From Flavobacterium sp. KACC 22761 (GTDB taxonomy: Bacteria > Bacteroidota > Bacteroidia > Flavobacteriales > Flavobacteriaceae), in NCBI RefSeq assembly GCF_034058155.1, contig NZ_CP139148.1, forward strand, positions 1,860,001 to 1,924,000: a DNA stretch of 64,000 bases. Reading direction: 5' to 3'. This document shows, piece after piece, positions 1 through 64,000 of this stretch (position 1 is the first letter of the stretch; each line of letters starts with the position of its first letter). The notes under the pieces were generated by a model. That model had not been told where the DNA came from, made no database searches, and saw only the letters and a list, made by a program, of their open reading frames with translations. The translations under genes and the position numbers were made by a program.

Positions 1-1789
1 TTCCGTCCGGAACAATGATGAGGTTTTGATACACGGCATTGCTGGGTAATTTTAATAAATCGTAAGCTTTTTTTCCATAATGATTATAACCTGAAATATC
101 ATTTGTAATGGCGTCTGCGCTATTAAAATAATTTAGAAAAAATAGAATAGAAACAATTTTTCCATCGCCTATAGGAACTTCGGCTAATGAAATTCGATTA
201 TTTTGTAAAATGAAATAATACAGCCTTTCAGCTCCCATAAAATAATAAACCATCATTGCTTTATCATTTTCCAATTTTTTGAACAATGCTTTCAAATCGT
301 ATTTTTCAGGAAGATAATCTTGTCTTTGAGATTGTATTTTCTTTAGCGAAAGCATCACTTCATTTTGCTTTTTTATAAGCTGGTTTATTTTTGAAATAGC
401 GGCTAAATTTCCTTTTTGCTGTTCTTTTAAAATGGCATTATTTAAGTTTTGAATTCCCTGTAAAAGCTGTTTTTCTTCTGCCGAAGCATTTTTAATATTC
501 GAACGATAACGTTGCAAAATTCCTGATTTTGTTTTTTCAGACAATTGAAAAGCTTCGTTTAGATATTCTACTTTTCCTTCCTTTTCATATAAATTATTAT
601 AGATCGAAATGCATTTTTCAGTTCGGTTTCGTGATCGTATTTGTGAGATGATTTTTGAATTTTCATAAACTAATGAATTCATTAGCAAATCTTCGATGTA
701 AAAAGAAAGTTCAAAAGTTTTTAAAGCTTTTTTGGGCTGATTTATTTCCAGCATTTCGGCCTCTAAATCGAGTGCATCAATTAAAACGGTTTCTGCATAC
801 AATTGGTTTTGATAGGGAAGAAGATTACTCGAATCATAATCTGGAATCAGAGTTTTAAAAACTGCTGAAATCTGTTTTTTGCTTTCCTCGTATTTTCGTT
901 CATCAAAAAGAAGTAAAGCTTTTTCGTAATAGAGTTTTGCAAGTTTTCTCGGTTGTTGATTTGCTGTTTTTAAAAGTAATTTTTCGGCTTTTTCTAAATA
1001 GGAATTGGCGAGATCAAAACGTTGCCATTGTCTGTTCATCGAAGCCATATTTCGACACGAATTTGATAAAGTTTCGGTTTGATTTTTTTCGTTTTCTAGA
1101 TATTTTATCGAAGATTGAAATGCATTTTCAGCTTTTTTGTGAGTTTCGGGATGCAATAAGTTTCCGCCAGAACTTAACAAATAGTTATTGCCTAAATTAT
1201 TCAGTAAAATCCCTTTTTGCGAATTCGACAATTTCTCTGTTTTTAAAGTATTTTCCAAAAGCTCAATCGCCTGTGAAATCTTGCCAGAATTCTGATAAAC
1301 ATTTGATAAATTCAGAATCGCAGCAAATTTTTGTTTTTCCGAATCGGGATAATTTTTGGAAGTATTGACAATAAAAAAATACTGTTTTATAATGTTTTCG
1401 GCACTATTATAATCACCCAAAACGGTATATAAATTTCCTAAAGGTTTTAAGCAGAATTCAATAATGTCGTAGTTGGAAAGTTTGTTTTTTTGATAAATCT
1501 GCCACGCTTTTTCGTAGCTCGAAATCGCATTTTGCGTTTGTCCAAATTGGTTTTCATAATACGCTTTATTGCAGTTTAAAACCACAATAGCAAGTAATTC
1601 ATCTTTGGTTTTTGGTTTTGGATTTGTCCAGAAATCATTTTCGGCAGTCTTTAAATTTTGTAACGCTTCCGCGGAAGGATGAGCAACAAAAACATCAACA
1701 GCATTATATATTTTATCTTCCTGATGCTGTCCAGAAACATTCAGATTTATGAAAAAGAAGATTAAACCATATAAGTGATATAAGTTCAT
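1..1789 (-). CDS. Exported TPR-repeat CHAT-domain protein (3' end cut by window)
   Basis: Reading on the minus strand from the ATG at 1789 gives an open frame of about 596 residues that runs off the left edge without a stop. The first 20 residues form a signal peptide or signal anchor (hydrophobic, ending near V-S-G-Q). The body is helical repeats of TPR type (for example YYENQFGQTQNAISSYEKAW and NLYTVLGDYNSAENIIKQYF). The last visible residues, YQNLIIVPDG, match the opening strand of the caspase-like CHAT peptidase domain; the catalytic His and Cys lie outside the window. Family knowledge: TPR-CHAT proteins are putative proteases or scaffolds, often next to ECF sigma genes in Bacteroidetes. 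It lies 150 bp downstream of the PKD-domain gene. The CHAT call rests on a short segment. Confidence 0.75.
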   Translation of the reverse strand, partial: MNLYHLYGLIFFFINLNVSGQHQEDKIYNAVDVFVAHPSAEALQNLKTAENDFWTNPKPKTKDELLAIVVLNCNKAYYENQFGQTQNAISSYEKAWQIYQKNKLSNYDIIEFCLKPLGNLYTVLGDYNSAENIIKQYFFIVNTSKNYPDSEKQKFAAILNLSNVYQNSGKISQAIELLENTLKTEKLSNSQKGILLNNLGNNYLLSSGGNLLHPETHKKAENAFQSSIKYLENEKNQTETLSNSCRNMASMNRQWQRFDLANSYLEKAEKLLLKTANQQPRKLAKLYYEKALLLFDERKYEESKKQISAVFKTLIPDYDSSNLLPYQNQLYAETVLIDALDLEAEMLEINQPKKALKTFELSFYIEDLLMNSLVYENSKIISQIRSRNRTEKCISIYNNLYEKEGKVEYLNEAFQLSEKTKSGILQRYRSNIKNASAEEKQLLQGIQNLNNAILKEQQKGNLAAISKINQLIKKQNEVMLSLKKIQSQRQDYLPEKYDLKALFKKLENDKAMMVYYFMGAERLYYFILQNNRISLAEVPIGDGKIVSILFFLNYFNSADAITNDISGYNHYGKKAYDLLKLPSNAVYQNLIIVPDG

Positions 1790-1799
1790 ATTAATTTGT

Positions 1800-1893
1800 T
1801 TTTTTGCCACGAATTTCACCAATTTCCACTAATTTTTTAAGCAGTGCTTTTGAGTTTCGATTTGTGAAAATTCGTGAAATTCTTGGCAAAAGT
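1800..1893. repeat. Intergenic inverted repeat, gccacgaattt family
   Basis: The left arm begins TTTTTGCCACGAATTTCAC and the right arm ends GTGAAATTCTTGGCAAAA, giving a long imperfect hairpin. Similar arms occur at 56866-57088 and 63739-63906, so this is a dispersed family. It lies between the PKD gene and the CHAT gene and could limit readthrough. Confidence 0.75.
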
Positions 1894-1938
1894 CTTAGTG
1901 TATCTCTGTGTTGCCTTCGTGAATCTCTGCGGAACAAA

Positions 1939-3891
1939 CTAAAACTTCCATATTCCATAAAGCTGAATATAATTGAAATTCTGTTCAAAATTAATCACAT
2001 AACGCGCACCCAAACTCGGCCCGATTCTCGCAAAACCAGCTGTCAAATCAAATAATAATCCGGTTTTAAAATCGGTAAACGAGTTTTTGATTGTGTTTGA
2101 CGTTGTTTTCGAATCAATTAAAAAATTGCCTTTGTCGCCTTCGTAAAGGTCAACTTGTATATTCTGATTTTGTTCCGAAGAAACATTTACATTGAACTGA
2201 ACTCCAGCACCAACTCCAATGTAATTATTGATATTATACCGGATCAAAACAGGAATTTCCCAATTGATGTTTTTGTTTTCGGTTGTGGTTGTTGTGCGCT
2301 GTAATTGACGAACTCCGTTAGCATTTGTCAAAAATTGATCTTCAACTGTAACTTCGCTATTGTATTGATTCAAAGCATTCAGCCATTCCGCCTGCCAATA
2401 AAAACGATACGATTTAAAAGGTGAAATTGTCGCTCCAACAAAATAACTGGTCGATTTATCTAAATCAGGATAAATATTGTAACCTGCTTTTGCGCCAATT
2501 GAAATTCCGGGCAAGAATCGGGTTGTGGCGTAGTTGGTAATTATAGGTTCGTTTTTATCAAAAATAATCGCAGTTCGGCTTTTGGTTTTTACTTTATGAA
2601 AGTCTTCGGCAAACTTCATTGAATATTTTACAAAACCTTTTGTAGAATCTTTTTCCTGAACATTTTTCTGTTCGCTTCCCGGCAAATAAATGTTTTTGAA
2701 AGTAAAAATAATTTGTTTTTGCTTGATAATGGTATCGAGACAGCTTACGGTTGGTTCTTCTCCTTTTGGGCAAATCGGGCATTCGGGATACATGCTTTCA
2801 ATTTGGAAAGTTTTTTTGTCAAACATATCCGGAACATCGGTTTCTAACCGAATTTTTCTTGCCGGACCTTCGCCATTATTCTGAAAACGGGTTTTGAAAT
2901 TCACTCTTTTAAAACGCACCAATCTGTAATTCATAAAACTTCCGTTGGATCCCATTTTATTTGGGTCGTGCGAAGTGACAATTTCCATTTCTAGGTTTTT
3001 GATTTTGTGGTTTTTATAACTTCGATTCGGAACAAAAATCCCGCGCATGGTAACTGTTGCGCTTGTATCTTTGATCATTTCCGGAGTTGTTTTAAACGTA
3101 TAAAAAACATTTCGAGTTTCCCCCGGATTGGCATCATCAAATTCTAAAATAGAAACATTATGATAGGTTTTTTGGGCTTCAGATAATGAAGCGTCAAGAT
3201 CTTCTTCAGTAGTTGTATTTCGGTATTTTTTACGCTGAATTGTATTTTCGGCGGAAGCCAAAAAAGTATTCGTATCATCAAGATCATCAACATTTGCAAC
3301 AAGATTTTCTTTGATTTCTCGCTCATTCGCATAAGTCCTAAAATCGCTTAATTCGAAATTATTGTGCTTGAATTGTTTCTCATTATAAAACAAATACAGT
3401 TTGCCGCTTGCAACATAATTCTCCAGATTTTGATAACTTACTACAACTATCATTTCCTGATCAGGAATTGGATCACAATTTTTCATTATGGCAAAACCAT
3501 TTTGATCTGCAATAGATGCAATATCTTTATAATTAGTATCTGTAATATCATTTACGGCTACTTTTTTCGGGCGTGTTGCCGGAGGTTTTCCGTTGTCGTA
3601 ATTATTGGTAACAGCAAGTCGCGTGGTGTAAGTTCCTTTATTTTTATAAACATGTTTTGGTTCTACTTCTTTGCTGTAATGGCCGTCGCCGAGTTCCCAT
3701 AAATACGAATAACTTGGTTTTGGAGCACCAGCAATCGGGATCAAAGGCGGCGTTTCGGGTTTAAATGTAAAGGCATTTCCGTTTTGGATAAAACCAATAT
3801 TGGCTCTTCGGGTTATGGTGTCTTTTACTTTGGTTTGTCCTATTGTGATAATAGAAAATAGAATAAAGAAAATAGACAGTTGTGGTTTCAT
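1939..3891 (-). CDS. PKD-domain protein with C-terminal outer-membrane beta-barrel-like region
   Basis: 650 residues. Residues 1-20 are a signal peptide (hydrophobic, ending TIGQT). Residues 44-112 form a PKD fold, seen in SYLWELGDGHYS and the later HVYKNKGTYTTRLAV. A middle region of about 300 residues has two CPxC-like pairs (YPECPICP). The last 200 residues alternate aromatic and polar strands (ISIGAKAGYN, RFYWQAEWLN, YIGVGAGVQFN) and end YIQLYGIWKF, a terminal Phe typical of outer-membrane barrels. The probable role is a cell-surface or outer-membrane protein with a PKD adhesion or binding module. The exact function is unknown. It is upstream of the CHAT gene on the same strand. A terminator hairpin at 4151-4180 separates it from the lipoprotein gene, so it probably has its own promoter. 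Confidence 0.8.
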   Translation of the reverse strand: MKPQLSIFFILFSIITIGQTKVKDTITRRANIGFIQNGNAFTFKPETPPLIPIAGAPKPSYSYLWELGDGHYSKEVEPKHVYKNKGTYTTRLAVTNNYDNGKPPATRPKKVAVNDITDTNYKDIASIADQNGFAIMKNCDPIPDQEMIVVVSYQNLENYVASGKLYLFYNEKQFKHNNFELSDFRTYANEREIKENLVANVDDLDDTNTFLASAENTIQRKKYRNTTTEEDLDASLSEAQKTYHNVSILEFDDANPGETRNVFYTFKTTPEMIKDTSATVTMRGIFVPNRSYKNHKIKNLEMEIVTSHDPNKMGSNGSFMNYRLVRFKRVNFKTRFQNNGEGPARKIRLETDVPDMFDKKTFQIESMYPECPICPKGEEPTVSCLDTIIKQKQIIFTFKNIYLPGSEQKNVQEKDSTKGFVKYSMKFAEDFHKVKTKSRTAIIFDKNEPIITNYATTRFLPGISIGAKAGYNIYPDLDKSTSYFVGATISPFKSYRFYWQAEWLNALNQYNSEVTVEDQFLTNANGVRQLQRTTTTTENKNINWEIPVLIRYNINNYIGVGAGVQFNVNVSSEQNQNIQVDLYEGDKGNFLIDSKTTSNTIKNSFTDFKTGLLFDLTAGFARIGPSLGARYVINFEQNFNYIQLYGIWKF

Positions 3892-3954
3892 AACTAGATA
3901 GTTTTGGGTTCTAAAAATTCAATAATCAACGAGTTGAATTAAATTAAAAAAAAT

Positions 3955-4097
3955 TAACACATAGAAACATAGGTTTTTGTATCAAAAAAAGAGATCAAAC
4001 GAAACAAGTTTCCACACATAGCTAAACTATGTGCATTTAGATTTAGTGAAACGCCTTTATTTAAATATTTCTAAAAACTATGTTTCTATGTGTTGAA
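3955..4097. repeat. Nested palindrome filling the 3892-4200 gap
   Basis: Outer arms AACACATAGAAACATAGG and CTATGTTTCTATGTGTTG are near-perfect inverted copies. An inner hairpin, CACATAGCTAAACTATGTG, sits between them. No reading frame or promoter was recognised in the rest of the gap apart from the terminator at 4151. Confidence 0.75.
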
Positions 4098-4150
4098 AAT
4101 TATTACATTCAATTAATTGAGAATCAATTTTAAAACAGGTTTAAATGTAA

Positions 4151-4180
4151 AAAAAAGTGATGAGCAAATCATCACTTTTT
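4151..4180 (-). terminator. Rho-independent terminator of the lipoprotein gene
   Basis: An 11-bp stem (AAAAGTGATG/CATCACTTTT core) with a 7-base loop. On the minus strand it is followed by a run of T, 20 bp past the stop codon at 4201. Confidence 0.8.
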
Positions 4181-4200
4181 CTTAAAAAAGTATTTCTAAC

Positions 4201-5184
4201 TTATTGAATAGCATTGATTGCTGCTACCAATTGCGCCTCAGTACCGACTACGGTTTCGGCAAGAGTAAAAGTGTAAATATCGTTGGCAGCGACGGTTACA
4301 GCTTTGATCGCATAGCGCCATTGACCATTGTCTTCGGTAACAAAAATCACATGGCATTTCAGACCAATCGGGATTTGGCCATAATGTTCGCTGAATAATC
4401 CTGCAGCGGTATAAGTATCTAATTTTGCAAGTGCATTTTTTCCTTCGCCGTCGTATGACAAATAAATTGCGCTATTGTTGTTGTCATAACCATCAGGAGC
4501 ATCGGCAAGAATTGTTGTTTTTGGTCTTGGATCACTGTAAAAACGGTCCACATTTGTCCATCCAAAGTTTCCAAAAGTTACATAATAATTGTTTCCTTCG
4601 CCCTGAACACCGCCTTTTCCGTTAGCACCGTCAGCACCCGCTTTTGCTTCTCTCCAAACTAGTTCTCCTTTGTCATCAATTACGCCACTCCATAAAGTCA
4701 TGGTATTGTCAACACCATCCGTTAAAGTAGCGGGAACAATCATGCTCATTGAACAGGAAGTTTGAAGCTCAACACCGCCTTGAGTTGCTTTGATGAAAAA
4801 TTCTCCGCCAGAAATCAATAAGTTTTTCTTTCCGTCAGCAGTAATTCCCATAGTTGGTTTATTGGTAATCAACATATTTCCTTTGTCAAAAAGCTCAATG
4901 TATTCAATATCGATTTGTCCTGTTACGGCATTTCCGTTTTTGGTCAAACAATTTCCGTTAATGTTCAATTTTACACCTTTTGCCGATGTTAATGTAATCA
5001 TTCCACTTCCGGCAGTTGCAGTAAATTTTTGTGTATTTCCTTTAACTCCTTTTTCGCTGATGCTTTTAAAAGCCGCCGCCGTTGGAGGCATAATCTGGAT
5101 ATCCTCTCCATCGCTGTTGTCACAGCTTACTAAAGAGATTAGCAATAAAAATAATAGACTGATAGTTTTAAATTTTGTGTTCAT
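4201..5184 (-). CDS. Surface lipoprotein of unknown function, candidate ECF-regulon member
   Basis: 327 residues. A signal peptide of about 20 residues ends in the lipobox LVSC, with Cys21 as the lipidated residue, followed by acidic D-N-S-D-G-E-D. Such an acidic run is often associated with surface export in Flavobacteria. The body is beta-rich and contains ANGKGGVQGEG, a glycine-rich collagen-like stretch near residue 190. I do not recognise the family. It is preceded by two bipartite motifs at 5260-5289 and 5325-5354 that read toward it, and it ends at a strong terminator. It is therefore probably monocistronic and controlled by the adjacent ECF sigma factor (inference). Confidence 0.8.
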   Translation of the reverse strand: MNTKFKTISLLFLLLISLVSCDNSDGEDIQIMPPTAAAFKSISEKGVKGNTQKFTATAGSGMITLTSAKGVKLNINGNCLTKNGNAVTGQIDIEYIELFDKGNMLITNKPTMGITADGKKNLLISGGEFFIKATQGGVELQTSCSMSMIVPATLTDGVDNTMTLWSGVIDDKGELVWREAKAGADGANGKGGVQGEGNNYYVTFGNFGWTNVDRFYSDPRPKTTILADAPDGYDNNNSAIYLSYDGEGKNALAKLDTYTAAGLFSEHYGQIPIGLKCHVIFVTEDNGQWRYAIKAVTVAANDIYTFTLAETVVGTEAQLVAAINAIQ

Positions 5185-5259
5185 GATTTCTAGTTTTTAA
5201 AAAATCTGACTTGAGTATTTCAAGTGGTTTTCAGATTTTGGTTGTTACATTTATATTCT

Positions 5260-5289
5260 TAAATCAATTTGGGTTTGATTTTGTTACCC
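5260..5289 (-). promoter_or_regulatory. Candidate ECF promoter, copy 1
   Basis: On the minus strand it reads GGGTAACA, 14 bases, TTGATTTA. The spacing is identical to copies 2 and 3. The distal box lies 76 bp before the lipoprotein start. Confidence 0.6.
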
Positions 5290-5324
5290 TTGTTTTCAAA
5301 ATATTTTTCAGGCTTGTCTAACAC

Positions 5325-5354
5325 TATATCAATTCGGTTGAAAATTTGTTACCC
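5325..5354 (-). promoter_or_regulatory. Candidate ECF promoter, copy 2
   Basis: GGGTAACA, 14 bases, TTGATATA on the minus strand. It lies between the small membrane protein gene and copy 1, so it may be a second, upstream promoter of the lipoprotein gene. Confidence 0.6.
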
Positions 5355-5373
5355 TTGTTTTTGATTTTTTTAT

Positions 5374-5673
5374 TTAGGGAGATAAACATTTGTCTTCAAA
5401 AAGGTTTCCATCTTCATCGACAGCTACTAAAATGTTTTTCTTCTGCGAAAGCGAAACAATCAAATACAGCCAAACAATCGACCAAAGTCCGAATGTGATG
5501 CAGGTCAAAAAGAGGTGAAAAGAATGTTTAATGGCTTTTTTTTCTTTGGACAAAACCACATAAGGCAGTTTTTCTTTATGCTCGATAATTACAAAACCAT
5601 TTCGTTTTTTAGCCGAAATCATTTCGTAAAACTGATCCAGATTTTTCTCTTTGGTAAATTGATAGGTTTCCAT
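5374..5673 (-). CDS. Small membrane protein, candidate ECF-regulon member
   Basis: 99 residues. It has a charged N-terminal half (about 50 residues), two closely spaced hydrophobic segments near residues 50-75 (FHLFLTCITFGLWSIVWLYL) and a short polar tail, VAVDEDGNLFEDKCLSP. There is no signal peptide. I do not recognise a family. The gene is supported by its own upstream bipartite promoter-like motif at 5714-5743 (41 bp before the start) and by lying head-to-head with the sigma factor gene. It could be a sensor or a modulator of the anti-sigma system; that is a guess from position only. Confidence 0.65.
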   Translation of the reverse strand: METYQFTKEKNLDQFYEMISAKKRNGFVIIEHKEKLPYVVLSKEKKAIKHSFHLFLTCITFGLWSIVWLYLIVSLSQKKNILVAVDEDGNLFEDKCLSP

Positions 5674-5713
5674 TTCCTTTTAATTTTTTTAGTTTAAAAG
5701 AGTATTACGGCTT

Positions 5714-5743
5714 TATATCAAATTGATTTTGTAATTGTTACCC
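5714..5743 (-). promoter_or_regulatory. Candidate ECF promoter, copy 3
   Basis: GGGTAACA, 14 bases, TTGATATA on the minus strand, 41 bp upstream of the small membrane protein start and inside the divergent region shared with the sigma gene. Confidence 0.65.
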
Positions 5744-5800
5744 TGTATTTTAAAATTATTTGAGATTCTTTTTTAACTTTAACTAATCAAAAGTTTTTTT

Positions 5801-6382
5801 ATGGAGAAAATTAAAATACATCGTGACCAAATGTATATTGACGGACTTGCAGCAAATGATTCGGCTATAATTGAATCTATTTATAAAAAGTTTGTTCCCA
5901 AAGTGGTTTTTTTCGTTTTGAATAATTCAGGCGATCGAGATCAGGCGCAGGATATTGTGCAGGAAGTTATGATTTTGCTTTACAATCAGGCGAAAGCCGG
6001 CACTTTAAAATTGACATGCCCTTTTGATGCATACTTTTTTTTATTATGCAAAAGAAAGTGGCTAAACGAATTCAAAAAAATCTCGAATAAAGGGGTAACA
6101 ATTCATGAAGATGTAGTATCTATCAATGAATCGGCTCTGGAGTTAATCGCTCAAACAGAAGATTTTGAAGAAAAGCAACAGCTTTTTGATGCCATGTTTC
6201 AAAAGTTGGGAGACAAATGCCAAGAATTGTTGAAACTGAGTTTCACTATTAAATCAATGGAAGAAGTTGCCGAGAAACTAAACGTTACGTATGGTTATGT
6301 GCGTAAAAAGAAATCCTTGTGCATTGGTCAGCTTACAGAGTGGATTCAGGGAGCAAAAAATTTTAAATCTCTAAAAAAATAA
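5801..6382 (+). CDS. ECF-type RNA polymerase sigma factor
   Basis: 193 residues. Sigma region 2 spans about residues 20-90 (the segment with DRDQAQDIVQEVMILLY is the usual core-binding helix). Region 4 spans about residues 125-178, with the helix-turn-helix KSMEEVAEKLNVTYGYVRKKK. There is no sigma region 3, as expected for ECF factors. It forms an operon with the TPR/membrane gene 6 bp downstream, the normal place for an anti-sigma factor. It probably directs transcription from the three bipartite motifs on its divergent side. No copy of that motif points at the sigma gene itself, so autoregulation is not evident. Confidence 0.9.
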   Translation: MEKIKIHRDQMYIDGLAANDSAIIESIYKKFVPKVVFFVLNNSGDRDQAQDIVQEVMILLYNQAKAGTLKLTCPFDAYFFLLCKRKWLNEFKKISNKGVTIHEDVVSINESALELIAQTEDFEEKQQLFDAMFQKLGDKCQELLKLSFTIKSMEEVAEKLNVTYGYVRKKKSLCIGQLTEWIQGAKNFKSLKK

Positions 6383-6388
6383 GCAGTC

Positions 6389-7111
6389 ATGAACGAAGAA
6401 CGCTACATATTATTCGATCAGTATCTTGAAGGAGAACTTGCAGTTGAAGAAAAAAATGATTTCGAAAAACAGTTAAGTGAAGATGCACAGTTTGCATCAG
6501 AATTTGAAACTTTCAAGTCGATACAGCTTCAGTTGGAGAATAAATTTGGATTCGAAAAAGAAAGAGAAGCTTTCAAAGAAAATCTGAATCAGATAGCTGA
6601 AGAACATTTCAATAAAAAGCCGAAAGTAATTGGCTTGAAGCCTTGGTATTTGGCAGTTGCTGCATCAATAGCAGTATTATTTGGGCTTTTCTTTTTTAAC
6701 TACAATCAGAATCCGGCTTTCGCCGATTATAATCACCCCGAACAAGCTTCTTTTGCTGAAAGAGGAAGTGAAGACGGTCCTTTGAAAAATGCAGAAAAAG
6801 AATTTAATGCAAAGAGATATTCTTTGGCAATTCCGCATTTTGAAGCCGTTTTGGCCAAAGGAAAAACGCCAGAAATCCAATATTTTTACGGAATTTCACT
6901 TTTGGAACAAAGCGAATATTTAAAAGCCGAAGCTGTTTTCAATGAACTGAAAGCAGGAAACTCAGCTTACAAAGACAAAGCGACTTGGTATTTGGCATTA
7001 TCTAAATTGAAACAAAGAGATTATAAGTCTTGCAAAGAGATCTTACAGACCATTTCTGAGGATTATGAAGATTATGATGAAGTGCAATTGTTGCTCGATG
7101 ATTTAGAATAA
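6389..7111 (+). CDS. Membrane-anchored TPR protein, probable anti-sigma factor
   Basis: 240 residues. The N-terminal 75 residues are acidic and helical with the FDQYLEGEL start common to Bacteroidetes anti-sigma-like partners. One membrane segment spans residues 86-105 (WYLAVAASIAVLFGLFFFNY). The rest, residues 125-240, is TPR-like (FNAKRYSLAIPHFEAVLAKG, FYGISLLEQSEYLKAEAVF). The arrangement suggests a cytoplasmic sigma-binding end and a periplasmic TPR sensor end. There is no zinc-binding HxxxCxxC motif, so if it is an anti-sigma factor it is not a ZAS type. Start and stop are clear, and translation is probably coupled to the sigma gene (6-bp gap). Confidence 0.75.
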   Translation: MNEERYILFDQYLEGELAVEEKNDFEKQLSEDAQFASEFETFKSIQLQLENKFGFEKEREAFKENLNQIAEEHFNKKPKVIGLKPWYLAVAASIAVLFGLFFFNYNQNPAFADYNHPEQASFAERGSEDGPLKNAEKEFNAKRYSLAIPHFEAVLAKGKTPEIQYFYGISLLEQSEYLKAEAVFNELKAGNSAYKDKATWYLALSKLKQRDYKSCKEILQTISEDYEDYDEVQLLLDDLE

Positions 7112-7114
7112 GCT

Positions 7115-7142
7115 TGGACTTCGACTCCGCTCAGTCTGACAA
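7115..7142. repeat. Dispersed cttcgactccgctcagtctgac repeat
   Basis: It contains CTTCGACTCCGCTCAGTCTG. The same sequence, with one base changed, recurs at 9063-9087, and an inverted relative lies at 8998-9022. It is a short dispersed intergenic element. Confidence 0.7.
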
Positions 7143-7176
7143 TACACATAAAAAAAATGCTTTTACGTAAAACCGT

Positions 7177-7218
7177 AACCGAATTTAGAATTTTAGTTCT
7201 AAATTCGGTTTTCTTTTT
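7177..7218 (+). terminator. Terminator of the sigma/anti-sigma operon
   Basis: A perfect 14-bp stem (AACCGAATTTAGAA and its complement), loop TTTTAG, then TTCTTTTT. Confidence 0.85.
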
Positions 7219-7260
7219 ATAAGAAATAGCCCAAAAACTATTTATTTAAACTAAACCTAC

Positions 7261-8949
7261 ATGAAGAAAATTACGTTAGTACTTTTTATTGTTTTTTCGC
7301 AAAGTATTTTCAGTGCATCCAAAATCACCGAAACTGAAAAACTGGTTGCAACTTGCAAAGTATGGGGTTTCTTAAAATATTATCATCCAGAAGTGGCCGG
7401 TGGAAAAACCAATTGGGACGAACAGCTTTTGCAGAAATTGCCGAAAATAGAAAAAGCACAAACTAAAGAAGAGTTCTCCTTAATCTTAGAAAACTGGATT
7501 GACGATCTTGGCCCAGTAAAAGAAATCGCTCCTATTTCTGAATCAAAAGATGTAAAGTTTTTTGATAAAAACTTTGATTTAAGTTGGATTAATTCTGATA
7601 AATTGTTTTCGAAAAAGCTTTCGAAGAAACTCAAATTTATTGAAGAAAATAGATATCAAGGCAAACAATTTTATGTGGAAGGAAGTGAACATGTAGAAAA
7701 TGTTAACTTGAGAAATGAGCGTTATGACGATCCCAATTTTGAGGATAAAAATTCTAAACTACGTATGATATTTATGTATTGGAATGTCGTTGAATATTTT
7801 TTTCCATTTAAGTATCTAATGAGTCAAAAATGGGATGAAACTTTAATTCAGACATTGCCTGCGGTGATCAAAGCTGAAAATTATACTGATTTTTACACAG
7901 CAATGAAAAAAATGGTTTCAAAAATAGATGACAGCCATACAGAGTTTTTTATGTATAAGTCTTCGATAGGTGAAGGAAATGGAAGATTTTTTCCTGCTAA
8001 AGGAAAAATAATTGATGAAAAAATAGTGGTGACAGAAATTCTAGGAGACAGTGTTGCCGAAGCTTATAATATTAAAATTGGAGATGTCATTACTAAAATA
8101 AATGACAAAACAATTAAAGAACTTATTTCAGAAAATAGAGATTTAATTTGCGCGTCAAATGAGGCTGCTTATTTAAATAAACTCGTAAGGATTGTCCTGG
8201 CGAATACCAATGATAATGTTAAAGTTGAATTTTTGAAAGACGGAAAATACGAAACAAAAGATATGATTTGGTTTGATTATCATGAGTCGCATCGAAATGA
8301 ATTTAAAAAAGGAGCTCAGAAAAAGACGGAAAAGTTTAAACTTCTCAAAAATAATATTGGATATGTAGATATGGGAGTTATAAAACCGAGAAATATTCCG
8401 GCTATGATTGAAGCTTTAAAGTCAACAAAAGCAATTGTTTTTGATATGAGAAATTATCCATTGGGAACTTTTAGGGAAATATCAAATTTTCTAAATTCTC
8501 AGGAAAAAGAATTTGCCATTTACACACGTCCATATTATGCTTATCCAGGCAGATTTATTTGGAAGGGAGGAACAAAAAGCGGTTCTGATAATAAAGATCA
8601 TTACAAAGGAAAAGTGATTGTTTTGCTTAATGAAAAATCACTCAGCCAATCTGAGTGGACCGCTATGTGTTTTCAAACAGCGGGAAATACCACAATTATT
8701 GGAAGCCAGACTGGCGGAGCAGACGGAAATGTAAGCCAATTTGATTTTAAAGGATTTCACACACTATTTTCAGGAATTGGCGTTTATTATCCTGACGGAA
8801 GAGAAACACAAAGAATAGGAATTGTTCCAGATATTGAAGTAAAACCAACTATAAAAGGAATTCAGGAAGGCAAAGATGAGGTTTTAGATCGTGCTTTGCT
8901 TTTTATTGAAACAGGAGATTTGAAAACAGGAGCGGCTATAAAAAACTAA
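7261..8949 (+). CDS. Exported S41-family peptidase (paralog of 35339-36991)
   Basis: 562 residues. A signal peptide covers residues 1-19. A helical N-terminal region with the phrase TCKVWGFLKYYHPE is followed by a PDZ-like domain (about 240-310, containing AEAYNIKIGDVITKINDKT) and the S41 fold (about 345-545). The nucleophile is probably a serine in LNEKSLSQSEWTA, followed by GSQTGGADG. A Lys of the CtpA type Ser-Lys dyad is not evident, so it belongs to the S41 branch that uses another catalytic arrangement. It is probably a periplasmic or outer-membrane-associated protease; the substrate is unknown. It sits between two terminators and is probably a single-gene unit. Confidence 0.85.
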   Translation: MKKITLVLFIVFSQSIFSASKITETEKLVATCKVWGFLKYYHPEVAGGKTNWDEQLLQKLPKIEKAQTKEEFSLILENWIDDLGPVKEIAPISESKDVKFFDKNFDLSWINSDKLFSKKLSKKLKFIEENRYQGKQFYVEGSEHVENVNLRNERYDDPNFEDKNSKLRMIFMYWNVVEYFFPFKYLMSQKWDETLIQTLPAVIKAENYTDFYTAMKKMVSKIDDSHTEFFMYKSSIGEGNGRFFPAKGKIIDEKIVVTEILGDSVAEAYNIKIGDVITKINDKTIKELISENRDLICASNEAAYLNKLVRIVLANTNDNVKVEFLKDGKYETKDMIWFDYHESHRNEFKKGAQKKTEKFKLLKNNIGYVDMGVIKPRNIPAMIEALKSTKAIVFDMRNYPLGTFREISNFLNSQEKEFAIYTRPYYAYPGRFIWKGGTKSGSDNKDHYKGKVIVLLNEKSLSQSEWTAMCFQTAGNTTIIGSQTGGADGNVSQFDFKGFHTLFSGIGVYYPDGRETQRIGIVPDIEVKPTIKGIQEGKDEVLDRALLFIETGDLKTGAAIKN

Positions 8950-8966
8950 AAATATAATATTGGGGG

Positions 8967-8991
8967 CAAAAACCTTTGTCAAAGGTTTTTG
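8967..8991 (+). terminator. Terminator of the S41 peptidase gene
   Basis: An 11-bp stem CAAAAACCTTT/AAAGGTTTTTG with a 3-base loop, 18 bp after the stop. The T-run is part of the stem. Confidence 0.65.
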
Positions 8992-8997
8992 AATATT

Positions 8998-9091
8998 GTT
9001 ATCCTGAGTGAAGTAGAAGGACAAATAAGTAAGTAAAAAAGAATTGGGGATCTTTTTTAGTGGACTTCGACTTCGCTCAGTCTGACAATAT
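8998..9091. repeat. Inverted pair of the cttcgact...ctcagtctgac element
   Basis: The left arm TATCCTGAGTGAAGTAGAAG and the right arm CTTCGACTTCGCTCAGTCTG are approximate inverted copies. The right arm is a near match to the copy at 7115. Nothing coding was seen in 8950-9222. Confidence 0.65.
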
Positions 9092-9168
9092 AAAGTTTAA
9101 AAAATTTGTTTTCATCCGCGTTTTCACGAAGTGAATCCGTAAAATCCGCGTTCCATAATCACCACGAA

Positions 9169-9200
9169 ATTGCTATTCTTTTAATATTGTCGTAATTTTG
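9169..9200 (+). promoter_or_regulatory. Bacteroidetes-type promoter of tatD
   Basis: ATTG at 9169-9172 as a -33-like element, 20 bases, then TAATTTTG (TAnnTTTG) at 9193-9200. Transcription would begin within about 20 bases of the start codon. Confidence 0.55.
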
Positions 9201-9222
9201 ACAGCTTTAAAAAAATAGACAA

Positions 9223-10002
9223 TTGAATTCAGCACCCATAATTACCGATACACACACACATTTATATTCTGAAGAATTTGATCAGGATCGTGACGCCATG
9301 ATTCAGCGCGCCATAGATGCCGGAATTACACGTTTTTTTATTCCTGCAATCGATGCTGCAGCAACGCAGTCTATGTATGATTTAGAGAAAAGTTATCCAG
9401 AAAATATCTTTTTGATGATGGGACTTCATCCTACATATGTAAAAGATAATTATGAAGAAGAATTGGCGCATGTAGAAACCGAATTATCAAAGCGAAAATT
9501 CTATGCAGTTGGCGAAATCGGTATCGATTTGTATTGGGATAAAACACATTTAAAAGAGCAGCAAATTGCTTTTAAGAGACAAATTCAGTTGGCAAAACAA
9601 TACAAATTGCCAATCGTAATTCACTGCCGAGAAGCTTTCGACGAAATCTTTGAAGTTTTGGAAGAAGAAAAATCTGAAGATTTATTTGGGATTTTTCATT
9701 GTTTTTCCGGAACTTTAGAACAAGCTGAGCGTGCGATTTCTTACAAAATGAAATTAGGAATTGGAGGAGTTGTCACTTTTAAGAACGGAAAAATCGATCA
9801 GTTTTTGAACCAAATCGATTTAAAACATATTGTATTGGAGACAGATTCGCCATATTTAGCGCCGATTCCGTACCGAGGAAAACGAAATGAAAGCAGTTAT
9901 TTAGTCAATGTTATTGCTAAATTAAGCGATATTTATGGAGTTTCTGCCGAAGAAATTGCCAAGATTACGACTCAAAATTCAAAAGACGTTTTTGGGATTT
10001 AA
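9223..10002 (+). CDS. tatD: TatD-family metal-dependent DNase, TTG start
   Basis: 259 residues, full length for the family. Metal ligands are visible in order: DTHTHLY (residues 9-15), GEIGIDLYWD (Glu near residue 97), the His in IVIHCREAF, the His in FHCFSG, and the terminal Asp in LETDSPYLAPIPYRG. The family hydrolyses DNA ends (3'-5' exonuclease) and acts in the cytoplasm. The chosen start is TTG at 9223: no ATG lies in frame before the first metal motif, and the next ATG, at 9298, would remove it. The gene is followed 63 bp later by the acyltransferase gene on the same strand. Confidence 0.9.
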   Translation: MNSAPIITDTHTHLYSEEFDQDRDAMIQRAIDAGITRFFIPAIDAAATQSMYDLEKSYPENIFLMMGLHPTYVKDNYEEELAHVETELSKRKFYAVGEIGIDLYWDKTHLKEQQIAFKRQIQLAKQYKLPIVIHCREAFDEIFEVLEEEKSEDLFGIFHCFSGTLEQAERAISYKMKLGIGGVVTFKNGKIDQFLNQIDLKHIVLETDSPYLAPIPYRGKRNESSYLVNVIAKLSDIYGVSAEEIAKITTQNSKDVFGI

Positions 10003-10065
10003 CCAAAGCCTTACAAAACTTTAATTTTTTTTTTGTTCTTTTGCCCACTTAAACCTAAATAAATA

Positions 10066-11202
10066 ATGCAGAGATTTGATGCCATTCGACCGTTTTATGA
10101 TTCTGAAATAAATGAAGCACTTCATGGTGTTGTCAATCATCCGATGATGAAAACCATGATGAACTTTACATTTCCGGATGTAGAAGATGAGGTTTGGAAG
10201 GAACAATTGAAGAAAACACATTCTATTCGTGATTTTCAGTGCAATTTTATTTACAATACTATTCAGAAAGTTTTAGAAAAAAGTTCTGAAGGATTAACAA
10301 CCTCAGGTTTTGAGAAATTAGAGCCAAATACTTCTTACTTGTTTATCTCGAATCATAGAGATATTCTTTTAGATACCACTTTGCTAAATGTTTGTTTGTT
10401 CGAGCATGGTTTAGTCATGACAGCTTCGGCAATTGGCGACAATTTGGTGAAGAAAGCTTTCTTGGCAACTTTAGCAAAATTAAATAGAAATTTTTTAGTT
10501 TTAAGAGGATTAACGCCTCGTGAAATGTTGCAAAGTTCAAAGTTATTGTCTGAATATATGGGACAATTGCTGCTTCGCGAAAATCGTTCGGTTTGGATCG
10601 CGCAAAGAGAAGGAAGAACAAAAGATGGAAATGACGAAACTAATCCAGGCGTTTTAAAAATGATCGGAATGGCTTCTGATGAAGAAGATTTGATGAATTA
10701 TTTTAAGAAATTAAAAATTGTTCCAGTTTCGATTTCGTATGAATATGATCCGACTGATGTTTTGAAAATGCCACAATTAATGGCAGAAGCAAACAACGAA
10801 GTTTACGTAAAAGACAAAAATGAAGATTTCATGACCATTATAAGCGGTGTCATGGGGACTAAAAAAAGAATACATATTTCTGTTGGCGATGTTCTAGATA
10901 CAGAAATCGATCAGATTGTGGCTGAAAATGACAATGCAAACAAACAAGTTCAAGCTTTGGCACAAACTATCGATGATGTTATTTTGAAAAACTATCAATT
11001 ATGGCCAACAAATTTTATTGCTTACGATATTTTAAACGAAACTGATAAGTTTGCTCACAAATATAAAGAGAGTGAAAAACAGCTTTTTGAGCGTCGTTTA
11101 GAAATGCGTATCGGGAGCGATAATCCAGTGACAAGACAAGGATTTTTGGCTATGTATGCAAATCCAGTTGTCAATAAATTAAAATACCAAGATGTCATCT
11201 AA
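10066..11202 (+). CDS. PlsC-type glycerolipid acyltransferase
   Basis: 378 residues. The acyltransferase HX4D motif is NHRDILLD near residue 98, and the later substrate-binding block is seen in AQREGRTKDGND near residue 182. No strong membrane segment is evident, so membrane attachment would be peripheral. Enzymes with this domain transfer an acyl chain to glycerol-3-phosphate or 1-acylglycerol-3-phosphate; which substrate is used cannot be told from sequence. The last 11 bases overlap the asparaginase start, so the two genes are translationally coupled. Confidence 0.8.
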   Translation: MQRFDAIRPFYDSEINEALHGVVNHPMMKTMMNFTFPDVEDEVWKEQLKKTHSIRDFQCNFIYNTIQKVLEKSSEGLTTSGFEKLEPNTSYLFISNHRDILLDTTLLNVCLFEHGLVMTASAIGDNLVKKAFLATLAKLNRNFLVLRGLTPREMLQSSKLLSEYMGQLLLRENRSVWIAQREGRTKDGNDETNPGVLKMIGMASDEEDLMNYFKKLKIVPVSISYEYDPTDVLKMPQLMAEANNEVYVKDKNEDFMTIISGVMGTKKRIHISVGDVLDTEIDQIVAENDNANKQVQALAQTIDDVILKNYQLWPTNFIAYDILNETDKFAHKYKESEKQLFERRLEMRIGSDNPVTRQGFLAMYANPVVNKLKYQDVI

Positions 11203-12220
11203 AGCAAAAATATTATTGATTTATACCGGAGGAACCATCGGTATGAGCAAAGATTTTGAAACGGGCGCGCTCAAAGCCTTCAATTTTGGTAAATTAATTC
11301 AGAAGATTCCTGAAATCAAACAATTGGATTGTGAAATTGAATCAATTTCGTTCGAACATCCAATAGATTCTTCAAATATGAATCCTCAAATGTGGACAAA
11401 AATTGCCACAATGATTGAGGAAAACTACACTTCTTTTGACGGATTTGTTGTCCTTCACGGATCAGATACCATGTCGTATTCAGCTTCAGCATTGAGTTTT
11501 ATGCTGGAGAATTTGGCAAAACCAGTTGTGTTTACCGGTTCGCAATTGCCAATTGGTGATTTGCGTACCGATGCTAAAGAAAACTTGATTACAGCAATTC
11601 AGATTGCATCTCTTCAAGAAAACGGAAAACCGGTTATTACAGAAGTCTGCTTGTATTTTGAATACAAATTATATCGCGGAAACCGAACTTCTAAAGTAAA
11701 TGCAGAACATTTTAAAGCTTTTACAGCGCCAAATTATCCGGAATTGGTAGAATCGGGTGTTCATTTAACCTTAAATAGACATTTATTTCTTCCAATAAAT
11801 AAAGATGCGAAACTGATCGTTCATAAGAATTTGGACAATCACGTTGCCATCATCAAAATGTTTCCAGGAATGAGCGAAATTGTTTTGGCTTCAATTTTAG
11901 CAACTCAAGGTTTGCGAGGAATTGTTTTAGAAACGTATGGCTCAGGAAATGCACCAACTGAAGATTGGTTTTTAAATTTAATCGAAAAAGCAATCAAATC
12001 TGGAATGTATATCGTTAACGTAACGCAATGTTCAGGGGGAAGTGTGAATATGGGACAATATGAAACCAGTACGGCTTTAAAATCCTTAGGCGTTATTTCA
12101 GGAAAAGACATTACTACCGAAGCCGCAATTACAAAATTGATGTATTTGTTAGGGCATAATATTCCGCAAAACGAGTTTAAAGATATTTTTGAGACTGCAC
12201 TTCGCGGGGAAATATCTTAA
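11192..12220 (+). CDS. ansA: Type I (cytoplasmic) L-asparaginase
   Basis: 342 residues. The two catalytic threonine blocks are present: IYTGGTIGM (residues 8-16) and the LHGSDTMSYSASAL block near residue 90. GSQLPIGDLRTDAKENL follows, as in AnsA. There is no signal peptide, which fits the cytoplasmic type I enzyme. It converts asparagine to aspartate and ammonia. The start codon lies inside the end of the acyltransferase gene. Confidence 0.92.
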   Translation: MSSKAKILLIYTGGTIGMSKDFETGALKAFNFGKLIQKIPEIKQLDCEIESISFEHPIDSSNMNPQMWTKIATMIEENYTSFDGFVVLHGSDTMSYSASALSFMLENLAKPVVFTGSQLPIGDLRTDAKENLITAIQIASLQENGKPVITEVCLYFEYKLYRGNRTSKVNAEHFKAFTAPNYPELVESGVHLTLNRHLFLPINKDAKLIVHKNLDNHVAIIKMFPGMSEIVLASILATQGLRGIVLETYGSGNAPTEDWFLNLIEKAIKSGMYIVNVTQCSGGSVNMGQYETSTALKSLGVISGKDITTEAAITKLMYLLGHNIPQNEFKDIFETALRGEIS

Positions 12221-12225
12221 GTTTA

Positions 12226-12362
12226 AATTCCAATATTTTAAATTCCAAATTCCAAAATCTAAAGTTGGAATTTGGACTCGAGCAATAGCGAACAGGCGAA
12301 GCAATTTAATTTTTGCAATTTCCTCAAAGCGTTGGAATTTGGAATTTTCTAATTGGAATTTT
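12226..12362. repeat. Inverted repeat of the attccaaattcc/ggaatttggaatt type
   Basis: Arms ATTCCAAATTCCAAAATCT and TTGGAATTTGGAATTTTCT flank about 70 bp. The element sits between the convergent asparaginase and MFS genes and overlaps the last codons of the MFS gene. A single-arm relative lies at 49880-49900 before dnaE. Confidence 0.65.
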
Positions 12363-13587
12363 TATAACGAACCGGACAACTCTCCAATTCCTCATCAACT
12401 TTATGTTTTCTATAATAGACATAAACAATAACCGAAAGAATACAAATGATTCCCTGAATCGCAACCGTATTTCTAGTTCCGATAATATGAGAAACATATC
12501 CAACGATCAAACTTCCCACGGGAATCATTCCTTGGTAAGCCATCAAATAATAACTGATGCTTCTTGATCTCATATTTACAGAACTTTGTGTTTGAACGTA
12601 AATGTTTATAGATGAGGTTTGTGCCATCATTCCTATACCACTCAAGGCCATGCAAATAAGCGCTATGGCTAAACTATTTGAGTAAGCAAGTATGATAATG
12701 CTAAAACCTAATAATAAGCTCGCAGCAATCATTATTTTGCCCATATTGTCAGCTCTTTTAAGATTAGCCAAATAAATCGCTGATACAATAGAACCAATTC
12801 CGGCGGCACTTTCAAACCAGCTGAAAGTTTGTGCGTTTCCGTTGAAAATATCTTTTGCAAAAACAGGCATTAAAGTATTAAAAGAAATCACGAATAAACT
12901 GCTGCACATTAGCATTAAAAGCATTCTGGCCATTTCGGTTTCTTTTTTGACATAATCCAAGCCTTCAAGGAAATCATCCAGCATTTTGAATTTATCTTCG
13001 GCTTTGATGTGAGGTGTGATTCTCATCATTAACAATGAGATTAAAACCGGAATGTAGCTTAAGAAGTTTCCAATAAAACAAATGTCTTCACCGTATTGGT
13101 GCAATATAATTCCGGCAAGCGCTGGACCGGCAATTCGGGCGAAATTATTCAAAGTTGAATTTAAGGCAACTGCGTTTGGCAAATCTTCTTTGTCATTTAC
13201 AATATCAATCATCATGGTTTGTCGGCAGGTCATGTCGAATGCATTGATAATTCCTTGAAAAAGACTTAGAGCCAAAATAAAATTGATATTGTAAATTTTT
13301 AGGTAAATCAACAAAGCCAAAAGTCCCGCTTGAAGCATTGCCATCGATTGCAAAAAAATCATGGCTTTGTGTCTGTCGTATCTTCCGATAATACTTCCGG
13401 CTAAAGGTGCAAGAAATAATGACGGAATCATACTTAAAAAAGTCGCCAGCCCAAGTAAAAATACAGATCCGGTTACGCTATAAACCATCCAGCTGACCGC
13501 AGTTTTTTGAAGCCACGTTCCAATTACAGAAACGGATTGTCCGTAAAAGAATAACTTGAAATTCCTTGATTTTAGCGCTTTAAACAT
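12349..13587 (-). CDS. MFS exporter, EntS-like branch
   Basis: 412 residues with about 12 hydrophobic helices. It begins FKLFFYGQSVSVIGTWLQKT, the characteristic start of the EntS-like MFS_3 family of exporters, and has the loop motif GRYDRHKAM between helices 2 and 3. It belongs to the inner membrane; substrates in the family are siderophores, drugs or other small molecules. It is divergent from a LysR regulator 90 bp away and probably controlled by it. The 3' end runs into an intergenic palindrome. Confidence 0.85.
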   Translation of the reverse strand: MFKALKSRNFKLFFYGQSVSVIGTWLQKTAVSWMVYSVTGSVFLLGLATFLSMIPSLFLAPLAGSIIGRYDRHKAMIFLQSMAMLQAGLLALLIYLKIYNINFILALSLFQGIINAFDMTCRQTMMIDIVNDKEDLPNAVALNSTLNNFARIAGPALAGIILHQYGEDICFIGNFLSYIPVLISLLMMRITPHIKAEDKFKMLDDFLEGLDYVKKETEMARMLLMLMCSSLFVISFNTLMPVFAKDIFNGNAQTFSWFESAAGIGSIVSAIYLANLKRADNMGKIMIAASLLLGFSIIILAYSNSLAIALICMALSGIGMMAQTSSINIYVQTQSSVNMRSRSISYYLMAYQGMIPVGSLIVGYVSHIIGTRNTVAIQGIICILSVIVYVYYRKHKVDEELESCPVRYKNSN

Positions 13588-13644
13588 AACCTTAAATATT
13601 TTTTACAAAGGTCGGGATTATGATTTCATTAGAAAAATTAATAA

Positions 13645-13668
13645 TTTTACTCGTAATAAGTAGTAAAA
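13645..13668. promoter_or_regulatory. Candidate LysR operator
   Basis: Dyad TTTTAC, 12 bases, GTAAAA in the 90-bp divergent region, ending 9 bp before the LysR start. This is the usual position for autoregulation plus control of the divergent gene. Confidence 0.5.
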
Positions 13669-13677
13669 CTTATCAAT

Positions 13678-14547
13678 ATGGAAATCTATCAATTAGAATA
13701 TTTTATAAAAACAGCTGAGGTTTTGCATTTTACAAAAGCAGCCGAATTGTGTTTTGTAACGCAATCTGGGCTTTCACAGCAAATCAAAAAGCTAGAAGAA
13801 GAGCTTGGTTTGCCTTTGTTTAAGCGAATTGGCAAAAAAGTACAATTAACAGAAGCGGGGTCCGTTTTTTTGATTCACGCCAAAAAAGTGGTCGAAAATG
13901 TCGAAAACGGTAAACAAGCCATTGTAGATTTAAATGAAATGATTGGCGGCGAACTGCGAATTGGCGTTACCTATATTTTTGGTTTATTGATTCTTCCTGT
14001 TGTCAATGCATTTGCCAAGAAATATCAGAATCTGAAAATTGTGGTAGAATATGGAACAACAGAAGCACTGGAACAAAAGCTTCTTAATAATCAGTTAGAT
14101 GTCGTTTTGGTGATTTCATCACATGAAATTGAATTGCCCATTCAGAAAATCCCTTTATTTACTTCTCACATGGTTTTGGCAGTTTCTAGAACACATGCTT
14201 TAGCTGCATTAGATAAAATAGCTTTCAAGAAAATAGAAGAAATTCCGTTGGTATTGCCTGGAAAAGGATCCAATTCAAGAGAATTTGTTGAAGAATTATT
14301 TCAAAAATTCAATATGAAACCCAAAATTTCAATAGAGTTGCATTCGATACACGCCTTATTGCAAATGGTAGAAAACAGCGATTGGGCCACAATTGTGGCA
14401 GAAATGGCGCTAAAAGGCTGGGATCAGCTAAAAGCAATACAAATTACAGGCGTTGCTACAAAAAGAGAAGCTTTTATGTTAACAATTGAAGGTTATCAAA
14501 AAAAGGCCGTAAAACTTTTTATGGAAGAATTTAGAAAAAGCATTTAA
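13678..14547 (+). CDS. LysR-family transcriptional regulator
   Basis: 289 residues. A winged helix-turn-helix spans residues 1-60 (MEIYQLEYFIKTAEVLHFTK, then the recognition region FVTQSGLSQQIKKLEEELG). The LysR substrate-binding domain spans residues 88-289, starting GGELRIGVTYIFG. The effector is unknown. It is divergent from the MFS exporter gene, a common regulator-target layout. A dyad just before the start may be its binding site. Confidence 0.9.
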   Translation: MEIYQLEYFIKTAEVLHFTKAAELCFVTQSGLSQQIKKLEEELGLPLFKRIGKKVQLTEAGSVFLIHAKKVVENVENGKQAIVDLNEMIGGELRIGVTYIFGLLILPVVNAFAKKYQNLKIVVEYGTTEALEQKLLNNQLDVVLVISSHEIELPIQKIPLFTSHMVLAVSRTHALAALDKIAFKKIEEIPLVLPGKGSNSREFVEELFQKFNMKPKISIELHSIHALLQMVENSDWATIVAEMALKGWDQLKAIQITGVATKREAFMLTIEGYQKKAVKLFMEEFRKSI

Positions 14548-14607
14548 AGTAATCTTGAATTTTGTTTTTGAAACTCAATTTTTTTTGTGTTCTTTGCAGA
14601 CCAACAA

Positions 14608-14694
14608 AGAAAGGTGTCCGAGTGGTTTAAGGAGCTAGCCTGGAAAGCTAGTATATGGGAAACTGTATCGAGGGTTCGAATCCCTTCCTTTCTG
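14608..14694 (+). tRNA. tRNA-Ser (anticodon GGA)
   Basis: Acceptor arms AGAAAGG and CCTTTCT pair fully, with discriminator G. The anticodon stem-loop GCTAGCCTGGAAAGCTAG gives anticodon GGA. A long variable arm follows, as in class II tRNAs, then the T-arm GAGGGTTCGAATCCCTT. The CCA is not encoded. The IS3 element begins 6 bp after the 3' end. Confidence 0.93.
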
Positions 14695-14742
14695 CATGAG
14701 TTGTCCTGAAAAAGGTTGACTCGATTAGTAATATAAAATTAA

Positions 14743-15597
14743 TTAAATCGGAACAGAATTATTTTTGTTCCGATTTGTTTTTTTCCATCTTTTGAGTTTG
14801 ATTTGATTTTGTAAATGTGCTTGATTTGGAGTCAGCATATTTATTGATAAATGCACTCTTATTTGATTATAAAATAAAATAGATTCTAGAGCTTGCTTTT
14901 TCAGATTTTCAAAATCTTCAAAGATTTCAGATAATCCAAATTCTTCTTTTAAAATACCATTTACTCTTTCTGCAACTGCATTTTCATATGGATCATAGTT
15001 TTGTGTCATACTTATCAGAATCTTGCTTTGAGATAAATATTCCGTGTACTCTTTGCTGCAATATTGAAGACCTCTATCTGAATGATGTATGAGATTTCTG
15101 CTGTATTTCCTATTACCGACAGCCATCTTTAAAGCTTCTAATGTAGAAGAAGCCATTAAATTATCCGATAAATTATAACCTACAATTTTCTTCGAGTATG
15201 CATCTGTTATCAAATGCAGGTAATATGTTTGTTCTTTAGTTCTTAGATAAGTAATATCAGCAACCCAAACCTGCTCAGGCTCATTGAGCTTGATTTCTTT
15301 TATTAAATTTGGATATTTACGCATCCAATGTCTTGAATTTGTTGTCTTGTAATATCTTCTAGCTTTAGGGACTAATAAATATTCATCACGTAAAAAATCA
15401 AACAATTTATCTCTGCCAATCTTTATTTGATGTCTTTTTAAATCATCTTTCAGCATATAATGCAGTTTTCTGCCACCGGTTTTTGGCAGCTTTTGACGAA
15501 CCGACATTACCAAAGATTTGAGATGTACTTTGTCGGGAATTGACTTTAATAGATGTGATTTTCGTTTGTAATAAGCTTGTTTACTGTATCCAAACAA
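14743..15597 (-). CDS. IS3-family transposase orfB (DDE integrase domain)
   Basis: 284 residues from the first ATG. It has an HTH_21-like start, then the rve integrase core with catalytic residues in VWVADITYLR (Asp), IHHSDRGLQY (Asp) and NAVAERVNG (Glu). The open frame continues upstream without a stop, past 15597 to the slippery site, so the working product is probably an OrfAB fusion made by -1 frameshifting rather than a protein started at this ATG. All catalytic residues are intact, so the element may be active. Confidence 0.9.
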   Translation of the reverse strand: MFGYSKQAYYKRKSHLLKSIPDKVHLKSLVMSVRQKLPKTGGRKLHYMLKDDLKRHQIKIGRDKLFDFLRDEYLLVPKARRYYKTTNSRHWMRKYPNLIKEIKLNEPEQVWVADITYLRTKEQTYYLHLITDAYSKKIVGYNLSDNLMASSTLEALKMAVGNRKYSRNLIHHSDRGLQYCSKEYTEYLSQSKILISMTQNYDPYENAVAERVNGILKEEFGLSEIFEDFENLKKQALESILFYNQIRVHLSINMLTPNQAHLQNQIKLKRWKKTNRNKNNSVPI

Positions 15598-15635
15598 TCG
15601 ACATATTTCACAAGGACTAACCCTGTATATACGAT

Positions 15636-16010
15636 TTATTTCTTGGACTGCTTGGAACCAGACTTTTTTACAATCTCGATTTTTAGCTCGCGTTCGGCTA
15701 TTTCAATAAACTTTTTAAAGACCAATAATTCTTGCTCTTTCTTAGCTAATTGAGCTTCGAGTTCTTTGATGCGTTGAGATTGAGGATCTTTCATAGGTCG
15801 TCCCAGTGTTAGTTTTTCCAGATATGTAAATTTACCATATTTTCTTAACCAACTGTCGATACAGCTATGACTTCTGATTTGGTAACGACGGCGAAGATCT
15901 GCCTTGCAAAATAATCCCAGTTCAAATTCTTTTACAACCTGTTTTTTGAATGCCTCACTGTAAGTGCAATCAGGCACAATTCTTTTAAATACTTCTCTTG
16001 TTAGTGACAT
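15636..16010 (-). CDS. IS3-family transposase orfA (helix-turn-helix protein)
   Basis: 124 residues from ATG at 16010 (MSLTREVFKRIV). An HTH_8/insE-like domain (YSEAFKKQVVKEFELG) is followed by a leucine-zipper-like coiled coil (QRIKELEAQLAKKEQELLVF) that mediates OrfA/OrfAB pairing. An earlier TTG at 16031 lies in the inverted repeat and is less likely. It ends KKSGSKQSKK just past the frameshift heptamer. Confidence 0.88.
   Translation of the reverse strand: MSLTREVFKRIVPDCTYSEAFKKQVVKEFELGLFCKADLRRRYQIRSHSCIDSWLRKYGKFTYLEKLTLGRPMKDPQSQRIKELEAQLAKKEQELLVFKKFIEIAERELKIEIVKKSGSKQSKK
15663..15669 (-). other. Programmed -1 frameshift heptamer A AAA AAG
   Basis: Read on the minus strand in the orfA frame this is exactly A AAA AAG, the classic IS3 slippery sequence. 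A slip joins orfA to the open frame that continues KVWFQAVQEINRIYRVSPCE into orfB. Confidence 0.8.
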
Positions 16011-16056
16011 AATTAAGTTAATTATAGTCAACTTTTTTCAGGACGAGACAGCAAGA

Positions 16057-16096
16057 TAAAATCCCCAATTTCATTTAATGAAGTTGGGGATTTTTT
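16057..16096 (+). terminator. Terminator, probably originally of tRNA-Ser
   Basis: AATCCCCAATTTCATT pairs with TAATGAAGTTGGGGATT, followed by TTTTTT. It lies just outside the right end of the IS element. Before the insertion it would have been some 20 bp after the tRNA. Confidence 0.8.
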
Positions 16097-16154
16097 GTTT
16101 GAAAAAATAAATTTGGATTACGGTTTTCCATATTATTTTATTACTTAATTATTA

Positions 16155-16162
16155 TATATTTG
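16155..16162 (+). promoter_or_regulatory. Candidate -7 element (TATATTTG) of the polyamine cluster
   Basis: Matches TAnnTTTG, 26 bp before the speD start. No clear -33 TTTG at the right spacing was found. Confidence 0.4.
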
Positions 16163-16188
16163 GCCCAATTGTCAATATAAAAATTTAA

Positions 16189-16551
16189 ATGGATTTGCCT
16201 CCTTACTCGCCGGGACTTCACAAACTGGTAACATTACATGTCGATGAAATTTCTAAATTAACCAACAGTAAAGGCTTTGTTGCTGTAACTGAATCTATTT
16301 TAGAAAAGTATGAACTTGAAAAGGTCGGTGCAGTTGTCCACAACTTCGAAAATGATAGTTTTACGATTTCGTATTGCCTGAAAGAATCGCATATTTGCAT
16401 ACACACTTGGCCAGAATACAATCAGTTGACTTTAGACGTTTATTTGTGCAATTATCTTCAAGATAATTCAGCAAAAGTGCGTGCTGTAATGGCAGATTAT
16501 GTGGCTTATTTTGAAGCAGAAATTATTAAAGATTTTGAAATTAACCGATAA
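16189..16551 (+). CDS. speD: S-adenosylmethionine decarboxylase proenzyme (prokaryotic type)
   Basis: 120 residues. The processing motif KESHICIHTWPEY includes Ser67, expected to become the pyruvoyl group after self-cleavage. His72 and Cys87 follow at the same spacing as Ser63, His68 and Cys83 of the Thermotoga enzyme. It makes decarboxylated AdoMet, the aminopropyl donor for spermidine. It is first in a tight run of seven genes that also encodes a spermidine synthase domain, so it supplies that enzyme. The gap to the next gene is 3 bp. Confidence 0.9.
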   Translation: MDLPPYSPGLHKLVTLHVDEISKLTNSKGFVAVTESILEKYELEKVGAVVHNFENDSFTISYCLKESHICIHTWPEYNQLTLDVYLCNYLQDNSAKVRAVMADYVAYFEAEIIKDFEINR

Positions 16552-16554
16552 GAT

Positions 16555-17781
16555 ATGAAGATTCCATGTTACGAATGTAATACAGAAACCGAATTAGAGA
16601 TTGGTTTTGAAGTTGTAACTTTTGTTTGCCCGACATGCCACAGCTTATATGAAGTTGGTGATGATGGAAAATTTTTCAGAAAATCAAAATATAAAGCAGA
16701 AACAGAACCATTTCCGTTAGCCATTGGCGATAAAGGTTTCTTAAACGGAAGCGAATATAAAGTTACTGGTATTTTGAGAAAAAAAGTGCATCCAGATTAT
16801 CGATGGACAGAATTTATTTTGCAGAATGAAGCAAAGGAGTTTCTGTATCTATCGCTGTCTAATGGGCATTGGATGATGCTAACGGAAATGGAAGAAATTG
16901 ATCAGTTAAGAAAAGGAGTTCGTGTTCTCAAACATAATGATATAAGTTATGATTTATTTGAGCATTCGGATGCTCAAATTATAGATGCACAAGGTTTTTT
17001 TGATTTTAAGCTTCGTAGCAGATTGATTCATCTGGTAGAATTTATAAATCCGCCGTATATCATTTCTGTGGAAAGAATGAACAACATACAAACAGCTTTT
17101 CATGGCGAATATGTACGTAAAAGCATTATCAAAAAAGCTTTTCCAAAAAGAACAATGCCATATCAGTCAGGAACCAACATGATTCAGCCGTCTCGTTTTG
17201 ATCTTAGAAATACGGCAATTATTTTCTGTCTTTTTGCTTTGCTGATCATAACGGCAAATTGGTACATTTATAGAGATCAGGTGGAGCAAAACGTTTTTAA
17301 TAGTGCTATCCAATTCAGCGATTTTAATAATAAAGAAATTACTACCCCATCATTTGTGCTTAATGGTGCTTCGGCCCCTATGACGATTAAAGTTTCGACG
17401 AGCGTAGATAATTCCTGGGCAAATTTAAATATTGCTTTAATCAACGAAGATACAGGAGATGAGGATTATGCCAATAAAGATATAGAATACTATCACGGCT
17501 ATTCTGATGGAGAATCATGGTCAGAAGGAAGCCAGTCAGAGAAATTTAATATCTGTGGCGTTAAACCAGGCAAATATCATCTTTTGATAACGCCAATGAA
17601 AGCTCCAGAAGATCTTTCTGCCAGTACAATGAATGTAAGTGTAGTCTGGAATCAGCCTTCGAATCGAAATGTTTGGCTGGTTATTATTGGGATGATTGCA
17701 ATTTACTTTATAATACGATATTTCAAAAACCAATTCGAAAGAGAGCGATGGGCAGACAGTTCTTACTCAACATTTGACTAA
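16555..17781 (+). CDS. Zinc-ribbon membrane protein with DUF4178-like domains
   Basis: 408 residues. The N-terminus has a CYEC...CPTC pair (residues 5-8 and 26-29) forming a zinc ribbon. Residues 50-200 resemble DUF4178 (LAIGDKGFLNGSEYKVTGIL, WTEFILQNEAKEFLYLSLSNGHW). One membrane segment is near residues 218-237 (AIIFCLFALLIITANWYIY) and a second near 370-388 (VWLVIIGMIAIYFIIRYF), with a beta-rich region of about 130 residues between them that should be outside the cytoplasm. The function is unknown. It is placed between AdoMet decarboxylase and DUF350, so it is probably part of a membrane system using polyamines. Confidence 0.75.
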   Translation: MKIPCYECNTETELEIGFEVVTFVCPTCHSLYEVGDDGKFFRKSKYKAETEPFPLAIGDKGFLNGSEYKVTGILRKKVHPDYRWTEFILQNEAKEFLYLSLSNGHWMMLTEMEEIDQLRKGVRVLKHNDISYDLFEHSDAQIIDAQGFFDFKLRSRLIHLVEFINPPYIISVERMNNIQTAFHGEYVRKSIIKKAFPKRTMPYQSGTNMIQPSRFDLRNTAIIFCLFALLIITANWYIYRDQVEQNVFNSAIQFSDFNNKEITTPSFVLNGASAPMTIKVSTSVDNSWANLNIALINEDTGDEDYANKDIEYYHGYSDGESWSEGSQSEKFNICGVKPGKYHLLITPMKAPEDLSASTMNVSVVWNQPSNRNVWLVIIGMIAIYFIIRYFKNQFERERWADSSYSTFD

Positions 17782-17787
17782 AACATT

Positions 17788-17973
17788 ATGAATAGAATAT
17801 CTGATTTCTTTGCAAATAATTGGGCGCCTTTAGCAATTGGATTCTTTTGCTTTGGCGTTTACATCTACTTTGCTCTTGCAGGAAACCGAATCTGTGATTG
17901 CGAAACTACAGAAAAGTACAGACCAACAACGAGCGGAAGCCGTTCATCATACAATCATTTTTATCACAAATAA
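17788..17973 (+). CDS. Small single-pass membrane protein of the polyamine cluster
   Basis: 61 residues. One membrane segment spans residues 12-31 (WAPLAIGFFCFGVYIYFAL), followed by a CDCE motif and a polar Ser/Tyr-rich tail. It starts 6 bp after the previous gene and ends 13 bp before the DUF350 gene, which supports a real translated gene. I do not recognise a family. Confidence 0.65.
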   Translation: MNRISDFFANNWAPLAIGFFCFGVYIYFALAGNRICDCETTEKYRPTTSGSRSSYNHFYHK

Positions 17974-17986
17974 AAAATTAATCAAT

Positions 17987-18202
17987 ATGGAATTATTTCA
18001 CGCACAACCAATAGTAAATTCGATTATTTATTCTTTTTTAGGAATTGTCATCCTGTTGATCGGATATTATGTTATTGAGAAACTTACTCCAGAAAATACT
18101 TGGAAAGAAGTAGTAGAAAAAAACAATGTTGCTGTTGCGATCGTTCTAGCAGCATTCATCATTGGGATTTCCATGATTATTAGTGCAGCAATTCATGGGT
18201 AA
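17987..18202 (+). CDS. DUF350-family two-helix membrane protein
   Basis: 71 residues from ATG at 17987. Two membrane helices (residues 10-30 and 48-69) flank a polar turn with the DUF350 phrase KLTPENTWKEVVEKNNVAVA. An upstream in-frame extension back to 17837 overlaps the preceding gene and is unlikely. The final codons overlap the start of the spermidine synthase gene by 8 bp. DUF350 proteins are small inner-membrane proteins found near polyamine-related genes in several phyla; the molecular function is unknown. Confidence 0.8.
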   Translation: MELFHAQPIVNSIIYSFLGIVILLIGYYVIEKLTPENTWKEVVEKNNVAVAIVLAAFIIGISMIISAAIHG

Positions 18203-19715
18203 AAAGTTTCTTAGGTTCGAATTTCTTTTACTTTTTGCTGTATTTATAATTGCCACTTGCGGACTAATTTATGAATTGGTCGCAGGAACTTTGGCAAGTT
18301 ATTTATTAGGCGATTCGGTAAAACAATTTTCGTTTATTATTGGCGTATACTTGTTTTCGATGGGTATAGGCTCATTTTTTTCAAAGTTTTTTCATAAAAA
18401 TCTGCTCAATACTTTTGTAGAAATCGAAATCTTGGTTGGACTTATCGGAGGTTTAAGTTCGGTGGTTTTGTTTCTATTGTTTGAAAATGTTGGGTCGTTT
18501 CAGTTCATTTTATATTTATTTGTTTTCGTAACGGGTTTTTTGGTTGGATTAGAGATTCCGCTTTTAATGAATATTTTAAAAGACAGAGTCGAGTTTAAAG
18601 ATCTTGTTTCAAATGTTTTTACGTTTGATTATATCGGCGCTTTGCTGGCTTCTATTTTGTTTCCGTTAGTTTTAGTTCCGAAATTAGGAATTATGGGAAC
18701 TTCTCTTTTTTTCGGAATGATCAATGTGAGCATTGCTATCGTTTTGTGTTTTTTGCTGAAAATAGAATTAAAAAACGTTTATTTTCTGAAAGTAAAAGCT
18801 ATTTTTTCGTTTGTTCTATTACTTGCCGTTTTTGTTTTTTCGAATGATATTCTAGCGTATTCAGAAGGGAAATTATATGGCGAAAATATTATTTATACTA
18901 ATTCAACTCCGTATCAGCGTATCGTTTTAACGCATAATAAGAGCGATTACAGGCTTTATTTGAATAATAACCTACAATTTAGTTCTGCCGATGAATATCG
19001 TTATCACGAAGCTTTGGTGCATCCCGTTATGTCGATGGCTAAAAGTGTAAAGAACGTTTTGGTTTTAGGCGGTGGTGACGGTCTTGCAGTTCGCGAAATC
19101 CTGAAATATAAAGACGTTCAAAAAGTAACTTTGGTCGATTTGGATGAAGGGATGACGAAGTTGTTTAAAACCAATACAGTTTTGACCAATTTCAATCAAA
19201 ATTCGCTAAATAATCCAAAAGTTACTGTAATCAATACAGATGCTTATATTTGGGCAAAAAGCTGTAAAGAGCAATTTGATGTGGCTATAATCGATTTTCC
19301 AGATCCATCAAATTATAGTTTAGGGAAATTATATTCGCTGAATTTTTATCAAACCATAAAAACCATTTTAAAACCCGATGCCGTAGTAGTAATTCAAACT
19401 ACTTCACCCTATTTTGCGCCAAAATCTTTTTGGTGTATCAATAAAACAGTGATGCAGGTTTTTCCGCAGGTCGATGCATATCATGCGTATGTTCCGTCGT
19501 TTGGAGAATGGGGTTATACGATTGCAATAAACGGTTTTGGAACCACGTTTAATTCCGTTAACCGAAAAGCAGACAAATTGAAATTTTACAATTATCAATT
19601 TGATCGTTTCAATTATTTTACAACCGATATGATTTCGAACCAAGTTGAAATCAATCGTTTAGATAACCAGATTTTAGTGCGCTATTTTGATGAAGAGTGG
19701 GGAAAATTGCAATAA
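18195..19715 (+). CDS. Membrane-fused spermidine synthase-like aminopropyltransferase
   Basis: 506 residues from ATG at 18195; an upstream GTG at 18183 is possible but less likely. The first 215 residues form about seven membrane helices. The rest is a spermidine synthase fold: strand VLVLGGGDGLAVREIL (AdoMet-derivative binding), VDLDEGM, and the catalytic loop IIDFPDPSNYSLGKLYS. It should transfer the aminopropyl group made by SpeD to a putrescine-like acceptor at the membrane. The acceptor could be a free polyamine or a membrane component; the fusion suggests the product is used at the membrane. It overlaps both neighbours, so the operon is tight. Confidence 0.85.
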   Translation: MGKKFLRFEFLLLFAVFIIATCGLIYELVAGTLASYLLGDSVKQFSFIIGVYLFSMGIGSFFSKFFHKNLLNTFVEIEILVGLIGGLSSVVLFLLFENVGSFQFILYLFVFVTGFLVGLEIPLLMNILKDRVEFKDLVSNVFTFDYIGALLASILFPLVLVPKLGIMGTSLFFGMINVSIAIVLCFLLKIELKNVYFLKVKAIFSFVLLLAVFVFSNDILAYSEGKLYGENIIYTNSTPYQRIVLTHNKSDYRLYLNNNLQFSSADEYRYHEALVHPVMSMAKSVKNVLVLGGGDGLAVREILKYKDVQKVTLVDLDEGMTKLFKTNTVLTNFNQNSLNNPKVTVINTDAYIWAKSCKEQFDVAIIDFPDPSNYSLGKLYSLNFYQTIKTILKPDAVVVIQTTSPYFAPKSFWCINKTVMQVFPQVDAYHAYVPSFGEWGYTIAINGFGTTFNSVNRKADKLKFYNYQFDRFNYFTTDMISNQVEINRLDNQILVRYFDEEWGKLQ

Positions 19716-21318
19716 ATCCAGAAGGAGCTTTTTAAAAGTAGTTGGTGCGGCTTTAATTGCGGTTCCGTTTCTGCAATTTTGTTCTGATAAAATTGCAGTG
19801 CTGCTGATTCGTTTATCTGGAACTAAACATTTACTCGGACATCGTTTGTGGATTAAGGATTTTCCTAAACCGATTAAACAAATTCATATTCCGTATTTGA
19901 TTGTTGGTGGAGGAATTTCAGGTTTAAGCGCTGCAAGACAATTTCAAAAAAGAGGGATTTCAGATTTTTTAATAGTAGAATTAGAAAATCATTTGGGAGG
20001 AAATTCTTCAAATGGCGAAAACAAATATTCCAAATATCCTTTGGGTGCGCATTATTTGCCTTTGCCGAATTTTCAGGACAAAGAATTGCTTCAGTTTTTA
20101 GAAGAAGAAAAGATAATTCTCGGCTATAATGAAAAAGGATTTCCAATTTTTGATGAATTGCAACTGACTTTTGCACCAGACGAACGTTTGTTTTATCGAA
20201 ATAATTGGCAAGAAGGCGTAGTTCCAAAAGAAGGAAATTCAGTTGCGGATGATTTGGAATTTGATAAATTCTTTAAGAAAATGGATGTTTTTAGAACCGC
20301 CAAAGGCGAAGATCAAAAATATTTATTTGATATTCCGATTTACCTTTCTTCTAAAGATGAAAAAACAAGAAGTTTAGACAAAATCACAATGAAACAATGG
20401 TTTGCAGAAAACAATTTCACTTCTGAACCTTTGTTTAATTATATCGATTATTGTTGTAAAGACGATTTCGGATTAGGAATTGAATACGTTTCGGCTTGGG
20501 CTGGAATTCATTATTTTGCAGGGAGAAAACAAGACAGCACGCCCGAAAAGCATGATAGTGTTTTGACTTGGGCAGAAGGAAATGCGCGTTTGGCAACTCA
20601 TTTGAAAAAGTATACTATAGCCAAATCATTGAAAAATCATTTGGTTTATGAAGTAAAAGTCGAAAATCAAAAAGTTATCGCAAAAGCTTTCGATGACGCA
20701 ACAAAATCTTCTCTAGAAATCATTGCCGATAAAGTGATTATGGCATCTCCGCAATTTGTAAATCAGTATTTGATTCCAAATAGAAAAGCTTTTACCAAAG
20801 ATTTCCATTATACACCTTGGCTTTTGGCTACATTAATTGTCAATGATTTGACAGATAATGGCAGTTTTCCGTTGTCTTGGGATAATGTAATTTATGGTTC
20901 TAAGGGTTTGGGTTATGTTTATGATCAGCATCAGACTTTAAATCAGGTTCAGGACAAAAAGGTGATTACGTATTACTACAGTTTTTCATCTGCTGATTTG
21001 CGGAAAACAAGAAAAGAGCTTTACAAAAAAGACAAAGAATATTGGAAACAGTTTGTTTTAGATGATTTAAAAATTGCGCATCCAGATATTGAAGAATATA
21101 CAGAAGATATTGAAGTTTTTCTGTTAGGCCACGGAATGATTTCGCCTGCACCAGGTTTTATTTTTGGCGAAGCGAAAAAACAAGCCAAACAAAACATTCA
21201 GAAAAAGATGTATTTTGCTCACAGCGATTTGTCTGGAATTTCGATTTTTGAAGAAGCTTTTCATCAGGGAATTAATGTTGTAAATGAAATTTTAGATGGA
21301 ACAACCGTGGATTCATAA
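19690..21318 (+). CDS. Tat-exported FAD-dependent amine-oxidase-like protein
   Basis: 542 residues from ATG at 19690. The N-terminus carries a twin-arginine motif, KSRRSFLKVVG, then a hydrophobic stretch ending FLQFC, so the protein is probably exported folded and possibly lipid-anchored. An FAD-binding Rossmann motif (YLIVGGGISGLSAARQF) starts near residue 75, followed by VELENHLGGNS. The overall layout is like flavin amine oxidases. Its place next to the spermidine synthase suggests a polyamine or polyamine-modified substrate in the periplasm (inference). The start overlaps the synthase end by 26 bp, and the end overlaps the next gene by 23 bp. Confidence 0.8.
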   Translation: MKSGENCNKSRRSFLKVVGAALIAVPFLQFCSDKIAVLLIRLSGTKHLLGHRLWIKDFPKPIKQIHIPYLIVGGGISGLSAARQFQKRGISDFLIVELENHLGGNSSNGENKYSKYPLGAHYLPLPNFQDKELLQFLEEEKIILGYNEKGFPIFDELQLTFAPDERLFYRNNWQEGVVPKEGNSVADDLEFDKFFKKMDVFRTAKGEDQKYLFDIPIYLSSKDEKTRSLDKITMKQWFAENNFTSEPLFNYIDYCCKDDFGLGIEYVSAWAGIHYFAGRKQDSTPEKHDSVLTWAEGNARLATHLKKYTIAKSLKNHLVYEVKVENQKVIAKAFDDATKSSLEIIADKVIMASPQFVNQYLIPNRKAFTKDFHYTPWLLATLIVNDLTDNGSFPLSWDNVIYGSKGLGYVYDQHQTLNQVQDKKVITYYYSFSSADLRKTRKELYKKDKEYWKQFVLDDLKIAHPDIEEYTEDIEVFLLGHGMISPAPGFIFGEAKKQAKQNIQKKMYFAHSDLSGISIFEEAFHQGINVVNEILDGTTVDS

Positions 21319-22315
21319 AGCCAAAACAGATTTAAGTTTTATTATTGGGCCATCCTTTTTTGTGCTGGCAATTATCTTTATTTTTCAGGATTATATTGCT
21401 GAAATTGAAGAGAATTATTCTTTTTACACTTGGCTTTTTTTGATTGTTTTTATAGACGTCGCTCACGTTTATGCGACTTTATTCAAAACTTATTTTGTTG
21501 CCGATGAATTTCAGAAACAAAAACGAAGACTGATTTTGTTGCCTCTTTTTTGTTTTGTCACCGGAATTGTGCTTTTCGCTTTTGGGAGTTTAGTTTTTTG
21601 GTCTTTTTTGGCTTACATCGCAGTTTTTCATTTCATCAGACAACAATATGGCTTTATGCGATTGTACGCGAGAAAAGAAGTGAAAACTAAAATATCGATC
21701 TGGATTGATAATCTGGCGATTTACGCCTCAACTGGATATCCCATGTTGTATTGGTTTTTTTCGTCAAAGCGAAAGTTCAACTGGTTTGTAGAAAATGAAT
21801 TTTTTAGGTCTGAAAACCAAAGAATTCTCGAAATTTTGTTTTGGGTTTATGTTGGAATTTTGGTTTTGTATGTGATTTATACGGCTGTAAAATCCATTCA
21901 AAATCAGTTTTTTAATATTCCGAAAAACAGTATTATTCTCGGAACGGCTTTGTCTTGGTATTTCGGAATTGTGTATTTTAATGATGATCTGATTTTTACT
22001 TTACTGAATGTCGTTTCGCATGGAATTCCGTACATGGCTTTGATTTATTTTAAAGAAATTGATGGAAAATCGGAAGCAGAATTGGGAAGTTTATCTTTCT
22101 TAAAACAATATAAAGGACTTCTGATTTACATTGGAATTCTTTTGGCAATTGCTTTTTCAGAAGAATTTCTTTGGGAACTTTTTGTTTGGAATGAAAATAT
22201 CAGCGTAACTAATTTTGATTTTTCAAATTGGCAGATTTTATTGGTTCCTTTGCTTACAGTGCCACAGTTTACGCATTATTTGTTGGATGGGTTTATTTGG
22301 AAGACTAAACGGTAA
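21296..22315 (+). CDS. Polytopic membrane protein closing the polyamine cluster
   Basis: 339 residues with about eight hydrophobic helices and few charged loops. Histidines sit in or near helices (FIDVAHVYATLFK, VFHFIRQQYGFMRLY, NVVSHGIPYMALIYFKE, VPQFTHYLLDGFIW), a pattern like membrane di-iron or quinone-linked proteins, but I do not recognise the family. It starts inside the end of the FAD protein gene and so is made with it. An electron acceptor for that oxidase is one possibility. Confidence 0.7.
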   Translation: MEQPWIHKAKTDLSFIIGPSFFVLAIIFIFQDYIAEIEENYSFYTWLFLIVFIDVAHVYATLFKTYFVADEFQKQKRRLILLPLFCFVTGIVLFAFGSLVFWSFLAYIAVFHFIRQQYGFMRLYARKEVKTKISIWIDNLAIYASTGYPMLYWFFSSKRKFNWFVENEFFRSENQRILEILFWVYVGILVLYVIYTAVKSIQNQFFNIPKNSIILGTALSWYFGIVYFNDDLIFTLLNVVSHGIPYMALIYFKEIDGKSEAELGSLSFLKQYKGLLIYIGILLAIAFSEEFLWELFVWNENISVTNFDFSNWQILLVPLLTVPQFTHYLLDGFIWKTKR

Positions 22316-22358
22316 GTTTTTGGGGTTTTATTTCTTTTGAAAACGAAAACGTCTATTC

Positions 22359-22427
22359 TAGCCCCGATAGTAGCGGTATCCTTTTGTTCTGGGGTTCAGA
22401 ACAAAAGATATAGCGGATAGCGGGACT
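22359..22427. repeat. Inverted repeat tagccccgatagtagcgg...
   Basis: Arms TAGCCCCGATAGTAGCGG and TAGCGGATAGCGGGACTA with ATCCTTTTGTTCT and AGAACAAAAGAT inside. It lies between the convergent membrane-protein and SGNH-hydrolase genes; the 22316-22475 gap holds nothing else recognised. Confidence 0.75.
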
Positions 22428-22475
22428 AAACGTACTTTTGAAAACGATTTTTTCTGCTTCTGAAAAATAAAGAAC

Positions 22476-23237
22476 TTAATCCTGCAAAACCATTTTCACC
22501 TGTGGCAATATTCGCTCCACAAACAATTTATAAGCCATTTCAGAAGGATGTAAGCCATCTGATGCGACTAAACTTGGATTGTTTAATCCTTGTCTTGTAA
22601 TATCGGTAATGGAGATGAATGCAACATTTTTTGAGATGCAAATACGCTCCGCAAAAGAATTATAATGATCTAATTCGGTTGAAATTTTCATTCGGTTCTC
22701 ATCTGTATAATTCTTCGTAAAGGGCGTGTAGGCATAATCTGGAATCGAAAGTACGATTACATTTTTGTTGTCGCCCTTTGCTAATGCAATTGCTTTGTTG
22801 AGTAATTGGGGAAATTCTTTTTCATAAACCGAGAAATCCTGATGCTGATATTGATTGTTGACGCCAATTAAAAGGGTGACCAAATCATAATTTGAATCGG
22901 GATTTTGGGAATTGATTGCCGAAATTAAATCACTTGTTGACCAGCCGGTTTGGGCAATAATTTTTAATGAAAAAGCAGTTTCGGGATAAATAGTCTGTAA
23001 CTTGGCTTTGAGCTGTTCCGGATATCGGCAAGTTTCACAAACGCTTTGCCCAATGGTATAACTGTCGCCTAAAGCGAGATATTTTATAGATGATGAAATT
23101 GGCGTAGTTGGAACTTCTGTTGTTGGTGGAGTTGTTGCTGGCGGAACAGTGCTATTATCTGAATCTGATTGATCAGCGCTGCAACTCACAAATATGGAGA
23201 AAATAACAATAACTATTTGTTTGAAATGCGGTTTCAT
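22476..23237 (-). CDS. SGNH/GDSL-family hydrolase lipoprotein
   Basis: 253 residues. The signal peptide ends in lipobox FVSC (Cys19), followed by a Thr/Pro-rich linker to about residue 48. The hydrolase blocks are LALGDSYTIG (nucleophile Ser), the GVNNQ block (the Asn of block III) and SDGLHPSEMAY (Asp and His of the triad). Such enzymes are esterases or deacetylases; substrate unknown. It should be anchored in the cell envelope. It is a single gene, convergent with the polyamine cluster. Confidence 0.88.
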   Translation of the reverse strand: MKPHFKQIVIVIFSIFVSCSADQSDSDNSTVPPATTPPTTEVPTTPISSSIKYLALGDSYTIGQSVCETCRYPEQLKAKLQTIYPETAFSLKIIAQTGWSTSDLISAINSQNPDSNYDLVTLLIGVNNQYQHQDFSVYEKEFPQLLNKAIALAKGDNKNVIVLSIPDYAYTPFTKNYTDENRMKISTELDHYNSFAERICISKNVAFISITDITRQGLNNPSLVASDGLHPSEMAYKLFVERILPQVKMVLQD

Positions 23238-23303
23238 AATTTTGGCAAATTAGGTTTGTGAACATCTTAAACAAATAGTTACGTTAAATATTTGAATTCG
23301 GTT

Positions 23304-24086
23304 TTAGACCATTTCGGCTTTTAAAACAATTTCTTCCTTAATGGCATTCCAAAGTCCGATTCGTTTTTCTAGGGCTAAAATTGAAACTTCTTCGACTTCT
23401 TTCCATTTTTGAGCATCATCTTCACATAAATCGGTAATCATTTGCATTGCCATTGGTCCGTGTTCATCAGCATCAAGTTCAATATGTCTTTCGAAGTAAT
23501 AAAGCAATTTTGCCAAATCGACTTCTGGAAGGTTTTTTTGAAAGTTTTTCAAGATTTCGGTAAACATACTCGGAATCAAATCTTCTCTACCAAAAGTAAA
23601 AGCAGCAGCAATTTCATGCGGTTTTCCTTCTTCAATAACTCTAAAAGTAAAGTCCAGGAAAGCTTTTACATCAGGATGAAGCGAACTTTGTTTAATGGCA
23701 ACAAAAATATTATGAAGCGAATTTACTTCAGACAAGAACTTGTTGATTCCAGTTGTATCGGCACCGCAATCTTCCATGGCTTCAAGATACATTTCATAAT
23801 GACTTTGTCTTCTTCCGTCGATTGTCAAGTCGGTTTCTTCGGCAAGAACAATTTCGTTGATCAAATATCTTGTTTCTGGGTTTTTTGTTGCGAACCAAGG
23901 TGTTGTTGTACACGTAAGTTTGGCTTGTAAAGCTTTTAACAATGACATAAAATCCCAAACGGCAAAAACATGATTTTCAAGAAAACTATGCAAGTCATCA
24001 ATGTTTTGAATTTTGCTGTATAAAGAGTGGTTTAAAAGCTGCTCTTTTTGAGGTTGAATGCTATTGTTTATAGTTTCAATATTCAT
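23304..24086 (-). CDS. DUF3050-family protein, heme-oxygenase-like fold
   Basis: 260 residues, all-helical. Conserved metal-ligand-like residues appear in the order ENHVFAVWDFMS (His), LAEETD (Glu), HYEMYLEAM (His), FGREDLIP (Glu) and HIELDADEHGPMA (His, Asp, His). This pattern is that of heme-oxygenase-like di-iron candidates, and DUF3050 is in that fold group. The reaction is unknown. It shares direction with the acyl-CoA dehydrogenase gene but a terminator lies between them, and it has its own -7 element at 24104. Confidence 0.8.
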   Translation of the reverse strand: MNIETINNSIQPQKEQLLNHSLYSKIQNIDDLHSFLENHVFAVWDFMSLLKALQAKLTCTTTPWFATKNPETRYLINEIVLAEETDLTIDGRRQSHYEMYLEAMEDCGADTTGINKFLSEVNSLHNIFVAIKQSSLHPDVKAFLDFTFRVIEEGKPHEIAAAFTFGREDLIPSMFTEILKNFQKNLPEVDLAKLLYYFERHIELDADEHGPMAMQMITDLCEDDAQKWKEVEEVSILALEKRIGLWNAIKEEIVLKAEMV

Positions 24087-24103
24087 TTATGTAAATTTTG
24101 GTG

Positions 24104-24111
24104 CAAAGATA
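24104..24111 (-). promoter_or_regulatory. Candidate -7 element (TATCTTTG) of the DUF3050 gene
   Basis: Matches TAnnTTTG on the minus strand, 18 bp before the start codon. It directly adjoins the terminator hairpin of the upstream gene. Confidence 0.45.
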
Positions 24112-24140
24112 AAAAGCTTCTCGTTTAGAAGAAGCTTTTT
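24111..24140 (-). terminator. Terminator of the acyl-CoA dehydrogenase gene
   Basis: Stem AAAAAGCTTCT/AGAAGCTTTTT, 11 bp, 8-base loop, 31 bp past the stop codon. Confidence 0.75.
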
Positions 24141-24171
24141 AAATTGATTTTGTATATACTTTAATAATTGT

Positions 24172-25353
24172 TTATGATTTAAATGCTGGAATTCCAGTTA
24201 CATCCATTCCGGTAATCAATAAATGAATGTCGTGAGTTCCTTCATAAGTAATCACACTTTCAAGGTTCATCATGTGGCGCATAATTGAGTATTCGCCTGT
24301 GATTCCCATTCCGCCTAACATTTGTCTGGCTTCGCGTGCAATTTCAATAGCCATATTAACATTATTGCGTTTTGCCATCGAAATTTGAGCAGTTGTTGCC
24401 TTTCCTTCGTTTCTTAAAACGCCTAAACGCCAAGTCAATAATTGTGCTTTTGTGATTTCGGTAATCATTTCGGCCAATTTTTTCTGCTGCAATTGCGTTC
24501 CTGCAATTGGTTTCCCAAATTGAATTCTTTCTTTAGCATATCTTAAAGCAGTATCATAACAATCCATTGCGGCGCCGATTGCTCCCCATGCAATTCCGTA
24601 ACGAGCAGAATCTAAACAGCCAAGCGGTGCACCTAATCCAGATTTATTTGGCAATAAATTTTCTTTAGGAACTTTTACATTGTCAAAAATCAATTCTCCG
24701 GTTGATGAGGCACGAAGCGACCATTTGTTATGCGTTTCTGGAGTTGTAAAACCTGCCATGCCACGTTCAACAATTAAACCATGAATTCTTCCTTCTTCAT
24801 TTTTTGCCCATACTACAGCAATATCAGCAAAAGGTGCATTTGAAATCCACATTTTGGCACCATTTAAAAGATAGTGGTCTCCCATATCTTTAAAATTGGT
24901 AATCATACTTCCTGGGTCAGAACCATGATCTGGCTCGGTCAAACCAAAACAGCCCATCCATTCGCCTGTTGCTAGTTTTGGCAAATATTTCATGCGTTGT
25001 TCTTCGTTTCCGTATTTCCAAATTGGATACATTACTAAAGAAGATTGCACAGATGAAGTCGATCTTACGCCAGAATCTCCTCTTTCGATTTCCTGCATAA
25101 TCAAACCGTATGAAATTTGATCTAGACCAGCACCTCCATATTCCACAGGAATATATGGACCGAAACCACCAATTTCTCCAAGTCCTTTAATAATTTGTGT
25201 TGGAAATTCTGCTTTTTGAGCATATTCTTCGATAATAGGAGAAACTTCTCTTTTAACCCATGCACGAGCAGATTCGCGAACCAATTTGTGTTCGTCCGTT
25301 AATAAATCGTCAAGGTTGTAATAATCTGGGGCTTGAAATAAATCTGGTTTCAT
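24172..25353 (-). CDS. Acyl-CoA dehydrogenase, glutaryl-CoA dehydrogenase-like
   Basis: 393 residues, the usual family length. FAD and substrate regions include GCFGLTEPDHGSDPGSM and WISNAPFADI. The catalytic Glu is in VITYEGTHDIHLLI, the form typical of glutaryl-CoA dehydrogenase. This would oxidise and decarboxylate glutaryl-CoA to crotonyl-CoA in lysine or tryptophan breakdown, but closely related short-chain dehydrogenases cannot be excluded. It stands alone between a promoter at 25375-25402 and a terminator. Confidence 0.88.
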   Translation of the reverse strand: MKPDLFQAPDYYNLDDLLTDEHKLVRESARAWVKREVSPIIEEYAQKAEFPTQIIKGLGEIGGFGPYIPVEYGGAGLDQISYGLIMQEIERGDSGVRSTSSVQSSLVMYPIWKYGNEEQRMKYLPKLATGEWMGCFGLTEPDHGSDPGSMITNFKDMGDHYLLNGAKMWISNAPFADIAVVWAKNEEGRIHGLIVERGMAGFTTPETHNKWSLRASSTGELIFDNVKVPKENLLPNKSGLGAPLGCLDSARYGIAWGAIGAAMDCYDTALRYAKERIQFGKPIAGTQLQQKKLAEMITEITKAQLLTWRLGVLRNEGKATTAQISMAKRNNVNMAIEIAREARQMLGGMGITGEYSIMRHMMNLESVITYEGTHDIHLLITGMDVTGIPAFKS

Positions 25354-25374
25354 TTTTGATATGTTTTACGAAAA

Positions 25375-25402
25375 CAAATTTACGTAATAAAAATATAACA
25401 AA
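25375..25402 (-). promoter_or_regulatory. Bacteroidetes-type promoter of the acyl-CoA dehydrogenase gene
   Basis: On the minus strand TTTG, 16 bases, TAAATTTG, 22 bp before the start. The spacing is slightly short. Confidence 0.5.
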
Positions 25403-25492
25403 ACAAAGCTAAATTGTTATATTTTTTTAATTTTGCTGTAAAATTAACAAGACTATGGCAAATAAATTTTAGTATATTGAAAATTTATGCGT

Positions 25493-25500
25493 TATTTTTG
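25493..25500 (+). promoter_or_regulatory. Candidate -7 element (TATTTTTG) of the TPR-AraC gene
   Basis: Matches TAnnTTTG, 18 bp before the ATG at 25519. No good -33 box was seen. Confidence 0.4.
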
Positions 25501-25518
25501 GAATCCAAAAACAAATAA

Positions 25519-27267
25519 ATGAGGCTAATCATCTCTTTTTTTCTTTTTCTTGTTTTTAATACGAGTTTTTCCCAAAAAACTCAAATTAGTGAACAGGAAT
25601 ATTTAGTCCTGCAAGACAAAATTCGATTTAGTTTTAATGACAATGTCGATCGAGGTCTTGCATATACTAGAGAATTGATGAAATCAAACGATAATAAGCA
25701 TCTAGCATTTGCTAATGGTGCAGCTTGTTATTTGTACCAAATGAAGGGCAATATTTCTAAGTCTGATCAAAGTTATAAAAAAGCATTTCAGTATTTAGAC
25801 AAAATGCCCGAATCTTCAGAAAAAACCAAACTGACAGCTTATCTTTATAATTTTAGAGGATTGACCGAATGGAAAAGGGGCAATTTAAGTGCTGCAATTG
25901 AAAATTATCAAACCGGTATCAAGTACTCCATTAAAGTAGAAGACGTTATTCAAATTGTTAAATTCAAAAGCAATATCGCAATTGTTAATGAACAAGTTGG
26001 AAATTATCAGTTATCAATTAAAAATTTAAGGCAAAACAACGATTTCATTGATAAAAATGAAAGGGTTTATACAAGAGAGCAGTTTCAAAATAGTAAAAGC
26101 AATATTAATTTGGATTTAGGTGGTTCTTATGAGGGCTATTTTATGAAAAACCAAGATAAAAGGTATTTGCTAGACTCGGCCGAATATTTTTATAAAAAAG
26201 CAGTTACTTATTCTCAAAATTTCACAAGCAATACAATTGCCGCTAAAATGAGTTTAGGGAATATTTACCTCATGAAAAGTGACAATAAAAATGCTGAAAA
26301 AATTTATTATGACATTTTGTTTTTAGCAAAGCAAAATAATTCGGAAAGCTTTTATCATACCGCTAGTTATAATTTAGGAGACTTGTATTTTTATACAGGA
26401 AAATACCAGAAAGCTTTGGTTTGGTTAAAAAAAGTGGATTCTATTTCGTTGAAAAATAAAACTTTGGATGAAAGCTATTTGAAATCAAATTACCTTCAGG
26501 CTAAGATTTACAGTGCACTTAATAAACCAGAAGAAGCTTATAAATATTCTAAAATTTATTTAAATGCTTATGAAAAATCTCAGACAAAATTTAAAGACGA
26601 AGCACAAGAGGTAAATTATAAATTAGGTGTAGAAGATTTGAGTGCGGAAATGCTTACTATTCAAGAAAAATATAAATATGATGTTTTGATAAGTAAGGCA
26701 CTAAAAGTATTTTATGTGCTTCTTGTTTTAGCAATTGTATTTTTTCTGATAAAAAATATCCGAGACAAGAATAAGGCGCATAAAAAAATGAATGCTTTAA
26801 TTGAGGAATTTAAAGCTAATCTGGAGAAAAAAGAAAATCCGCCGATTTTAGCAGAGGCTATTGAAAACATAGAAACCGAAGAAATTCACCTTAAAAAGGA
26901 AAATGCAAATTTAAGTATTGACGAAGCGAAGGAAAATAAAATTGTCGAAAAATTATTGGCGCTTGAAAATAAACTCGAATACCTTAATGCCGATTTTACT
27001 TTGCCTTATGTGGCTAAGAAAATTAAAACCAATACCACTTATTTGTCTTATGTAGTGAATAAACGATTTGGAAAATCATTTGGAGAATATTCAAATGAGC
27101 TTAAAATCAACTATGTAATCAACGAAATGATTACCAATCATATGTATCGAAAATATTCTACGCAAGCTATAGCCGAAAGTGTTGGTTTTAAAAATGCCGT
27201 TTCATTCGCAAAATCATTCCGTAAAAGAACAGGCGTTTCTCCAGCTCAGTTTGCAAGTAATATTTAG
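25519..27267 (+). CDS. Membrane-anchored TPR regulator with AraC-type DNA-binding domain
   Basis: 582 residues. A signal or first membrane segment is at residues 1-18, then TPR repeats to about 375 (YLYNFRGLTEWKRGNLSAAI, SYNLGDLYFYTGKYQKALVW). One membrane helix lies near 393-412 (ALKVFYVLLVLAIVFFLI), a charged coiled-coil linker follows, and a C-terminal AraC helix-turn-helix pair spans 490-582 (AESVGFKNAVSFAKSFRKRTGVSP). The TPR part should sense something outside the cytoplasm and the HTH part bind DNA inside. Its place next to the leader-peptide cluster suggests it controls those genes. The start is chosen by the signal-like N-terminus. Confidence 0.85.
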   Translation: MRLIISFFLFLVFNTSFSQKTQISEQEYLVLQDKIRFSFNDNVDRGLAYTRELMKSNDNKHLAFANGAACYLYQMKGNISKSDQSYKKAFQYLDKMPESSEKTKLTAYLYNFRGLTEWKRGNLSAAIENYQTGIKYSIKVEDVIQIVKFKSNIAIVNEQVGNYQLSIKNLRQNNDFIDKNERVYTREQFQNSKSNINLDLGGSYEGYFMKNQDKRYLLDSAEYFYKKAVTYSQNFTSNTIAAKMSLGNIYLMKSDNKNAEKIYYDILFLAKQNNSESFYHTASYNLGDLYFYTGKYQKALVWLKKVDSISLKNKTLDESYLKSNYLQAKIYSALNKPEEAYKYSKIYLNAYEKSQTKFKDEAQEVNYKLGVEDLSAEMLTIQEKYKYDVLISKALKVFYVLLVLAIVFFLIKNIRDKNKAHKKMNALIEEFKANLEKKENPPILAEAIENIETEEIHLKKENANLSIDEAKENKIVEKLLALENKLEYLNADFTLPYVAKKIKTNTTYLSYVVNKRFGKSFGEYSNELKINYVINEMITNHMYRKYSTQAIAESVGFKNAVSFAKSFRKRTGVSPAQFASNI

Positions 27268-27386
27268 AAATAAATACTTTGACACTTTGATAAAAGTTAA
27301 TAGTTGCGATCTTTAAATTACAAAAAAAATACAGCTAAACATTCAAGTTTAGCTGTAGCTATTTTATTTCGTTAAAAAAAATGGTT

Positions 27387-27524
27387 TTATCCATTTCCAG
27401 TAGATCCTTTTCCTGGCTCGTTTTTCACATCTGTTTCAGCATCACCTCCACGAACCGCTTTTTGTTGGTTTGAAGATAATTTTAAAGTTTCAAAATCTTC
27501 AATTTTCATTTTTGTATTCTTCAT
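27387..27524 (-). CDS. Double-glycine leader peptide, cysteine-free (peptide 1)
   Basis: 45 residues from ATG at 27524. The leader is KIEDFETLKLSSNQQKAVRGG, cut after Gly27. The 18-residue core (DAETDVKNEPGKGSTGNG) has no Cys. It is paralogous to the next peptide: same length, same RGGD junction, same EPGK and GNG. Cleavage and export are presumably by the C39 transporter at 31811. It is on the strand opposite to the rest of the cluster. Confidence 0.7.
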   Translation of the reverse strand: MKNTKMKIEDFETLKLSSNQQKAVRGGDAETDVKNEPGKGSTGNG

Positions 27525-27564
27525 GATATTTTTGATTTAAGTATAGATTGATTGTTAAAAAGTA

Positions 27565-27702
27565 TTAGCCATTTCCTCCTTTTCCATCTTTTCCAGGTTC
27601 ATTTGGTGGATAATCACCATCGCCGCCACGAACAAATTTTTGTTCATTTTTTGATAATTTTTCGGCTTCAAAATTTTCGAATTTTAATGTCATATTTGCC
27701 AT
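27565..27702 (-). CDS. Double-glycine leader peptide, cysteine-free (peptide 2)
   Basis: 45 residues from ATG at 27702. The leader has KLSKNEQKFVRGG, cut after Gly27. The core DGDYPPNEPGKDGKGGNG is Gly-, Lys- and Pro-rich without Cys. It lies 40 bp upstream of peptide 1 and is probably cotranscribed from the -7 element at 27731. Confidence 0.7.
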   Translation of the reverse strand: MANMTLKFENFEAEKLSKNEQKFVRGGDGDYPPNEPGKDGKGGNG

Positions 27703-27730
27703 GATTTTAATAATTAAGTTATTGATATGT

Positions 27731-27738
27731 CAAAGCTA
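27731..27738 (-). promoter_or_regulatory. Candidate -7 element (TAGCTTTG) for peptides 1 and 2
   Basis: TAnnTTTG match on the minus strand, 28 bp before the peptide 2 start. Confidence 0.4.
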
Positions 27739-27962
27739 GATAAAAAGGAAAACGCTTGGTCGAGATTTGGGTTTTGACAATTTTGAAACAAAAAAAATCA
27801 GCATAATTGATTGACTTACAATAAAATACAAGTTTATGTATGACTGGTATAATTTATAAATTGTATGTAGTATAATTGATAAAATGTCTACCAAAGGTCA
27901 CTTTTTCTCGATAAAAACCACAATCTTTGTACTGTAATTATGATTTAAACGCAGTCGAAAAG

Positions 27963-29519
27963 ATGTTAAAACTAGTCCAAAAATTTCTTCAAATAAATAG
28001 ATACTCAGAGATCAAAAATGAGTTCAAGGATTTGTTTTTGTCTCATCCTAATTATCCAAGTTTATTTGCGATAACAGATTCGTTAGATTTATTATCAGTA
28101 GAAAATGCAGCCATCAGAGTTCCAAAAGAACAGATAGAAGATTTGCCTGAAAATTTTCTAGCTTACTATAAAGAAGAACTTGCTTTAATAGAAAAAGCTA
28201 AAAATCATGTTCGTATTACTACTATTAAAAAAGGAGTTCAGAAATTAGCATACGAAAAATTCCTTTTAGACTGGAATGGTGTTATCGTGGCAATAGAACC
28301 AAATAATGTAATTGCAAGAGAAAATCTAAAAGTAGAATATAACTGGTTGAAGTATTGCTTGCCGTTTTTGCTTTTGATTGGCTTATCATTCTTTTATAAT
28401 GCATATGATTTTTTTAGTGTTGTTTTTTTAATCACATCAACATTAGGATTCATCGTGAGTGTTTTTATTGCTCAAGAAAAATTAGGCTTTAAAAACAACA
28501 TAATTTCAAAGTTTTGTAATCTAAGCTCAGATTCTTCTTGTAATTCGGTAATCAATTCTAATGAAAGCACAGAAAATAAAGTTTTCAACTTTTCTGATTT
28601 GCCATTACTGTTCTTTACAGCAAGTTTTGTAGCGATATTAATTCAGCCATTAAGCTCATCAATTTTTGTTGGTTTTTTAAGCCTTTTCGCTATTCCTATA
28701 ATAGTATCATCTATTTGGATTCAAAAATTTGAACTTCAAAAATGGTGCGTAATGTGTTTGATGGTTTCATTTTTGATTTTTGTTCAGAGTTTTATCTGGT
28801 TTTCATCAGATTTGTTCACTTTGACATTTAGTTTCGAAAGTGTTTTTCCATTCATTTTTTCATTGGCTTTATTGATTCCAATTTGGTTGGCAGTGAAACC
28901 TATGATTAAAAACGTTTTGAATAGCGAAAATTCATTGAAAGAGCTGAAAAAGTTCAAAAGAAATTATTCACTATTAAATTTCTTGGCAAAAAAAGTGCCT
29001 GATGCAGATGGATTAGAAGAGTTGAGAGGTTTGAATTTTGGAAGCCGAAGCGCAGCAATCAGATTATCAATAATAATAAGTCCAAGCTGTGGACATTGTC
29101 ACAAAACATTTCATGAAGCATTTGATCTTGTTTTAAGATTTCCAGACAAGATTTATTTGAATGTTTTATTCAATATAAATCCAGAAAATACAGAGAATCC
29201 ATATAAAATAATTGTGGAAAGAATCTTAACGATTAACAGAACAACGCCAGGAAAAACTGTAGAAGCAATTTCAGACTGGCACATCAAAAAAATGAGCCTT
29301 AAAAAGTGGCTTAAAAAATGGCATGTTGAGCCTGTTAGTATCATGATCAATCAAGAGATCAATAAACAATATGAGTGGTGTTCTAAAAATAATTTTAATT
29401 ATACCCCAGTCAAAATCGTAAACGAAAAATTGTTTCCAAACGAATATGAACTGAGTGAACTAAAATACTTCTTGAACGATTTTGCTGAAGAAGTTGAAGT
29501 TTTGGAAAAAATAGCTTAG
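27963..29519 (+). CDS. C39-like/VKOR/thioredoxin fusion, disulfide-forming membrane protein
   Basis: 518 residues from ATG at 27963; an upstream TTG at 27927 is less likely. Residues 10-115 resemble a C39 peptidase domain in length and pattern but lack the catalytic DCG. Residues 125-320 are a VKOR domain with about five helices, the outer pair KFCNLSSDSSCNS near 184-192 and the active CVMC near 261-264. Residues 350-515 are a thioredoxin-like domain with active site SCGHCHK near 376. VKOR-Trx proteins move electrons from periplasmic thiols to quinones and so make disulfides. The setting beside Cys-containing secreted peptides suggests they are its substrates. The 3' end is partly duplicated downstream. 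Confidence 0.85.
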   Translation: MLKLVQKFLQINRYSEIKNEFKDLFLSHPNYPSLFAITDSLDLLSVENAAIRVPKEQIEDLPENFLAYYKEELALIEKAKNHVRITTIKKGVQKLAYEKFLLDWNGVIVAIEPNNVIARENLKVEYNWLKYCLPFLLLIGLSFFYNAYDFFSVVFLITSTLGFIVSVFIAQEKLGFKNNIISKFCNLSSDSSCNSVINSNESTENKVFNFSDLPLLFFTASFVAILIQPLSSSIFVGFLSLFAIPIIVSSIWIQKFELQKWCVMCLMVSFLIFVQSFIWFSSDLFTLTFSFESVFPFIFSLALLIPIWLAVKPMIKNVLNSENSLKELKKFKRNYSLLNFLAKKVPDADGLEELRGLNFGSRSAAIRLSIIISPSCGHCHKTFHEAFDLVLRFPDKIYLNVLFNINPENTENPYKIIVERILTINRTTPGKTVEAISDWHIKKMSLKKWLKKWHVEPVSIMINQEINKQYEWCSKNNFNYTPVKIVNEKLFPNEYELSELKYFLNDFAEEVEVLEKIA

Positions 29520-29548
29520 AGGCTTTACTAAATTCCTGCGCAGGGATG

Positions 29549-29567
29549 GACATAAGCTTCAAGTGTC
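29549..29567 (+). promoter_or_regulatory. Conserved 5' hairpin before precursor peptide 3
   Basis: GACAT, AAGCTTCAA, GTGTC, followed by TTAAAATGATTGA. Copies occur before precursors 4 (29904) and 7 (31004), each 40-50 bp upstream of the start codon. Confidence 0.5.
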
Positions 29568-29613
29568 TTAAAATGATTGAAGTGCTATTATCAAGAAACA
29601 AAAACCACAAATC

Positions 29614-29751
29614 ATGTTAGAAAAATTTTTAAAAGCTGAAGGGACAAAAAAATTGTCAAAAGAAGAACAAAAAAATATTGCAGGCGGAACCTACCCTGAA
29701 GTTGGAATGTGCTGGGATATTAATAGAGGATATTTTAAATGCGGCTATTAA
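29614..29751 (+). CDS. Double-glycine leader precursor peptide 3 (two Cys)
   Basis: 45 residues. The leader MLEKFLKAEGTKK plus LSKEEQKNIAGG is cut after Gly25, giving a 20-residue core TYPEVGMCWDINRGYFKCGY with two cysteines. The leader has the LSxxEQ...GG form recognised by C39-type transporters. It is the first of a run of plus-strand precursors and the parent of the duplicated copy at 29969. No Lan or other modification enzyme is nearby. The core could be a bacteriocin or a signal; activity is unknown. Confidence 0.8.
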   Translation: MLEKFLKAEGTKKLSKEEQKNIAGGTYPEVGMCWDINRGYFKCGY

Positions 29752-29800
29752 AAAGAAAATAGTGCGGAGAAGTTTAAAAGCTTCTATGCATTTCACAAGC

Positions 29801-29873
29801 ATGAACTGAGTGAGCTAAAATACTTCTTAAACGATTTGCTGAAGAAGTTGAAGTTCTAGAAAAAATAGCTTAG
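29801..29873 (+). pseudogene. Duplicated 3' fragment of the VKOR fusion gene
   Basis: Matches the last codons of the gene ending at 29519, but one T is lost (GATTTGCTG for GATTTTGCTG), which shifts the frame, and there is no start. It is a passenger of the 355-bp duplication. Confidence 0.8.
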
Positions 29874-29903
29874 CGGCTTTGCTAAAATTCCTGCACAGGG
29901 ATA

Positions 29904-29922
29904 GACACAAGCTTCAAGTGTC
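29904..29922 (+). promoter_or_regulatory. Conserved 5' hairpin before precursor peptide 4
   Basis: GACAC, AAGCTTCAA, GTGTC: a perfect five-pair stem, the best of the three copies. Confidence 0.5.
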
Positions 29923-29968
29923 TTAAAATGATTGAAGTTTTATTATCAAGAAACAAAAACCACACATC

Positions 29969-30100
29969 ATGTTAGAAAAATTTTTAAAGGCTGAAGGGAC
30001 TAAAAAATTGTCAAAAGAAGAGCGAAAAAATATTGAAGGCGGAAATTATCCTCCAGCATTGTGTTGGGATTATTGGGCGCAAAAAGAATATAAGTGTTAA
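29969..30100 (+). CDS. Double-glycine leader precursor peptide 4 (two Cys)
   Basis: 43 residues. The leader is nearly identical to that of peptide 3 (LSKEERKNIEGG), cut after Gly25. The core NYPPALCWDYWAQKEYKC is 18 residues with two Cys. The leader is conserved and the core has diverged in sequence, as expected for a duplicated precursor under different selection on its two parts. Confidence 0.8.
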   Translation: MLEKFLKAEGTKKLSKEERKNIEGGNYPPALCWDYWAQKEYKC

Positions 30101-30120
30101 TATACTTTGAAAAGTAATGG

Positions 30121-30150
30121 ATGCAAAGAAGTTCGAAAACTTCTTTGCAT
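30121..30150 (+). terminator. Hairpin after precursor 4
   Basis: A perfect 13-bp stem ATGCAAAGAAGTT with loop CGAA, 20 bp past the stop. The T-run is short (TTTCAT), so termination may be partial. A weaker version follows precursor 3. Confidence 0.6.
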
Positions 30151-30222
30151 TTCATAACAATTGAAGAATAAAATAGAGATTGTTGTTTTGAATAAATGAA
30201 GGAGAACTAAAAATTGAAGATT

Positions 30223-30420
30223 ATGCTAAAGAATATTTTAAATCTAGAAGGAACCCAGGAAATAACTGCCAGCGAGCAAAAATTGATCCTAGGTAATTAT
30301 GCAAAAGAGAATGTGTCTAAGTGCAACGCATGGGATTATGTGTCTTCAATGTCATATGAAGATTGTACTGACTATTTTGCGTTAGAAATGAGTTATTCTG
30401 ACGCTTTGGTTATGGGATAA
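30223..30420 (+). CDS. Leader peptide precursor 5, variant cleavage site (two Cys)
   Basis: 65 residues from ATG at 30223. The leader MLKNILNLEGTQEITASEQ matches the family, but the junction is KLILGNY rather than GG. The core of about 40 residues has two Cys (VSKCNAW, YEDCTDY) and is acidic and aromatic. The altered junction may change processing or mark a decaying copy. It shares the NY start of the core with peptide 4. Confidence 0.65.
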   Translation: MLKNILNLEGTQEITASEQKLILGNYAKENVSKCNAWDYVSSMSYEDCTDYFALEMSYSDALVMG

Positions 30421-30514
30421 GTTTTTGGCTCTTAAATAGCTTAAAATCAACCAATAACTTGAAGCGTTGAGAATGTTTCAGAAATGAAAATGATCTAATA
30501 GTAATTTGAATTTT

Positions 30515-30706
30515 ATGATAAAGAAAATTTTAAGTCTGAAACATACGCAAAAGATCAGTAAAAATGAGCAAAAGACAATGAAGGGAGGAATTCCGGAATG
30601 TTGGATTCATGCTCTTGAGGCAGGATGTATTTTAATACCAACCGGCGGAGTTTGTCCAATGGATACTGTGCCAGGTATTTGCAACACAGGCCGATTATGC
30701 TGTTAA
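30515..30706 (+). CDS. Double-glycine leader precursor peptide 6 (six Cys)
   Basis: 63 residues from ATG at 30515 (an in-frame TTG at 30506 is less likely). The leader ISKNEQKTMKGG is cut after Gly25. The core of 38 residues starts IPECWIHALEAGC and ends NTGRLCC, with six Cys. This would allow three disulfides, the most in the cluster. Confidence 0.75.
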   Translation: MIKKILSLKHTQKISKNEQKTMKGGIPECWIHALEAGCILIPTGGVCPMDTVPGICNTGRLCC

Positions 30707-30756
30707 AAAATGAAATTTATTAAATAAACAATATAAAGCCTTTCAAAAATTTAGTC

Positions 30757-30880
30757 ATGTTTTTTTTTGAATCTACAGGCGCTCAATCGTGGAACATTGA
30801 GCAATTATCCCAACATTGATGATTGGTGTCGGGATTCTCAGGAAATTAGTCGCTGCGTTAATTTTATTTGGTTAGGTTAA
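30757..30880 (+). pseudogene. Decayed leader-peptide precursor
   Basis: A core-like frame from TTG at 30767 reads LSNYPNIDDWCRDSQEIS then RCVNFIWLG and stop, with two Cys and the NYP start seen in peptide 4. The leader is mostly missing. An ATG at 30757 followed by nine T bases is one base out of frame with the core. Best explained as a broken precursor. The rest of the 30707-31065 gap holds a terminator and the next 5' hairpin. Confidence 0.45.
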
Positions 30881-30931
30881 CCAGCGACAGATCCTAGAGA
30901 AATTAAAATTATCGAATAATTGAAATAATTT

Positions 30932-30966
30932 GAGCAGTAAGAAACATTTCTAACTGCTTTTTTTTT
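30932..30966 (+). terminator. Terminator between precursors 6 and 7
   Basis: AGCAGT-A-AGAAA pairs with TTTCT-A-ACTGCT (one mismatch), followed by eight T. It separates the two parts of the precursor array. Confidence 0.8.
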
Positions 30967-31003
30967 GCACTAATTTCTACTCCAAATATGATTTAACAGA
31001 AAA

Positions 31004-31022
31004 GACAGAAGCTTCAAATGTC
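31004..31022 (+). promoter_or_regulatory. Conserved 5' hairpin before precursor peptide 7
   Basis: GACA, GAAGCTTCAAA, TGTC, then TTAAAAGGATTGGAG. Divergent from the copies at 29549 and 29904, but the stem still pairs. Confidence 0.45.
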
Positions 31023-31065
31023 TTAAAAGGATTGGAGCATTAACAAAACCCAAAAGAACCACATT

Positions 31066-31248
31066 ATGTTAAAGAAAATTTTTGAATTAAATGGAGCTGC
31101 TAAATTAAGCAAGGAAGAACAACAAAGAATTATAGGTGGTAATGCACCAGTTTGCGAAAACAATACGACTGCTAAAAGATGTCCGCGAACAGCAACTTCA
31201 CCAGCTTATTGGATTTGCGTAACAGATCCTAATGAGCCATGTGAATAA
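31066..31248 (+). CDS. Double-glycine leader precursor peptide 7 (four Cys)
   Basis: 60 residues. The leader MLKKIFELNGAAK plus LSKEEQQRIIGG is cut after Gly25. The 35-residue core contains four Cys in NAPVCEN, AKRCPRT, YWICVTD and EPCE. It lies after a terminator and carries the same 5' hairpin element as peptides 3 and 4, so it is probably its own transcript. Confidence 0.8.
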   Translation: MLKKIFELNGAAKLSKEEQQRIIGGNAPVCENNTTAKRCPRTATSPAYWICVTDPNEPCE

Positions 31249-31395
31249 GCGTTTAGATAAAGTGAACTTGCTAAAATAACGATGTCTTTTTGATAGTGTT
31301 ATAATTTTGGCAAATTTTTAAAAATCTAAGAAAGAGTAATTATAATTTATTGTTCAAAATAAATTATTCCATTAATAATCAAACAAAAATCAATT

Positions 31396-31590
31396 ATGAA
31401 AAAATTAAAAAATTTAGTAGGGATTGAAATTTTAAGTATTAGTGAAAGAAAAAGTATAGTTGGAGGAGGAGATCCGGGTACTGAACTTTGTTATTGTCCG
31501 GGAACAGATATTCTTTTAGGAATTATACATACTAGAGACGGCGAAAGCTGTGAGGTGCTTATTGATCAAAAATGCCCAGCAGACTCTTAG
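31396..31590 (+). CDS. Double-glycine leader precursor peptide 8 (four Cys)
   Basis: 64 residues. The leader is shorter: ILSISERKSIVGGG, cut after the GG near residue 24. The core of about 40 residues has four Cys (ELCYCPGT, GESCEVL, DQKCPADS). It is the last precursor before the transporter and is followed by a strong terminator, so the transporter is transcribed separately. Confidence 0.75.
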   Translation: MKKLKNLVGIEILSISERKSIVGGGDPGTELCYCPGTDILLGIIHTRDGESCEVLIDQKCPADS

Positions 31591-31614
31591 ATTTTTATAT
31601 TAAATAATACTAGG

Positions 31615-31646
31615 AAGCTTTGTTATTTATTTAGCAAAGCTTTTTT
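31615..31646 (+). terminator. Terminator after precursor 8
   Basis: Stem AAGCTTTG/CAAAGCTT, 12-base loop, then TTTTG and further T. Confidence 0.75.
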
Positions 31647-31810
31647 GTTTTTATCACTTAAATCGATAAATAAATCTATTTGATAAAACAGTTTTAATAA
31701 AATAAAAACCCTAATTATTTCAAAGCGAATCAATATAATTTAGTCGTTGCTTTTTATTTTTTTTAAGAATTTTTGTATAATATTGCTGTAAACAAACTTA
31801 AATACTAGAA

Positions 31811-34003
31811 TTGAAAAAATTCCCTCATTATAAACAGGCAGATCATAAAGACTGCGGACCAACATGTTTAAAAATTGTAGCCAAACATTATGGGAAGTCA
31901 GTCAATATTCAGGAGTTGCGCGAAAACAGCGAAACAACTCGTGAGGGAAGCAATTTGCTATTTTTGAGTGATGCCGCCGAGAAAATTGGTTTTCGAACAC
32001 TGGGTGTAAAATTAAGTGCCGAAAAGTTAGATGAAGCGCCACTGCCTGCTATTTTGCATTGGAATAAAAACCACTATGTTGTACTGTATAAAATAAAAAA
32101 GGAAATTTATTATATCTCAGATCCTGCTTTTGGATTGATCGAATATAATAAAGAGGATTTCTTAAAATTCTGGATTGGCAATAATGCAGATGATGCTACC
32201 AATGAAGGAATTGCATTATTGATGGAAGCAACACCAAAATTCTTCCAATCTGAATTTGATAAAGAAGACAATAAAGGCTTAGGTTTTAGTTTGCTTTCGC
32301 AATATGTTTTGCGTTATAAATCGTATTTGATGCAGTTGAGCATCGGATTGCTGGCAAGTAGTATGATAATGGCAATTGTGCCTTTTTTAACACAAAGTAT
32401 CGTTGATGTCGGGATTCAAAATCAAAATCTTAATTTTATTTACTTGATTCTTTTTGCGCAATTATTTCTTTTTGCTGGAAGGACAGGTTTAGAATTAATC
32501 AGAAGCTGGATATTGCTGCATCTTTCAACCAGAATCAATATTTCTCTGATTTCAGATTTTTTCATCAAGTTGATGAATCTTCCAATTTCATTTTTTGATG
32601 TGAGAATGACGGGAGATATCATGCAGCGCATCAATGATCATCGCCGAATCGAAAAAATTCTTACTACATCTTCTCTGAATGTTTTATTTTCTGTTATAAA
32701 CATGTTCGTTTTAGGTGCCGTTTTAGCGTACTTCAACTGGAAGATTTTTTTAGTTTTCGTTGTCGGAAGTATTCTTTATTTTGGCTGGATTACACTTTTC
32801 TTAAAAAGAAGAGAAGTTTTGGATTATAAACGTTTTGCTGAGATTTCTCAAGAACAAAGTAAAGTGATGGAGCTCATTAACGGGATGCAAGAAATCAAAC
32901 TTCACAATGCCGAAAAGCAGAAACGCTGGGGATGGGAATATGTACAGGCAAGATTGTTCAGAGTTTCAATAAAAGGCTTGGTTTTGGAGCAGACGCAGAG
33001 TATAGGTTCGTCGGTAATTAATGAGCTTAAAAATATTTTTATTGTTTTTCTTTCGGCCAAATTAGTGATAGATGGCTCGATAACACTCGGAATTATGCTG
33101 GCTATCAGTTCAATTGTGGGAAGTTTGAACGGACCAATTACGCAACTTATCGAGTTTGTCAGAGAGCTTCAGGATGCTAAAATTTCATTGGCAAGATTAT
33201 CTGAAATTCATGAAAAAGAAGATGAAACACAACAAGAAAGCAATCAGACAAGCGAAGTTCCGTATGATGCCGACATTGAAATAAAGAATCTAAGTTATCG
33301 ATATTTAGGATCTGACATTCCAGTTTTGAAAGATTTAAATCTCACAATTCCTGCCAACAAAGTGACCGCCATAGTAGGAACCAGCGGAAGCGGAAAAACA
33401 ACTTTGATGAAACTGCTTTTGAAATTTTACGAGCCTGAAAAAGGCGAGATTACAATAGGAAATGCGCAACTCAGAAACATTTCGCAAAGAGCTTGGCGTT
33501 CAAATATTGGAGCTGTAATGCAGGAAGGTTTTATTTTTAGCGATACAATTGCTAATAATATTGCTGTTGGAGTTGATAAAATTGATAAACAGAGGTTGCT
33601 TTATGCCGCTGATGTAGCCAATATCAGAGAATATATAAGCGAGCTTCCACTTGGATACAATACTAAAATTGGAGCAGAAGGAACGGGAATGAGTGCCGGA
33701 CAAAAACAGCGATTGCTTATTGCGAGAGCGGTTTATAAAAATCCTGAAATATTGTTTTTTGATGAAGCAACATCAGCATTAGATGCCAATAATGAAAAAG
33801 AAATCATGCGAAAATTGGATATCTTCTTTAAAGAAAAGACCGTAATTGTGATCGCGCATCGTTTGAGTACGGTAATGAACGCAGATCAGATAGTGGTATT
33901 AGATAAAGGGAAAATCATCGAAATTGGGAATCACTCTGCACTTGTGGAGCAAAAAGGAAATTATTTTGAACTGGTTAAAAACCAACTGCAATTAGGAAAT
34001 TAA
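31811..34003 (+). CDS. Peptidase-containing ABC transporter (C39 peptidase, membrane, ATPase)
   Basis: 730 residues from TTG at 31811. The C39 peptidase domain spans residues 5-145: oxyanion Gln9, Cys15 in KDCGPTC, His in HWNKNHYVV, Asp in ISDPAFG. The membrane domain spans about 160-450. The ATPase domain is about 490-725, with Walker A GTSGSGKTTL, the signature form MSAGQKQRL and Walker B EILFFDEATSALD. This class cuts double-glycine leaders and exports the core. It is 4 bp upstream of the HlyD gene. Without the TTG start the first peptidase residues, including Gln9, would be lost. No outer-membrane TolC gene is nearby. Confidence 0.93.
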   Translation: MKKFPHYKQADHKDCGPTCLKIVAKHYGKSVNIQELRENSETTREGSNLLFLSDAAEKIGFRTLGVKLSAEKLDEAPLPAILHWNKNHYVVLYKIKKEIYYISDPAFGLIEYNKEDFLKFWIGNNADDATNEGIALLMEATPKFFQSEFDKEDNKGLGFSLLSQYVLRYKSYLMQLSIGLLASSMIMAIVPFLTQSIVDVGIQNQNLNFIYLILFAQLFLFAGRTGLELIRSWILLHLSTRINISLISDFFIKLMNLPISFFDVRMTGDIMQRINDHRRIEKILTTSSLNVLFSVINMFVLGAVLAYFNWKIFLVFVVGSILYFGWITLFLKRREVLDYKRFAEISQEQSKVMELINGMQEIKLHNAEKQKRWGWEYVQARLFRVSIKGLVLEQTQSIGSSVINELKNIFIVFLSAKLVIDGSITLGIMLAISSIVGSLNGPITQLIEFVRELQDAKISLARLSEIHEKEDETQQESNQTSEVPYDADIEIKNLSYRYLGSDIPVLKDLNLTIPANKVTAIVGTSGSGKTTLMKLLLKFYEPEKGEITIGNAQLRNISQRAWRSNIGAVMQEGFIFSDTIANNIAVGVDKIDKQRLLYAADVANIREYISELPLGYNTKIGAEGTGMSAGQKQRLLIARAVYKNPEILFFDEATSALDANNEKEIMRKLDIFFKEKTVIVIAHRLSTVMNADQIVVLDKGKIIEIGNHSALVEQKGNYFELVKNQLQLGN

Positions 34004-34006
34004 GTC

Positions 34007-35299
34007 ATGGAAGATCATAATGCAATAGAACTAAGAAGTGAGGAAGTACAAGAAATCCTGACAAAAGTGCCTCATTGGATGATCAGGTGGGGAACTGTTC
34101 TTATTTTTGGCATCATCGTGATGCTGTTTTTTGTTTCCTGGTTCGTGAAATATCCGGATGTTGTAAATACTGAAATTGTAATTACGACCAATATTCCGCC
34201 AGAAAAAATCGTTTCGAAGTCTTCTGGACGCATCGAAGCTATTTTGGTTAAAAATAAAGCAACAGTCGCTAAAAACACTACGCTAGCCATTATTGAAAAT
34301 ACAGCGAATTATAAAGATGTTTTTTTACTGAAAAGCATTGTTGAGAATTATAACATCAACGATTCCAATCAGGCATTTCCGTTTGCCAAGTTGAAAAATC
34401 TGCAGTTAGGCGAAATTGAGAGTGCTTTTGGAGTTTTCCAAAAAGATTATGAAGCGGAAAAATTAAACGAAAATTTAAAACCTTTTGAGGTTGAAAACCG
34501 AGCACAAATTTCTGAAAAAGTACAGATCAAGGAAAGATTGGAAATTTTGCAACAGCAAAAAATAATCAACGAAAGCGAGCTGCAACTTCAAAAGAATGAA
34601 ATTGCTCGTTTTGAGACTTTGTACAATAAAGGAATTATTTCGGCTCAGGAAATGGAAGCCAAAAAACTGGGCTATTTGCAAGCGCAAAAAAGTTATAAAG
34701 GACTTTTGTCTTCGATTTCGCAGTTAAAATCGGCTTTGATCGACAATACAAAACTGAGCCAGACTTCTCAGATAAGTGGTACTAAGGAAGAAGTGAACTT
34801 GGGACGAAATATGGCGCAGTCATTTTATCAGCTCAAAAAAGTGATCAAAGATTGGGAATTGGCCTATACATTGAAATCATCAATCAGTGGTGTTGTAACT
34901 TTTTTGCAGGTTTGGAACGAAAGCCAGACCATAAATGTTGGAGATAATGTATTTTCGATTATTCCCGACGCGGAAAACGGTTATATCGGAAAAGTCAAAG
35001 CGCCGGCATTGAATTCAGGTAAAATAAAAGTCGGACAGCGGGTAAATATTCGTTTATCAAATTATCCTGATCGTGAATTTGGGGTTCTAAAGGGTGAACT
35101 AAGGAATATTTCGTTGGTTCCAGACAAAGATGGGAATTTATTGCTAGACGTAGCGTTGCCAAACGGACTCAAAACTTCATATAACAAACAAATTGTTTTT
35201 CAACAAGAAATGAAAGGAAGGGCAGAAATTATAACCGAAGATCTGCGTTTAATCGAACGAATCCTATATCAATTTAAGAATATTTTTGAACAAGTTTAA
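34007..35299 (+). CDS. HlyD-family periplasmic adaptor of the peptide exporter
   Basis: 430 residues. One membrane helix lies near residues 24-46 (WGTVLIFGIIVMLFFVSWFV). A biotinyl/lipoyl-like half follows (IVSKSSGRIEAILVKNKATV), then a long coiled coil (about 150-260), then the second half with GVVTFLQVWNESQTINVGDN. It joins the inner-membrane transporter to an outer-membrane channel. It follows the transporter by 4 bp and is surely in the same operon. Confidence 0.92.
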   Translation: MEDHNAIELRSEEVQEILTKVPHWMIRWGTVLIFGIIVMLFFVSWFVKYPDVVNTEIVITTNIPPEKIVSKSSGRIEAILVKNKATVAKNTTLAIIENTANYKDVFLLKSIVENYNINDSNQAFPFAKLKNLQLGEIESAFGVFQKDYEAEKLNENLKPFEVENRAQISEKVQIKERLEILQQQKIINESELQLQKNEIARFETLYNKGIISAQEMEAKKLGYLQAQKSYKGLLSSISQLKSALIDNTKLSQTSQISGTKEEVNLGRNMAQSFYQLKKVIKDWELAYTLKSSISGVVTFLQVWNESQTINVGDNVFSIIPDAENGYIGKVKAPALNSGKIKVGQRVNIRLSNYPDREFGVLKGELRNISLVPDKDGNLLLDVALPNGLKTSYNKQIVFQQEMKGRAEIITEDLRLIERILYQFKNIFEQV

Positions 35300-35338
35300 T
35301 ACTAAACGCTAACTAACCTAAACTCCAAAAATAAATCA

Positions 35339-36991
35339 ATGAAAAAAGCATTACTTATTGTTTTTGTACTATTATTTCAAATTTCTTTTTCAAAACCTAT
35401 AAATGAAATCCAAAAATTAGCGGCAGTATGCAAAGTTTGGGGCTTTTTAAAATATTATCATCCAAATGTTGCAAACGGCAGTAAAAATTGGGATGAACAA
35501 TTGTTTCAAATTCTGCCAAAAGTAGAAGAGGCTCAAACTTCAGAAGCTTTTTCGCTTGTTGTAGAAAATTGGATTGACTCTTTGGGGGAAATTAAAAAAC
35601 AGGAATCTTTAAAACCTGTTGTAAAAAAAGATTATTTTGATAAGAATTTCGATTTGTCGTGGGCTACTAATAAAGACTTGTTCTCGAAATCACTTTCAAA
35701 AAAATTGAAATTTATTGAAGAAAATAGAATTCAGGAAAAACAGTATTATGTTGCTTATGAATTTGGCAGTAATGGCCCTCCATTGCAATTTAAAAATGAA
35801 GTAAAATATGCAGATTTTAAATGGACGGACAAAAATCTTCGTCTGTTGACGTTATTCAGATATTGGAATTACATTGAATATTTTTTTCCTTCTAAATACC
35901 AAATGGATCAAAATTGGGATAAGTCATTAAATGAATTTCTTCCTAGAATTATTGCGCCAGAATCAGAAAAAGATTTCGCTTTAGCAATGCGCGAAATTTC
36001 TATAAAAATAAATGATACGCACGCTTCTACTCAAGTGCCTCAGATGTTTGAATATTTCGGAGATAAATTTATTCCTGTTGATGTTAAAATTATCGATCAA
36101 AATGCCGTTATTATAGGTTTAAAAAATGACTCTTTGGCAAAAATCAGCGACCTTAAAATTGGCGATGTAATTACAAAAGTAGATGGAAAATCGATTGACC
36201 AACTTTTAAGAGAAAATTCAAAATATGTGGAAGGTTCAAATGAACCTTCAGTTTTAAAAAATGCTTATTGGGCAATCTTTAATGGGAAAACACCAACTTT
36301 CGAGATTGAATTCATTCGAGATGGAAAAACCGCAGCAAAAACAATAAACCGATATAAATATCAAGATTTAAAAATTAAATTTCCTGATCAGGGAAAATGG
36401 AAAATTCTAGAAGGAAATATTGGATATGTAAATTTTGGGGGAGTTAATGAAGAAGATATTCCAAATTTGATAGCTGCGCTTAAAAATACAAATGCTATAA
36501 TTTTTGATGATCGAAAAAGACCTCATGATGTCATATATGCGCTTGCAGATTGGCTTAATCCTGAACCCGTAGAATATGTGAAGTATATTGATCCAGATGT
36601 TAATTATCCTGGTCGTTATATTTGGAGAAAAGAAGATGAAAAAATAGGAAAGGTAAACCCGGAAAATTATAAAGGAAAAGTAATTGTTTTAATTGATGAA
36701 AATGCCGTTAGTCACGGTGAACATACTGCGATGGCGTTGCAGACTGTTCCTAAATCTACTGTCATTGGTTCTCAAACGGGAGGCGCAGATGGTGCAAATG
36801 CTAGATTTTTGATCATTAAAGGGTTTTCTTCTTCGTTTACCTGTTATGGCGTTTTTTATCCAAACAAAAAAGAAGTACAACGTATCGGAATTGTTCCTGA
36901 TATCGAACTAAAACCAACTATTTTAGGCATTCAGCAAGGAAAAGATGAGATTCTGGAGCGAGCGATTCTTTTTGCTAAAAATGGTAAATAA
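35339..36991 (+). CDS. Exported S41-family peptidase (paralog of 7261-8949)
   Basis: 550 residues with a signal peptide at 1-18. It shares blocks with the other copy: VCKVWGFLKYYHP near the start, NWDEQL, FDKNFDLSW, KKLKFIEENR and the end GIVPDIELKPTILGIQQGKD. A PDZ-like part includes AKISDLKIGDVITKVDGKS; the S41 core has IDENAVSHGEHTA in place of the nucleophile loop and GSQTGGADG. Note that the candidate serine is followed by His rather than by the SEW of the paralog. It lies 39 bp after the HlyD gene, so it may be in the exporter operon and act on exported peptides (inference). Confidence 0.82.
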   Translation: MKKALLIVFVLLFQISFSKPINEIQKLAAVCKVWGFLKYYHPNVANGSKNWDEQLFQILPKVEEAQTSEAFSLVVENWIDSLGEIKKQESLKPVVKKDYFDKNFDLSWATNKDLFSKSLSKKLKFIEENRIQEKQYYVAYEFGSNGPPLQFKNEVKYADFKWTDKNLRLLTLFRYWNYIEYFFPSKYQMDQNWDKSLNEFLPRIIAPESEKDFALAMREISIKINDTHASTQVPQMFEYFGDKFIPVDVKIIDQNAVIIGLKNDSLAKISDLKIGDVITKVDGKSIDQLLRENSKYVEGSNEPSVLKNAYWAIFNGKTPTFEIEFIRDGKTAAKTINRYKYQDLKIKFPDQGKWKILEGNIGYVNFGGVNEEDIPNLIAALKNTNAIIFDDRKRPHDVIYALADWLNPEPVEYVKYIDPDVNYPGRYIWRKEDEKIGKVNPENYKGKVIVLIDENAVSHGEHTAMALQTVPKSTVIGSQTGGADGANARFLIIKGFSSSFTCYGVFYPNKKEVQRIGIVPDIELKPTILGIQQGKDEILERAILFAKNGK

Positions 36992-37001
36992 TAAATTTTA
37001 A

Positions 37002-37038
37002 ATCTTTGTCAAAGTTTCAAACTTTGACAAAGATGTTT
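37002..37038 (+). terminator. Terminator after the second S41 peptidase gene
   Basis: A near-perfect 16-bp stem, ATCTTTGTCAAAGTTT with its complement, then GTTTTTTC. It lies between convergent genes and could act in both directions. Confidence 0.8.
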
Positions 37039-37041
37039 TTT

Positions 37042-37749
37042 CTACATCTTTAAATAAAATTCTTTAGTCAATTCAATATATTCAGGAGTATAAACATGAC
37101 GATCAATTTCGATAATTAATTCATCAATTTCAATTTCATCAATTTCATTTCGGCCCAAAGCCAATAAACTGCGTTTGATTTCTGTTTTAGGAGTGCCTTT
37201 TACTCGAGTGATTTTTAAAGGATATAATTCGGCTTCTTTTGCCAAGGCAATAAATTTTTCTTCTTCTTTAAAAGGAATAATAACAGCTAGAATTCCGTTT
37301 TCTGAAAGCAATAAATCGGCGGCTTCAACAATTTCCTCAAAAGGCATTGCATCTTGAAAACGTGCTAAATCACGTTGTTCGTTGTCTGTTTTATAATCTT
37401 CTGAATAAAAAGGCGGATTTGAAACAATTAAATCATATTCGTCTTCTGGTTCTTCGATAAATTCATCCAAACCAGCATGAAAACAGAATAGTCGGTCGCC
37501 CCAAGGAGAAGCTTCAAAATTTTCTACGGCTTGTTCGTAAGCATCTTCGTCAATTTCGAGTGCATCAATTTGTTCCGCGCTTGAACGCTGTGCAATCATC
37601 AAAGCAATAATTCCAGTTCCCGCACCAATATCTAAAACACTAAATGGATTATGGTTTATTGGAGCCCACGCACCAAGTAAAACACCATCTGTGCCTACTT
37701 TCATAGCGGTTTTGTCTTGTTTAACAGAAAATTGCTTAAACTGAAACAT
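37042..37749 (-). CDS. trmN6: tRNA1(Val) adenine-37 N6-methyltransferase
   Basis: 235 residues. AdoMet-binding motif VLDIGAGTGIIALM near residue 40; catalytic NPPFYSEDY near residue 112, the NPPF/Y signature of adenine-N6 methyltransferases. It begins MFQFKQFSVKQDKTAMKVGTDGVLLGAW, the usual YfiC start. It methylates A37 of valine tRNA in the cytoplasm. It is upstream of nothing on its own strand and convergent with the S41 gene. Confidence 0.88.
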   Translation of the reverse strand: MFQFKQFSVKQDKTAMKVGTDGVLLGAWAPINHNPFSVLDIGAGTGIIALMIAQRSSAEQIDALEIDEDAYEQAVENFEASPWGDRLFCFHAGLDEFIEEPEDEYDLIVSNPPFYSEDYKTDNEQRDLARFQDAMPFEEIVEAADLLLSENGILAVIIPFKEEEKFIALAKEAELYPLKITRVKGTPKTEIKRSLLALGRNEIDEIEIDELIIEIDRHVYTPEYIELTKEFYLKM

Positions 37750-37826
37750 AGTAAATTCTAATTTATTATTAAGATTTTGAATTCAGATAAGAAACTGAAC
37801 ACTTAAAACTGAGACTGAAGACTAAA

Positions 37827-38351
37827 TTAAAGATACATCTCAACAAGACCTTCAGGAAGATCCATGATTACTTTTTTATTCTCGCGATCGATTTTTACAA
37901 GGAAATGATCAATCATAGGAATAAGGATTTCAACTTCGCCATTTAAAACTTCAAAAAGCGGTTGAGCAGTTGAATCGTTGATAGAAGTTATTTTTCCGAA
38001 AACACCCAAACGTTTGTCTTCAATTTCAAAACCAATAACTTCGTGGAAATAGAATTTGTTGCCAGAAAGTTTAGGCAACATAGTTAACGGAAGATAAATG
38101 CCGTTTCCAACAAGAGCATCTGCATCTTCTTCGGTATTAACATCTTCAAAACTAACTCTTAAAAAGTCGTTTTTATGTAGAGCGCTTTTTTCAATAAAAA
38201 AAGGAACCAAGTGTTTGTTGTGTTCAACAAACACTGATTCCAAGTTTTCGTATAACTCAGGTTCGTCTGTGTCTAAATAGATCAGAACTTCACCTTTGAA
38301 ACTAAATTTTTTAGCGATTTTACCTAAATAAAAACATTCTTCTTTACGCAT
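37827..38351 (-). CDS. rimM: 16S rRNA processing protein RimM
   Basis: 174 residues. An N-terminal RimM beta-barrel (ECFYLGKIAKKFSFKGEVLIYLD) is followed by a PRC-barrel C-terminal half (IGFEIEDKRLGVFGKI, ending IMDLPEGLVEMYL). It helps assemble the 30S subunit head and binds ribosomal protein S19. It starts 15 bp after the rpsP stop, the classic rpsP-rimM pair. trmD, the usual third gene, is not next to it. Confidence 0.93.
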   Translation of the reverse strand: MRKEECFYLGKIAKKFSFKGEVLIYLDTDEPELYENLESVFVEHNKHLVPFFIEKSALHKNDFLRVSFEDVNTEEDADALVGNGIYLPLTMLPKLSGNKFYFHEVIGFEIEDKRLGVFGKITSINDSTAQPLFEVLNGEVEILIPMIDHFLVKIDRENKKVIMDLPEGLVEMYL

Positions 38352-38366
38352 TATCGCTAAGTAAAA

Positions 38367-38927
38367 TTATGCTTCAGTTGTTTCGTTATTCTCTTCAGCA
38401 GCAGGTGCTTCTTCAGTTGCTTCAGCAACTTCTTCTGTAGCCTCAGTTGCTTGTGCAGCAGCTTCAGCTTCAGCTTGTGCAGCAGCGGCATCAGCTATAC
38501 GCTTAGCGTTTACTTCTTTTTCAGCTTTTAAAGCTTTAGCTTTAGCATCAGCTTGTGCTTTTGATAAACCATCTTTTTTAGCATCAACTTTTCCAGCTTT
38601 AGCCTCTAACCAAGCTGCTAATTTAGCATCTGCTTGCTCTTGAGTTAAAGCTCCTTTGCGGATACCTCCATCAAGGTGGTGTTTCAATAAAGCACCTTTG
38701 TAAGAAAGGATAGCTCTTGCAGTATCAGTTGGTTGAGCACCATTGTGCAACCATTTAACTGCGCTGTCAAGGTCTAACTCAACAGTTGCTGGGTTAGTGT
38801 TTGGATTGTAAGTACCGATTTTCTCTAAGTATCTACCATCTCTTTTTGAGCGTGCATCTGCAGCTACTACCCAGTAAAAAGGTTTTCCTTTTTTACCGTG
38901 TCTTTGTAATCTAATTTTTACTGACAT
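38367..38927 (-). CDS. rpsP: 30S ribosomal protein S16 with long Ala/Glu-rich tail
   Basis: 186 residues, against about 80-90 in most bacteria. Residues 1-80 are canonical S16 (KIRLQRHGKKGKPFYWVVAA, GTYNPNTNPATVELD). The last 100 residues are a low-complexity Ala-, Glu- and Lys-rich extension with many AEA repeats and a strongly acidic end. Such tails occur in other Bacteroidetes S16 proteins. It is the first gene of rpsP-rimM, with a -7 element at 38977. Confidence 0.95.
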   Translation of the reverse strand: MSVKIRLQRHGKKGKPFYWVVAADARSKRDGRYLEKIGTYNPNTNPATVELDLDSAVKWLHNGAQPTDTARAILSYKGALLKHHLDGGIRKGALTQEQADAKLAAWLEAKAGKVDAKKDGLSKAQADAKAKALKAEKEVNAKRIADAAAAQAEAEAAAQATEATEEVAEATEEAPAAEENNETTEA

Positions 38928-38976
38928 AATCTAGTGATTAAATTTTGAGGTACTCGACCTCTGTTAATTAAGGGCG

Positions 38977-38984
38977 CAAAGATA
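38977..38984 (-). promoter_or_regulatory. -7 element (TATCTTTG) of the rpsP-rimM operon
   Basis: Exact TAnnTTTG match on the minus strand, 50 bp before rpsP. A TTTG lies 25 bp upstream of it, slightly farther than usual. Confidence 0.5.
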
Positions 38985-39097
38985 TAATTTTTTTATGAAA
39001 TATACGTTCCAAATACTATTAAATGTTGCTAAAGCAGAATTGTGGCATTTTTTTATTGTTTTTAGGACCAAATTTTAGATATTTATTTCAAATGCAA

Positions 39098-39105
39098 TAC
39101 TTTTG
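39098..39105 (+). promoter_or_regulatory. -7 element (TACTTTTG) of the 39123 lipoprotein gene
   Basis: Exact TAnnTTTG match, 18 bp before the start codon. Confidence 0.45.
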
Positions 39106-39122
39106 CATCAAATCCACAGAAT

Positions 39123-39608
39123 ATGAAAAAATACTTTTATTTTTTATCGCTTCTATTTGTTGTTGCAGCTTGCACAGAAGATATAAAATTTAATAATCCA
39201 GCATTTCAAGGCTTAAAAGACAATGTTTTTTGGAGGGCTGTGGGCCATAATGCGGCGTTTTCGATAGAAGGAAATTTTGTAATTGAAGGCTCTTTAGGTT
39301 ATGAAAAAGTGATATTGCAAGTGGATAATAATCCTGCCGAAAAGACCTATGTGTTGGGAGTAAATGATGTTGTGAAAGCATCTTACGTAAGTACCTTCCC
39401 AGGGAAAGAAAGCGAATTTTCAACAGGGACAAAAAAAGGAAGTGGGCAAATTGTAATTACTGATTATGATGCTGAAAATAATACCATTTCTGGTACATTC
39501 AAATTTAATGCAGTAAATAGCAATACATCAGATTTGGATAATCCGAAAGTTACTTTTACAGAAGGTGTTTTCTATAAAGTTCCAATAACGCCAAGAGCTT
39601 TGTTTTAA
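39123..39608 (+). CDS. Small lipoprotein, DUF6252-like
   Basis: 161 residues. The signal peptide ends in lipobox VAAC (Cys17). The mature part is beta-rich (FWRAVGHNAAFSIEGNFVIE, NTISGTFKFNAVN, VTFTEGVFYKVPI), resembling DUF6252 lipoproteins of Flavobacteria. Function unknown. It is a single gene with its own promoter-like element. Confidence 0.75.
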   Translation: MKKYFYFLSLLFVVAACTEDIKFNNPAFQGLKDNVFWRAVGHNAAFSIEGNFVIEGSLGYEKVILQVDNNPAEKTYVLGVNDVVKASYVSTFPGKESEFSTGTKKGSGQIVITDYDAENNTISGTFKFNAVNSNTSDLDNPKVTFTEGVFYKVPITPRALF

Positions 39609-39705
39609 TTTTTTCTTTTGCGGTATGATTTTTAAAGATTTGTTTTTAAAATCTAAATAAAAACATAAATAAACTCGAATATAGCAGATTAGAAAAAAAT
39701 AAGAC

Positions 39706-39713
39706 TACATTTG
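39706..39713 (+). promoter_or_regulatory. -7 element (TACATTTG) of the RRM protein gene
   Basis: Exact TAnnTTTG match, 22 bp before the start codon. Confidence 0.45.
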
Positions 39714-39735
39714 CTTATTATTTAAATAAATATCT

Positions 39736-40083
39736 ATGAATATTTTTGTTGGAAGCCTTCCATTCAGTATTGAGGAAGCAGATTTAAGAGAGTCTTTTGA
39801 GGCTTATGGAACAGTTGACTCTGTTAAAATTATTACTGATAAATTTACTGGAAGAAGTAAAGGCTTTGGTTTTGTTGAAATGCCAAATGATAGCGAAGCT
39901 CAGAAAGCTATCGACGAATTGAACGGTGCTGTTGTATCAGGACGTACAATCGTTGTAAATAAATCGGAGCCAAAACCAGAAGGCGAAAGAAGAAGTTTTA
40001 ATAACAATCGCGGAGGAAACGATCGTGGTGGTTACGGAAACAACCGTGGAGGAAATGACCGCGGAAACAGAGGAGGATATTAA
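39736..40083 (+). CDS. RRM-type RNA-binding protein with RGG-rich tail
   Basis: 115 residues. A single RNA recognition motif spans residues 1-80, with RNP2 NIFVGSL and RNP1 SKGFGFVEM. The last 30 residues are Gly-, Arg- and Asn-rich (GGNDRGGYGNNRGG), like eukaryotic glycine-rich RNA-binding proteins. Bacteroidetes use such proteins as RNA chaperones or mRNA regulators, replacing Hfq/CsrA-type roles (family knowledge). It is followed by a strong terminator. Confidence 0.92.
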   Translation: MNIFVGSLPFSIEEADLRESFEAYGTVDSVKIITDKFTGRSKGFGFVEMPNDSEAQKAIDELNGAVVSGRTIVVNKSEPKPEGERRSFNNNRGGNDRGGYGNNRGGNDRGNRGGY

Positions 40084-40102
40084 TATTTTTTTTCTAAAAT
40101 AT

Positions 40103-40136
40103 AAAAGGGATCAACTTTAGTTGATCCCTTTTTTTT
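40103..40136 (+). terminator. Terminator of the RRM protein gene
   Basis: Stem AAAAGGGATCAA/TTGATCCCTTTT, 6-base loop, then T-run. Confidence 0.9.
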
Positions 40137-40184
40137 GTTTCAAGTTTCAGGTTTCACGTTCCAACAACCTGAAACCTGAAACAA
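40137..40184. repeat. Short palindrome tttcaggtttcacg...cctgaaacctgaaac
   Basis: GTTTCAAGTTTCAGGTTTCA pairs with TGAAACCTGAAAC. It lies between the convergent RRM and leuB genes. Confidence 0.65.
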
Positions 40185-40194
40185 AATAAACTAA

Positions 40195-41250
40195 TTATAC
40201 ATTCGCTGCTAACCAGTCACCAACTTCTTTAGTGCCGTATGCTTTGCCTCCGTTAGCTAAATCTTCAGTGACTACTCCAGCTTCTAATGCTTTGTTTACA
40301 GCATCTCTCATCGCTTTTCCTTCTTCCATTAATCCGAAGTTTTCAAACATCATAGCAGCAGATAAAATAGTAGCCATTGGGTTTGCAATGTTTAATCCTG
40401 TAGCTTGTGGATATGAACCGTGGATAGGTTCAAATAATGATACTTCAGCTCCCATAGATGCAGAAGGCATTAATCCCATTGAACCAGAAATTACAGAAGC
40501 TTCGTCTGTTAAAATATCTCCAAATAAGTTTTCAGTAATTAATACATCATAAGAGTTTGGCCATTGAACCAAACGCATTGCTACAGCATCAACAAATTCG
40601 TAGCTAACTTCAACCTCTGGATAATCTTTTTCCATTGCTTGAACCGTTTCTCTCCATAAACGTGAAGTTTCCAAAACGTTTGCTTTATCCACGCAACATA
40701 ATTTTTTAGAACGTGTCATGGCCAATTCGAAACCTTTTTTAGCTAGACGCTGTACTTCGGCTCTTGTGTAAACGCAGTTATCATAAGCTGTATCTCCGTT
40801 GTCTTTTCTTCCTTTTTCGCCGAAATAAATTCCACCAGTTAATTCTCTTAAGAAAACCAAATCAGTACCTTCGATTCTTTCTCTTTTTAGCGGCGATTTA
40901 TCTAATAAAGATGGGAATGTAAAAGTCGGTCTTACGTTTGCGAACAAACCTAATGCTTTACGCATTTTTAACAAACCTTGCTCTGGACGTACCGGTGCAG
41001 AAGGATCATTGTCATATTTAGGATGACCGATTGCTCCAAAAAGAACGGCATCAGCATTTTTACAAACTTCGTGTGTTGCATCTGGATAAGGTTCACCTAC
41101 TGCATCAATTGCAGCAGCTCCAGTTAAAGCTGGTTTCCAAGTGATTTCATGTCCAAATTTTTGTGCAACAGCATCAGATACTTTTACAGCTTCATTTATT
41201 ACCTCAGGTCCGATTCCGTCTCCGGCTAAAAGGGCTATGTTTAATTTCAT
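40195..41250 (-). CDS. leuB: 3-isopropylmalate dehydrogenase
   Basis: 351 residues. N-terminal [19 protein letters not shown]; the NAD and metal region includes [21 protein letters not shown]; the C-terminal block [20 protein letters not shown] is the family signature. It oxidises and decarboxylates 3-isopropylmalate in leucine synthesis, and in CimA-using organisms also acts on erythro-3-methylmalate. It is the last gene of the run starting at leuC, separated from the synthase gene by a palindrome. Confidence 0.95.
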
Positions 41251-41270
41251 TTTTAAATATTTATTATTTT

Positions 41271-41362
41271 AAGGTTCAAAGTGACAAAGAGACAAAGGTT
41301 CAAAGTTTTAAAAGCAGACTAAAATCTTTGTCTCTTTTTAACCTTGAACCTTTGTAACTTTA
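41271..41362. repeat. Nested palindrome between the synthase gene and leuB
   Basis: AAGGTTCAAAGTGACAAAGA and CTTTGTCTCTTTTTAACC / TTGAACCTTTGTAACTTT are inverted relatives. It may reduce readthrough from the synthase gene into leuB. Confidence 0.7.
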
Positions 41363-41363
41363 G

Positions 41364-42884
41364 TTAAGTTATAATGTTAAGCATTTTCTGCGTTGCAATA
41401 ATTGCTGCAACAGTTTGATCTGAATCTAATCCGCGGGTTTTGAATTCTTTTCCGTTGTTGACCCATGTGATAATGGTTTCGCACAACGCATCAGAACTAC
41501 TTCCTGGTGGGATTCTCACAGCATAATCGATCAATTTTGGAAGTGTTAGTTTTTTGCTTTTGTAAATCTTGGATAAAGCATTCATAAAAGCGTCAAACTG
41601 ACCGTCTCCTTGGGCATTTTCTTCGATTATTTCTCCGTTTAAATTTAAAGATAAAGTCGTAGATGGGCGCATCCCTTTAGAATGAACCAGCATATAAGAA
41701 TTGATTGTGATTTTTTCTTCATAAGTGTGACTGTCCAAAACATCGGAAATAATGTATGGAAGATCTTCCTTGGTTACGGTTTCTTTTTTGTCGCCCAGTT
41801 CAATAATTCTTTGTGTAACCAATTTCAAATCTTCTTGATTCAGTTTTAAACCTAATTCCTGAAGATTCTTTTCGATATTGGCTTTTCCAGAAGTTTTTCC
41901 TAAAGCGTATTTTCTTTTTCTTCCAAAACGTTCTGGAAGCAAATCATTAAAATATAGATTGTTTTTGTTGTCTCCATCGGCATGAATTCCAGCTGTTTGC
42001 GTAAAAACATTGTCGCCTACAATTGGTTTGTTTGCAGGAATTCTATAACCTGTAAAAGTTTCAACCAATTTGCTTACAGAATACAACGAAGTTTCTTTAA
42101 TGCCGATATTTACTTCTGGCATATAATCATTGATAACCGCAACAGTGCTTTCAAGAGGTGCGTTTCCAGCGCGTTCTCCCATTCCGTTTACCGTAACGTG
42201 AAGTCCGTTGATTCCCGCTTTTATCGCTTCCATAACGTTGGCAACACTTAAATCGTAATCGTTATGTGCGTGGAAATCAAAGTGAATGTTTGGATGTTTT
42301 GCTCTGATTTTCGAAATAAATTCAAAAGCCAAAGACGGAATTAAAACACCTAAAGTATCTGGAAGTAAAACTCTCTTGATAGGCTGTGTTGCTAAGAAAT
42401 CTAAGAATTGAAAAACATAATCTGGAGAATTTCGCATTCCGTTGCTCCAGTCTTCCAAGTAAACATTGGTTTCGATATTGTTTTCTTTAGCTAAAGCAAT
42501 GATTTGAGCAATTTCGGAAAAATGTTGTTCAGGAGTTTTCTTTAATTGATGCGTTAAGTGATTCATTGAACCCTTGGTCAATAAATTCTGTACTTTGGCA
42601 CCCGCTTTTTTCATCCAGTCAATTGAAACGCCTCTATCAACAAACGTAAGAACTTCAATTCTGTTAATGTAGCCGCGTTCTTCAGCCCATGAAGTAATGC
42701 CTTTTACAGCCTGAAATTCTCCTTCGCTCACGCGCGCCGAAGCAATTTCGATTCTATCAATATTTAATTCCTCCAACAACAATTGCGCAATGGTCAGTTT
42801 TTCTGCAGCAGAAAATGATACTCCTGACGTTTGTTCGCCATCACGGAGTGTCGTATCCATTATTTCAATTTTTCTTTTTTCCAT
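41364..42884 (-). CDS. cimA: Citramalate synthase-like enzyme (LeuA/CimA family)
   Basis: 506 residues. Catalytic DTTLRDGEQ holds Arg14 and Asp15, with Glu144 in YLEDWSNG; metal ligands are in FDFHAHNDYDLS. The C-terminal half (about 390-506) is the LeuA_dimer allosteric domain. The residues that give Leptospira CimA its preference for pyruvate (Leu81, Leu104, Tyr144 there) are matched here by Leu79, Leu102 and Tyr142, a constant offset of two; overall similarity to that enzyme is high as recalled. The product would be (R)-citramalate, feeding LeuCD and LeuB to make 2-oxobutyrate for isoleucine. Many databases would call it 2-isopropylmalate synthase; that reading remains possible. Confidence 0.8.
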   Translation of the reverse strand: MEKRKIEIMDTTLRDGEQTSGVSFSAAEKLTIAQLLLEELNIDRIEIASARVSEGEFQAVKGITSWAEERGYINRIEVLTFVDRGVSIDWMKKAGAKVQNLLTKGSMNHLTHQLKKTPEQHFSEIAQIIALAKENNIETNVYLEDWSNGMRNSPDYVFQFLDFLATQPIKRVLLPDTLGVLIPSLAFEFISKIRAKHPNIHFDFHAHNDYDLSVANVMEAIKAGINGLHVTVNGMGERAGNAPLESTVAVINDYMPEVNIGIKETSLYSVSKLVETFTGYRIPANKPIVGDNVFTQTAGIHADGDNKNNLYFNDLLPERFGRKRKYALGKTSGKANIEKNLQELGLKLNQEDLKLVTQRIIELGDKKETVTKEDLPYIISDVLDSHTYEEKITINSYMLVHSKGMRPSTTLSLNLNGEIIEENAQGDGQFDAFMNALSKIYKSKKLTLPKLIDYAVRIPPGSSSDALCETIITWVNNGKEFKTRGLDSDQTVAAIIATQKMLNIIT

Positions 42885-42917
42885 TATTATATTGTTAGCT
42901 TTTGAATGCTTGCTGTT

Positions 42918-43490
42918 TTATTTTTTTGTTATCAGAATTAAGCCAGTCGACCAGCGCATTTTTGTCAATTGAATGTCTTTTCTGTTTTCAAGATTTTGAA
43001 TCAGAATTTCGACATTTTTCTCATGATCTTTTGGCCAGTTTGGTTGAGGAAGCATATCATCAATCAAGTAAATTCCGCTGGAATTCAATAAGTTTAAAGT
43101 TTCCTCTAAAACCGAATATTTTCCTGGCCATGCATCGGCAAAAATCAAATCAAACTTTGAGTCATTATAATTTAAAATCCAATTTTCGGCATCTTCACAA
43201 ATGAATGAAATGTTTGGATTTTGAATGTGTTTTTTTGCAACACTTTGATATTCTGATGAATTGTCAATTGTAATCAATGTTGAGTTTTCACTCATTCCTT
43301 CAACCATCCACGAAAGTGATAAGCCGGTTCCGGTTCCTATTTCTAAAAAATGACCATCTTTTTTTGTGGCAACCAATGTCCTAAGAAAACTTCCTGTTTG
43401 CAGATCGTAAGGCATTGAAAATGAAATTCTTTCTGAGTCAATTTTGATCTCTGAATACGATTTTGGCAATTCAATGTTAGTGTCGATCAT
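42918..43490 (-). CDS. Class I SAM-dependent O-methyltransferase-like protein
   Basis: 190 residues. AdoMet motif HFLEIGTGTGLSLSWM near residue 47, motif II TLITIDNS, and DLIFADAWPGKY, with YLIDDMLPQP at strand 5. It resembles catechol O-methyltransferase-type enzymes, substrate unknown. It lies between leuD and the synthase gene on the same strand but after a hairpin at 43548, so cotranscription is uncertain. Confidence 0.8.
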   Translation of the reverse strand: MIDTNIELPKSYSEIKIDSERISFSMPYDLQTGSFLRTLVATKKDGHFLEIGTGTGLSLSWMVEGMSENSTLITIDNSSEYQSVAKKHIQNPNISFICEDAENWILNYNDSKFDLIFADAWPGKYSVLEETLNLLNSSGIYLIDDMLPQPNWPKDHEKNVEILIQNLENRKDIQLTKMRWSTGLILITKK

Positions 43491-43547
43491 TTAGAAAGTT
43501 GTTAGTTGGTTGTTTTTTATTCGATAGTAATTCAATGTTAAAATTAT

Positions 43548-43599
43548 AAAGCAGTTACCCCCAGATCAACCTTTAAAGTCGAGCTTGGATAACTGCTTT
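43548..43599 (-). terminator. Terminator-like hairpin after leuD
   Basis: AAAGCAGTTACCC and GGATAACTGCTTT pair across 26 bases with one mismatch. The T-run on the minus strand is weak, so it may be an attenuating or processing hairpin. Confidence 0.5.
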
Positions 43600-43614
43600 T
43601 TAGTTGGTTGATTG

Positions 43615-44211
43615 TTAGTAAGGAAGTTTGTCAGCAAAAGCCTTAATATCTTCCTTCATATCCTGTAAGTAATCAATGTCGTCAAAACCATTAATTAAAT
43701 TGTTCTTTTTGTAACCGTTAATAGCGAATGACTCTTGCTCGCCAGTTGACAATAAAGTAATTGTTTGGTTTGGAAGATTGATTTCTAATTCTGTTTTTGG
43801 ATCAGCTTCAATAGCTTTGAAAATATTAGCTAAAAATTCCGGGCTGATTTGTACTGGTAAAACACCAATATTCAAACAGTTTCCTTTGAAGATATCAGCA
43901 AAGAAACTAGAAACTACAGCTCTAAATCCGTAATCGTAAACTGCCCACGCAGCATGCTCTCTAGAAGATCCAGAACCGAAGTTTTTTCCTCCAACCAAGA
44001 TTTTTCCGCTGTAAGTTGGGTTGTTTAAAACGAAATCTGCTTTTGGAGTATCATCTCCATTGTATCTCCAGTCTCTAAAAAGATTGTCTCCAAAACCTTC
44101 ACGTTTTGTAGCTTTTAAGAAACGAGCAGGGATGATTTGATCTGTATCTACGTTCTCAATTGGCAACGGCACTGCGCTGCTTGTAAGTATATTAAATTTA
44201 TCGTATGCCAT
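43615..44211 (-). CDS. leuD: 3-isopropylmalate dehydratase small subunit
   Basis: 198 residues. N-terminal [20 protein letters not shown]; the substrate-binding block [14 protein letters not shown] is the signature. With LeuC it isomerises 2-isopropylmalate (or citramalate) in the cytoplasm. It lies 113 bp after leuC, a gap containing a palindrome. Confidence 0.95.
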
Positions 44212-44216
44212 TTTAA

Positions 44217-44283
44217 TTTTAGATTTTGGATTTTAGATTTTAGATTTTCTGAATGTGAGAATCTATATTAAATCTAAAAGCAA
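44217..44283. repeat. AT-rich inverted repeat between leuC and leuD
   Basis: Repeated TTTAGATTTTGGATTTTAGA and ATATTAAATCTAAAAGC with GAATGTGAGAATC at the centre. Confidence 0.5.
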
Positions 44284-44324
44284 TTTTATTGAATTTTTGA
44301 AATTGTTATTGCTATTGTCATTGA

Positions 44325-45719
44325 CTAGAACAGTTCTCTCGGATCTGTTAGTTTTCCTGTAACCGCCGCTGCAGCCGCCATAATTGGACTTGCTAAAAGC
44401 GTTCTTGAACCAGGCCCTTGACGACCTTCAAAGTTTCTGTTTGAAGTACTTACTGCATATTTTCCAGCAGGAACTTTATCATCATTCATAGCTAAACAAG
44501 CAGAACATCCCGGCTGACGTAATACGAAACCAGCTTCTGTCAAAATATCTAAAATTCCCTCTTCTTTAATCTGTGCTTCAACAACATGAGAACCTGGAAC
44601 TAACCAAGCCGTAACATTATCTGCTTTTTTTCTTCCTTTTACAATTTCAGCGAAAGCTCTAAAATCTTCAATACGTCCGTTTGTACAACTTCCTAAGAAA
44701 ACGTAATCGATTTGTTTACCAATCATTACGTCGTCTTCGTTGAAGCCCATGTAAGCTAAAGACTTTTTGTAAGTTTCTTCTCCGCCTTCAACTTCTTTTG
44801 CATTCGGAATATGTTTTGTGATACCAATTCCCATTCCAGGGTTAGTACCATAAGTAATCATTGGTTCGATATCTTCAGCTTTGATGTTTAATTCAGCATC
44901 AAATACAGCGTCAGCATCAGTTTTTAGTGTTTTCCAGTATTCAACAGCTTTTGTCCAAACTTCTCCTTTTGGAGCGTAAAGTCTTCCTTCTAAGAAATCG
45001 AAAGTAGTTTGGTCAGGAGCAATCATTCCTCCACGAGCACCCATTTCGATACTTAAGTTACAAACTGTCATACGACCTTCCATAGTCATGTTTTCAAAAA
45101 CATCACCAGCATACTCAACAAAATATCCTGTACCTCCAGAAGTAGTTAACTGCGCAATAATATAAAGTGCAACGTCTTTTGGACCAACACCTTTGCTTAA
45201 TTGACCGTTTACGTTGATACGCATTTTCTTTGGTTTTGGTTGCATAATACATTGCGTCGAAAGTACCATTTCAACCTCAGATGTTCCGATACCAAAAGCA
45301 ATCGCTCCAAAAGCACCGTGAGTAGACGTATGCGAATCTCCACATACAATAGTAGCACCTGGCAAAGTAATTCCGTTTTCAGGACCTACTACGTGTACAA
45401 TACCATTTTTTTGATGACCTAATCCCCAGTGCGAAATTCCGTATTCGTTCGCATTGTCTTCAAGAGCTTTAAGCTGATTTGCAGAAAGCGGATCTTGAAC
45501 TGGTAAATGTTGGTTTATGGTTGGTGTATTGTGGTCTGCAGTTGCAAAAGTACGTTCTGGGTATAATACATTAACGCCTCTTGATTTTAATCCTAAAAAA
45601 GCAACAGGACTCGTAACTTCATGAATGAAATGGCGGTCAATAAAAAACACATCTGGCCCATCTTCAATTTTACGCACAACATGTGAATCCCATACTTTGT
45701 CAAATAATGTCTTACTCAT
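44325..45719 (-). CDS. leuC: 3-isopropylmalate dehydratase large subunit
   Basis: 464 residues. Iron-sulfur cysteines are in [10 protein letters not shown] (near residue 343) and [10 protein letters not shown] (near 405-408); aconitase signature [12 protein letters not shown] near residue 128. It forms the 4Fe-4S dehydratase with LeuD. It is the first structural gene of the leu-type run and is preceded by a possible Leu leader peptide and a good promoter. Confidence 0.96.
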
Positions 45720-45744
45720 TTTTTATTTTTTTAAATTGTAATTT

Positions 45745-45771
45745 CTATAACCACAGCAATTTCCTGTTCAT
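45745..45771 (-). CDS. Possible Leu-rich leader peptide of the leuC operon
   Basis: An eight-codon frame, MNRKLLWL then stop, with Leu codons TTG, CTG and TTA. It begins some 15 bp after the -7 element and ends 25 bp before leuC. TATAA...ACAG and CTGT...TTATA flank and overlap it and could form a hairpin. This fits ribosome-mediated control by leucine, but the frame is very short and could be chance. Confidence 0.4.
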   Translation of the reverse strand: MNRKLLWL

Positions 45772-45784
45772 TATAATAGCAAAA

Positions 45785-45814
45785 CAAAAGTAAAAAAAGA
45801 TACAAAAGCGTCAA
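45785..45814 (-). promoter_or_regulatory. Bacteroidetes-type promoter of the leuC operon
   Basis: On the minus strand TTG, 19 bases, TACTTTTG (TAnnTTTG), 66 bp before leuC. Confidence 0.55.
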
Positions 45815-46237
45815 TTTCGATATTTCATTATATACGATACCCAAACTAAATTACAAATTGCCAAATGGCTTTTGCAGACTAAAATTTGAAAGAAAAATGA
45901 TTAAGAAACTGATTTGCTTTTTCTTTTTCGGCTTAAATTTTCCTTGTTTGTTTTTTGTTTTAATAGTTTGCAAATTTATCTCAAAATCAATATAAAATAT
46001 AAGAATTTAATTGAAAAAATCTAACAAAATGAATAAAAATAGTAATAATTGTTAGTTTTGAAATCTTTGCTAAAAGAGCGTTTTTTGAGTTTTTTAAAGC
46101 TTTGAAAGGCGTTTTTTGGACATTATTTAGATTCAATAAAAGGTCAAAATACTACGACATCCAAGAAGCGTATTTTTATGAAATTTTATGTTTTTTTGAA
46201 GCAAAAACTGATTTTTTGAAAGAAGTGTTTTTGAAAA
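45815..46237. other. Intergenic region with no recognised gene
   Basis: AT-rich spacer upstream of leuC and after the AraC gene. It holds only a 32-codon hydrophobic frame from 45898 that I do not trust, and two GCGTTTTTTG copies near 46078 and 46108. No terminator, RNA or repeat was recognised. Confidence 0.5.
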
Positions 46238-47158
46238 TTAATTCAATGAGTTTTTAAATTCTAATGGCGTCAGATTGGTTTTCTTTTTGAATAATTTGCT
46301 GAAAGATTGCGGATACTCAAAACCTAATTGATAAGCGATTTCTGCCACTGAAAGATTAGTGGTAATCAGGAAATCTTTTGATTTTTCAATTAATTTCGAA
46401 TGAATGTGCTGTTGCGCATTTAATCCAGTCAAATTGCGAAGCATATCACTGAGATAATGACTTGAAACATTAATCTGCGAAGCCAGAAATTCTACTGTTG
46501 GCAATCCTTTTTTTAAAGTTTCTGAATTGCTAATATAGTTATCCAGGGTTTCTTCAACTTTCAATAATAAATCGTTACTGACGGTTTTTCTGGTAATGAA
46601 TTGTCTTTTATAAAAACGATTGCTGTAATTCAGCAAAACATCAATATAAGAAACAATCACATCCTGACTCATTTCGTCTATGGCAGTGTTGAGTTCATTG
46701 TCAATACTTTGTAATAATCCGATAATAATTGTTTTTTCGCTGTCTGAAAGATGTAGTGCTTCATTGGTGTCATAAGAAAAGAAGCCATATTTTTTGATGC
46801 TTTTTCCCAAAGGATAATTTCGAATAAAATCGGGATGAAATAAAAGAGTGTAACCGCCATATTCAACACCTTCTTCATTTTCAGTAAAAATCAACTGAGT
46901 TGGGGAAGCAAACATGAGTCCGCCTTCGTTGAAATCATAATAGCCTTGACCGTAGCCCATTTTTCCTTTGGTAGAAAACTTATAAGAGATCTTATAAAAA
47001 TCAAGCAAAAAGGCATGATTTGCCAAATCTTCATTGATGACCAACTGTGTATTGTCCACCAAACTCACCATCGGATGAAGGGGTTTTGGGAGTCGAAGCA
47101 AGTCATGAAACTGCGATATAGAAGAGATTTTTGCTGGATTATTGTTTTTCTTTTCCAT
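46238..47158 (-). CDS. AraC-family transcriptional regulator
   Basis: 306 residues. A ligand-type N-terminal domain spans about residues 1-180 and a C-terminal double helix-turn-helix spans 205-305, with VEFLASQINVSSHYLSDMLR and VAEIAYQLGFEYPQSFSKLFKKKTNLTP. The effector is unknown. It is 285 bp upstream of an SDR dehydrogenase gene that reads toward it; such regulator/SDR pairs are common in Flavobacteria, so the SDR is a possible target. Confidence 0.9.
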   Translation of the reverse strand: MEKKNNNPAKISSISQFHDLLRLPKPLHPMVSLVDNTQLVINEDLANHAFLLDFYKISYKFSTKGKMGYGQGYYDFNEGGLMFASPTQLIFTENEEGVEYGGYTLLFHPDFIRNYPLGKSIKKYGFFSYDTNEALHLSDSEKTIIIGLLQSIDNELNTAIDEMSQDVIVSYIDVLLNYSNRFYKRQFITRKTVSNDLLLKVEETLDNYISNSETLKKGLPTVEFLASQINVSSHYLSDMLRNLTGLNAQQHIHSKLIEKSKDFLITTNLSVAEIAYQLGFEYPQSFSKLFKKKTNLTPLEFKNSLN

Positions 47159-47200
47159 GATATAAAAGTATGAAAATTTGAGAGATTAAATTAGGCTTTT

Positions 47201-47421
47201 CAAAAAGCATTGAACAGTTTGTTTGATTTTGAAAGACCAGCTTCGAAGAAGCGAAATATTTATAGAAATTGCAGTTATTATTGAGAGTAGAGCTCCAGCG
47301 GAGCGACATATTCATTACAATAAACATGTCGCTCCGCTGGAGCTTTTTTCATCCGTATGATTGAATTTCTATAAATATTTTGCTCCCCTGGAGCTTAATA
47401 AAAAACTGTTCAATGCTTTTT
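47201..47421. repeat. Three-layer nested palindrome, 221 bp
   Basis: Outer arms CAAAAAGCATTGAACAGTTT are perfect 20-bp inverted copies. Middle arms AATATTTATAGAAATT are perfect over 16 bp. The inner arms AGCTCCAGCGGAGCGACAT are perfect over 19 bp. It fills the 47159-47442 gap and resembles a non-autonomous element. Confidence 0.85.
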
Positions 47422-47442
47422 GGACAACTTCATTAGAAATTA

Positions 47443-48246
47443 TTATTCTCCAAAAAATTGTTTCCCAAATTCAGAACGAAAAACTTCATCTCCAACTTCT
47501 AGTCTTTGTTTATAAAGCGCTTTTGCGTCTTCACCAGCAACATATCTTAATTGGTTTTTTCCGTCAGTTGCAGCTTCATAAACAACATCGGCAATTTGTT
47601 CTGGAGTCGATGCCATTTCAAACATAACGTCAACGTTTCCAAACATTTTATTGGTCATTGTTTCGTATTCTGGCAAAGTGCTTGTGTCAAGTGAACCATG
47701 CAAAAATTCAGTTTTGATCGCTCCAGGAGAAACTGTTTTAATGTTTATTCCAAACGGATTTAGTTCGTAAGCCATACTTTCGCTCCAGCCTTCTAATCCC
47801 CATTTTGTAGCATGATAAATTGATCCTAAAGGAAAAGCAATCAATCCGCCAATAGATGTTGTAGAGATAAACAAACCGCCTTTTCTTTCTCTGAAGTAAG
47901 GAATAAATGCATTCGTAACGCGAATTACTCCCAATAAATTAGTGTCCAATTGTTTAGTGATTTGAGAATCAGAAAGACTTTCTAAAGGTCCAATTAACCC
48001 ATAACCTGCATTGTTAAAAACGATGTCAATATCACTAATTTCAAGCGCTTTTTTAACTGTTGCCTGTATTTGATCATAATTGGTAACGTCTAATGGTAAA
48101 AGCGTAACGTTTTTTAATTGAGAAAGTTCGGTTTCTTTTTCAGGGTTTCTCATGGTTGCAATTACATTCCATCCTTTTTCGAGGAATAATTTTGCTGTTG
48201 CTTTTCCTAAACCTGATGATGCGCCTGTGATAAAAATTGTTTTCAT
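47443..48246 (-). CDS. Short-chain dehydrogenase/reductase (SDR)
   Basis: 267 residues from ATG at 48246, just before the nucleotide-binding motif IFITGASSGLGKA. The catalytic Tyr and Lys are in YHATKWGLEGWSE; NNAGYG is the conserved structural motif. It is a classical SDR oxidising or reducing an unknown alcohol or carbonyl. An upstream extension to 48285 (MLRQIITIKK) is less likely. It is close to the AraC gene on the same strand. Confidence 0.9.
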   Translation of the reverse strand: MKTIFITGASSGLGKATAKLFLEKGWNVIATMRNPEKETELSQLKNVTLLPLDVTNYDQIQATVKKALEISDIDIVFNNAGYGLIGPLESLSDSQITKQLDTNLLGVIRVTNAFIPYFRERKGGLFISTTSIGGLIAFPLGSIYHATKWGLEGWSESMAYELNPFGINIKTVSPGAIKTEFLHGSLDTSTLPEYETMTNKMFGNVDVMFEMASTPEQIADVVYEAATDGKNQLRYVAGEDAKALYKQRLEVGDEVFRSEFGKQFFGE

Positions 48247-48357
48247 GATTATTGTTTTTTTAATTGTTATAATTTGACGAAGCAAAGTTCAGGATACACT
48301 GCAGTTTAAAAGTGTTCATTTTGGTGCAATGAGTATCCAAAATGAATACTCGAAGAT

Positions 48358-49134
48358 TTAAAGATATATATAATGAAATCCGTAATCCATTCTATATGTT
48401 TTGATTTTAAATTTATTTCCAAGATTTTCTATTTGATAAACTCTAGCATTGGTTTCGTCGAAGTAACAATTGTAGTTATATGCAAATTCTTCTGGATGCC
48501 ATTCACGCTTCATTAACTCGTAATTTTTACGTAATCTGATTTTAGCTGAATCGATATTTTCATCTGGAATGTCATAACTTCCTCTTAAAGTATGGAGTAC
48601 ACTGCTGCTGTCTTTTTCTTCAATTCTTTTGCAATTTAATACAGAAGTTAACATCACGTTGATTAATGTAAACCTCTTATTCGATTTTCTTCTGTCGCTA
48701 TTATTAATTAGTTCATCTATGCCTAAATTAAGTTGATTTGTAAAAGTTGTATTTGTTTTGGGAACATTTGGCAATAGGTTGTCAAATGGGAATTCCCAAT
48801 AATCTCTGTATTTGCTATTGAAAAGAGGCATAGCATAGATTTGTTTTTTGCCATTAATAAAAACTAAAATATGATTTCTGTTTTTATATCCTTCAGGTTG
48901 TGAATAAAGTTGAATTTCGATATTAAATTCGCCTTCTCGAACACTTTTTACAAACTTGAATTCACTTTCAGATGGTTTTTTATCAGCTGTTAATTGTGGA
49001 TACTTTATAAGTAGACTTTGAATGGAATGATCAATTTTAGTTTCAATACTCTGATTACAGCTAGTAATAAATAAGATTAAAAAGCATAAGAGAGCGTATG
49101 GTAGACGATAGTTTTTTGCAGATTTATTTATCAT
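48358..49134 (-). CDS. Lipoprotein of unknown function
   Basis: 258 residues from ATG at 49134, giving a signal peptide with lipobox FITSC. An upstream in-frame start at 49254 overlaps the neighbouring gene and hides the signal peptide, so it is rejected. The body has no motif I recognise (FNIEIQLYSQPEGYKNRNHI, FAYNYNCYFDETNARVY). It is 43 bp downstream of another lipoprotein gene, so the two are probably cotranscribed. Confidence 0.7.
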   Translation of the reverse strand: MINKSAKNYRLPYALLCFLILFITSCNQSIETKIDHSIQSLLIKYPQLTADKKPSESEFKFVKSVREGEFNIEIQLYSQPEGYKNRNHILVFINGKKQIYAMPLFNSKYRDYWEFPFDNLLPNVPKTNTTFTNQLNLGIDELINNSDRRKSNKRFTLINVMLTSVLNCKRIEEKDSSSVLHTLRGSYDIPDENIDSAKIRLRKNYELMKREWHPEEFAYNYNCYFDETNARVYQIENLGNKFKIKTYRMDYGFHYIYL

Positions 49135-49177
49135 TATTTTCGATTTTATTGAAGTAATTGGATTAGAGTTTAAAATT

Positions 49178-49648
49178 TTATTTATGTACCTTGTATCTTT
49201 CGGGATTGTAAAGCCTTTTCTCATCATAATCGCCGGCATATCTTTTAAGATCACCTTCTTTTTCTTTTATTAAAAATACATAATTCTGATATGGTTTTTC
49301 TTTTGTTGGGTAGGTAAGTACAATTGCTTTATCGTTGTAACTTATCACGTCGTATGAGAAACCTCTCAAAGTCATAATGCTGTCTGAAGATACAGACCAT
49401 TTTCGAGGTTCGTTGGGATAGTATGGATCTTCTGGTTTATCAGTAAATTTTCCGTTTTCATCAACAGTGAAATTGTACGATAATTTGTCATCGTTAAACT
49501 TATAATAGGTTGAATAGGTAGTATTGTCATAATTATAATAAAAACGCCAATATTCATTTGATTTTGTTTCTAGTGCTTTTTCAATAGGATTTTTTCTGGA
49601 ACACCCAGTTAAAAGGATTGTTGCAAAAAAGAAATAGTATATTTTCAT
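49178..49648 (-). CDS. Small lipoprotein of unknown function
   Basis: 156 residues. Signal peptide with lipobox LLTGC (Cys16). The mature part is Tyr- and Asp-rich (YWRFYYNYDNTTYSTYYKFN). No family recognised. It is probably in one transcript with the following lipoprotein gene. Confidence 0.75.
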   Translation of the reverse strand: MKIYYFFFATILLTGCSRKNPIEKALETKSNEYWRFYYNYDNTTYSTYYKFNDDKLSYNFTVDENGKFTDKPEDPYYPNEPRKWSVSSDSIMTLRGFSYDVISYNDKAIVLTYPTKEKPYQNYVFLIKEKEGDLKRYAGDYDEKRLYNPERYKVHK

Positions 49649-49806
49649 AGGACTTGATTCAATTTATGGATTGAATTTACTTAATTCATTGTAATATTTA
49701 TTTTTGTAGAAATAGGATTGTTAAAATATTCAAATCTAATATTATTTCGTCAAAATTCTTTCTTTTTGTTAACAACTTTCATTTCGTTATTTCTTTAAAA
49801 AAAGCG

Positions 49807-49814
49807 TAAATTTG
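49807..49814 (+). promoter_or_regulatory. Candidate -7 element (TAAATTTG) of dnaE
   Basis: Exact TAnnTTTG match, 108 bp before the ATG of dnaE. The region 49649-49922 otherwise holds a small palindrome (ATTCAAT...ATTGAAT) near 49656 and a single GATTTGGAATTTGGAATT arm before the start. Confidence 0.35.
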
Positions 49815-49922
49815 ACTTCCTTCCATTTTCTACTTCGCATTTTGTTATGTTTCATGTTGTCAATGTTTTGTAACATCTAAGATTTGGAATTTGGAATTAA
49901 AAATTTGACTTTTTACAACTCT

Positions 49923-52900
49923 ATGTATTTAATATTCGATACCGAAACAACCGGATTACCAAAACGCTGGGATGCCCCAATAACCGATTCTGACAACTGG
50001 CCTCGCTGTATACAGATTGCGTGGCAGCTTCATGACGAAATGGGACAGCTTGTCGAGCATCAGGATTATTTGGTAAAACCCGAAGGATTTAATATTCCGT
50101 ATGATGCTGAACGTATTCACGGAATCTCGACCGAATTGGCTGAAGCCGATGGAATCACTTTGGCCGAAGTTTTAGAGAAATTCAATATTGCATTAAGCAA
50201 AACCAAATTCATCGTTGGACAGAATTTAGGTTTCGACGTTAATATTATGGGAGCCGAATTCCATAGAATGGGAGTAGATTCTACTATGGCTTCAATTCCT
50301 GTTTTGGATACTTGTACCGAAGTTACGGCATCGTTATTACAACTTCCCGGAGGTCGTGGAGGAAAATTCAAACTTCCTACTTTGACTGAATTACACAGCT
50401 ATCTCTTCGACCAGCCATTCGCGGAAGCGCACAACGCAACTGCCGACGTTGAGGCAACTACGCGTTGTTTCTTAGAATTGGTTAGAAGAGAGGTTTTTAC
50501 CAAAGAAGAGCTTGACGTTCCGAAGGAATATTTCAAAGATTTTCAGGAAAGAAACCCAGAGCCATTTAAGTTAATTGGTTTAAAACACATCAATTTAAAA
50601 GCGGCTTCTGATAAAATCAGAGAACAGCTTAAAGCTTTAGCTGGAGATGGTCAGCAAACAGTTGTTTCAGAAGAAGATAAAGCGGATTTCAAAGCTGCAA
50701 AATTTGCACATTTACACAATCATACACAGTTTTCGGTACTTCAATCGACTATCGGAATTGGGAATATAGTTGCCGCTGCTGCTAAAAACGGAATGCCAGC
50801 TGTTGCGATGACCGATACCGGAAACATGATGGGAGCTTTTCACTTTGTGAGTGCTGTAATGAACCACAACAAAGCGGCTTCTGGAAAAAATAAAGCTTTG
50901 GTTGAAGCTGGAGAAGAACCAACAGAAACTGAAGTGAAACCAATTGTAGGTTGTGAATTTAATATCTGTGAAAATCATTTAGATAAAAGCAAAAAAGACA
51001 ACGGTTATCAGGTTGTTCTGATGGCTAAAAACAAAGCCGGTTATCACAACTTGGCCAAAATGGCTTCGATTGCTTATACTGATGGTTTCTATTATGTTCC
51101 AAGGATTGACCGCAAGATTGTGGAGCAATACAAAGGTGATATTATGGTTTTGTCCGGGAATTTATACGGAGAGATTCCGAGTAAAATCCTGAATATTGGT
51201 GAAAACCAAGCTGAAGAAGCGTTGATTTGGTGGAAAGAACAATTTGGAGAAGATTTCTATCTGGAAGTAATGCGCCACAATCAGGAAGATGAAAATCGTG
51301 TAAATAAAACCCTGATTGAGTTTTCGAAAAAACACGATGTCAAATTAATCGCAACCAATAATACTTATTATTTAAATAAAGAAGATGCTAATGCACACGA
51401 TATTTTGCTTTGCGTAAAAGATGGTGAAAAGCAGGCAACACCTATTGGACGTGGACGTGGTTACCGTTACGGACTTCCAAATCAGGAATACTACTTCAAG
51501 TCGCAAGACGAGATGAAAAAACTCTTTGCCGATTTGCCTGAAGCCATTATCAACATTCAGGAAATTATTGATAAGGTTGAAGGATATTCATTGTATCGAG
51601 ACGTATTGCTTCCGAAATTCGAAATCCCCGAAGAATTTGTTGATCCAGAAGACGAAAAAGACAATGGTGTTCGAGGTGAAAATGCTTATTTGCGACACCT
51701 TACTATGGAAGGTGCCAAAAGAAGATATGGTGAAATCACCGATTCGATTCAGGAACGTTTGGATTTTGAGTTAATGACGATTTCAAACTCAGGATATCCA
51801 GGTTATTTCCTGATTGTACAGGATTTCATTGCTGAGGCAAGAAAAATGGATGTATCGGTTGGACCAGGCCGTGGTTCGGCAGCCGGATCTGCGGTTGCAT
51901 ACTGTCTCGGAATTACCAATATTGACCCGATTAAATACGACTTACTTTTTGAGCGTTTCCTAAATCCTGACCGTGTATCGATGCCCGATATTGATATCGA
52001 CTTTGATGACGAGGGTCGTGGACGTGTAATGGAATATGTAATCAACAAATACGGTCAAAAACAGGTGGCGCAGATTATCACATATGGTAAAATGGCAACC
52101 AAATCGGCGATTCGTGATACGGCTCGTGTACTGGATTTACCTTTATTTGAAGCTGATAGAATTGCAAAACTGATTCCGGGAATGATGCCGTCAAAATGGA
52201 ATTTGGCGCGTTTTATTTCAGAGAGTGAAGAAGAGGTTAAAAAAGCACTTCGTTCTGACGAATTTGACAATGTAAAAGAATTAATCGCGATTGCCAATGA
52301 AGATGATTTGGCAGGAGAAACCATTCAGCAGGCAAAAATCCTTGAAGGATCGATGCGTAACACGGGTATTCACGCCTGCGGGGTAATCATTACACCATCG
52401 GATATTACAAACTATGTTCCGGTTACAACAGCAAAAGATTCAGATTTATATGTAACCCAGTTCGATAACTCGGTTGCAGAAAGTGCCGGATTGCTGAAAA
52501 TGGATTTCTTGGGTCTGAAGACCCTTACACTGATAAAAGATACCGTAAAACTGGTAAAATACAGAACGGGAATTGAACTGGATCCGGATACTTTTCCAAT
52601 TGATGATGAAGAAACGTATGCGCTTTTCCAAAGAGGTGAAACCGTTGGAATCTTCCAATACGAGTCGCCTGGGATGCAGAAATACATGAAGGATCTGAAA
52701 CCGACAGTTTTTGGAGATTTAATTGCCATGAACGCCTTGTATCGTCCCGGACCTTTGGAGTATATTCCGTCTTTCGTTCGAAGAAAAAATGGTGACGAAG
52801 AAATCAAATACGATTTAGATGCATGTGCGGAATATTTATCAGAAACCTACGGAATTACGGTTTACCAAGAGCAGGTAATGCTTTTGTCTCAGTCTTTGGC

Positions 52901-54461
52901 AGGATTTACAAAGGGTGAGGCCGACGTCTTGCGTAAGGCGATGGGTAAGAAACAAAAAGACGTACTTGATAAAATGAAGCCGAAGTTCGTTGAGCAAGCG
53001 GCCGCAAAAGGTCACGATGCCAAGATTCTGGAGAAAATCTGGAAAGACTGGGAAGCCTTCGCGAGTTATGCCTTCAACAAATCGCACTCAACTTGTTACG
53101 CTTGGATCGCGTATCAAACGGCTTATTTGAAAGCGCATTATCCTGCCGAATATATGGCAGCGGTACTTTCGAATAACATGAACGATATCAAACAGGTTTC
53201 GTTTTTTATGGAAGAATGTAAACGCATGGGATTGCAGGTTTTGGGTCCTTGCGTTAATGAATCGTATTATAAATTTACCGTAAACGATGATTACGCGGTT
53301 CGTTTCGGAATGGGAGCGATCAAAGGAGTGGGTTCTGGAGCTGTAGAAACCATTGTAGAAAACAGAAAAGACGGAAGATATAAATCAATCTTTGATTTAG
53401 CGAAACGTATTGATTTGCGTGCTGCCAATAAAAAAGCGATTGAGAATTTAGCATTGGCAGGAGGTTTTGATTCTTTTGAAGGAACAACCAGAGCGCAATA
53501 TTTCCATGACGATGGCGACGGAATCACTTTCTACGAAAAAGCAATGCGTTACGGATCTAAGTTTCAGGAAAATGAAAATTCATCTCAGGTAAGTTTGTTT
53601 GGAGAAACCAGTGAGGTGCAAATCGCAGAACCTGTTGTGCCACCTTGCGAAGACTGGAGCACAATGGAAAAACTGGCAAAAGAAAAAGAGGTTGTCGGAA
53701 TTTATATTTCTGGACATCCTCTTGATGATTTTAGATTTGAGATGAAATATTTCTGTAATTCTCGTTTGGAAGCGCTGAAAAGCATGAATGAATATGTTGG
53801 GAAAAACCTAATGTTTGCCGGAATTATCAATAATGTTCAGCATCGTGTTGCTAAAAACGGAAAAGGCTGGGCGGCATTCAATCTAGAAGGTTACGATGAG
53901 AGTTATGAGTTTAAGATTTTTGGAGAAGAATATTTGAAATTCCGCCATTTCTTGATTCAGAACAATTTCGCTTATATAAAAATTTTGATAAAAGATGGTT
54001 GGGTAAATCACGATACAGGCAAAAAAACAGATCCAAGAATGCAATTTGTTGAGGTTCGACAGTTGCAGGATATTCTCGAAGCATTTGCCAAAAAATTAAT
54101 TTTATTGTTAGATATCAAAGACCTTCATGAAGAATTCATTCATAAATTGAGTCGTTTGTTTAGTGAGAACAAAGGTGATAACACGGTGAGTTTTGATATT
54201 ATGGAAATTGAGAATGTAAAACGTTTAGTCGAAGTCGAAACTACAAGTGAATTTGAAGATAGTGAAGATGCTGTTTTTGAAGATGAAAATGACGATAACG
54301 ATACAGTTTCAGGTGAAGCCAAAATGAAGGAAATGAAAGAGGTTGAGGAAGTAAAAGTTGTTACCAAATTAACCATGCCAAGCCGACGTTTGAAGGTGAA
54401 AATTTCAGCTGAATTGTTGCAAGAATTAGAAAAAATGCAGATTAATTTTAAGTTGAACTAA
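49923..54461 (+). CDS. dnaE: DNA polymerase III alpha subunit with N-terminal proofreading exonuclease
   Basis: 1512 residues from ATG at 49923 (the frame also reads back to a TTG at 49884, less likely). Residues 1-190 are a DEDDh exonuclease: YLIFDTETTGLP, the GQNLGFDVNIMGAEFHRMG block and HNATADVEAT. Residues 258-540 form the PHP domain (FAHLHNHTQFSVLQ). The polymerase core holds the catalytic triad in MPDIDIDFDDEGRG near residue 688 and the FLNPDRVSM block. Beyond residue 1100 are the helix-hairpin-helix (IKGVGSGAVETIV) and an OB fold near 1290. Replicative chain synthesis and editing are carried by one polypeptide, usual for Bacteroidetes. Confidence 0.95.
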   Translation: MYLIFDTETTGLPKRWDAPITDSDNWPRCIQIAWQLHDEMGQLVEHQDYLVKPEGFNIPYDAERIHGISTELAEADGITLAEVLEKFNIALSKTKFIVGQNLGFDVNIMGAEFHRMGVDSTMASIPVLDTCTEVTASLLQLPGGRGGKFKLPTLTELHSYLFDQPFAEAHNATADVEATTRCFLELVRREVFTKEELDVPKEYFKDFQERNPEPFKLIGLKHINLKAASDKIREQLKALAGDGQQTVVSEEDKADFKAAKFAHLHNHTQFSVLQSTIGIGNIVAAAAKNGMPAVAMTDTGNMMGAFHFVSAVMNHNKAASGKNKALVEAGEEPTETEVKPIVGCEFNICENHLDKSKKDNGYQVVLMAKNKAGYHNLAKMASIAYTDGFYYVPRIDRKIVEQYKGDIMVLSGNLYGEIPSKILNIGENQAEEALIWWKEQFGEDFYLEVMRHNQEDENRVNKTLIEFSKKHDVKLIATNNTYYLNKEDANAHDILLCVKDGEKQATPIGRGRGYRYGLPNQEYYFKSQDEMKKLFADLPEAIINIQEIIDKVEGYSLYRDVLLPKFEIPEEFVDPEDEKDNGVRGENAYLRHLTMEGAKRRYGEITDSIQERLDFELMTISNSGYPGYFLIVQDFIAEARKMDVSVGPGRGSAAGSAVAYCLGITNIDPIKYDLLFERFLNPDRVSMPDIDIDFDDEGRGRVMEYVINKYGQKQVAQIITYGKMATKSAIRDTARVLDLPLFEADRIAKLIPGMMPSKWNLARFISESEEEVKKALRSDEFDNVKELIAIANEDDLAGETIQQAKILEGSMRNTGIHACGVIITPSDITNYVPVTTAKDSDLYVTQFDNSVAESAGLLKMDFLGLKTLTLIKDTVKLVKYRTGIELDPDTFPIDDEETYALFQRGETVGIFQYESPGMQKYMKDLKPTVFGDLIAMNALYRPGPLEYIPSFVRRKNGDEEIKYDLDACAEYLSETYGITVYQEQVMLLSQSLAGFTKGEADVLRKAMGKKQKDVLDKMKPKFVEQAAAKGHDAKILEKIWKDWEAFASYAFNKSHSTCYAWIAYQTAYLKAHYPAEYMAAVLSNNMNDIKQVSFFMEECKRMGLQVLGPCVNESYYKFTVNDDYAVRFGMGAIKGVGSGAVETIVENRKDGRYKSIFDLAKRIDLRAANKKAIENLALAGGFDSFEGTTRAQYFHDDGDGITFYEKAMRYGSKFQENENSSQVSLFGETSEVQIAEPVVPPCEDWSTMEKLAKEKEVVGIYISGHPLDDFRFEMKYFCNSRLEALKSMNEYVGKNLMFAGIINNVQHRVAKNGKGWAAFNLEGYDESYEFKIFGEEYLKFRHFLIQNNFAYIKILIKDGWVNHDTGKKTDPRMQFVEVRQLQDILEAFAKKLILLLDIKDLHEEFIHKLSRLFSENKGDNTVSFDIMEIENVKRLVEVETTSEFEDSEDAVFEDENDDNDTVSGEAKMKEMKEVEEVKVVTKLTMPSRRLKVKISAELLQELEKMQINFKLN

Positions 54462-54607
54462 ATTTTAACAGTTAAAATTTAATGGAATGTAAAATTTTAA
54501 TGTTAAAAATATGCATGCATAATACTTTTTTAGTAATATTGCCCGAAATTACAACGATTTCGTTCCAAGTCTAACCGTACAGACTAAAAGAATATGTTAA
54601 AATACTC

Positions 54608-54615
54608 TAAGTTTG
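54608..54615 (+). promoter_or_regulatory. Candidate -7 element (TAAGTTTG) of the barrel protein gene
   Basis: Matches TAnnTTTG, 24 bp before the ATG; no clear -33 box. Confidence 0.4.
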
Positions 54616-54638
54616 TATAAATTAATTAAATCAGAATT

Positions 54639-55604
54639 ATGAAAAAGAACCTATTTTTATTAGGATTATTAGTTTGCTCTATGGCTACAATGGCGCAGAC
54701 AGAAAAAGCAGACAAGCCAGAAAGCTGGTATTTTAAATTAGGAGGATCTTATTTTAACCAAACAGCTTCAACAGAGTTTCCAGAAGTTGGAGGACAAGCT
54801 CCTAACAGAGATGTTTATTCAGGAACTTTGACAAATAATAAATTAGTTTCAAGAGAAAGTATAACAGGTTCTTTTGGACAAGGTTTCAGAAGTGGAATTA
54901 CTGGAGGTTACCGTTTTTCAACACGTTTAGGAGTTGAATTATCTGCTAATTACTATATCAGTAATAGTAAAACAATGGCTCAAACAACTGATAGACTTAT
55001 TTCATATAATCCAAATACAACAGTTGCTACATACGTAAGTTTTACTGCAGAAGGACAAATCAAAGCTTTTGATTTGGCACCAGCTATCGTAATGTTTTTA
55101 GGTGAAGCTCATGGTTTTGAACCATATACTAAAGTTGGAGTTATTGTTCCAGTACATGGTACATTAGATATTAAAACAACAAGAGATTACGTAAGTTTTG
55201 CTGGCGCTAATCAAGTTGCAGCTACTCAAGCTTATTCAAAAGATGTGGTTAAACCAAATGCAACAGTTGGTTTTATGGCGTCTATTGGTACTTCTTATAA
55301 ATTAGGAAAACACATTTCTGCTTTTGCTGAATTAGAATACCGTAACTTCACAGTACACGGAAAAACTAAAGAAACTACTGAATATACTGAAAATGGAGTA
55401 GATAAATTAAATACTTCAACTTCATTTAGAGCAGCTTCATATTCTGCTAACCACACTAATTACCATAGTTCAATCGATGCTAATTCTAACAGTATGGTTA
55501 CAAATGCTGCTGGTTTTGATAGCACAAAAGCTACAGATGATTTAAGTTCTTATGTTGGAATCTCTGGTTTAGGTTTGACTTTAGGAGTTAAATACAGCCT
55601 ATAA
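54639..55604 (+). CDS. Outer-membrane beta-barrel protein
   Basis: 321 residues. A signal peptide covers residues 1-20 (ending MATMAQT). The mature part has alternating strands (WYFKLGGSYFNQT, GITGGYRFSTRLGVELSANYY, HISAFAELEYRNFTV) and ends LTLGVKYSL, a barrel-closing end. No known subfamily assigned. It is a single gene between its -7 element and a strong terminator, and its codons are the favoured ones (GCT, GTT, AAA), suggesting high expression. Confidence 0.85.
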   Translation: MKKNLFLLGLLVCSMATMAQTEKADKPESWYFKLGGSYFNQTASTEFPEVGGQAPNRDVYSGTLTNNKLVSRESITGSFGQGFRSGITGGYRFSTRLGVELSANYYISNSKTMAQTTDRLISYNPNTTVATYVSFTAEGQIKAFDLAPAIVMFLGEAHGFEPYTKVGVIVPVHGTLDIKTTRDYVSFAGANQVAATQAYSKDVVKPNATVGFMASIGTSYKLGKHISAFAELEYRNFTVHGKTKETTEYTENGVDKLNTSTSFRAASYSANHTNYHSSIDANSNSMVTNAAGFDSTKATDDLSSYVGISGLGLTLGVKYSL

Positions 55605-55635
55605 TTTTCCAAAGTTTTTATAGTTTATAGTTTAG

Positions 55636-55670
55636 AAAAAGAGGATATTCGAAAGAATATCCTCTTTTTT
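55636..55670 (+). terminator. Terminator of the barrel protein gene
   Basis: Stem AAAAAGAGGATATTC and its complement (15 bp) with loop GAAA, then T-run. Confidence 0.9.
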
Positions 55671-55692
55671 ATTTTGACAAAGATTTTATAAT

Positions 55693-55825
55693 GAATTGCC
55701 TCCTGCTTTAGCTGGAGGTCGTTGGGATTGATTAAAATAAAAAAGGCTTTAGCCGAACTATTAGTTTGGCTAAAGCCCTATGTTTTTCTTGAAATTATTC
55801 CTCCAGTTAAAGCGGGAGGCAATTC
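55693..55825. repeat. Nested palindrome gaattgcctcc...gggaggcaattc
   Basis: Outer arms of 26 bp match at 24 positions (GAATTGCCTCCTGCTTTAGC). The inner arms GGCTTTAGCC and GGCTAAAGCC form a second hairpin. It is between convergent genes. Confidence 0.85.
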
Positions 55826-55834
55826 AATCAAATA

Positions 55835-56830
55835 CTATTTTGAAGCTTCTCTAAACTCTTTCAAAACTTGATCAATAACCCATGTTGTTCTGGAACCAGA
55901 AACGCCTTTTGATGGAGAAGCACCTCCATTTCCTAAAAGTTCAGCAATAACTGTTTCAATAAACGGTTGTTGAATATGCAACGGATTCTCAATCAAAATA
56001 CTTTCTTTTTCGCCATTTGCATATTGAATGTGAATTGGATCATTCCCAAAAGTAGAGAACGAAATTTTTCCTTTATCACCAACAATTTCAGTATTGTCAT
56101 AGCGCTCACAACTCGCAAAGTTCCATATTCCTGAACCATGAATTCCGTTTTCGAATAAAAATGACATTGAAACCGAATCTTCAGCAGGATAAGCCAGTAA
56201 TTGAGAAGTCGCGTGTCCGCGAACTGATTTTATCGGACCTAAAACAAAATCTAGGAAATCTAAAGTATGACAAGCCAAATCAACAAAAATTCCGCCTCCA
56301 GAGATATGAGGTAAAACAGTCCAAGGAAGATTGATTTCGTCATCATAACGTGCTTCAAAAGGATGGTATAAAACACAATTTACATGTCTAATGTTTCCTA
56401 ATTTGCCTTCATCTATTATTTCTTTTATTTTTAAAAAACGAGGTAGGCCTCTTCTATAATAAGCAACAAAGAGCGGAACATCGTGTTCTTTGCAAGTACT
56501 AATCATTTCGTTGCATTCTTCAAAAGTCAAAGCCATTGGTTTTTCTACATAAACTGGTTTTCCAGCTTTGGCACATAAAATAGTATATTCTTTATGAGAA
56601 GATGGAGGAGTAGCAATATAAACCGCATCAACTTCTGGATCATTGATTAAATCTTCAGCGTTCGAATACCATTTTGGGACATTGTGACGTTTGGCATAAT
56701 CTTCGGCAAGTGCTGCATCTCTTCGCATAACGGCAACTAAAGCTGAATTTGGAGCTTTCTGAAAAGCCGGTCCGCTTTTAACTTCAGTAACATTTCCGCA
56801 TCCAATGATGCCCCATTTTATAATTTTCAT
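55835..56830 (-). CDS. Gfo/Idh/MocA-family NAD(P)-dependent oxidoreductase
   Basis: 331 residues. An N-terminal Rossmann motif WGIIGCGNVTEVKSGPAF; substrate-side EKPMALTFEECNEM with the conserved Glu-Lys-Pro; later FVDLACHTLDFLDF. It acts on sugars, inositols or similar; substrate unknown. There are no sugar-metabolism neighbours to narrow it. Confidence 0.9.
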   Translation of the reverse strand: MKIIKWGIIGCGNVTEVKSGPAFQKAPNSALVAVMRRDAALAEDYAKRHNVPKWYSNAEDLINDPEVDAVYIATPPSSHKEYTILCAKAGKPVYVEKPMALTFEECNEMISTCKEHDVPLFVAYYRRGLPRFLKIKEIIDEGKLGNIRHVNCVLYHPFEARYDDEINLPWTVLPHISGGGIFVDLACHTLDFLDFVLGPIKSVRGHATSQLLAYPAEDSVSMSFLFENGIHGSGIWNFASCERYDNTEIVGDKGKISFSTFGNDPIHIQYANGEKESILIENPLHIQQPFIETVIAELLGNGGASPSKGVSGSRTTWVIDQVLKEFREASK

Positions 56831-56865
56831 GGTTTAAGTTTTAAGTTTTTCAAATTTAAAAAAGG

Positions 56866-57088
56866 TTTGCCACTAATTGCACGAATTTCCACTAATTTAA
56901 ATTGTGATTTTTTTGCCACAGATTAAAAGGATTAAAATGATTTTAATCTCTATGTGTTTACTTTTATAATCTGTGAAAATCCTTTTAATCTGTGGCAAAT
57001 AGAAAAAAAAATTAGTGGAAATTCTAGTAATTAGTGGCAAAATAAAAAAGCCACGATATTCAGAAAATAATTCGTGAATTCGTGGCTA
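56866..57088. repeat. Nested palindrome of the gccactaatt/attagtggc family
   Basis: Outer arms TTTGCCACTAATTGCACG and TTAGTGGCAAAA; inner arms GCCACAGATTAAAAGGATTA and TAATCTGTGGC. A second small palindrome, GCCACGATATTC...GAATTCGTGGC, follows. Same family as 1800 and 63739. Fills 56831-57109. Confidence 0.85.
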
Positions 57089-57109
57089 ATAAAAACGTAG
57101 TTTAAAGTC

Positions 57110-59218
57110 TTATTTCGAAGGCAAAGCTTTGAAACCCATATTGTAAAGTGTAAAAGCTTGAATATCTACATTTTCTTGAATTGTAGCTGCAACAGATTTT
57201 CCTGCTCCGTGACCAGCTTTAACATCAATTCTAATCAAAACTGGATTTTCTCCGACTTGTTTTTCTTGTAATTCAGAAGCAAATTTAAAACTGTGTGCAG
57301 GAACTACGCGATCATCGTGATCACCTGTCGTTACAATAGTTGCTGGATAATGCGTTCCTTGCTTTACATTATGAACAGGTGAATAGCCTTTTAAGTATTC
57401 GAACATTTCTTTGCTGTCTTGAGCAGTTCCATAATCAAAAGCCCATCCTGCACCTGCAGTAAAAGCGTTGTAACGAAGCATGTCCATAACTCCAACTGCC
57501 GGCAAAGCTACTTTCATCAAATCAGGACGCTGCGTCATAGTTGCACCAACTAATAAACCTCCGTTAGATCCTCCGCGAATAGCTAAATAATCAGATGAGG
57601 TGTATTTCTGTGCAATTAAATATTCTGCAGCAGCAATAAAATCATCAAACACATTTTGTTTTTGTTGTTTTGTTCCTGCATCGTGCCATTTTTTGCCGTA
57701 TTCACCGCCACCTCTTAAGTTAGCAACGGCATAAACGCCTCCGTTTTCCATCCAAACTGCATTGGCAATACTGAAACTTGGCGTTAAGCTAATATTGAAT
57801 CCGCCGTAACCGTAAAGGATAGTTGGGTTTTTGCCGTCTAATTTTGTTCCTTTTTTATAGGTAATAATCATCGGAACTTTTGTGCCGTCTTTTGAAGTAT
57901 AAAAAACTTGTTTTGACTCGTAATCCTCGCTTTTGAAATCTACTTTTGGTTTTGCATATACTTCAGATTTACCTGATTTTGGCTCGAAAGAATATATGCT
58001 TCCTGGAGTTGTATAATTTGTAAAACTGTAATAAAGGATTTTTTCATTCTTTTTTCCGCCAAATCCGCCAGCAGTTCCAACAGCTGGAAGTTTGATTTCA
58101 CGAACTAATTTTCCGCTATAATCATATTGTTGTACAAAAGAAACTGCGTCTTTTGTATAATTAGCAAAGAAGTATCCTCCTCCTGTTGAAGGCGACAAAA
58201 TATCCTTTGTTTCTTTGATGAAATCTTTCCAGTTTTCTGGTTTCGGATTTGCAGCGTCAACTGTAACCACACGTTTGTTAGGCGCATTAAGATCGGTTTC
58301 GATGAACAATTTGCTTCCTTCATTTTCAATAATACTATTATCGCTGTTGAAATTGTCAACAATAGTCACAATTGGGCTATTTGGTTTAGTCAAATCTTTG
58401 ATGTACAATTCGTTTCCGTAAGTAGAATTGGCTGCAGAAATCACTAAATAATGATTGTCTTCCGTTACATAACCGCCAACATATCTTCTTTTTTGATCGG
58501 CACCAAAAATTACTTTATCCTCTTTTTGAGAAGTTCCCAGTTTGTGGAAATACAATTTATGTTGATCTGTTTTTGCAGAAAGTTCGCTTCCTTTTGGTTT
58601 GTCATAACTTGAGTAATAGAAACCTTCATTTTTGTGCCAAGAAATCCCACTGAATTTTACATCAACCAAAGTGTCTTCTAAAACTTTTTTAGAAACCGCA
58701 TCAATAATAATTACTTTTCTCCAGTCGCTTCCGCCTTCAGAAATTGCATAAGCGGCTTTTGAACCATCTTCAGAAAAATCCAATCCACCAAGCGAAGTTG
58801 TTCCGTCTTTAGAAAAAGTATTCGGGTCTAAGAAAACTTCTTCCTTGCCATTTTGATCTTTTCTATAAACAACAGATTGATTCTGAAGTCCATTGTTTTT
58901 AGAATAATAAGTATATTTCCCTTCTTTATATGGAGCGCCAATTTTTTCGTAGTTCCAAAGTTTTTCCATTCGTTTTTTAAGTTCCTCACGAAACGGAATT
59001 TTATCTAAATAACCATATGTAACGTCATTTTGGGCTTTAACCCAAGCTCCAGTTTCGGCAGATTTGTCATCTTCCAGCCAACGATACGGATCGCTAACTT
59101 TTGTGTCAAAATAAACATCGACAGTTTCGCCTTTTTTGGTTTGCGGATATTGAATTTTATTTTGTCCAAATGAAATTCCTGCTGTTGTAATCGCCATTAG
59201 TAGAAATGTTTTTTTCAT
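57110..59218 (-). CDS. Prolyl oligopeptidase, exported S9 family
   Basis: 702 residues from ATG at 59218, giving a signal peptide ending ISFGQ; an upstream in-frame start at 59263 has a poor leader. An N-terminal seven-bladed propeller follows, then the hydrolase domain from about 430. The triad is Ser in [11 protein letters not shown], Asp in [11 protein letters not shown] and His in KAGHGAGKS. It cuts short Pro-containing peptides in the periplasm or outside. A -7-like TATTTTTG lies at 59240-59247. Confidence 0.93.
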
Positions 59219-59278
59219 ATTTAAGTTTGTCGGTTTTAACAAAAATAGCATTTTTTGTGTCATTGCTGAATTTTTAAC

Positions 59279-59430
59279 CGCAAAGTACGCAAGAGTTTAT
59301 GTAAAGCACTCAATATTAATCTCGCAAAGTCGCGAAGTCGCAAAGAAATTTTAAAACTTTGCGTCTCTGCGTCTTTGCGAGATTTTTTAAATGCTAAGCT
59401 AAAAAAAACCTAGCGTGCTTTGCGGTTAAA
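59279..59430. repeat. Nested palindrome of the cgcaaag/ctttgcg type
   Basis: AACCGCAAAGTACGC at the left pairs with GCGTGCTTTGCGGTTA at the right; inner arms ATCTCGCAAAGTCGCGAAGT and CGTCTTTGCGAGAT. Fills the space between the TonB receptor and peptidase genes. Confidence 0.8.
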
Positions 59431-59436
59431 TAAAAA

Positions 59437-61644
59437 TTACAAATTGAAATTAACGCCCAAAACGATGTTTCTTCCAATATTTGGAATACCATCTGTTTTC
59501 AGTCTTGAAAGATGCGCAATGTATTTTTTATCGAATAAATTGTTTCCGTTTAAGTTCACATCAAAAGCAGTTTTTCCCAATTTAACTGTTCCTCCAAAAC
59601 CTAAATTCACCAAAGTATAACCTTTAGAAGCTGTTTCAAATCCGCTCACATTTGATTGATCAAAAGTCGATGAAACATTCAATGAAGCAAAACCTTCGCT
59701 TAGCCAATTCTTGATGTTAAATTCGGTTCTAAGCGTGTTGTTCCAATTATTTGCCGGAATTAAAGGCAGATAATCATCATTGTCTTTTTTGCCTGTAACC
59801 GTTTCAAAACTAGTTTCAAAGTGCAACCAATCTAACGGATGTGGGTGAATATGCAGTCCAGCTTCACCACCAAATAATTTGGCATTGTCCTGAACATAAG
59901 CAAATACATCATTATTATCTAAAATTTCTCCAGTTGGCGAAGTATAAATGTAATTGTTCACGTGATTGTAAAACCCGTTGATGAAAAACTCAAAATGCGA
60001 ATTTTTATATTCTAAGTTAACATCAGTCTGAACGTTTTGTTCTGTTTTTAAATTTGCATTTCCAATTTCATATCGATTTGTTCCTTCGTGAACGCCGTTT
60101 GAAGTCAATTCGGCTAAATTTGGCGCTCTAAATCCTGACGCAACATTTAAGCGAAGTGTCAGAGGTTCTGCCAATTTTGTTTTGTATCCCAAAGAAGCGT
60201 TAAAGCTATCAAATGATCGGTCCAATGCCTGAAAATAACCTTCTTCACCTTCTGTTCCGTGTGCAATTGAAGTAATATTTCTATTGTCAAAACGTAATCC
60301 GGCTTGTAAAACGCTGTTGTCCCATTCGTAATTTGCCGTTCCAAAAACACCAAAGTCGTTCGTTGTCGCATCCGGAATCAAATATTCCTCTCCCGAATTT
60401 GTATTGGTTTGATGCATTCCTTGAACCCCTAAAATAGTTTCAATTTTTCCGAATTTCGGGAAATGATATTTTGCATTATAGTTGAAAGTATTCAATTTCA
60501 TGTGAAGAGAAGCTTTGTTGCTGTCTTCAAATTCGCTTCGGTCATTGGCAATATAACCTAAATCAACATCCAGTTTTGAGTTTTCAAAAAACACAACATT
60601 GTTCAAACTTAGTAAATGATTGAAAATTCCCTGTCTTGGAAATTCAGTGTCTTTGCTGGAAGTTTGTTCTGCAATTCCGTCTTCTGGAATTCCAATATCT
60701 AATTTGTTGTAATTGTATCTCAAAACGCTTGAAAAGCTAGAATTACTGTATCCAATTCCGGTTTTAAAATCGGTTTCATTGTAACGGGAATTTGTCACGC
60801 GATCACCTCCTGAAATTTTGTAATCAGAATGTGTATTGTAGCTTCCACGTGCTAAAAATTTCCAATTATCGGTAGAAGTTTTTAAACCAATTGATGAATT
60901 GCTTCCTTGAGTATTAGTAAAATATTTTTGGCTGAAATTTGCTTTGAAAGTTCCTGCATCAGCAAATTTTTCGGGGTTAAAATATAAAACACCACCTAAT
61001 GCATCAGAACCATATAGTAACGAAGCAGGTCCTTTGATCACTTCAACGCTTTCAATTCCGGCATCATTTAATCCTAAACCATGTTCGTCTCCAAATTGTT
61101 GATTTTCTATTCGAACGCCTTGAGAATACACTAAAACACGATTACCGCTAAGTCCACGAATTACAGGTTTACCAATTGACGTTCCGGTCGAAATCTGAGC
61201 AACTCCAGGAATAGTCGCCAAACCTTCGATCAAAGTAGAAGTTCCTTTTTGTTGCAATGTTTTGATGCTTTCGTGTTCGATTTTCATTACGTTTTGCGAT
61301 TGCAATTTGTTAAATGGAGTGGAAACGACTACTTCATCCATCTCCATAATTGATTGTAAAAGTGTAACGTTTAAAGTGTTTTCTTTTGCAAGTTTTGCAA
61401 TAGTTTGATTTTGATTGGCATAACCTACAAAATTGAAGGCAAGTCGCAGACTTCCGTTTGGAAGATTGTTCAATTCGTATTTTCCTTTTGCGTCTGTTGT
61501 GGTTCCTTTATGTAATTCTGGCGCATATACAGAAACGCCCGGCATTGGCTGATTTTGATTGTCGGTAACAATTCCTGAAACCGAATTTTGAGCAGAAATC
61601 ATGCTCGAGAACCCCAAAATTAGGGCTAGTAGTATTTTTTTCAT
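59437..61644 (-). CDS. TonB-dependent outer-membrane receptor
   Basis: 735 residues. Signal peptide at 1-18; carboxypeptidase-like regulatory domain at about 22-105 (VSGIVTDNQNQPMPGVSVYA); plug domain at about 115-225 (MDEVVVSTPFNKLQSQNVMK, PVIRGLSGNRVLVYSQGVR); 22-strand barrel after, ending NIVLGVNFNL. It imports an unknown substrate using TonB energy. The upstream His/Cys-rich protein gene on the same strand suggests a metal, such as copper or zinc. Confidence 0.92.
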   Translation of the reverse strand: MKKILLALILGFSSMISAQNSVSGIVTDNQNQPMPGVSVYAPELHKGTTTDAKGKYELNNLPNGSLRLAFNFVGYANQNQTIAKLAKENTLNVTLLQSIMEMDEVVVSTPFNKLQSQNVMKIEHESIKTLQQKGTSTLIEGLATIPGVAQISTGTSIGKPVIRGLSGNRVLVYSQGVRIENQQFGDEHGLGLNDAGIESVEVIKGPASLLYGSDALGGVLYFNPEKFADAGTFKANFSQKYFTNTQGSNSSIGLKTSTDNWKFLARGSYNTHSDYKISGGDRVTNSRYNETDFKTGIGYSNSSFSSVLRYNYNKLDIGIPEDGIAEQTSSKDTEFPRQGIFNHLLSLNNVVFFENSKLDVDLGYIANDRSEFEDSNKASLHMKLNTFNYNAKYHFPKFGKIETILGVQGMHQTNTNSGEEYLIPDATTNDFGVFGTANYEWDNSVLQAGLRFDNRNITSIAHGTEGEEGYFQALDRSFDSFNASLGYKTKLAEPLTLRLNVASGFRAPNLAELTSNGVHEGTNRYEIGNANLKTEQNVQTDVNLEYKNSHFEFFINGFYNHVNNYIYTSPTGEILDNNDVFAYVQDNAKLFGGEAGLHIHPHPLDWLHFETSFETVTGKKDNDDYLPLIPANNWNNTLRTEFNIKNWLSEGFASLNVSSTFDQSNVSGFETASKGYTLVNLGFGGTVKLGKTAFDVNLNGNNLFDKKYIAHLSRLKTDGIPNIGRNIVLGVNFNL

Positions 61645-61803
61645 TTGAAAATGATGCTATAGTTAATTGTTTTTCGCTTCCAAATAAAAACCAAAGCAAA
61701 CAGCAAAGTATTCTGATCCTAATTGTTGCAATAGGATTAGAAAACTCAATGTTAATTGAATTTAAATTGAAAGCAATGTGATTTTTTTCCGAATAATCGA
61801 AAT

Positions 61804-62157
61804 CTAAGAAACTAAAGCAACAGGAGGTCCCCGAAGTAAATAAACGCTTTTTGAAAATGAACGTGCATTTTCTGAAAACGAAAAGAAATAAGGAATTTCG
61901 TAATGAAAAGTGTGAAATTGAAAAGAGAAGATTTCGGCTGGAGTATAACTTCCAAAAGCAAAATTACAAACATAACATAAGTCGTAATTGTGATGCTGAT
62001 GCGTTATTTCGCCGCTTGGATCATTGTAAGCGTGATGACACTGCTTTTCTGAAAGTTGTTTTACAATGTGCTCAAAACTGTGCAACGACTGAAACAATAT
62101 CGTGAACAATATTGTCAGCGTCATCGAAACACTTAATATGAGCTGTTTTCTTTTCAT
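61804..62157 (-). CDS. Small His/Cys-rich envelope protein next to the TonB receptor
   Basis: 117 residues. A hydrophobic N-terminal signal or anchor (residues 8-27), then QCHHAY, ITHQHHNYDLCYVC, a cluster of six His and three Cys, and a C-terminal LRGPPVALV. Similar small proteins occur before TonB receptors linked to metals in Gram-negative bacteria (DUF2946-like position), so metal binding or delivery is likely (inference). It is 160 bp upstream of the receptor gene. Confidence 0.7.
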   Translation of the reverse strand: MKRKQLILSVSMTLTILFTILFQSLHSFEHIVKQLSEKQCHHAYNDPSGEITHQHHNYDLCYVCNFAFGSYTPAEIFSFQFHTFHYEIPYFFSFSENARSFSKSVYLLRGPPVALVS

Positions 62158-62381
62158 GCAAAGGCAAAGGTATAAAAGCGGATTGAAAAAATGGGTTATT
62201 TTTCGATTTCTGTTGCAGATTTATTGAAAAAAGCGCAACAAATGCCTTTGTTCGCCCTGAAAAAGAGAATAATTGTTTTCAAATCGTATCTTCAACTGGC
62301 ATTATATTATATTTGTATGTAAAATAAACTTACGGCAAAAAACGTTTAAGCTTGAAAACCTCTCTAAAACCAAAATTCGAT

Positions 62382-63086
62382 ATGCGATTATTTTTTACTT
62401 GTTTGTTTTTTGTTTCATTTTTGAATGTCTTCTCGCAGCAAGAAGTGAAACCTGAAATCAAGCCAGTAATTAAAATTGATTCGTTGTATCGTGAAGATCA
62501 GTTTTACTTTTCATTGACTTATAATCTTTTGGTGAATACGCCTGAAAGACTGAAACAGGATAAGTTTTCTGCTGGACTTTCTGCTGGTTTTTTACGCGAT
62601 ATGCCAATCAACAAAAAAAGAACGGTTGCCATTGCGGCCGGATTTGGATTGACTTATCAAAACTTTTACCAAAATTTTACAGTTTCAGAAGATACAAATG
62701 GTGCGCCGATTTATGGCGTCAATGATTATGATGAATTTGTTTCCAATCGATTCAGACAATATTCTGTCGATTTGCCAATTGAATTTAGATGGAGAAATTC
62801 GACTTATGAAAGTACGAAGTTTTGGAGGGTTTACGGCGGTGTAAAAATGAGTTATATTTTCTCGAGCAAATCGATTTTAGACGATGGAGAAAATACGTAT
62901 AAAATAAAAAATAATCCAGATGTCAACACATTTCAATACGGAATTTACCTCGCAACGGGTTACAACACCTGGAATATTTATGCCTATTATGGCTTAAATC
63001 CTTTATTTGATTCGGTTTCCACAATTTCTGGCGAAAAAGTAAAAATGAGAGCTATGAATGTTGGACTTATCTTCTATATTTTATAG
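62382..63086 (+). CDS. PorT-like outer-membrane protein
   Basis: 234 residues from ATG at 62382 (an upstream in-frame TTG at 62352 is less likely because it moves the signal peptide inward). A signal peptide ends NVFSQ. The mature part is an outer-membrane beta-barrel with size and features of PorT/SprT of the type IX secretion and gliding system (FYFSLTYNLLVNTPERLKQDK, SAGLSAGFLRDMPINKKR, RQYSVDLPIEFRWRN). PorT is needed for secretion of CTD-bearing proteins in F. johnsoniae. The stop codon region overlaps the next, convergent gene by 6 bp. Confidence 0.75.
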   Translation: MRLFFTCLFFVSFLNVFSQQEVKPEIKPVIKIDSLYREDQFYFSLTYNLLVNTPERLKQDKFSAGLSAGFLRDMPINKKRTVAIAAGFGLTYQNFYQNFTVSEDTNGAPIYGVNDYDEFVSNRFRQYSVDLPIEFRWRNSTYESTKFWRVYGGVKMSYIFSSKSILDDGENTYKIKNNPDVNTFQYGIYLATGYNTWNIYAYYGLNPLFDSVSTISGEKVKMRAMNVGLIFYIL

Positions 63087-63686
63087 CCATAAAAATAAGA
63101 AGAGCAATTGTGGCAAAACACCAATTGATAATCCAATAAAAATTTCTTTTGAAGTATGTGCCTGCATTTCTAATCGCGATGAGGCAACAATTCCGGTCAA
63201 TAAAATTAAAAGCGCTGGCCAATATGGATTTTGCATTTGCAAATGCATATTCATTCCAATTACAAAAATGGCAAAACCGCTAATTGCGGCCACATGCAGA
63301 CTTGCCTTAATTTTAAATAAAGAACAAACCAAAGCTAAAATTGTCGTGAACAAAGCGCCCAGAAAAAAGAAATGCAGTTCTGGATAACGCGTAATGATTA
63401 TGCTTCGTTTAACTAATAAAATATATAAAAAACACTGAAGGATCAAAGGAATCTTTCGTTGCGAAGTTTCATGAACCATTATAGAAGTCACATGCCCAGT
63501 TGATTTTAACAGCAGGAAAAACAAAACTGGAACTAAAATCGTAATAATCAGAATTTGAAATAAAACAAAGTATTTCTCATTATTTGAGAATGCGTCTTCT
63601 TTGCAAAAAAGATAAAATAATGTGGCGTACATCGCAATAAAAATCGGATGAAAGATATAAGAGAATAAAGGCAATATTTTTTTCAA
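63081..63686 (-). CDS. PAP2-like integral membrane protein
   Basis: 201 residues, about six membrane helices. Residues in SLHVAAISGF and ASSRLEMQAHTSKEIFIGLSIG match the second and third phosphatase motifs of PAP2 enzymes (His, then Arg and His), but the first motif (KxxxxxxRP) is replaced by TSQRKIPLIL, so activity is doubtful. It may be a lipid phosphatase relative. Confidence 0.7.
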   Translation of the reverse strand: MKKILPLFSYIFHPIFIAMYATLFYLFCKEDAFSNNEKYFVLFQILIITILVPVLFFLLLKSTGHVTSIMVHETSQRKIPLILQCFLYILLVKRSIIITRYPELHFFFLGALFTTILALVCSLFKIKASLHVAAISGFAIFVIGMNMHLQMQNPYWPALLILLTGIVASSRLEMQAHTSKEIFIGLSIGVLPQLLFLFLWL

Positions 63687-63738
63687 AACGCGGTTATTTG
63701 TGGGTATTCAACAAATATAATGAAATAATGGTTTTCGC

Positions 63739-63906
63739 CATGAATTACTCTAATTTCCACAAATCCTATTTTGTTAATTAACATTTGATTTAATTTTAAG
63801 ACACAGAGTAAAAGATTTTCGCAGATTAAAATCATTTGAATCCTTTTAATCTGTGGCTAAAAATTAAGATATAATTCGTGGAAATTCGTGTAATTCGTGG
63901 CAAACC
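63739..63906. repeat. Nested palindrome, gccatgaatt...aattcgtggc family
   Basis: CGCCATGAATTACTCTAATT at the left, GAAATTCGTGTAATTCGTGG at the right, with GATTAAAATCA and TTTTAATCTGTGGC parts inside. Related to the copies at 1800 and 56866. Confidence 0.75.
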
Positions 63907-63937
63907 TTTTTTTAAATTTGACAAAAAGAATTTCTAA

Positions 63938-64000
63938 ATGAGCATAAATCTTAAAAGCCTTATCCCGGTTCTTGATGCCGAATGGATTGGCTCAAATTCG
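63938..64000 (+). CDS. Start of a gene cut by the right edge, possibly MurF/alanine racemase
   Basis: Twenty-one codons are visible, reading MSINLKSLIPVLDAEWIGSN and S. The opening resembles MurF-type ligases, which in Flavobacteria are often fused to alanine racemase, but this is too short to be sure. Confidence 0.4.
   Translation, partial: MSINLKSLIPVLDAEWIGSNS

Follow-up and report, generated by a model that had tools for sequence, protein, structure and literature searches.

Between a lipoprotein gene and the gene of an ECF sigma factor, the window (the whole 64-kb stretch of DNA analysed) carries a bipartite, promoter-like motif in three copies, and the question raised by this locus is which protein reads them. 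The preliminary description had located three minus-strand sites of the form GGGTAACA-N14-TTGATWTA facing the lipoprotein and a small membrane protein, and had proposed them as targets of the sigma factor encoded at 5801. The features of the locus are as follows.

4201..5184, minus strand: lipoprotein gene (SCDN lipobox by eye), presumed target of sites 1 and 2
5260..5289, minus strand: promoter site 1, exact match, facing the lipoprotein gene; predicted transcript start 5254 (site position 36, bases TA)
5325..5354, minus strand: promoter site 2, exact match, facing the lipoprotein gene; predicted start 5319 (TA)
5374..5673, minus strand: ORF of the small membrane protein, 99 aa, presumed target of site 3
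5714..5743, minus strand: promoter site 3, exact match, facing the small membrane protein gene; predicted start 5708 (CG)
5744..5800, plus strand: presumed vegetative promoter region of the sigma gene, a conserved block without the ECF motif (34 loci, by eye)
5801..6382, plus strand: ECF sigma factor, 193 aa, region 2 at about residues 28-93 and region 4 at about 134-175
6389..7111, plus strand: putative membrane anti-sigma with a C-terminal TPR part; matches to TPR and anti-sigma models are below cut-offs

Scanning of the 64-kb window recovered all three sites with the exact N14 spacing. Their placement and facing agree with the ORF coordinates, the sites at 5260 and 5325 pointing to the lipoprotein ORF and that at 5714 to the 99-aa ORF. 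At one mismatch or fewer, just these three minus-strand sites were found in the window against none in 100 dinucleotide shuffles; at three or fewer, seven matches were found against a shuffle mean of 1.79. In the whole genome (5,044,592 bases) the exact motif occurs at the three window sites only, and a single one-mismatch site lies elsewhere (G000:C1:3046655-3046684, minus strand). A shortened motif, allowed one mismatch, gave the same four sites only, with the reversed controls at zero. Over the genome, the full motif at up to two mismatches matched at 8 places against 9 for the reversed control, which is no excess, and a looser motif with ATMTA, at up to one mismatch, gave 10 against 11. 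Only exact or near-exact sites were used, because degenerate genome matches equal the reversed control and are noise. The earlier statement that the window holds no other bipartite match is correct for the motif as written; it missed a conserved relative inside the sigma gene, on the plus strand at 6093-6122.

The sigma protein matches the NCBIfam model TIGR02937 (sigma70-ECF) with 58.3 bits over residues 25-180 (cut-off 42.9). Its Pfam Sigma70_r2 and r4 matches are under their cut-offs; it has regions 2 and 4 only, and the linker between them, at 40 residues, is within the limit of fewer than 50 set for ECF factors. With 59.9 bits against a curated cut-off of 126.4 it is not a member of the Bacteroidota ECF subfamily TIGR02985. 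The neighbouring TPR membrane protein has a hydrophobic stretch near residues 86-103 (by eye), and the gene order is kept in orthologous loci; its position and the below-cut-off family matches suggest that it is the anti-sigma factor, which would then share an operon with the sigma factor. Residues 43-221 of the lipoprotein weakly resemble ZU5/GAIN folds. The small membrane protein is DUF4234-like below cut-off; many loci, though not all, encode an orthologue (55-92%). An S41-family protease with a PDZ domain is encoded at 7261-8949 of the window, downstream of the putative anti-sigma, and is retained in a good part of the orthologous loci but not in every one; the window scans gave no motif site directly upstream of it. 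A stretch of TAGAAATC, perhaps a translation signal, recurs directly before start codons, at 5185-5193 (minus strand) of the window and at target genes in L018, L046, L047, L053 and L161 (by eye).

The anatomy of the motif was examined in 70 sigma loci. With spacers of 0-40 scanned, TTGATWTA stands 14 bases from GGGTAACA in 108 of 109 distinct box pairs. There are 208 distinct GGGTAACA occurrences in these loci; most of the others belong to the NATCTA class of the intragenic site or have a -10 box off by one or two letters, and a handful look unrelated. The scan behind the 141 distinct local contexts demanded AAC in the -35 element, but bases that it left free are constant too, with A9 in all contexts and TTG at positions 23-25 in 96, 89 and 91%. 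Site position 36 is a purine in 141/141 contexts, preceded by T in 73%, the pattern expected of a start site six bases past the -10 box. The consensus is GGGTAACAAWT-N11-TTGATATA, followed by a purine six bases later. The AAC of ECF -35 elements is found in GGGTAACA at the window sites; the CGT of the original ECF -10 criterion, which is not universal, is absent and TTGATATA or ATCTA is found instead. Alternatively, the boxes could be an operator, read by a conventional transcription factor whose gene lies at another place in these genomes; they are longer and stricter than many ECF elements. The fixed spacing and the invariant purine 6 bp after a -10-like box argue against an operator.

Each orthologous sigma locus was scored by the best match anywhere in it; the orthologues are related, and the counts that follow are not independent events. 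One scan covered 38 loci, comprising 34 Flavobacterium loci with an intact orthologue (L020-L053), two with a fused sigma gene (L054, L055) and the remote Chitinophaga matches L056-L057. A site at two mismatches or fewer is present in 34/34 of the intact loci, 30 of them exact, three with one mismatch and one with two. Among 31 further short loci, 24 have an exact site, four a site with one mismatch and one (L017) a site with two; in 29 of the 31 the site at two mismatches or fewer lies outside the sigma gene. Two intact orthologues depart from this: the short locus L157 matches the motif through an intragenic site only, and L164 has no site within its 1.5 kb flank, although the same contig of its genome (G533) carries an exact site at a distance of about 1.5 kb. 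The usual layout is one sigma-proximal site, which points away from the sigma gene and in nearly all of L020-L053 has almost the position of site 3, plus one to three sites before the orthologous lipoprotein gene, as at site 1. Tandem pairs about 60-90 bp apart are seen in many orthologous loci; site 2 and site 1 are separated by 65 bp. Since the signal is kept next to the sigma gene across many species, this sigma factor very probably targets the three sites.

Downstream of the sigma-proximal site a conserved cationic micro-ORF of 21-22 aa, ending LWxLITR or IWKIITR (e.g. MKKYIKKIRRYFTKVIWKIITR), was observed in L015, L045, L047, L050, L051, L052, L053 and 12 more loci, with 13 variants in the 19 loci, some of which are overlapping stretches of one genome. 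It sometimes occurs in tandem units of about 156 bp with a promoter site in each. The seven loci named here have no match to the small membrane protein of the window.

Co-occurrence of motif and sigma factor was assessed across genomes, with sigma matches taken at E<=1e-20 and the motif counted as exact. Among 199 genomes of the genus, own genome included, 64 have both, 9 the sigma factor only, 1 the motif only and 125 neither (Fisher, 5e-41), so that the exact motif is present in 65 and a sigma match in 73. In 395 genomes of the order the corresponding numbers are 22, 6, 0 and 367, and four order-set genomes outside the genus carry both. The reversed control pattern had no match in the genus or the order motif search. 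In six of the nine sigma-only genomes of the genus (G025, G084, G111, G114, G147, G202) variant sites lie beside the sigma gene; of the other three, G100 and G119 have a fused sigma without region 4 and G218 has a 39%-identical sigma only. Among the six of the order set, G402 is fused, and G218 and G509 match at just 39% and 29%; the intact orthologues are accompanied by a one-mismatch site beside the gene in G382, one about 1.5 kb off in G333 and an intragenic site only in G314. In the motif-only genome, G118 (95% complete), the site is present and the sigma factor was not detected. The sigma gene and the adjacent gene travel together, and these data separate the two only through fusions.

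Other ECF-like frames exist in the genome (27 loose first-look candidates in G000), and one such paralogue might read the sites, the adjacent sigma gene being linked by chance. Yet 20 listed of the 126 sigma-negative genomes of the genus, which hold 3 to 20 loose ECF candidates each, have the exact motif in none. The near-identical loci L017 and L053 may point the same way: the -10 is altered at all three sites, and residue 70 of the region 2 loop is a valine found in no other orthologue compared. Co-evolution of -10 element and sigma factor is left as suggestive only, because the two loci represent a single event and other loci have TGGATATA as well. Reading of the sites by a paralogue is considered exceedingly improbable.

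Enrichment upstream of genes had been named as a check on the proposal. A single-genome test has little power because only five sites were found in the genome. The comparison was made across genomes, with a distal set of 24 sites among the matches listed in the genus motif search plus the one of the own genome. None of the 25 falls within an ORF longer than 120 aa, and each is followed by an ORF start at 25-161 bp; the proposal withstood this check. At 12 of the 25, just 25-32 bp separate the end of the -10 box from the start codon, a distance that again speaks against an operator. The distal site of the own genome precedes an L,D-transpeptidase gene. Of three distal targets searched against Pfam, one is an L,D-transpeptidase (YkuD), one combines RCC1 repeats with a type IX secretion tail and the third has no family; by eye, most other distal targets are lipoprotein-like or have signal peptides. 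The gene 42 bp downstream of the distal site in L107 (G091:C21) resembles that of the window lipoprotein (by eye). In L108 (G172:C241) the distance is 32 bp, and the ORF reached is a putative precursor peptide of 73 aa with a radical SAM-like ORF behind it (by eye), an arrangement that suggests a modified peptide under control of this sigma factor.

The transpeptidase site was followed in 36 chosen genomes (20 with the sigma factor, 16 without), and 26 of the 30 returned loci were examined. Ten of the 12 close orthologues, that of the own genome among them, keep the site 155-160 bp upstream at two mismatches or fewer; it is degenerate in G077 and lost in the fused genome G119. Of four more distant orthologues (59-61%), three have the site at 1-3 mismatches and one has none; in ten other homologues (41-53%) the best match has at least 5 mismatches. 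This is a test of position and not of sigma presence, because no close orthologue was found in sigma-negative genomes. Thus, tracking across genomes, recurrent positions in orthologous loci and distal sites all support the sigma factor encoded at 5801 as the reader of the motif.

In six genomes the sigma gene has become part of a single fused ORF (L054, L055, G072, G100, G119 and G402; the orthologous loci include L229, L230, L231 and L232). Sigma residues 1 to about 123-129 continue in frame into the membrane and TPR portion of the putative anti-sigma, and the fused ORF lacks region 4 and the first 45-57 anti-sigma residues. AU tests were carried out on 25 of 71 rows. One clade for all six fused rows was rejected (p 6e-60), and a grouping of L054 with L055 and L230 (G119) was not (p 0.47); at least two fusion events are thus indicated. 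Three independent fusions, read from a quick tree, were dropped as a conclusion because the AU test is compatible with L054, L055 and L230 together. Purifying selection acts on the fusion, as dN/dS in the sigma part is 0.08-0.10 among the genomes of the G072/G100/G402 clade. A direct repeat of 7 bases, ACAGCTT, is present in frame in the window at 6178-6184 and 6523-6529, 345 bases apart, and might explain the recurrence of region 4 deletions.

Around the fused genes (5.5-12.4 kb), the motif is gone in five genomes (best match 4 mismatches) and altered in L054 (2 mismatches), and lipoprotein and small membrane protein genes were not found there at E<=1e-3. Of four fused rows examined, the intragenic GTAACA is lost in L054, L055 and L167 (G072) and kept in L166 (G402); the intragenic ATCTA is kept in L054. 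At the distal transpeptidase gene, G119 has lost the site, G100 has it with two mismatches and G072 has it exact. Since some intragenic boxes and distal sites remain, the decay of sites in the fused genomes is real but incomplete. Such decay where region 4 was lost, and the tie between motif and sigma gene, also argue against an operator, which we regard as extremely unlikely.

The relative missed by the preliminary description lies within the sigma gene itself:

6093..6122, plus strand: fourth site, GGGTAACA-N17-ATCTA, in sigma codons 98-108, pointing at the putative anti-sigma gene; predicted start 6128 (TG)

It is located in the linker between regions 2 and 4, and its boxes have the same positions as at the other sites, with the variant -10 ATCTA. 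Codon usage was compared in 60 orthologues of 54-98% identity, four fused rows being left out. Where the residue is kept, the codons are GGG in 53/53, GTA in 60/60, ACA in 60/60, ATT in 53/56 and TCT in 59/59, against a median identical-codon fraction of 0.65. Among 53 four-fold-box residues kept in at least 45 of the 60 orthologues, only 98, 99, 100 and 107 use a single codon, and all four are in the site. Codon 106 ends in A in 60/60 across six different codons, codon 108 starts with A in 60/60, and in the one orthologue whose residue 107 differs the codon is TAT, by which ATCTA becomes the canonical ATATA. This codon invariance is strong evidence of selection on DNA.

The amino acids are nearly invariant too (V99 and T100 in 60/60, S107 in 59/60), and a constraint on protein or mRNA at 6092-6124, in place of a promoter, could be invoked. 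The invariance extends, however, to the third base of codon 106 over its six codons; in the rest of the gene, on average 24% of the valine codons are GTA and 27% of the threonine codons are ACA; the bases conserved here coincide with the motif boxes and keep their spacing; and GTAACA is lost in three of the four fused rows. A protein or mRNA constraint is accordingly judged very unlikely. As the synonymous positions of the site are invariant across 60 orthologues, a dual-coding promoter is proposed, and the intragenic site probably acts as one, judging from its motif. Its main product might be a region-4-only protein begun at ATG codon 132 (or a small RNA) and not anti-sigma mRNA. In the window this ATG lies 66 nt past the predicted start at 6128, and codon 132 has G as third base in 60/60 orthologues and encodes Met in all intact rows compared. 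That Met may however be structural, and the anti-sigma gene starts 6 bases after the sigma stop, by which the same transcript would reach it; a separate product as the main one is considered unlikely. Anti-sigma mRNA stays the preferred product of the fourth site.

From the sequence comparisons, the motif is with high probability a promoter recognised by RNA polymerase with the ECF sigma factor of 5801, which would drive the window targets, the transpeptidase gene and the anti-sigma gene. Region 4 would read GGGTAACAA as the -35 element and region 2 would read TGATATA as the -10 element. The sigma factor would be made from a vegetative, non-ECF promoter and held by its membrane partner; a plus-strand site was found within 600 bp upstream of the sigma gene in 0/34 loci, and the sigma operon appears to lack positive autoregulation, an original ECF criterion with known exceptions. 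Once released, it would transcribe the lipoprotein gene from two tandem promoters, the small membrane protein gene and the L,D-transpeptidase gene, and the promoter embedded in its own coding sequence would drive the putative anti-sigma gene. The transcriptional loop would then be purely negative, because active sigma factor makes more of its own inhibitor. Binding of the sites by the sigma factor and production of anti-sigma mRNA from the intragenic site are both inferred from the sequence, and the exported look of the targets suggests an envelope-related inducing signal.

Positive autoregulation is often used to predict ECF targets, and this rule appears to fail in the present system. The case supplies a promoter class for Flavobacteriales that is strict and testable, and a compact regulon of the envelope. 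It adds a likely dual-coding promoter, recognisable from the codons of 60 orthologues, and a comparative control in the repeated natural loss of region 4. A wider proposition, for which belief and doubt are evenly balanced, is that the sigma coding sequence across several Flavobacteriales genera embeds the promoter for its own inhibitor, with negative-only feedback, and that in Flavobacterium at least two, perhaps three, independent collapses produced a membrane-anchored, region-2-only protein under purifying selection, in which the promoter-reading half would have a new role.

At title and abstract level no description of the motif was found in the literature; this covers few subscription journals and does not prove novelty. 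Publications containing GGGTAAC and 'sigma factor' look unrelated, judged by title and the start of the abstract. In the published criteria, ECF factors have regions 2 and 4 only and a linker of fewer than 50 residues, and an older definition adds positive autoregulation; from that older definition the present sigma factor differs in having no CGT in the -10 element and, apparently, no positive autoregulation (PMC8103513).

The closest likeness for the proposed circuit is SigH-RshA of C. glutamicum, where sigma and anti-sigma genes are co-transcribed from housekeeping promoters, the bicistronic transcript being sigma-independent, and the anti-sigma gene alone is driven by a SigH-dependent promoter that lies inside the sigH coding region (PMC3489674). 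An intragenic sigma-dependent promoter for the anti-sigma is likewise proposed here, from the site and its codon conservation; such conservation is not known to be reported for the internal promoter of sigH. Unlike the Flavobacterium system, SigH-RshA belongs to an unrelated phylum, with a zinc-type (ZAS) anti-sigma, an oxidative and heat stress regulon and GGAAT/GTT-type promoters (PMC3489674). The SM6 promoters of F. psychrophilum are, like the present motif, predicted ECF promoters in Flavobacterium, and secretion genes are among their targets (PMC9723704). SM6, however, has a conserved CGT at -10 and an ECF/anti-sigma operon among its targets (PMC9723704), whereas the present motif has TTGATATA or ATCTA and is not of the SM6 class. 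The PorXY-SigP system of P. gingivalis also includes a Bacteroidota ECF factor, which controls envelope and secretion genes, but acts in a two-component cascade (PMC4800418). In the Dma/Das systems of B. thetaiotaomicron, a membrane-spanning anti-sigma with an adjacent ECF21 sigma factor resembles the present pair, and Dma3, whose N-terminal domain acts as its own sigma factor, is a precedent for the fusion (PMC13088901). Dma proteins end in a beta-barrel (PMC13088901), whereas the fused Flavobacterium proteins keep sigma region 2 only and a TPR part.
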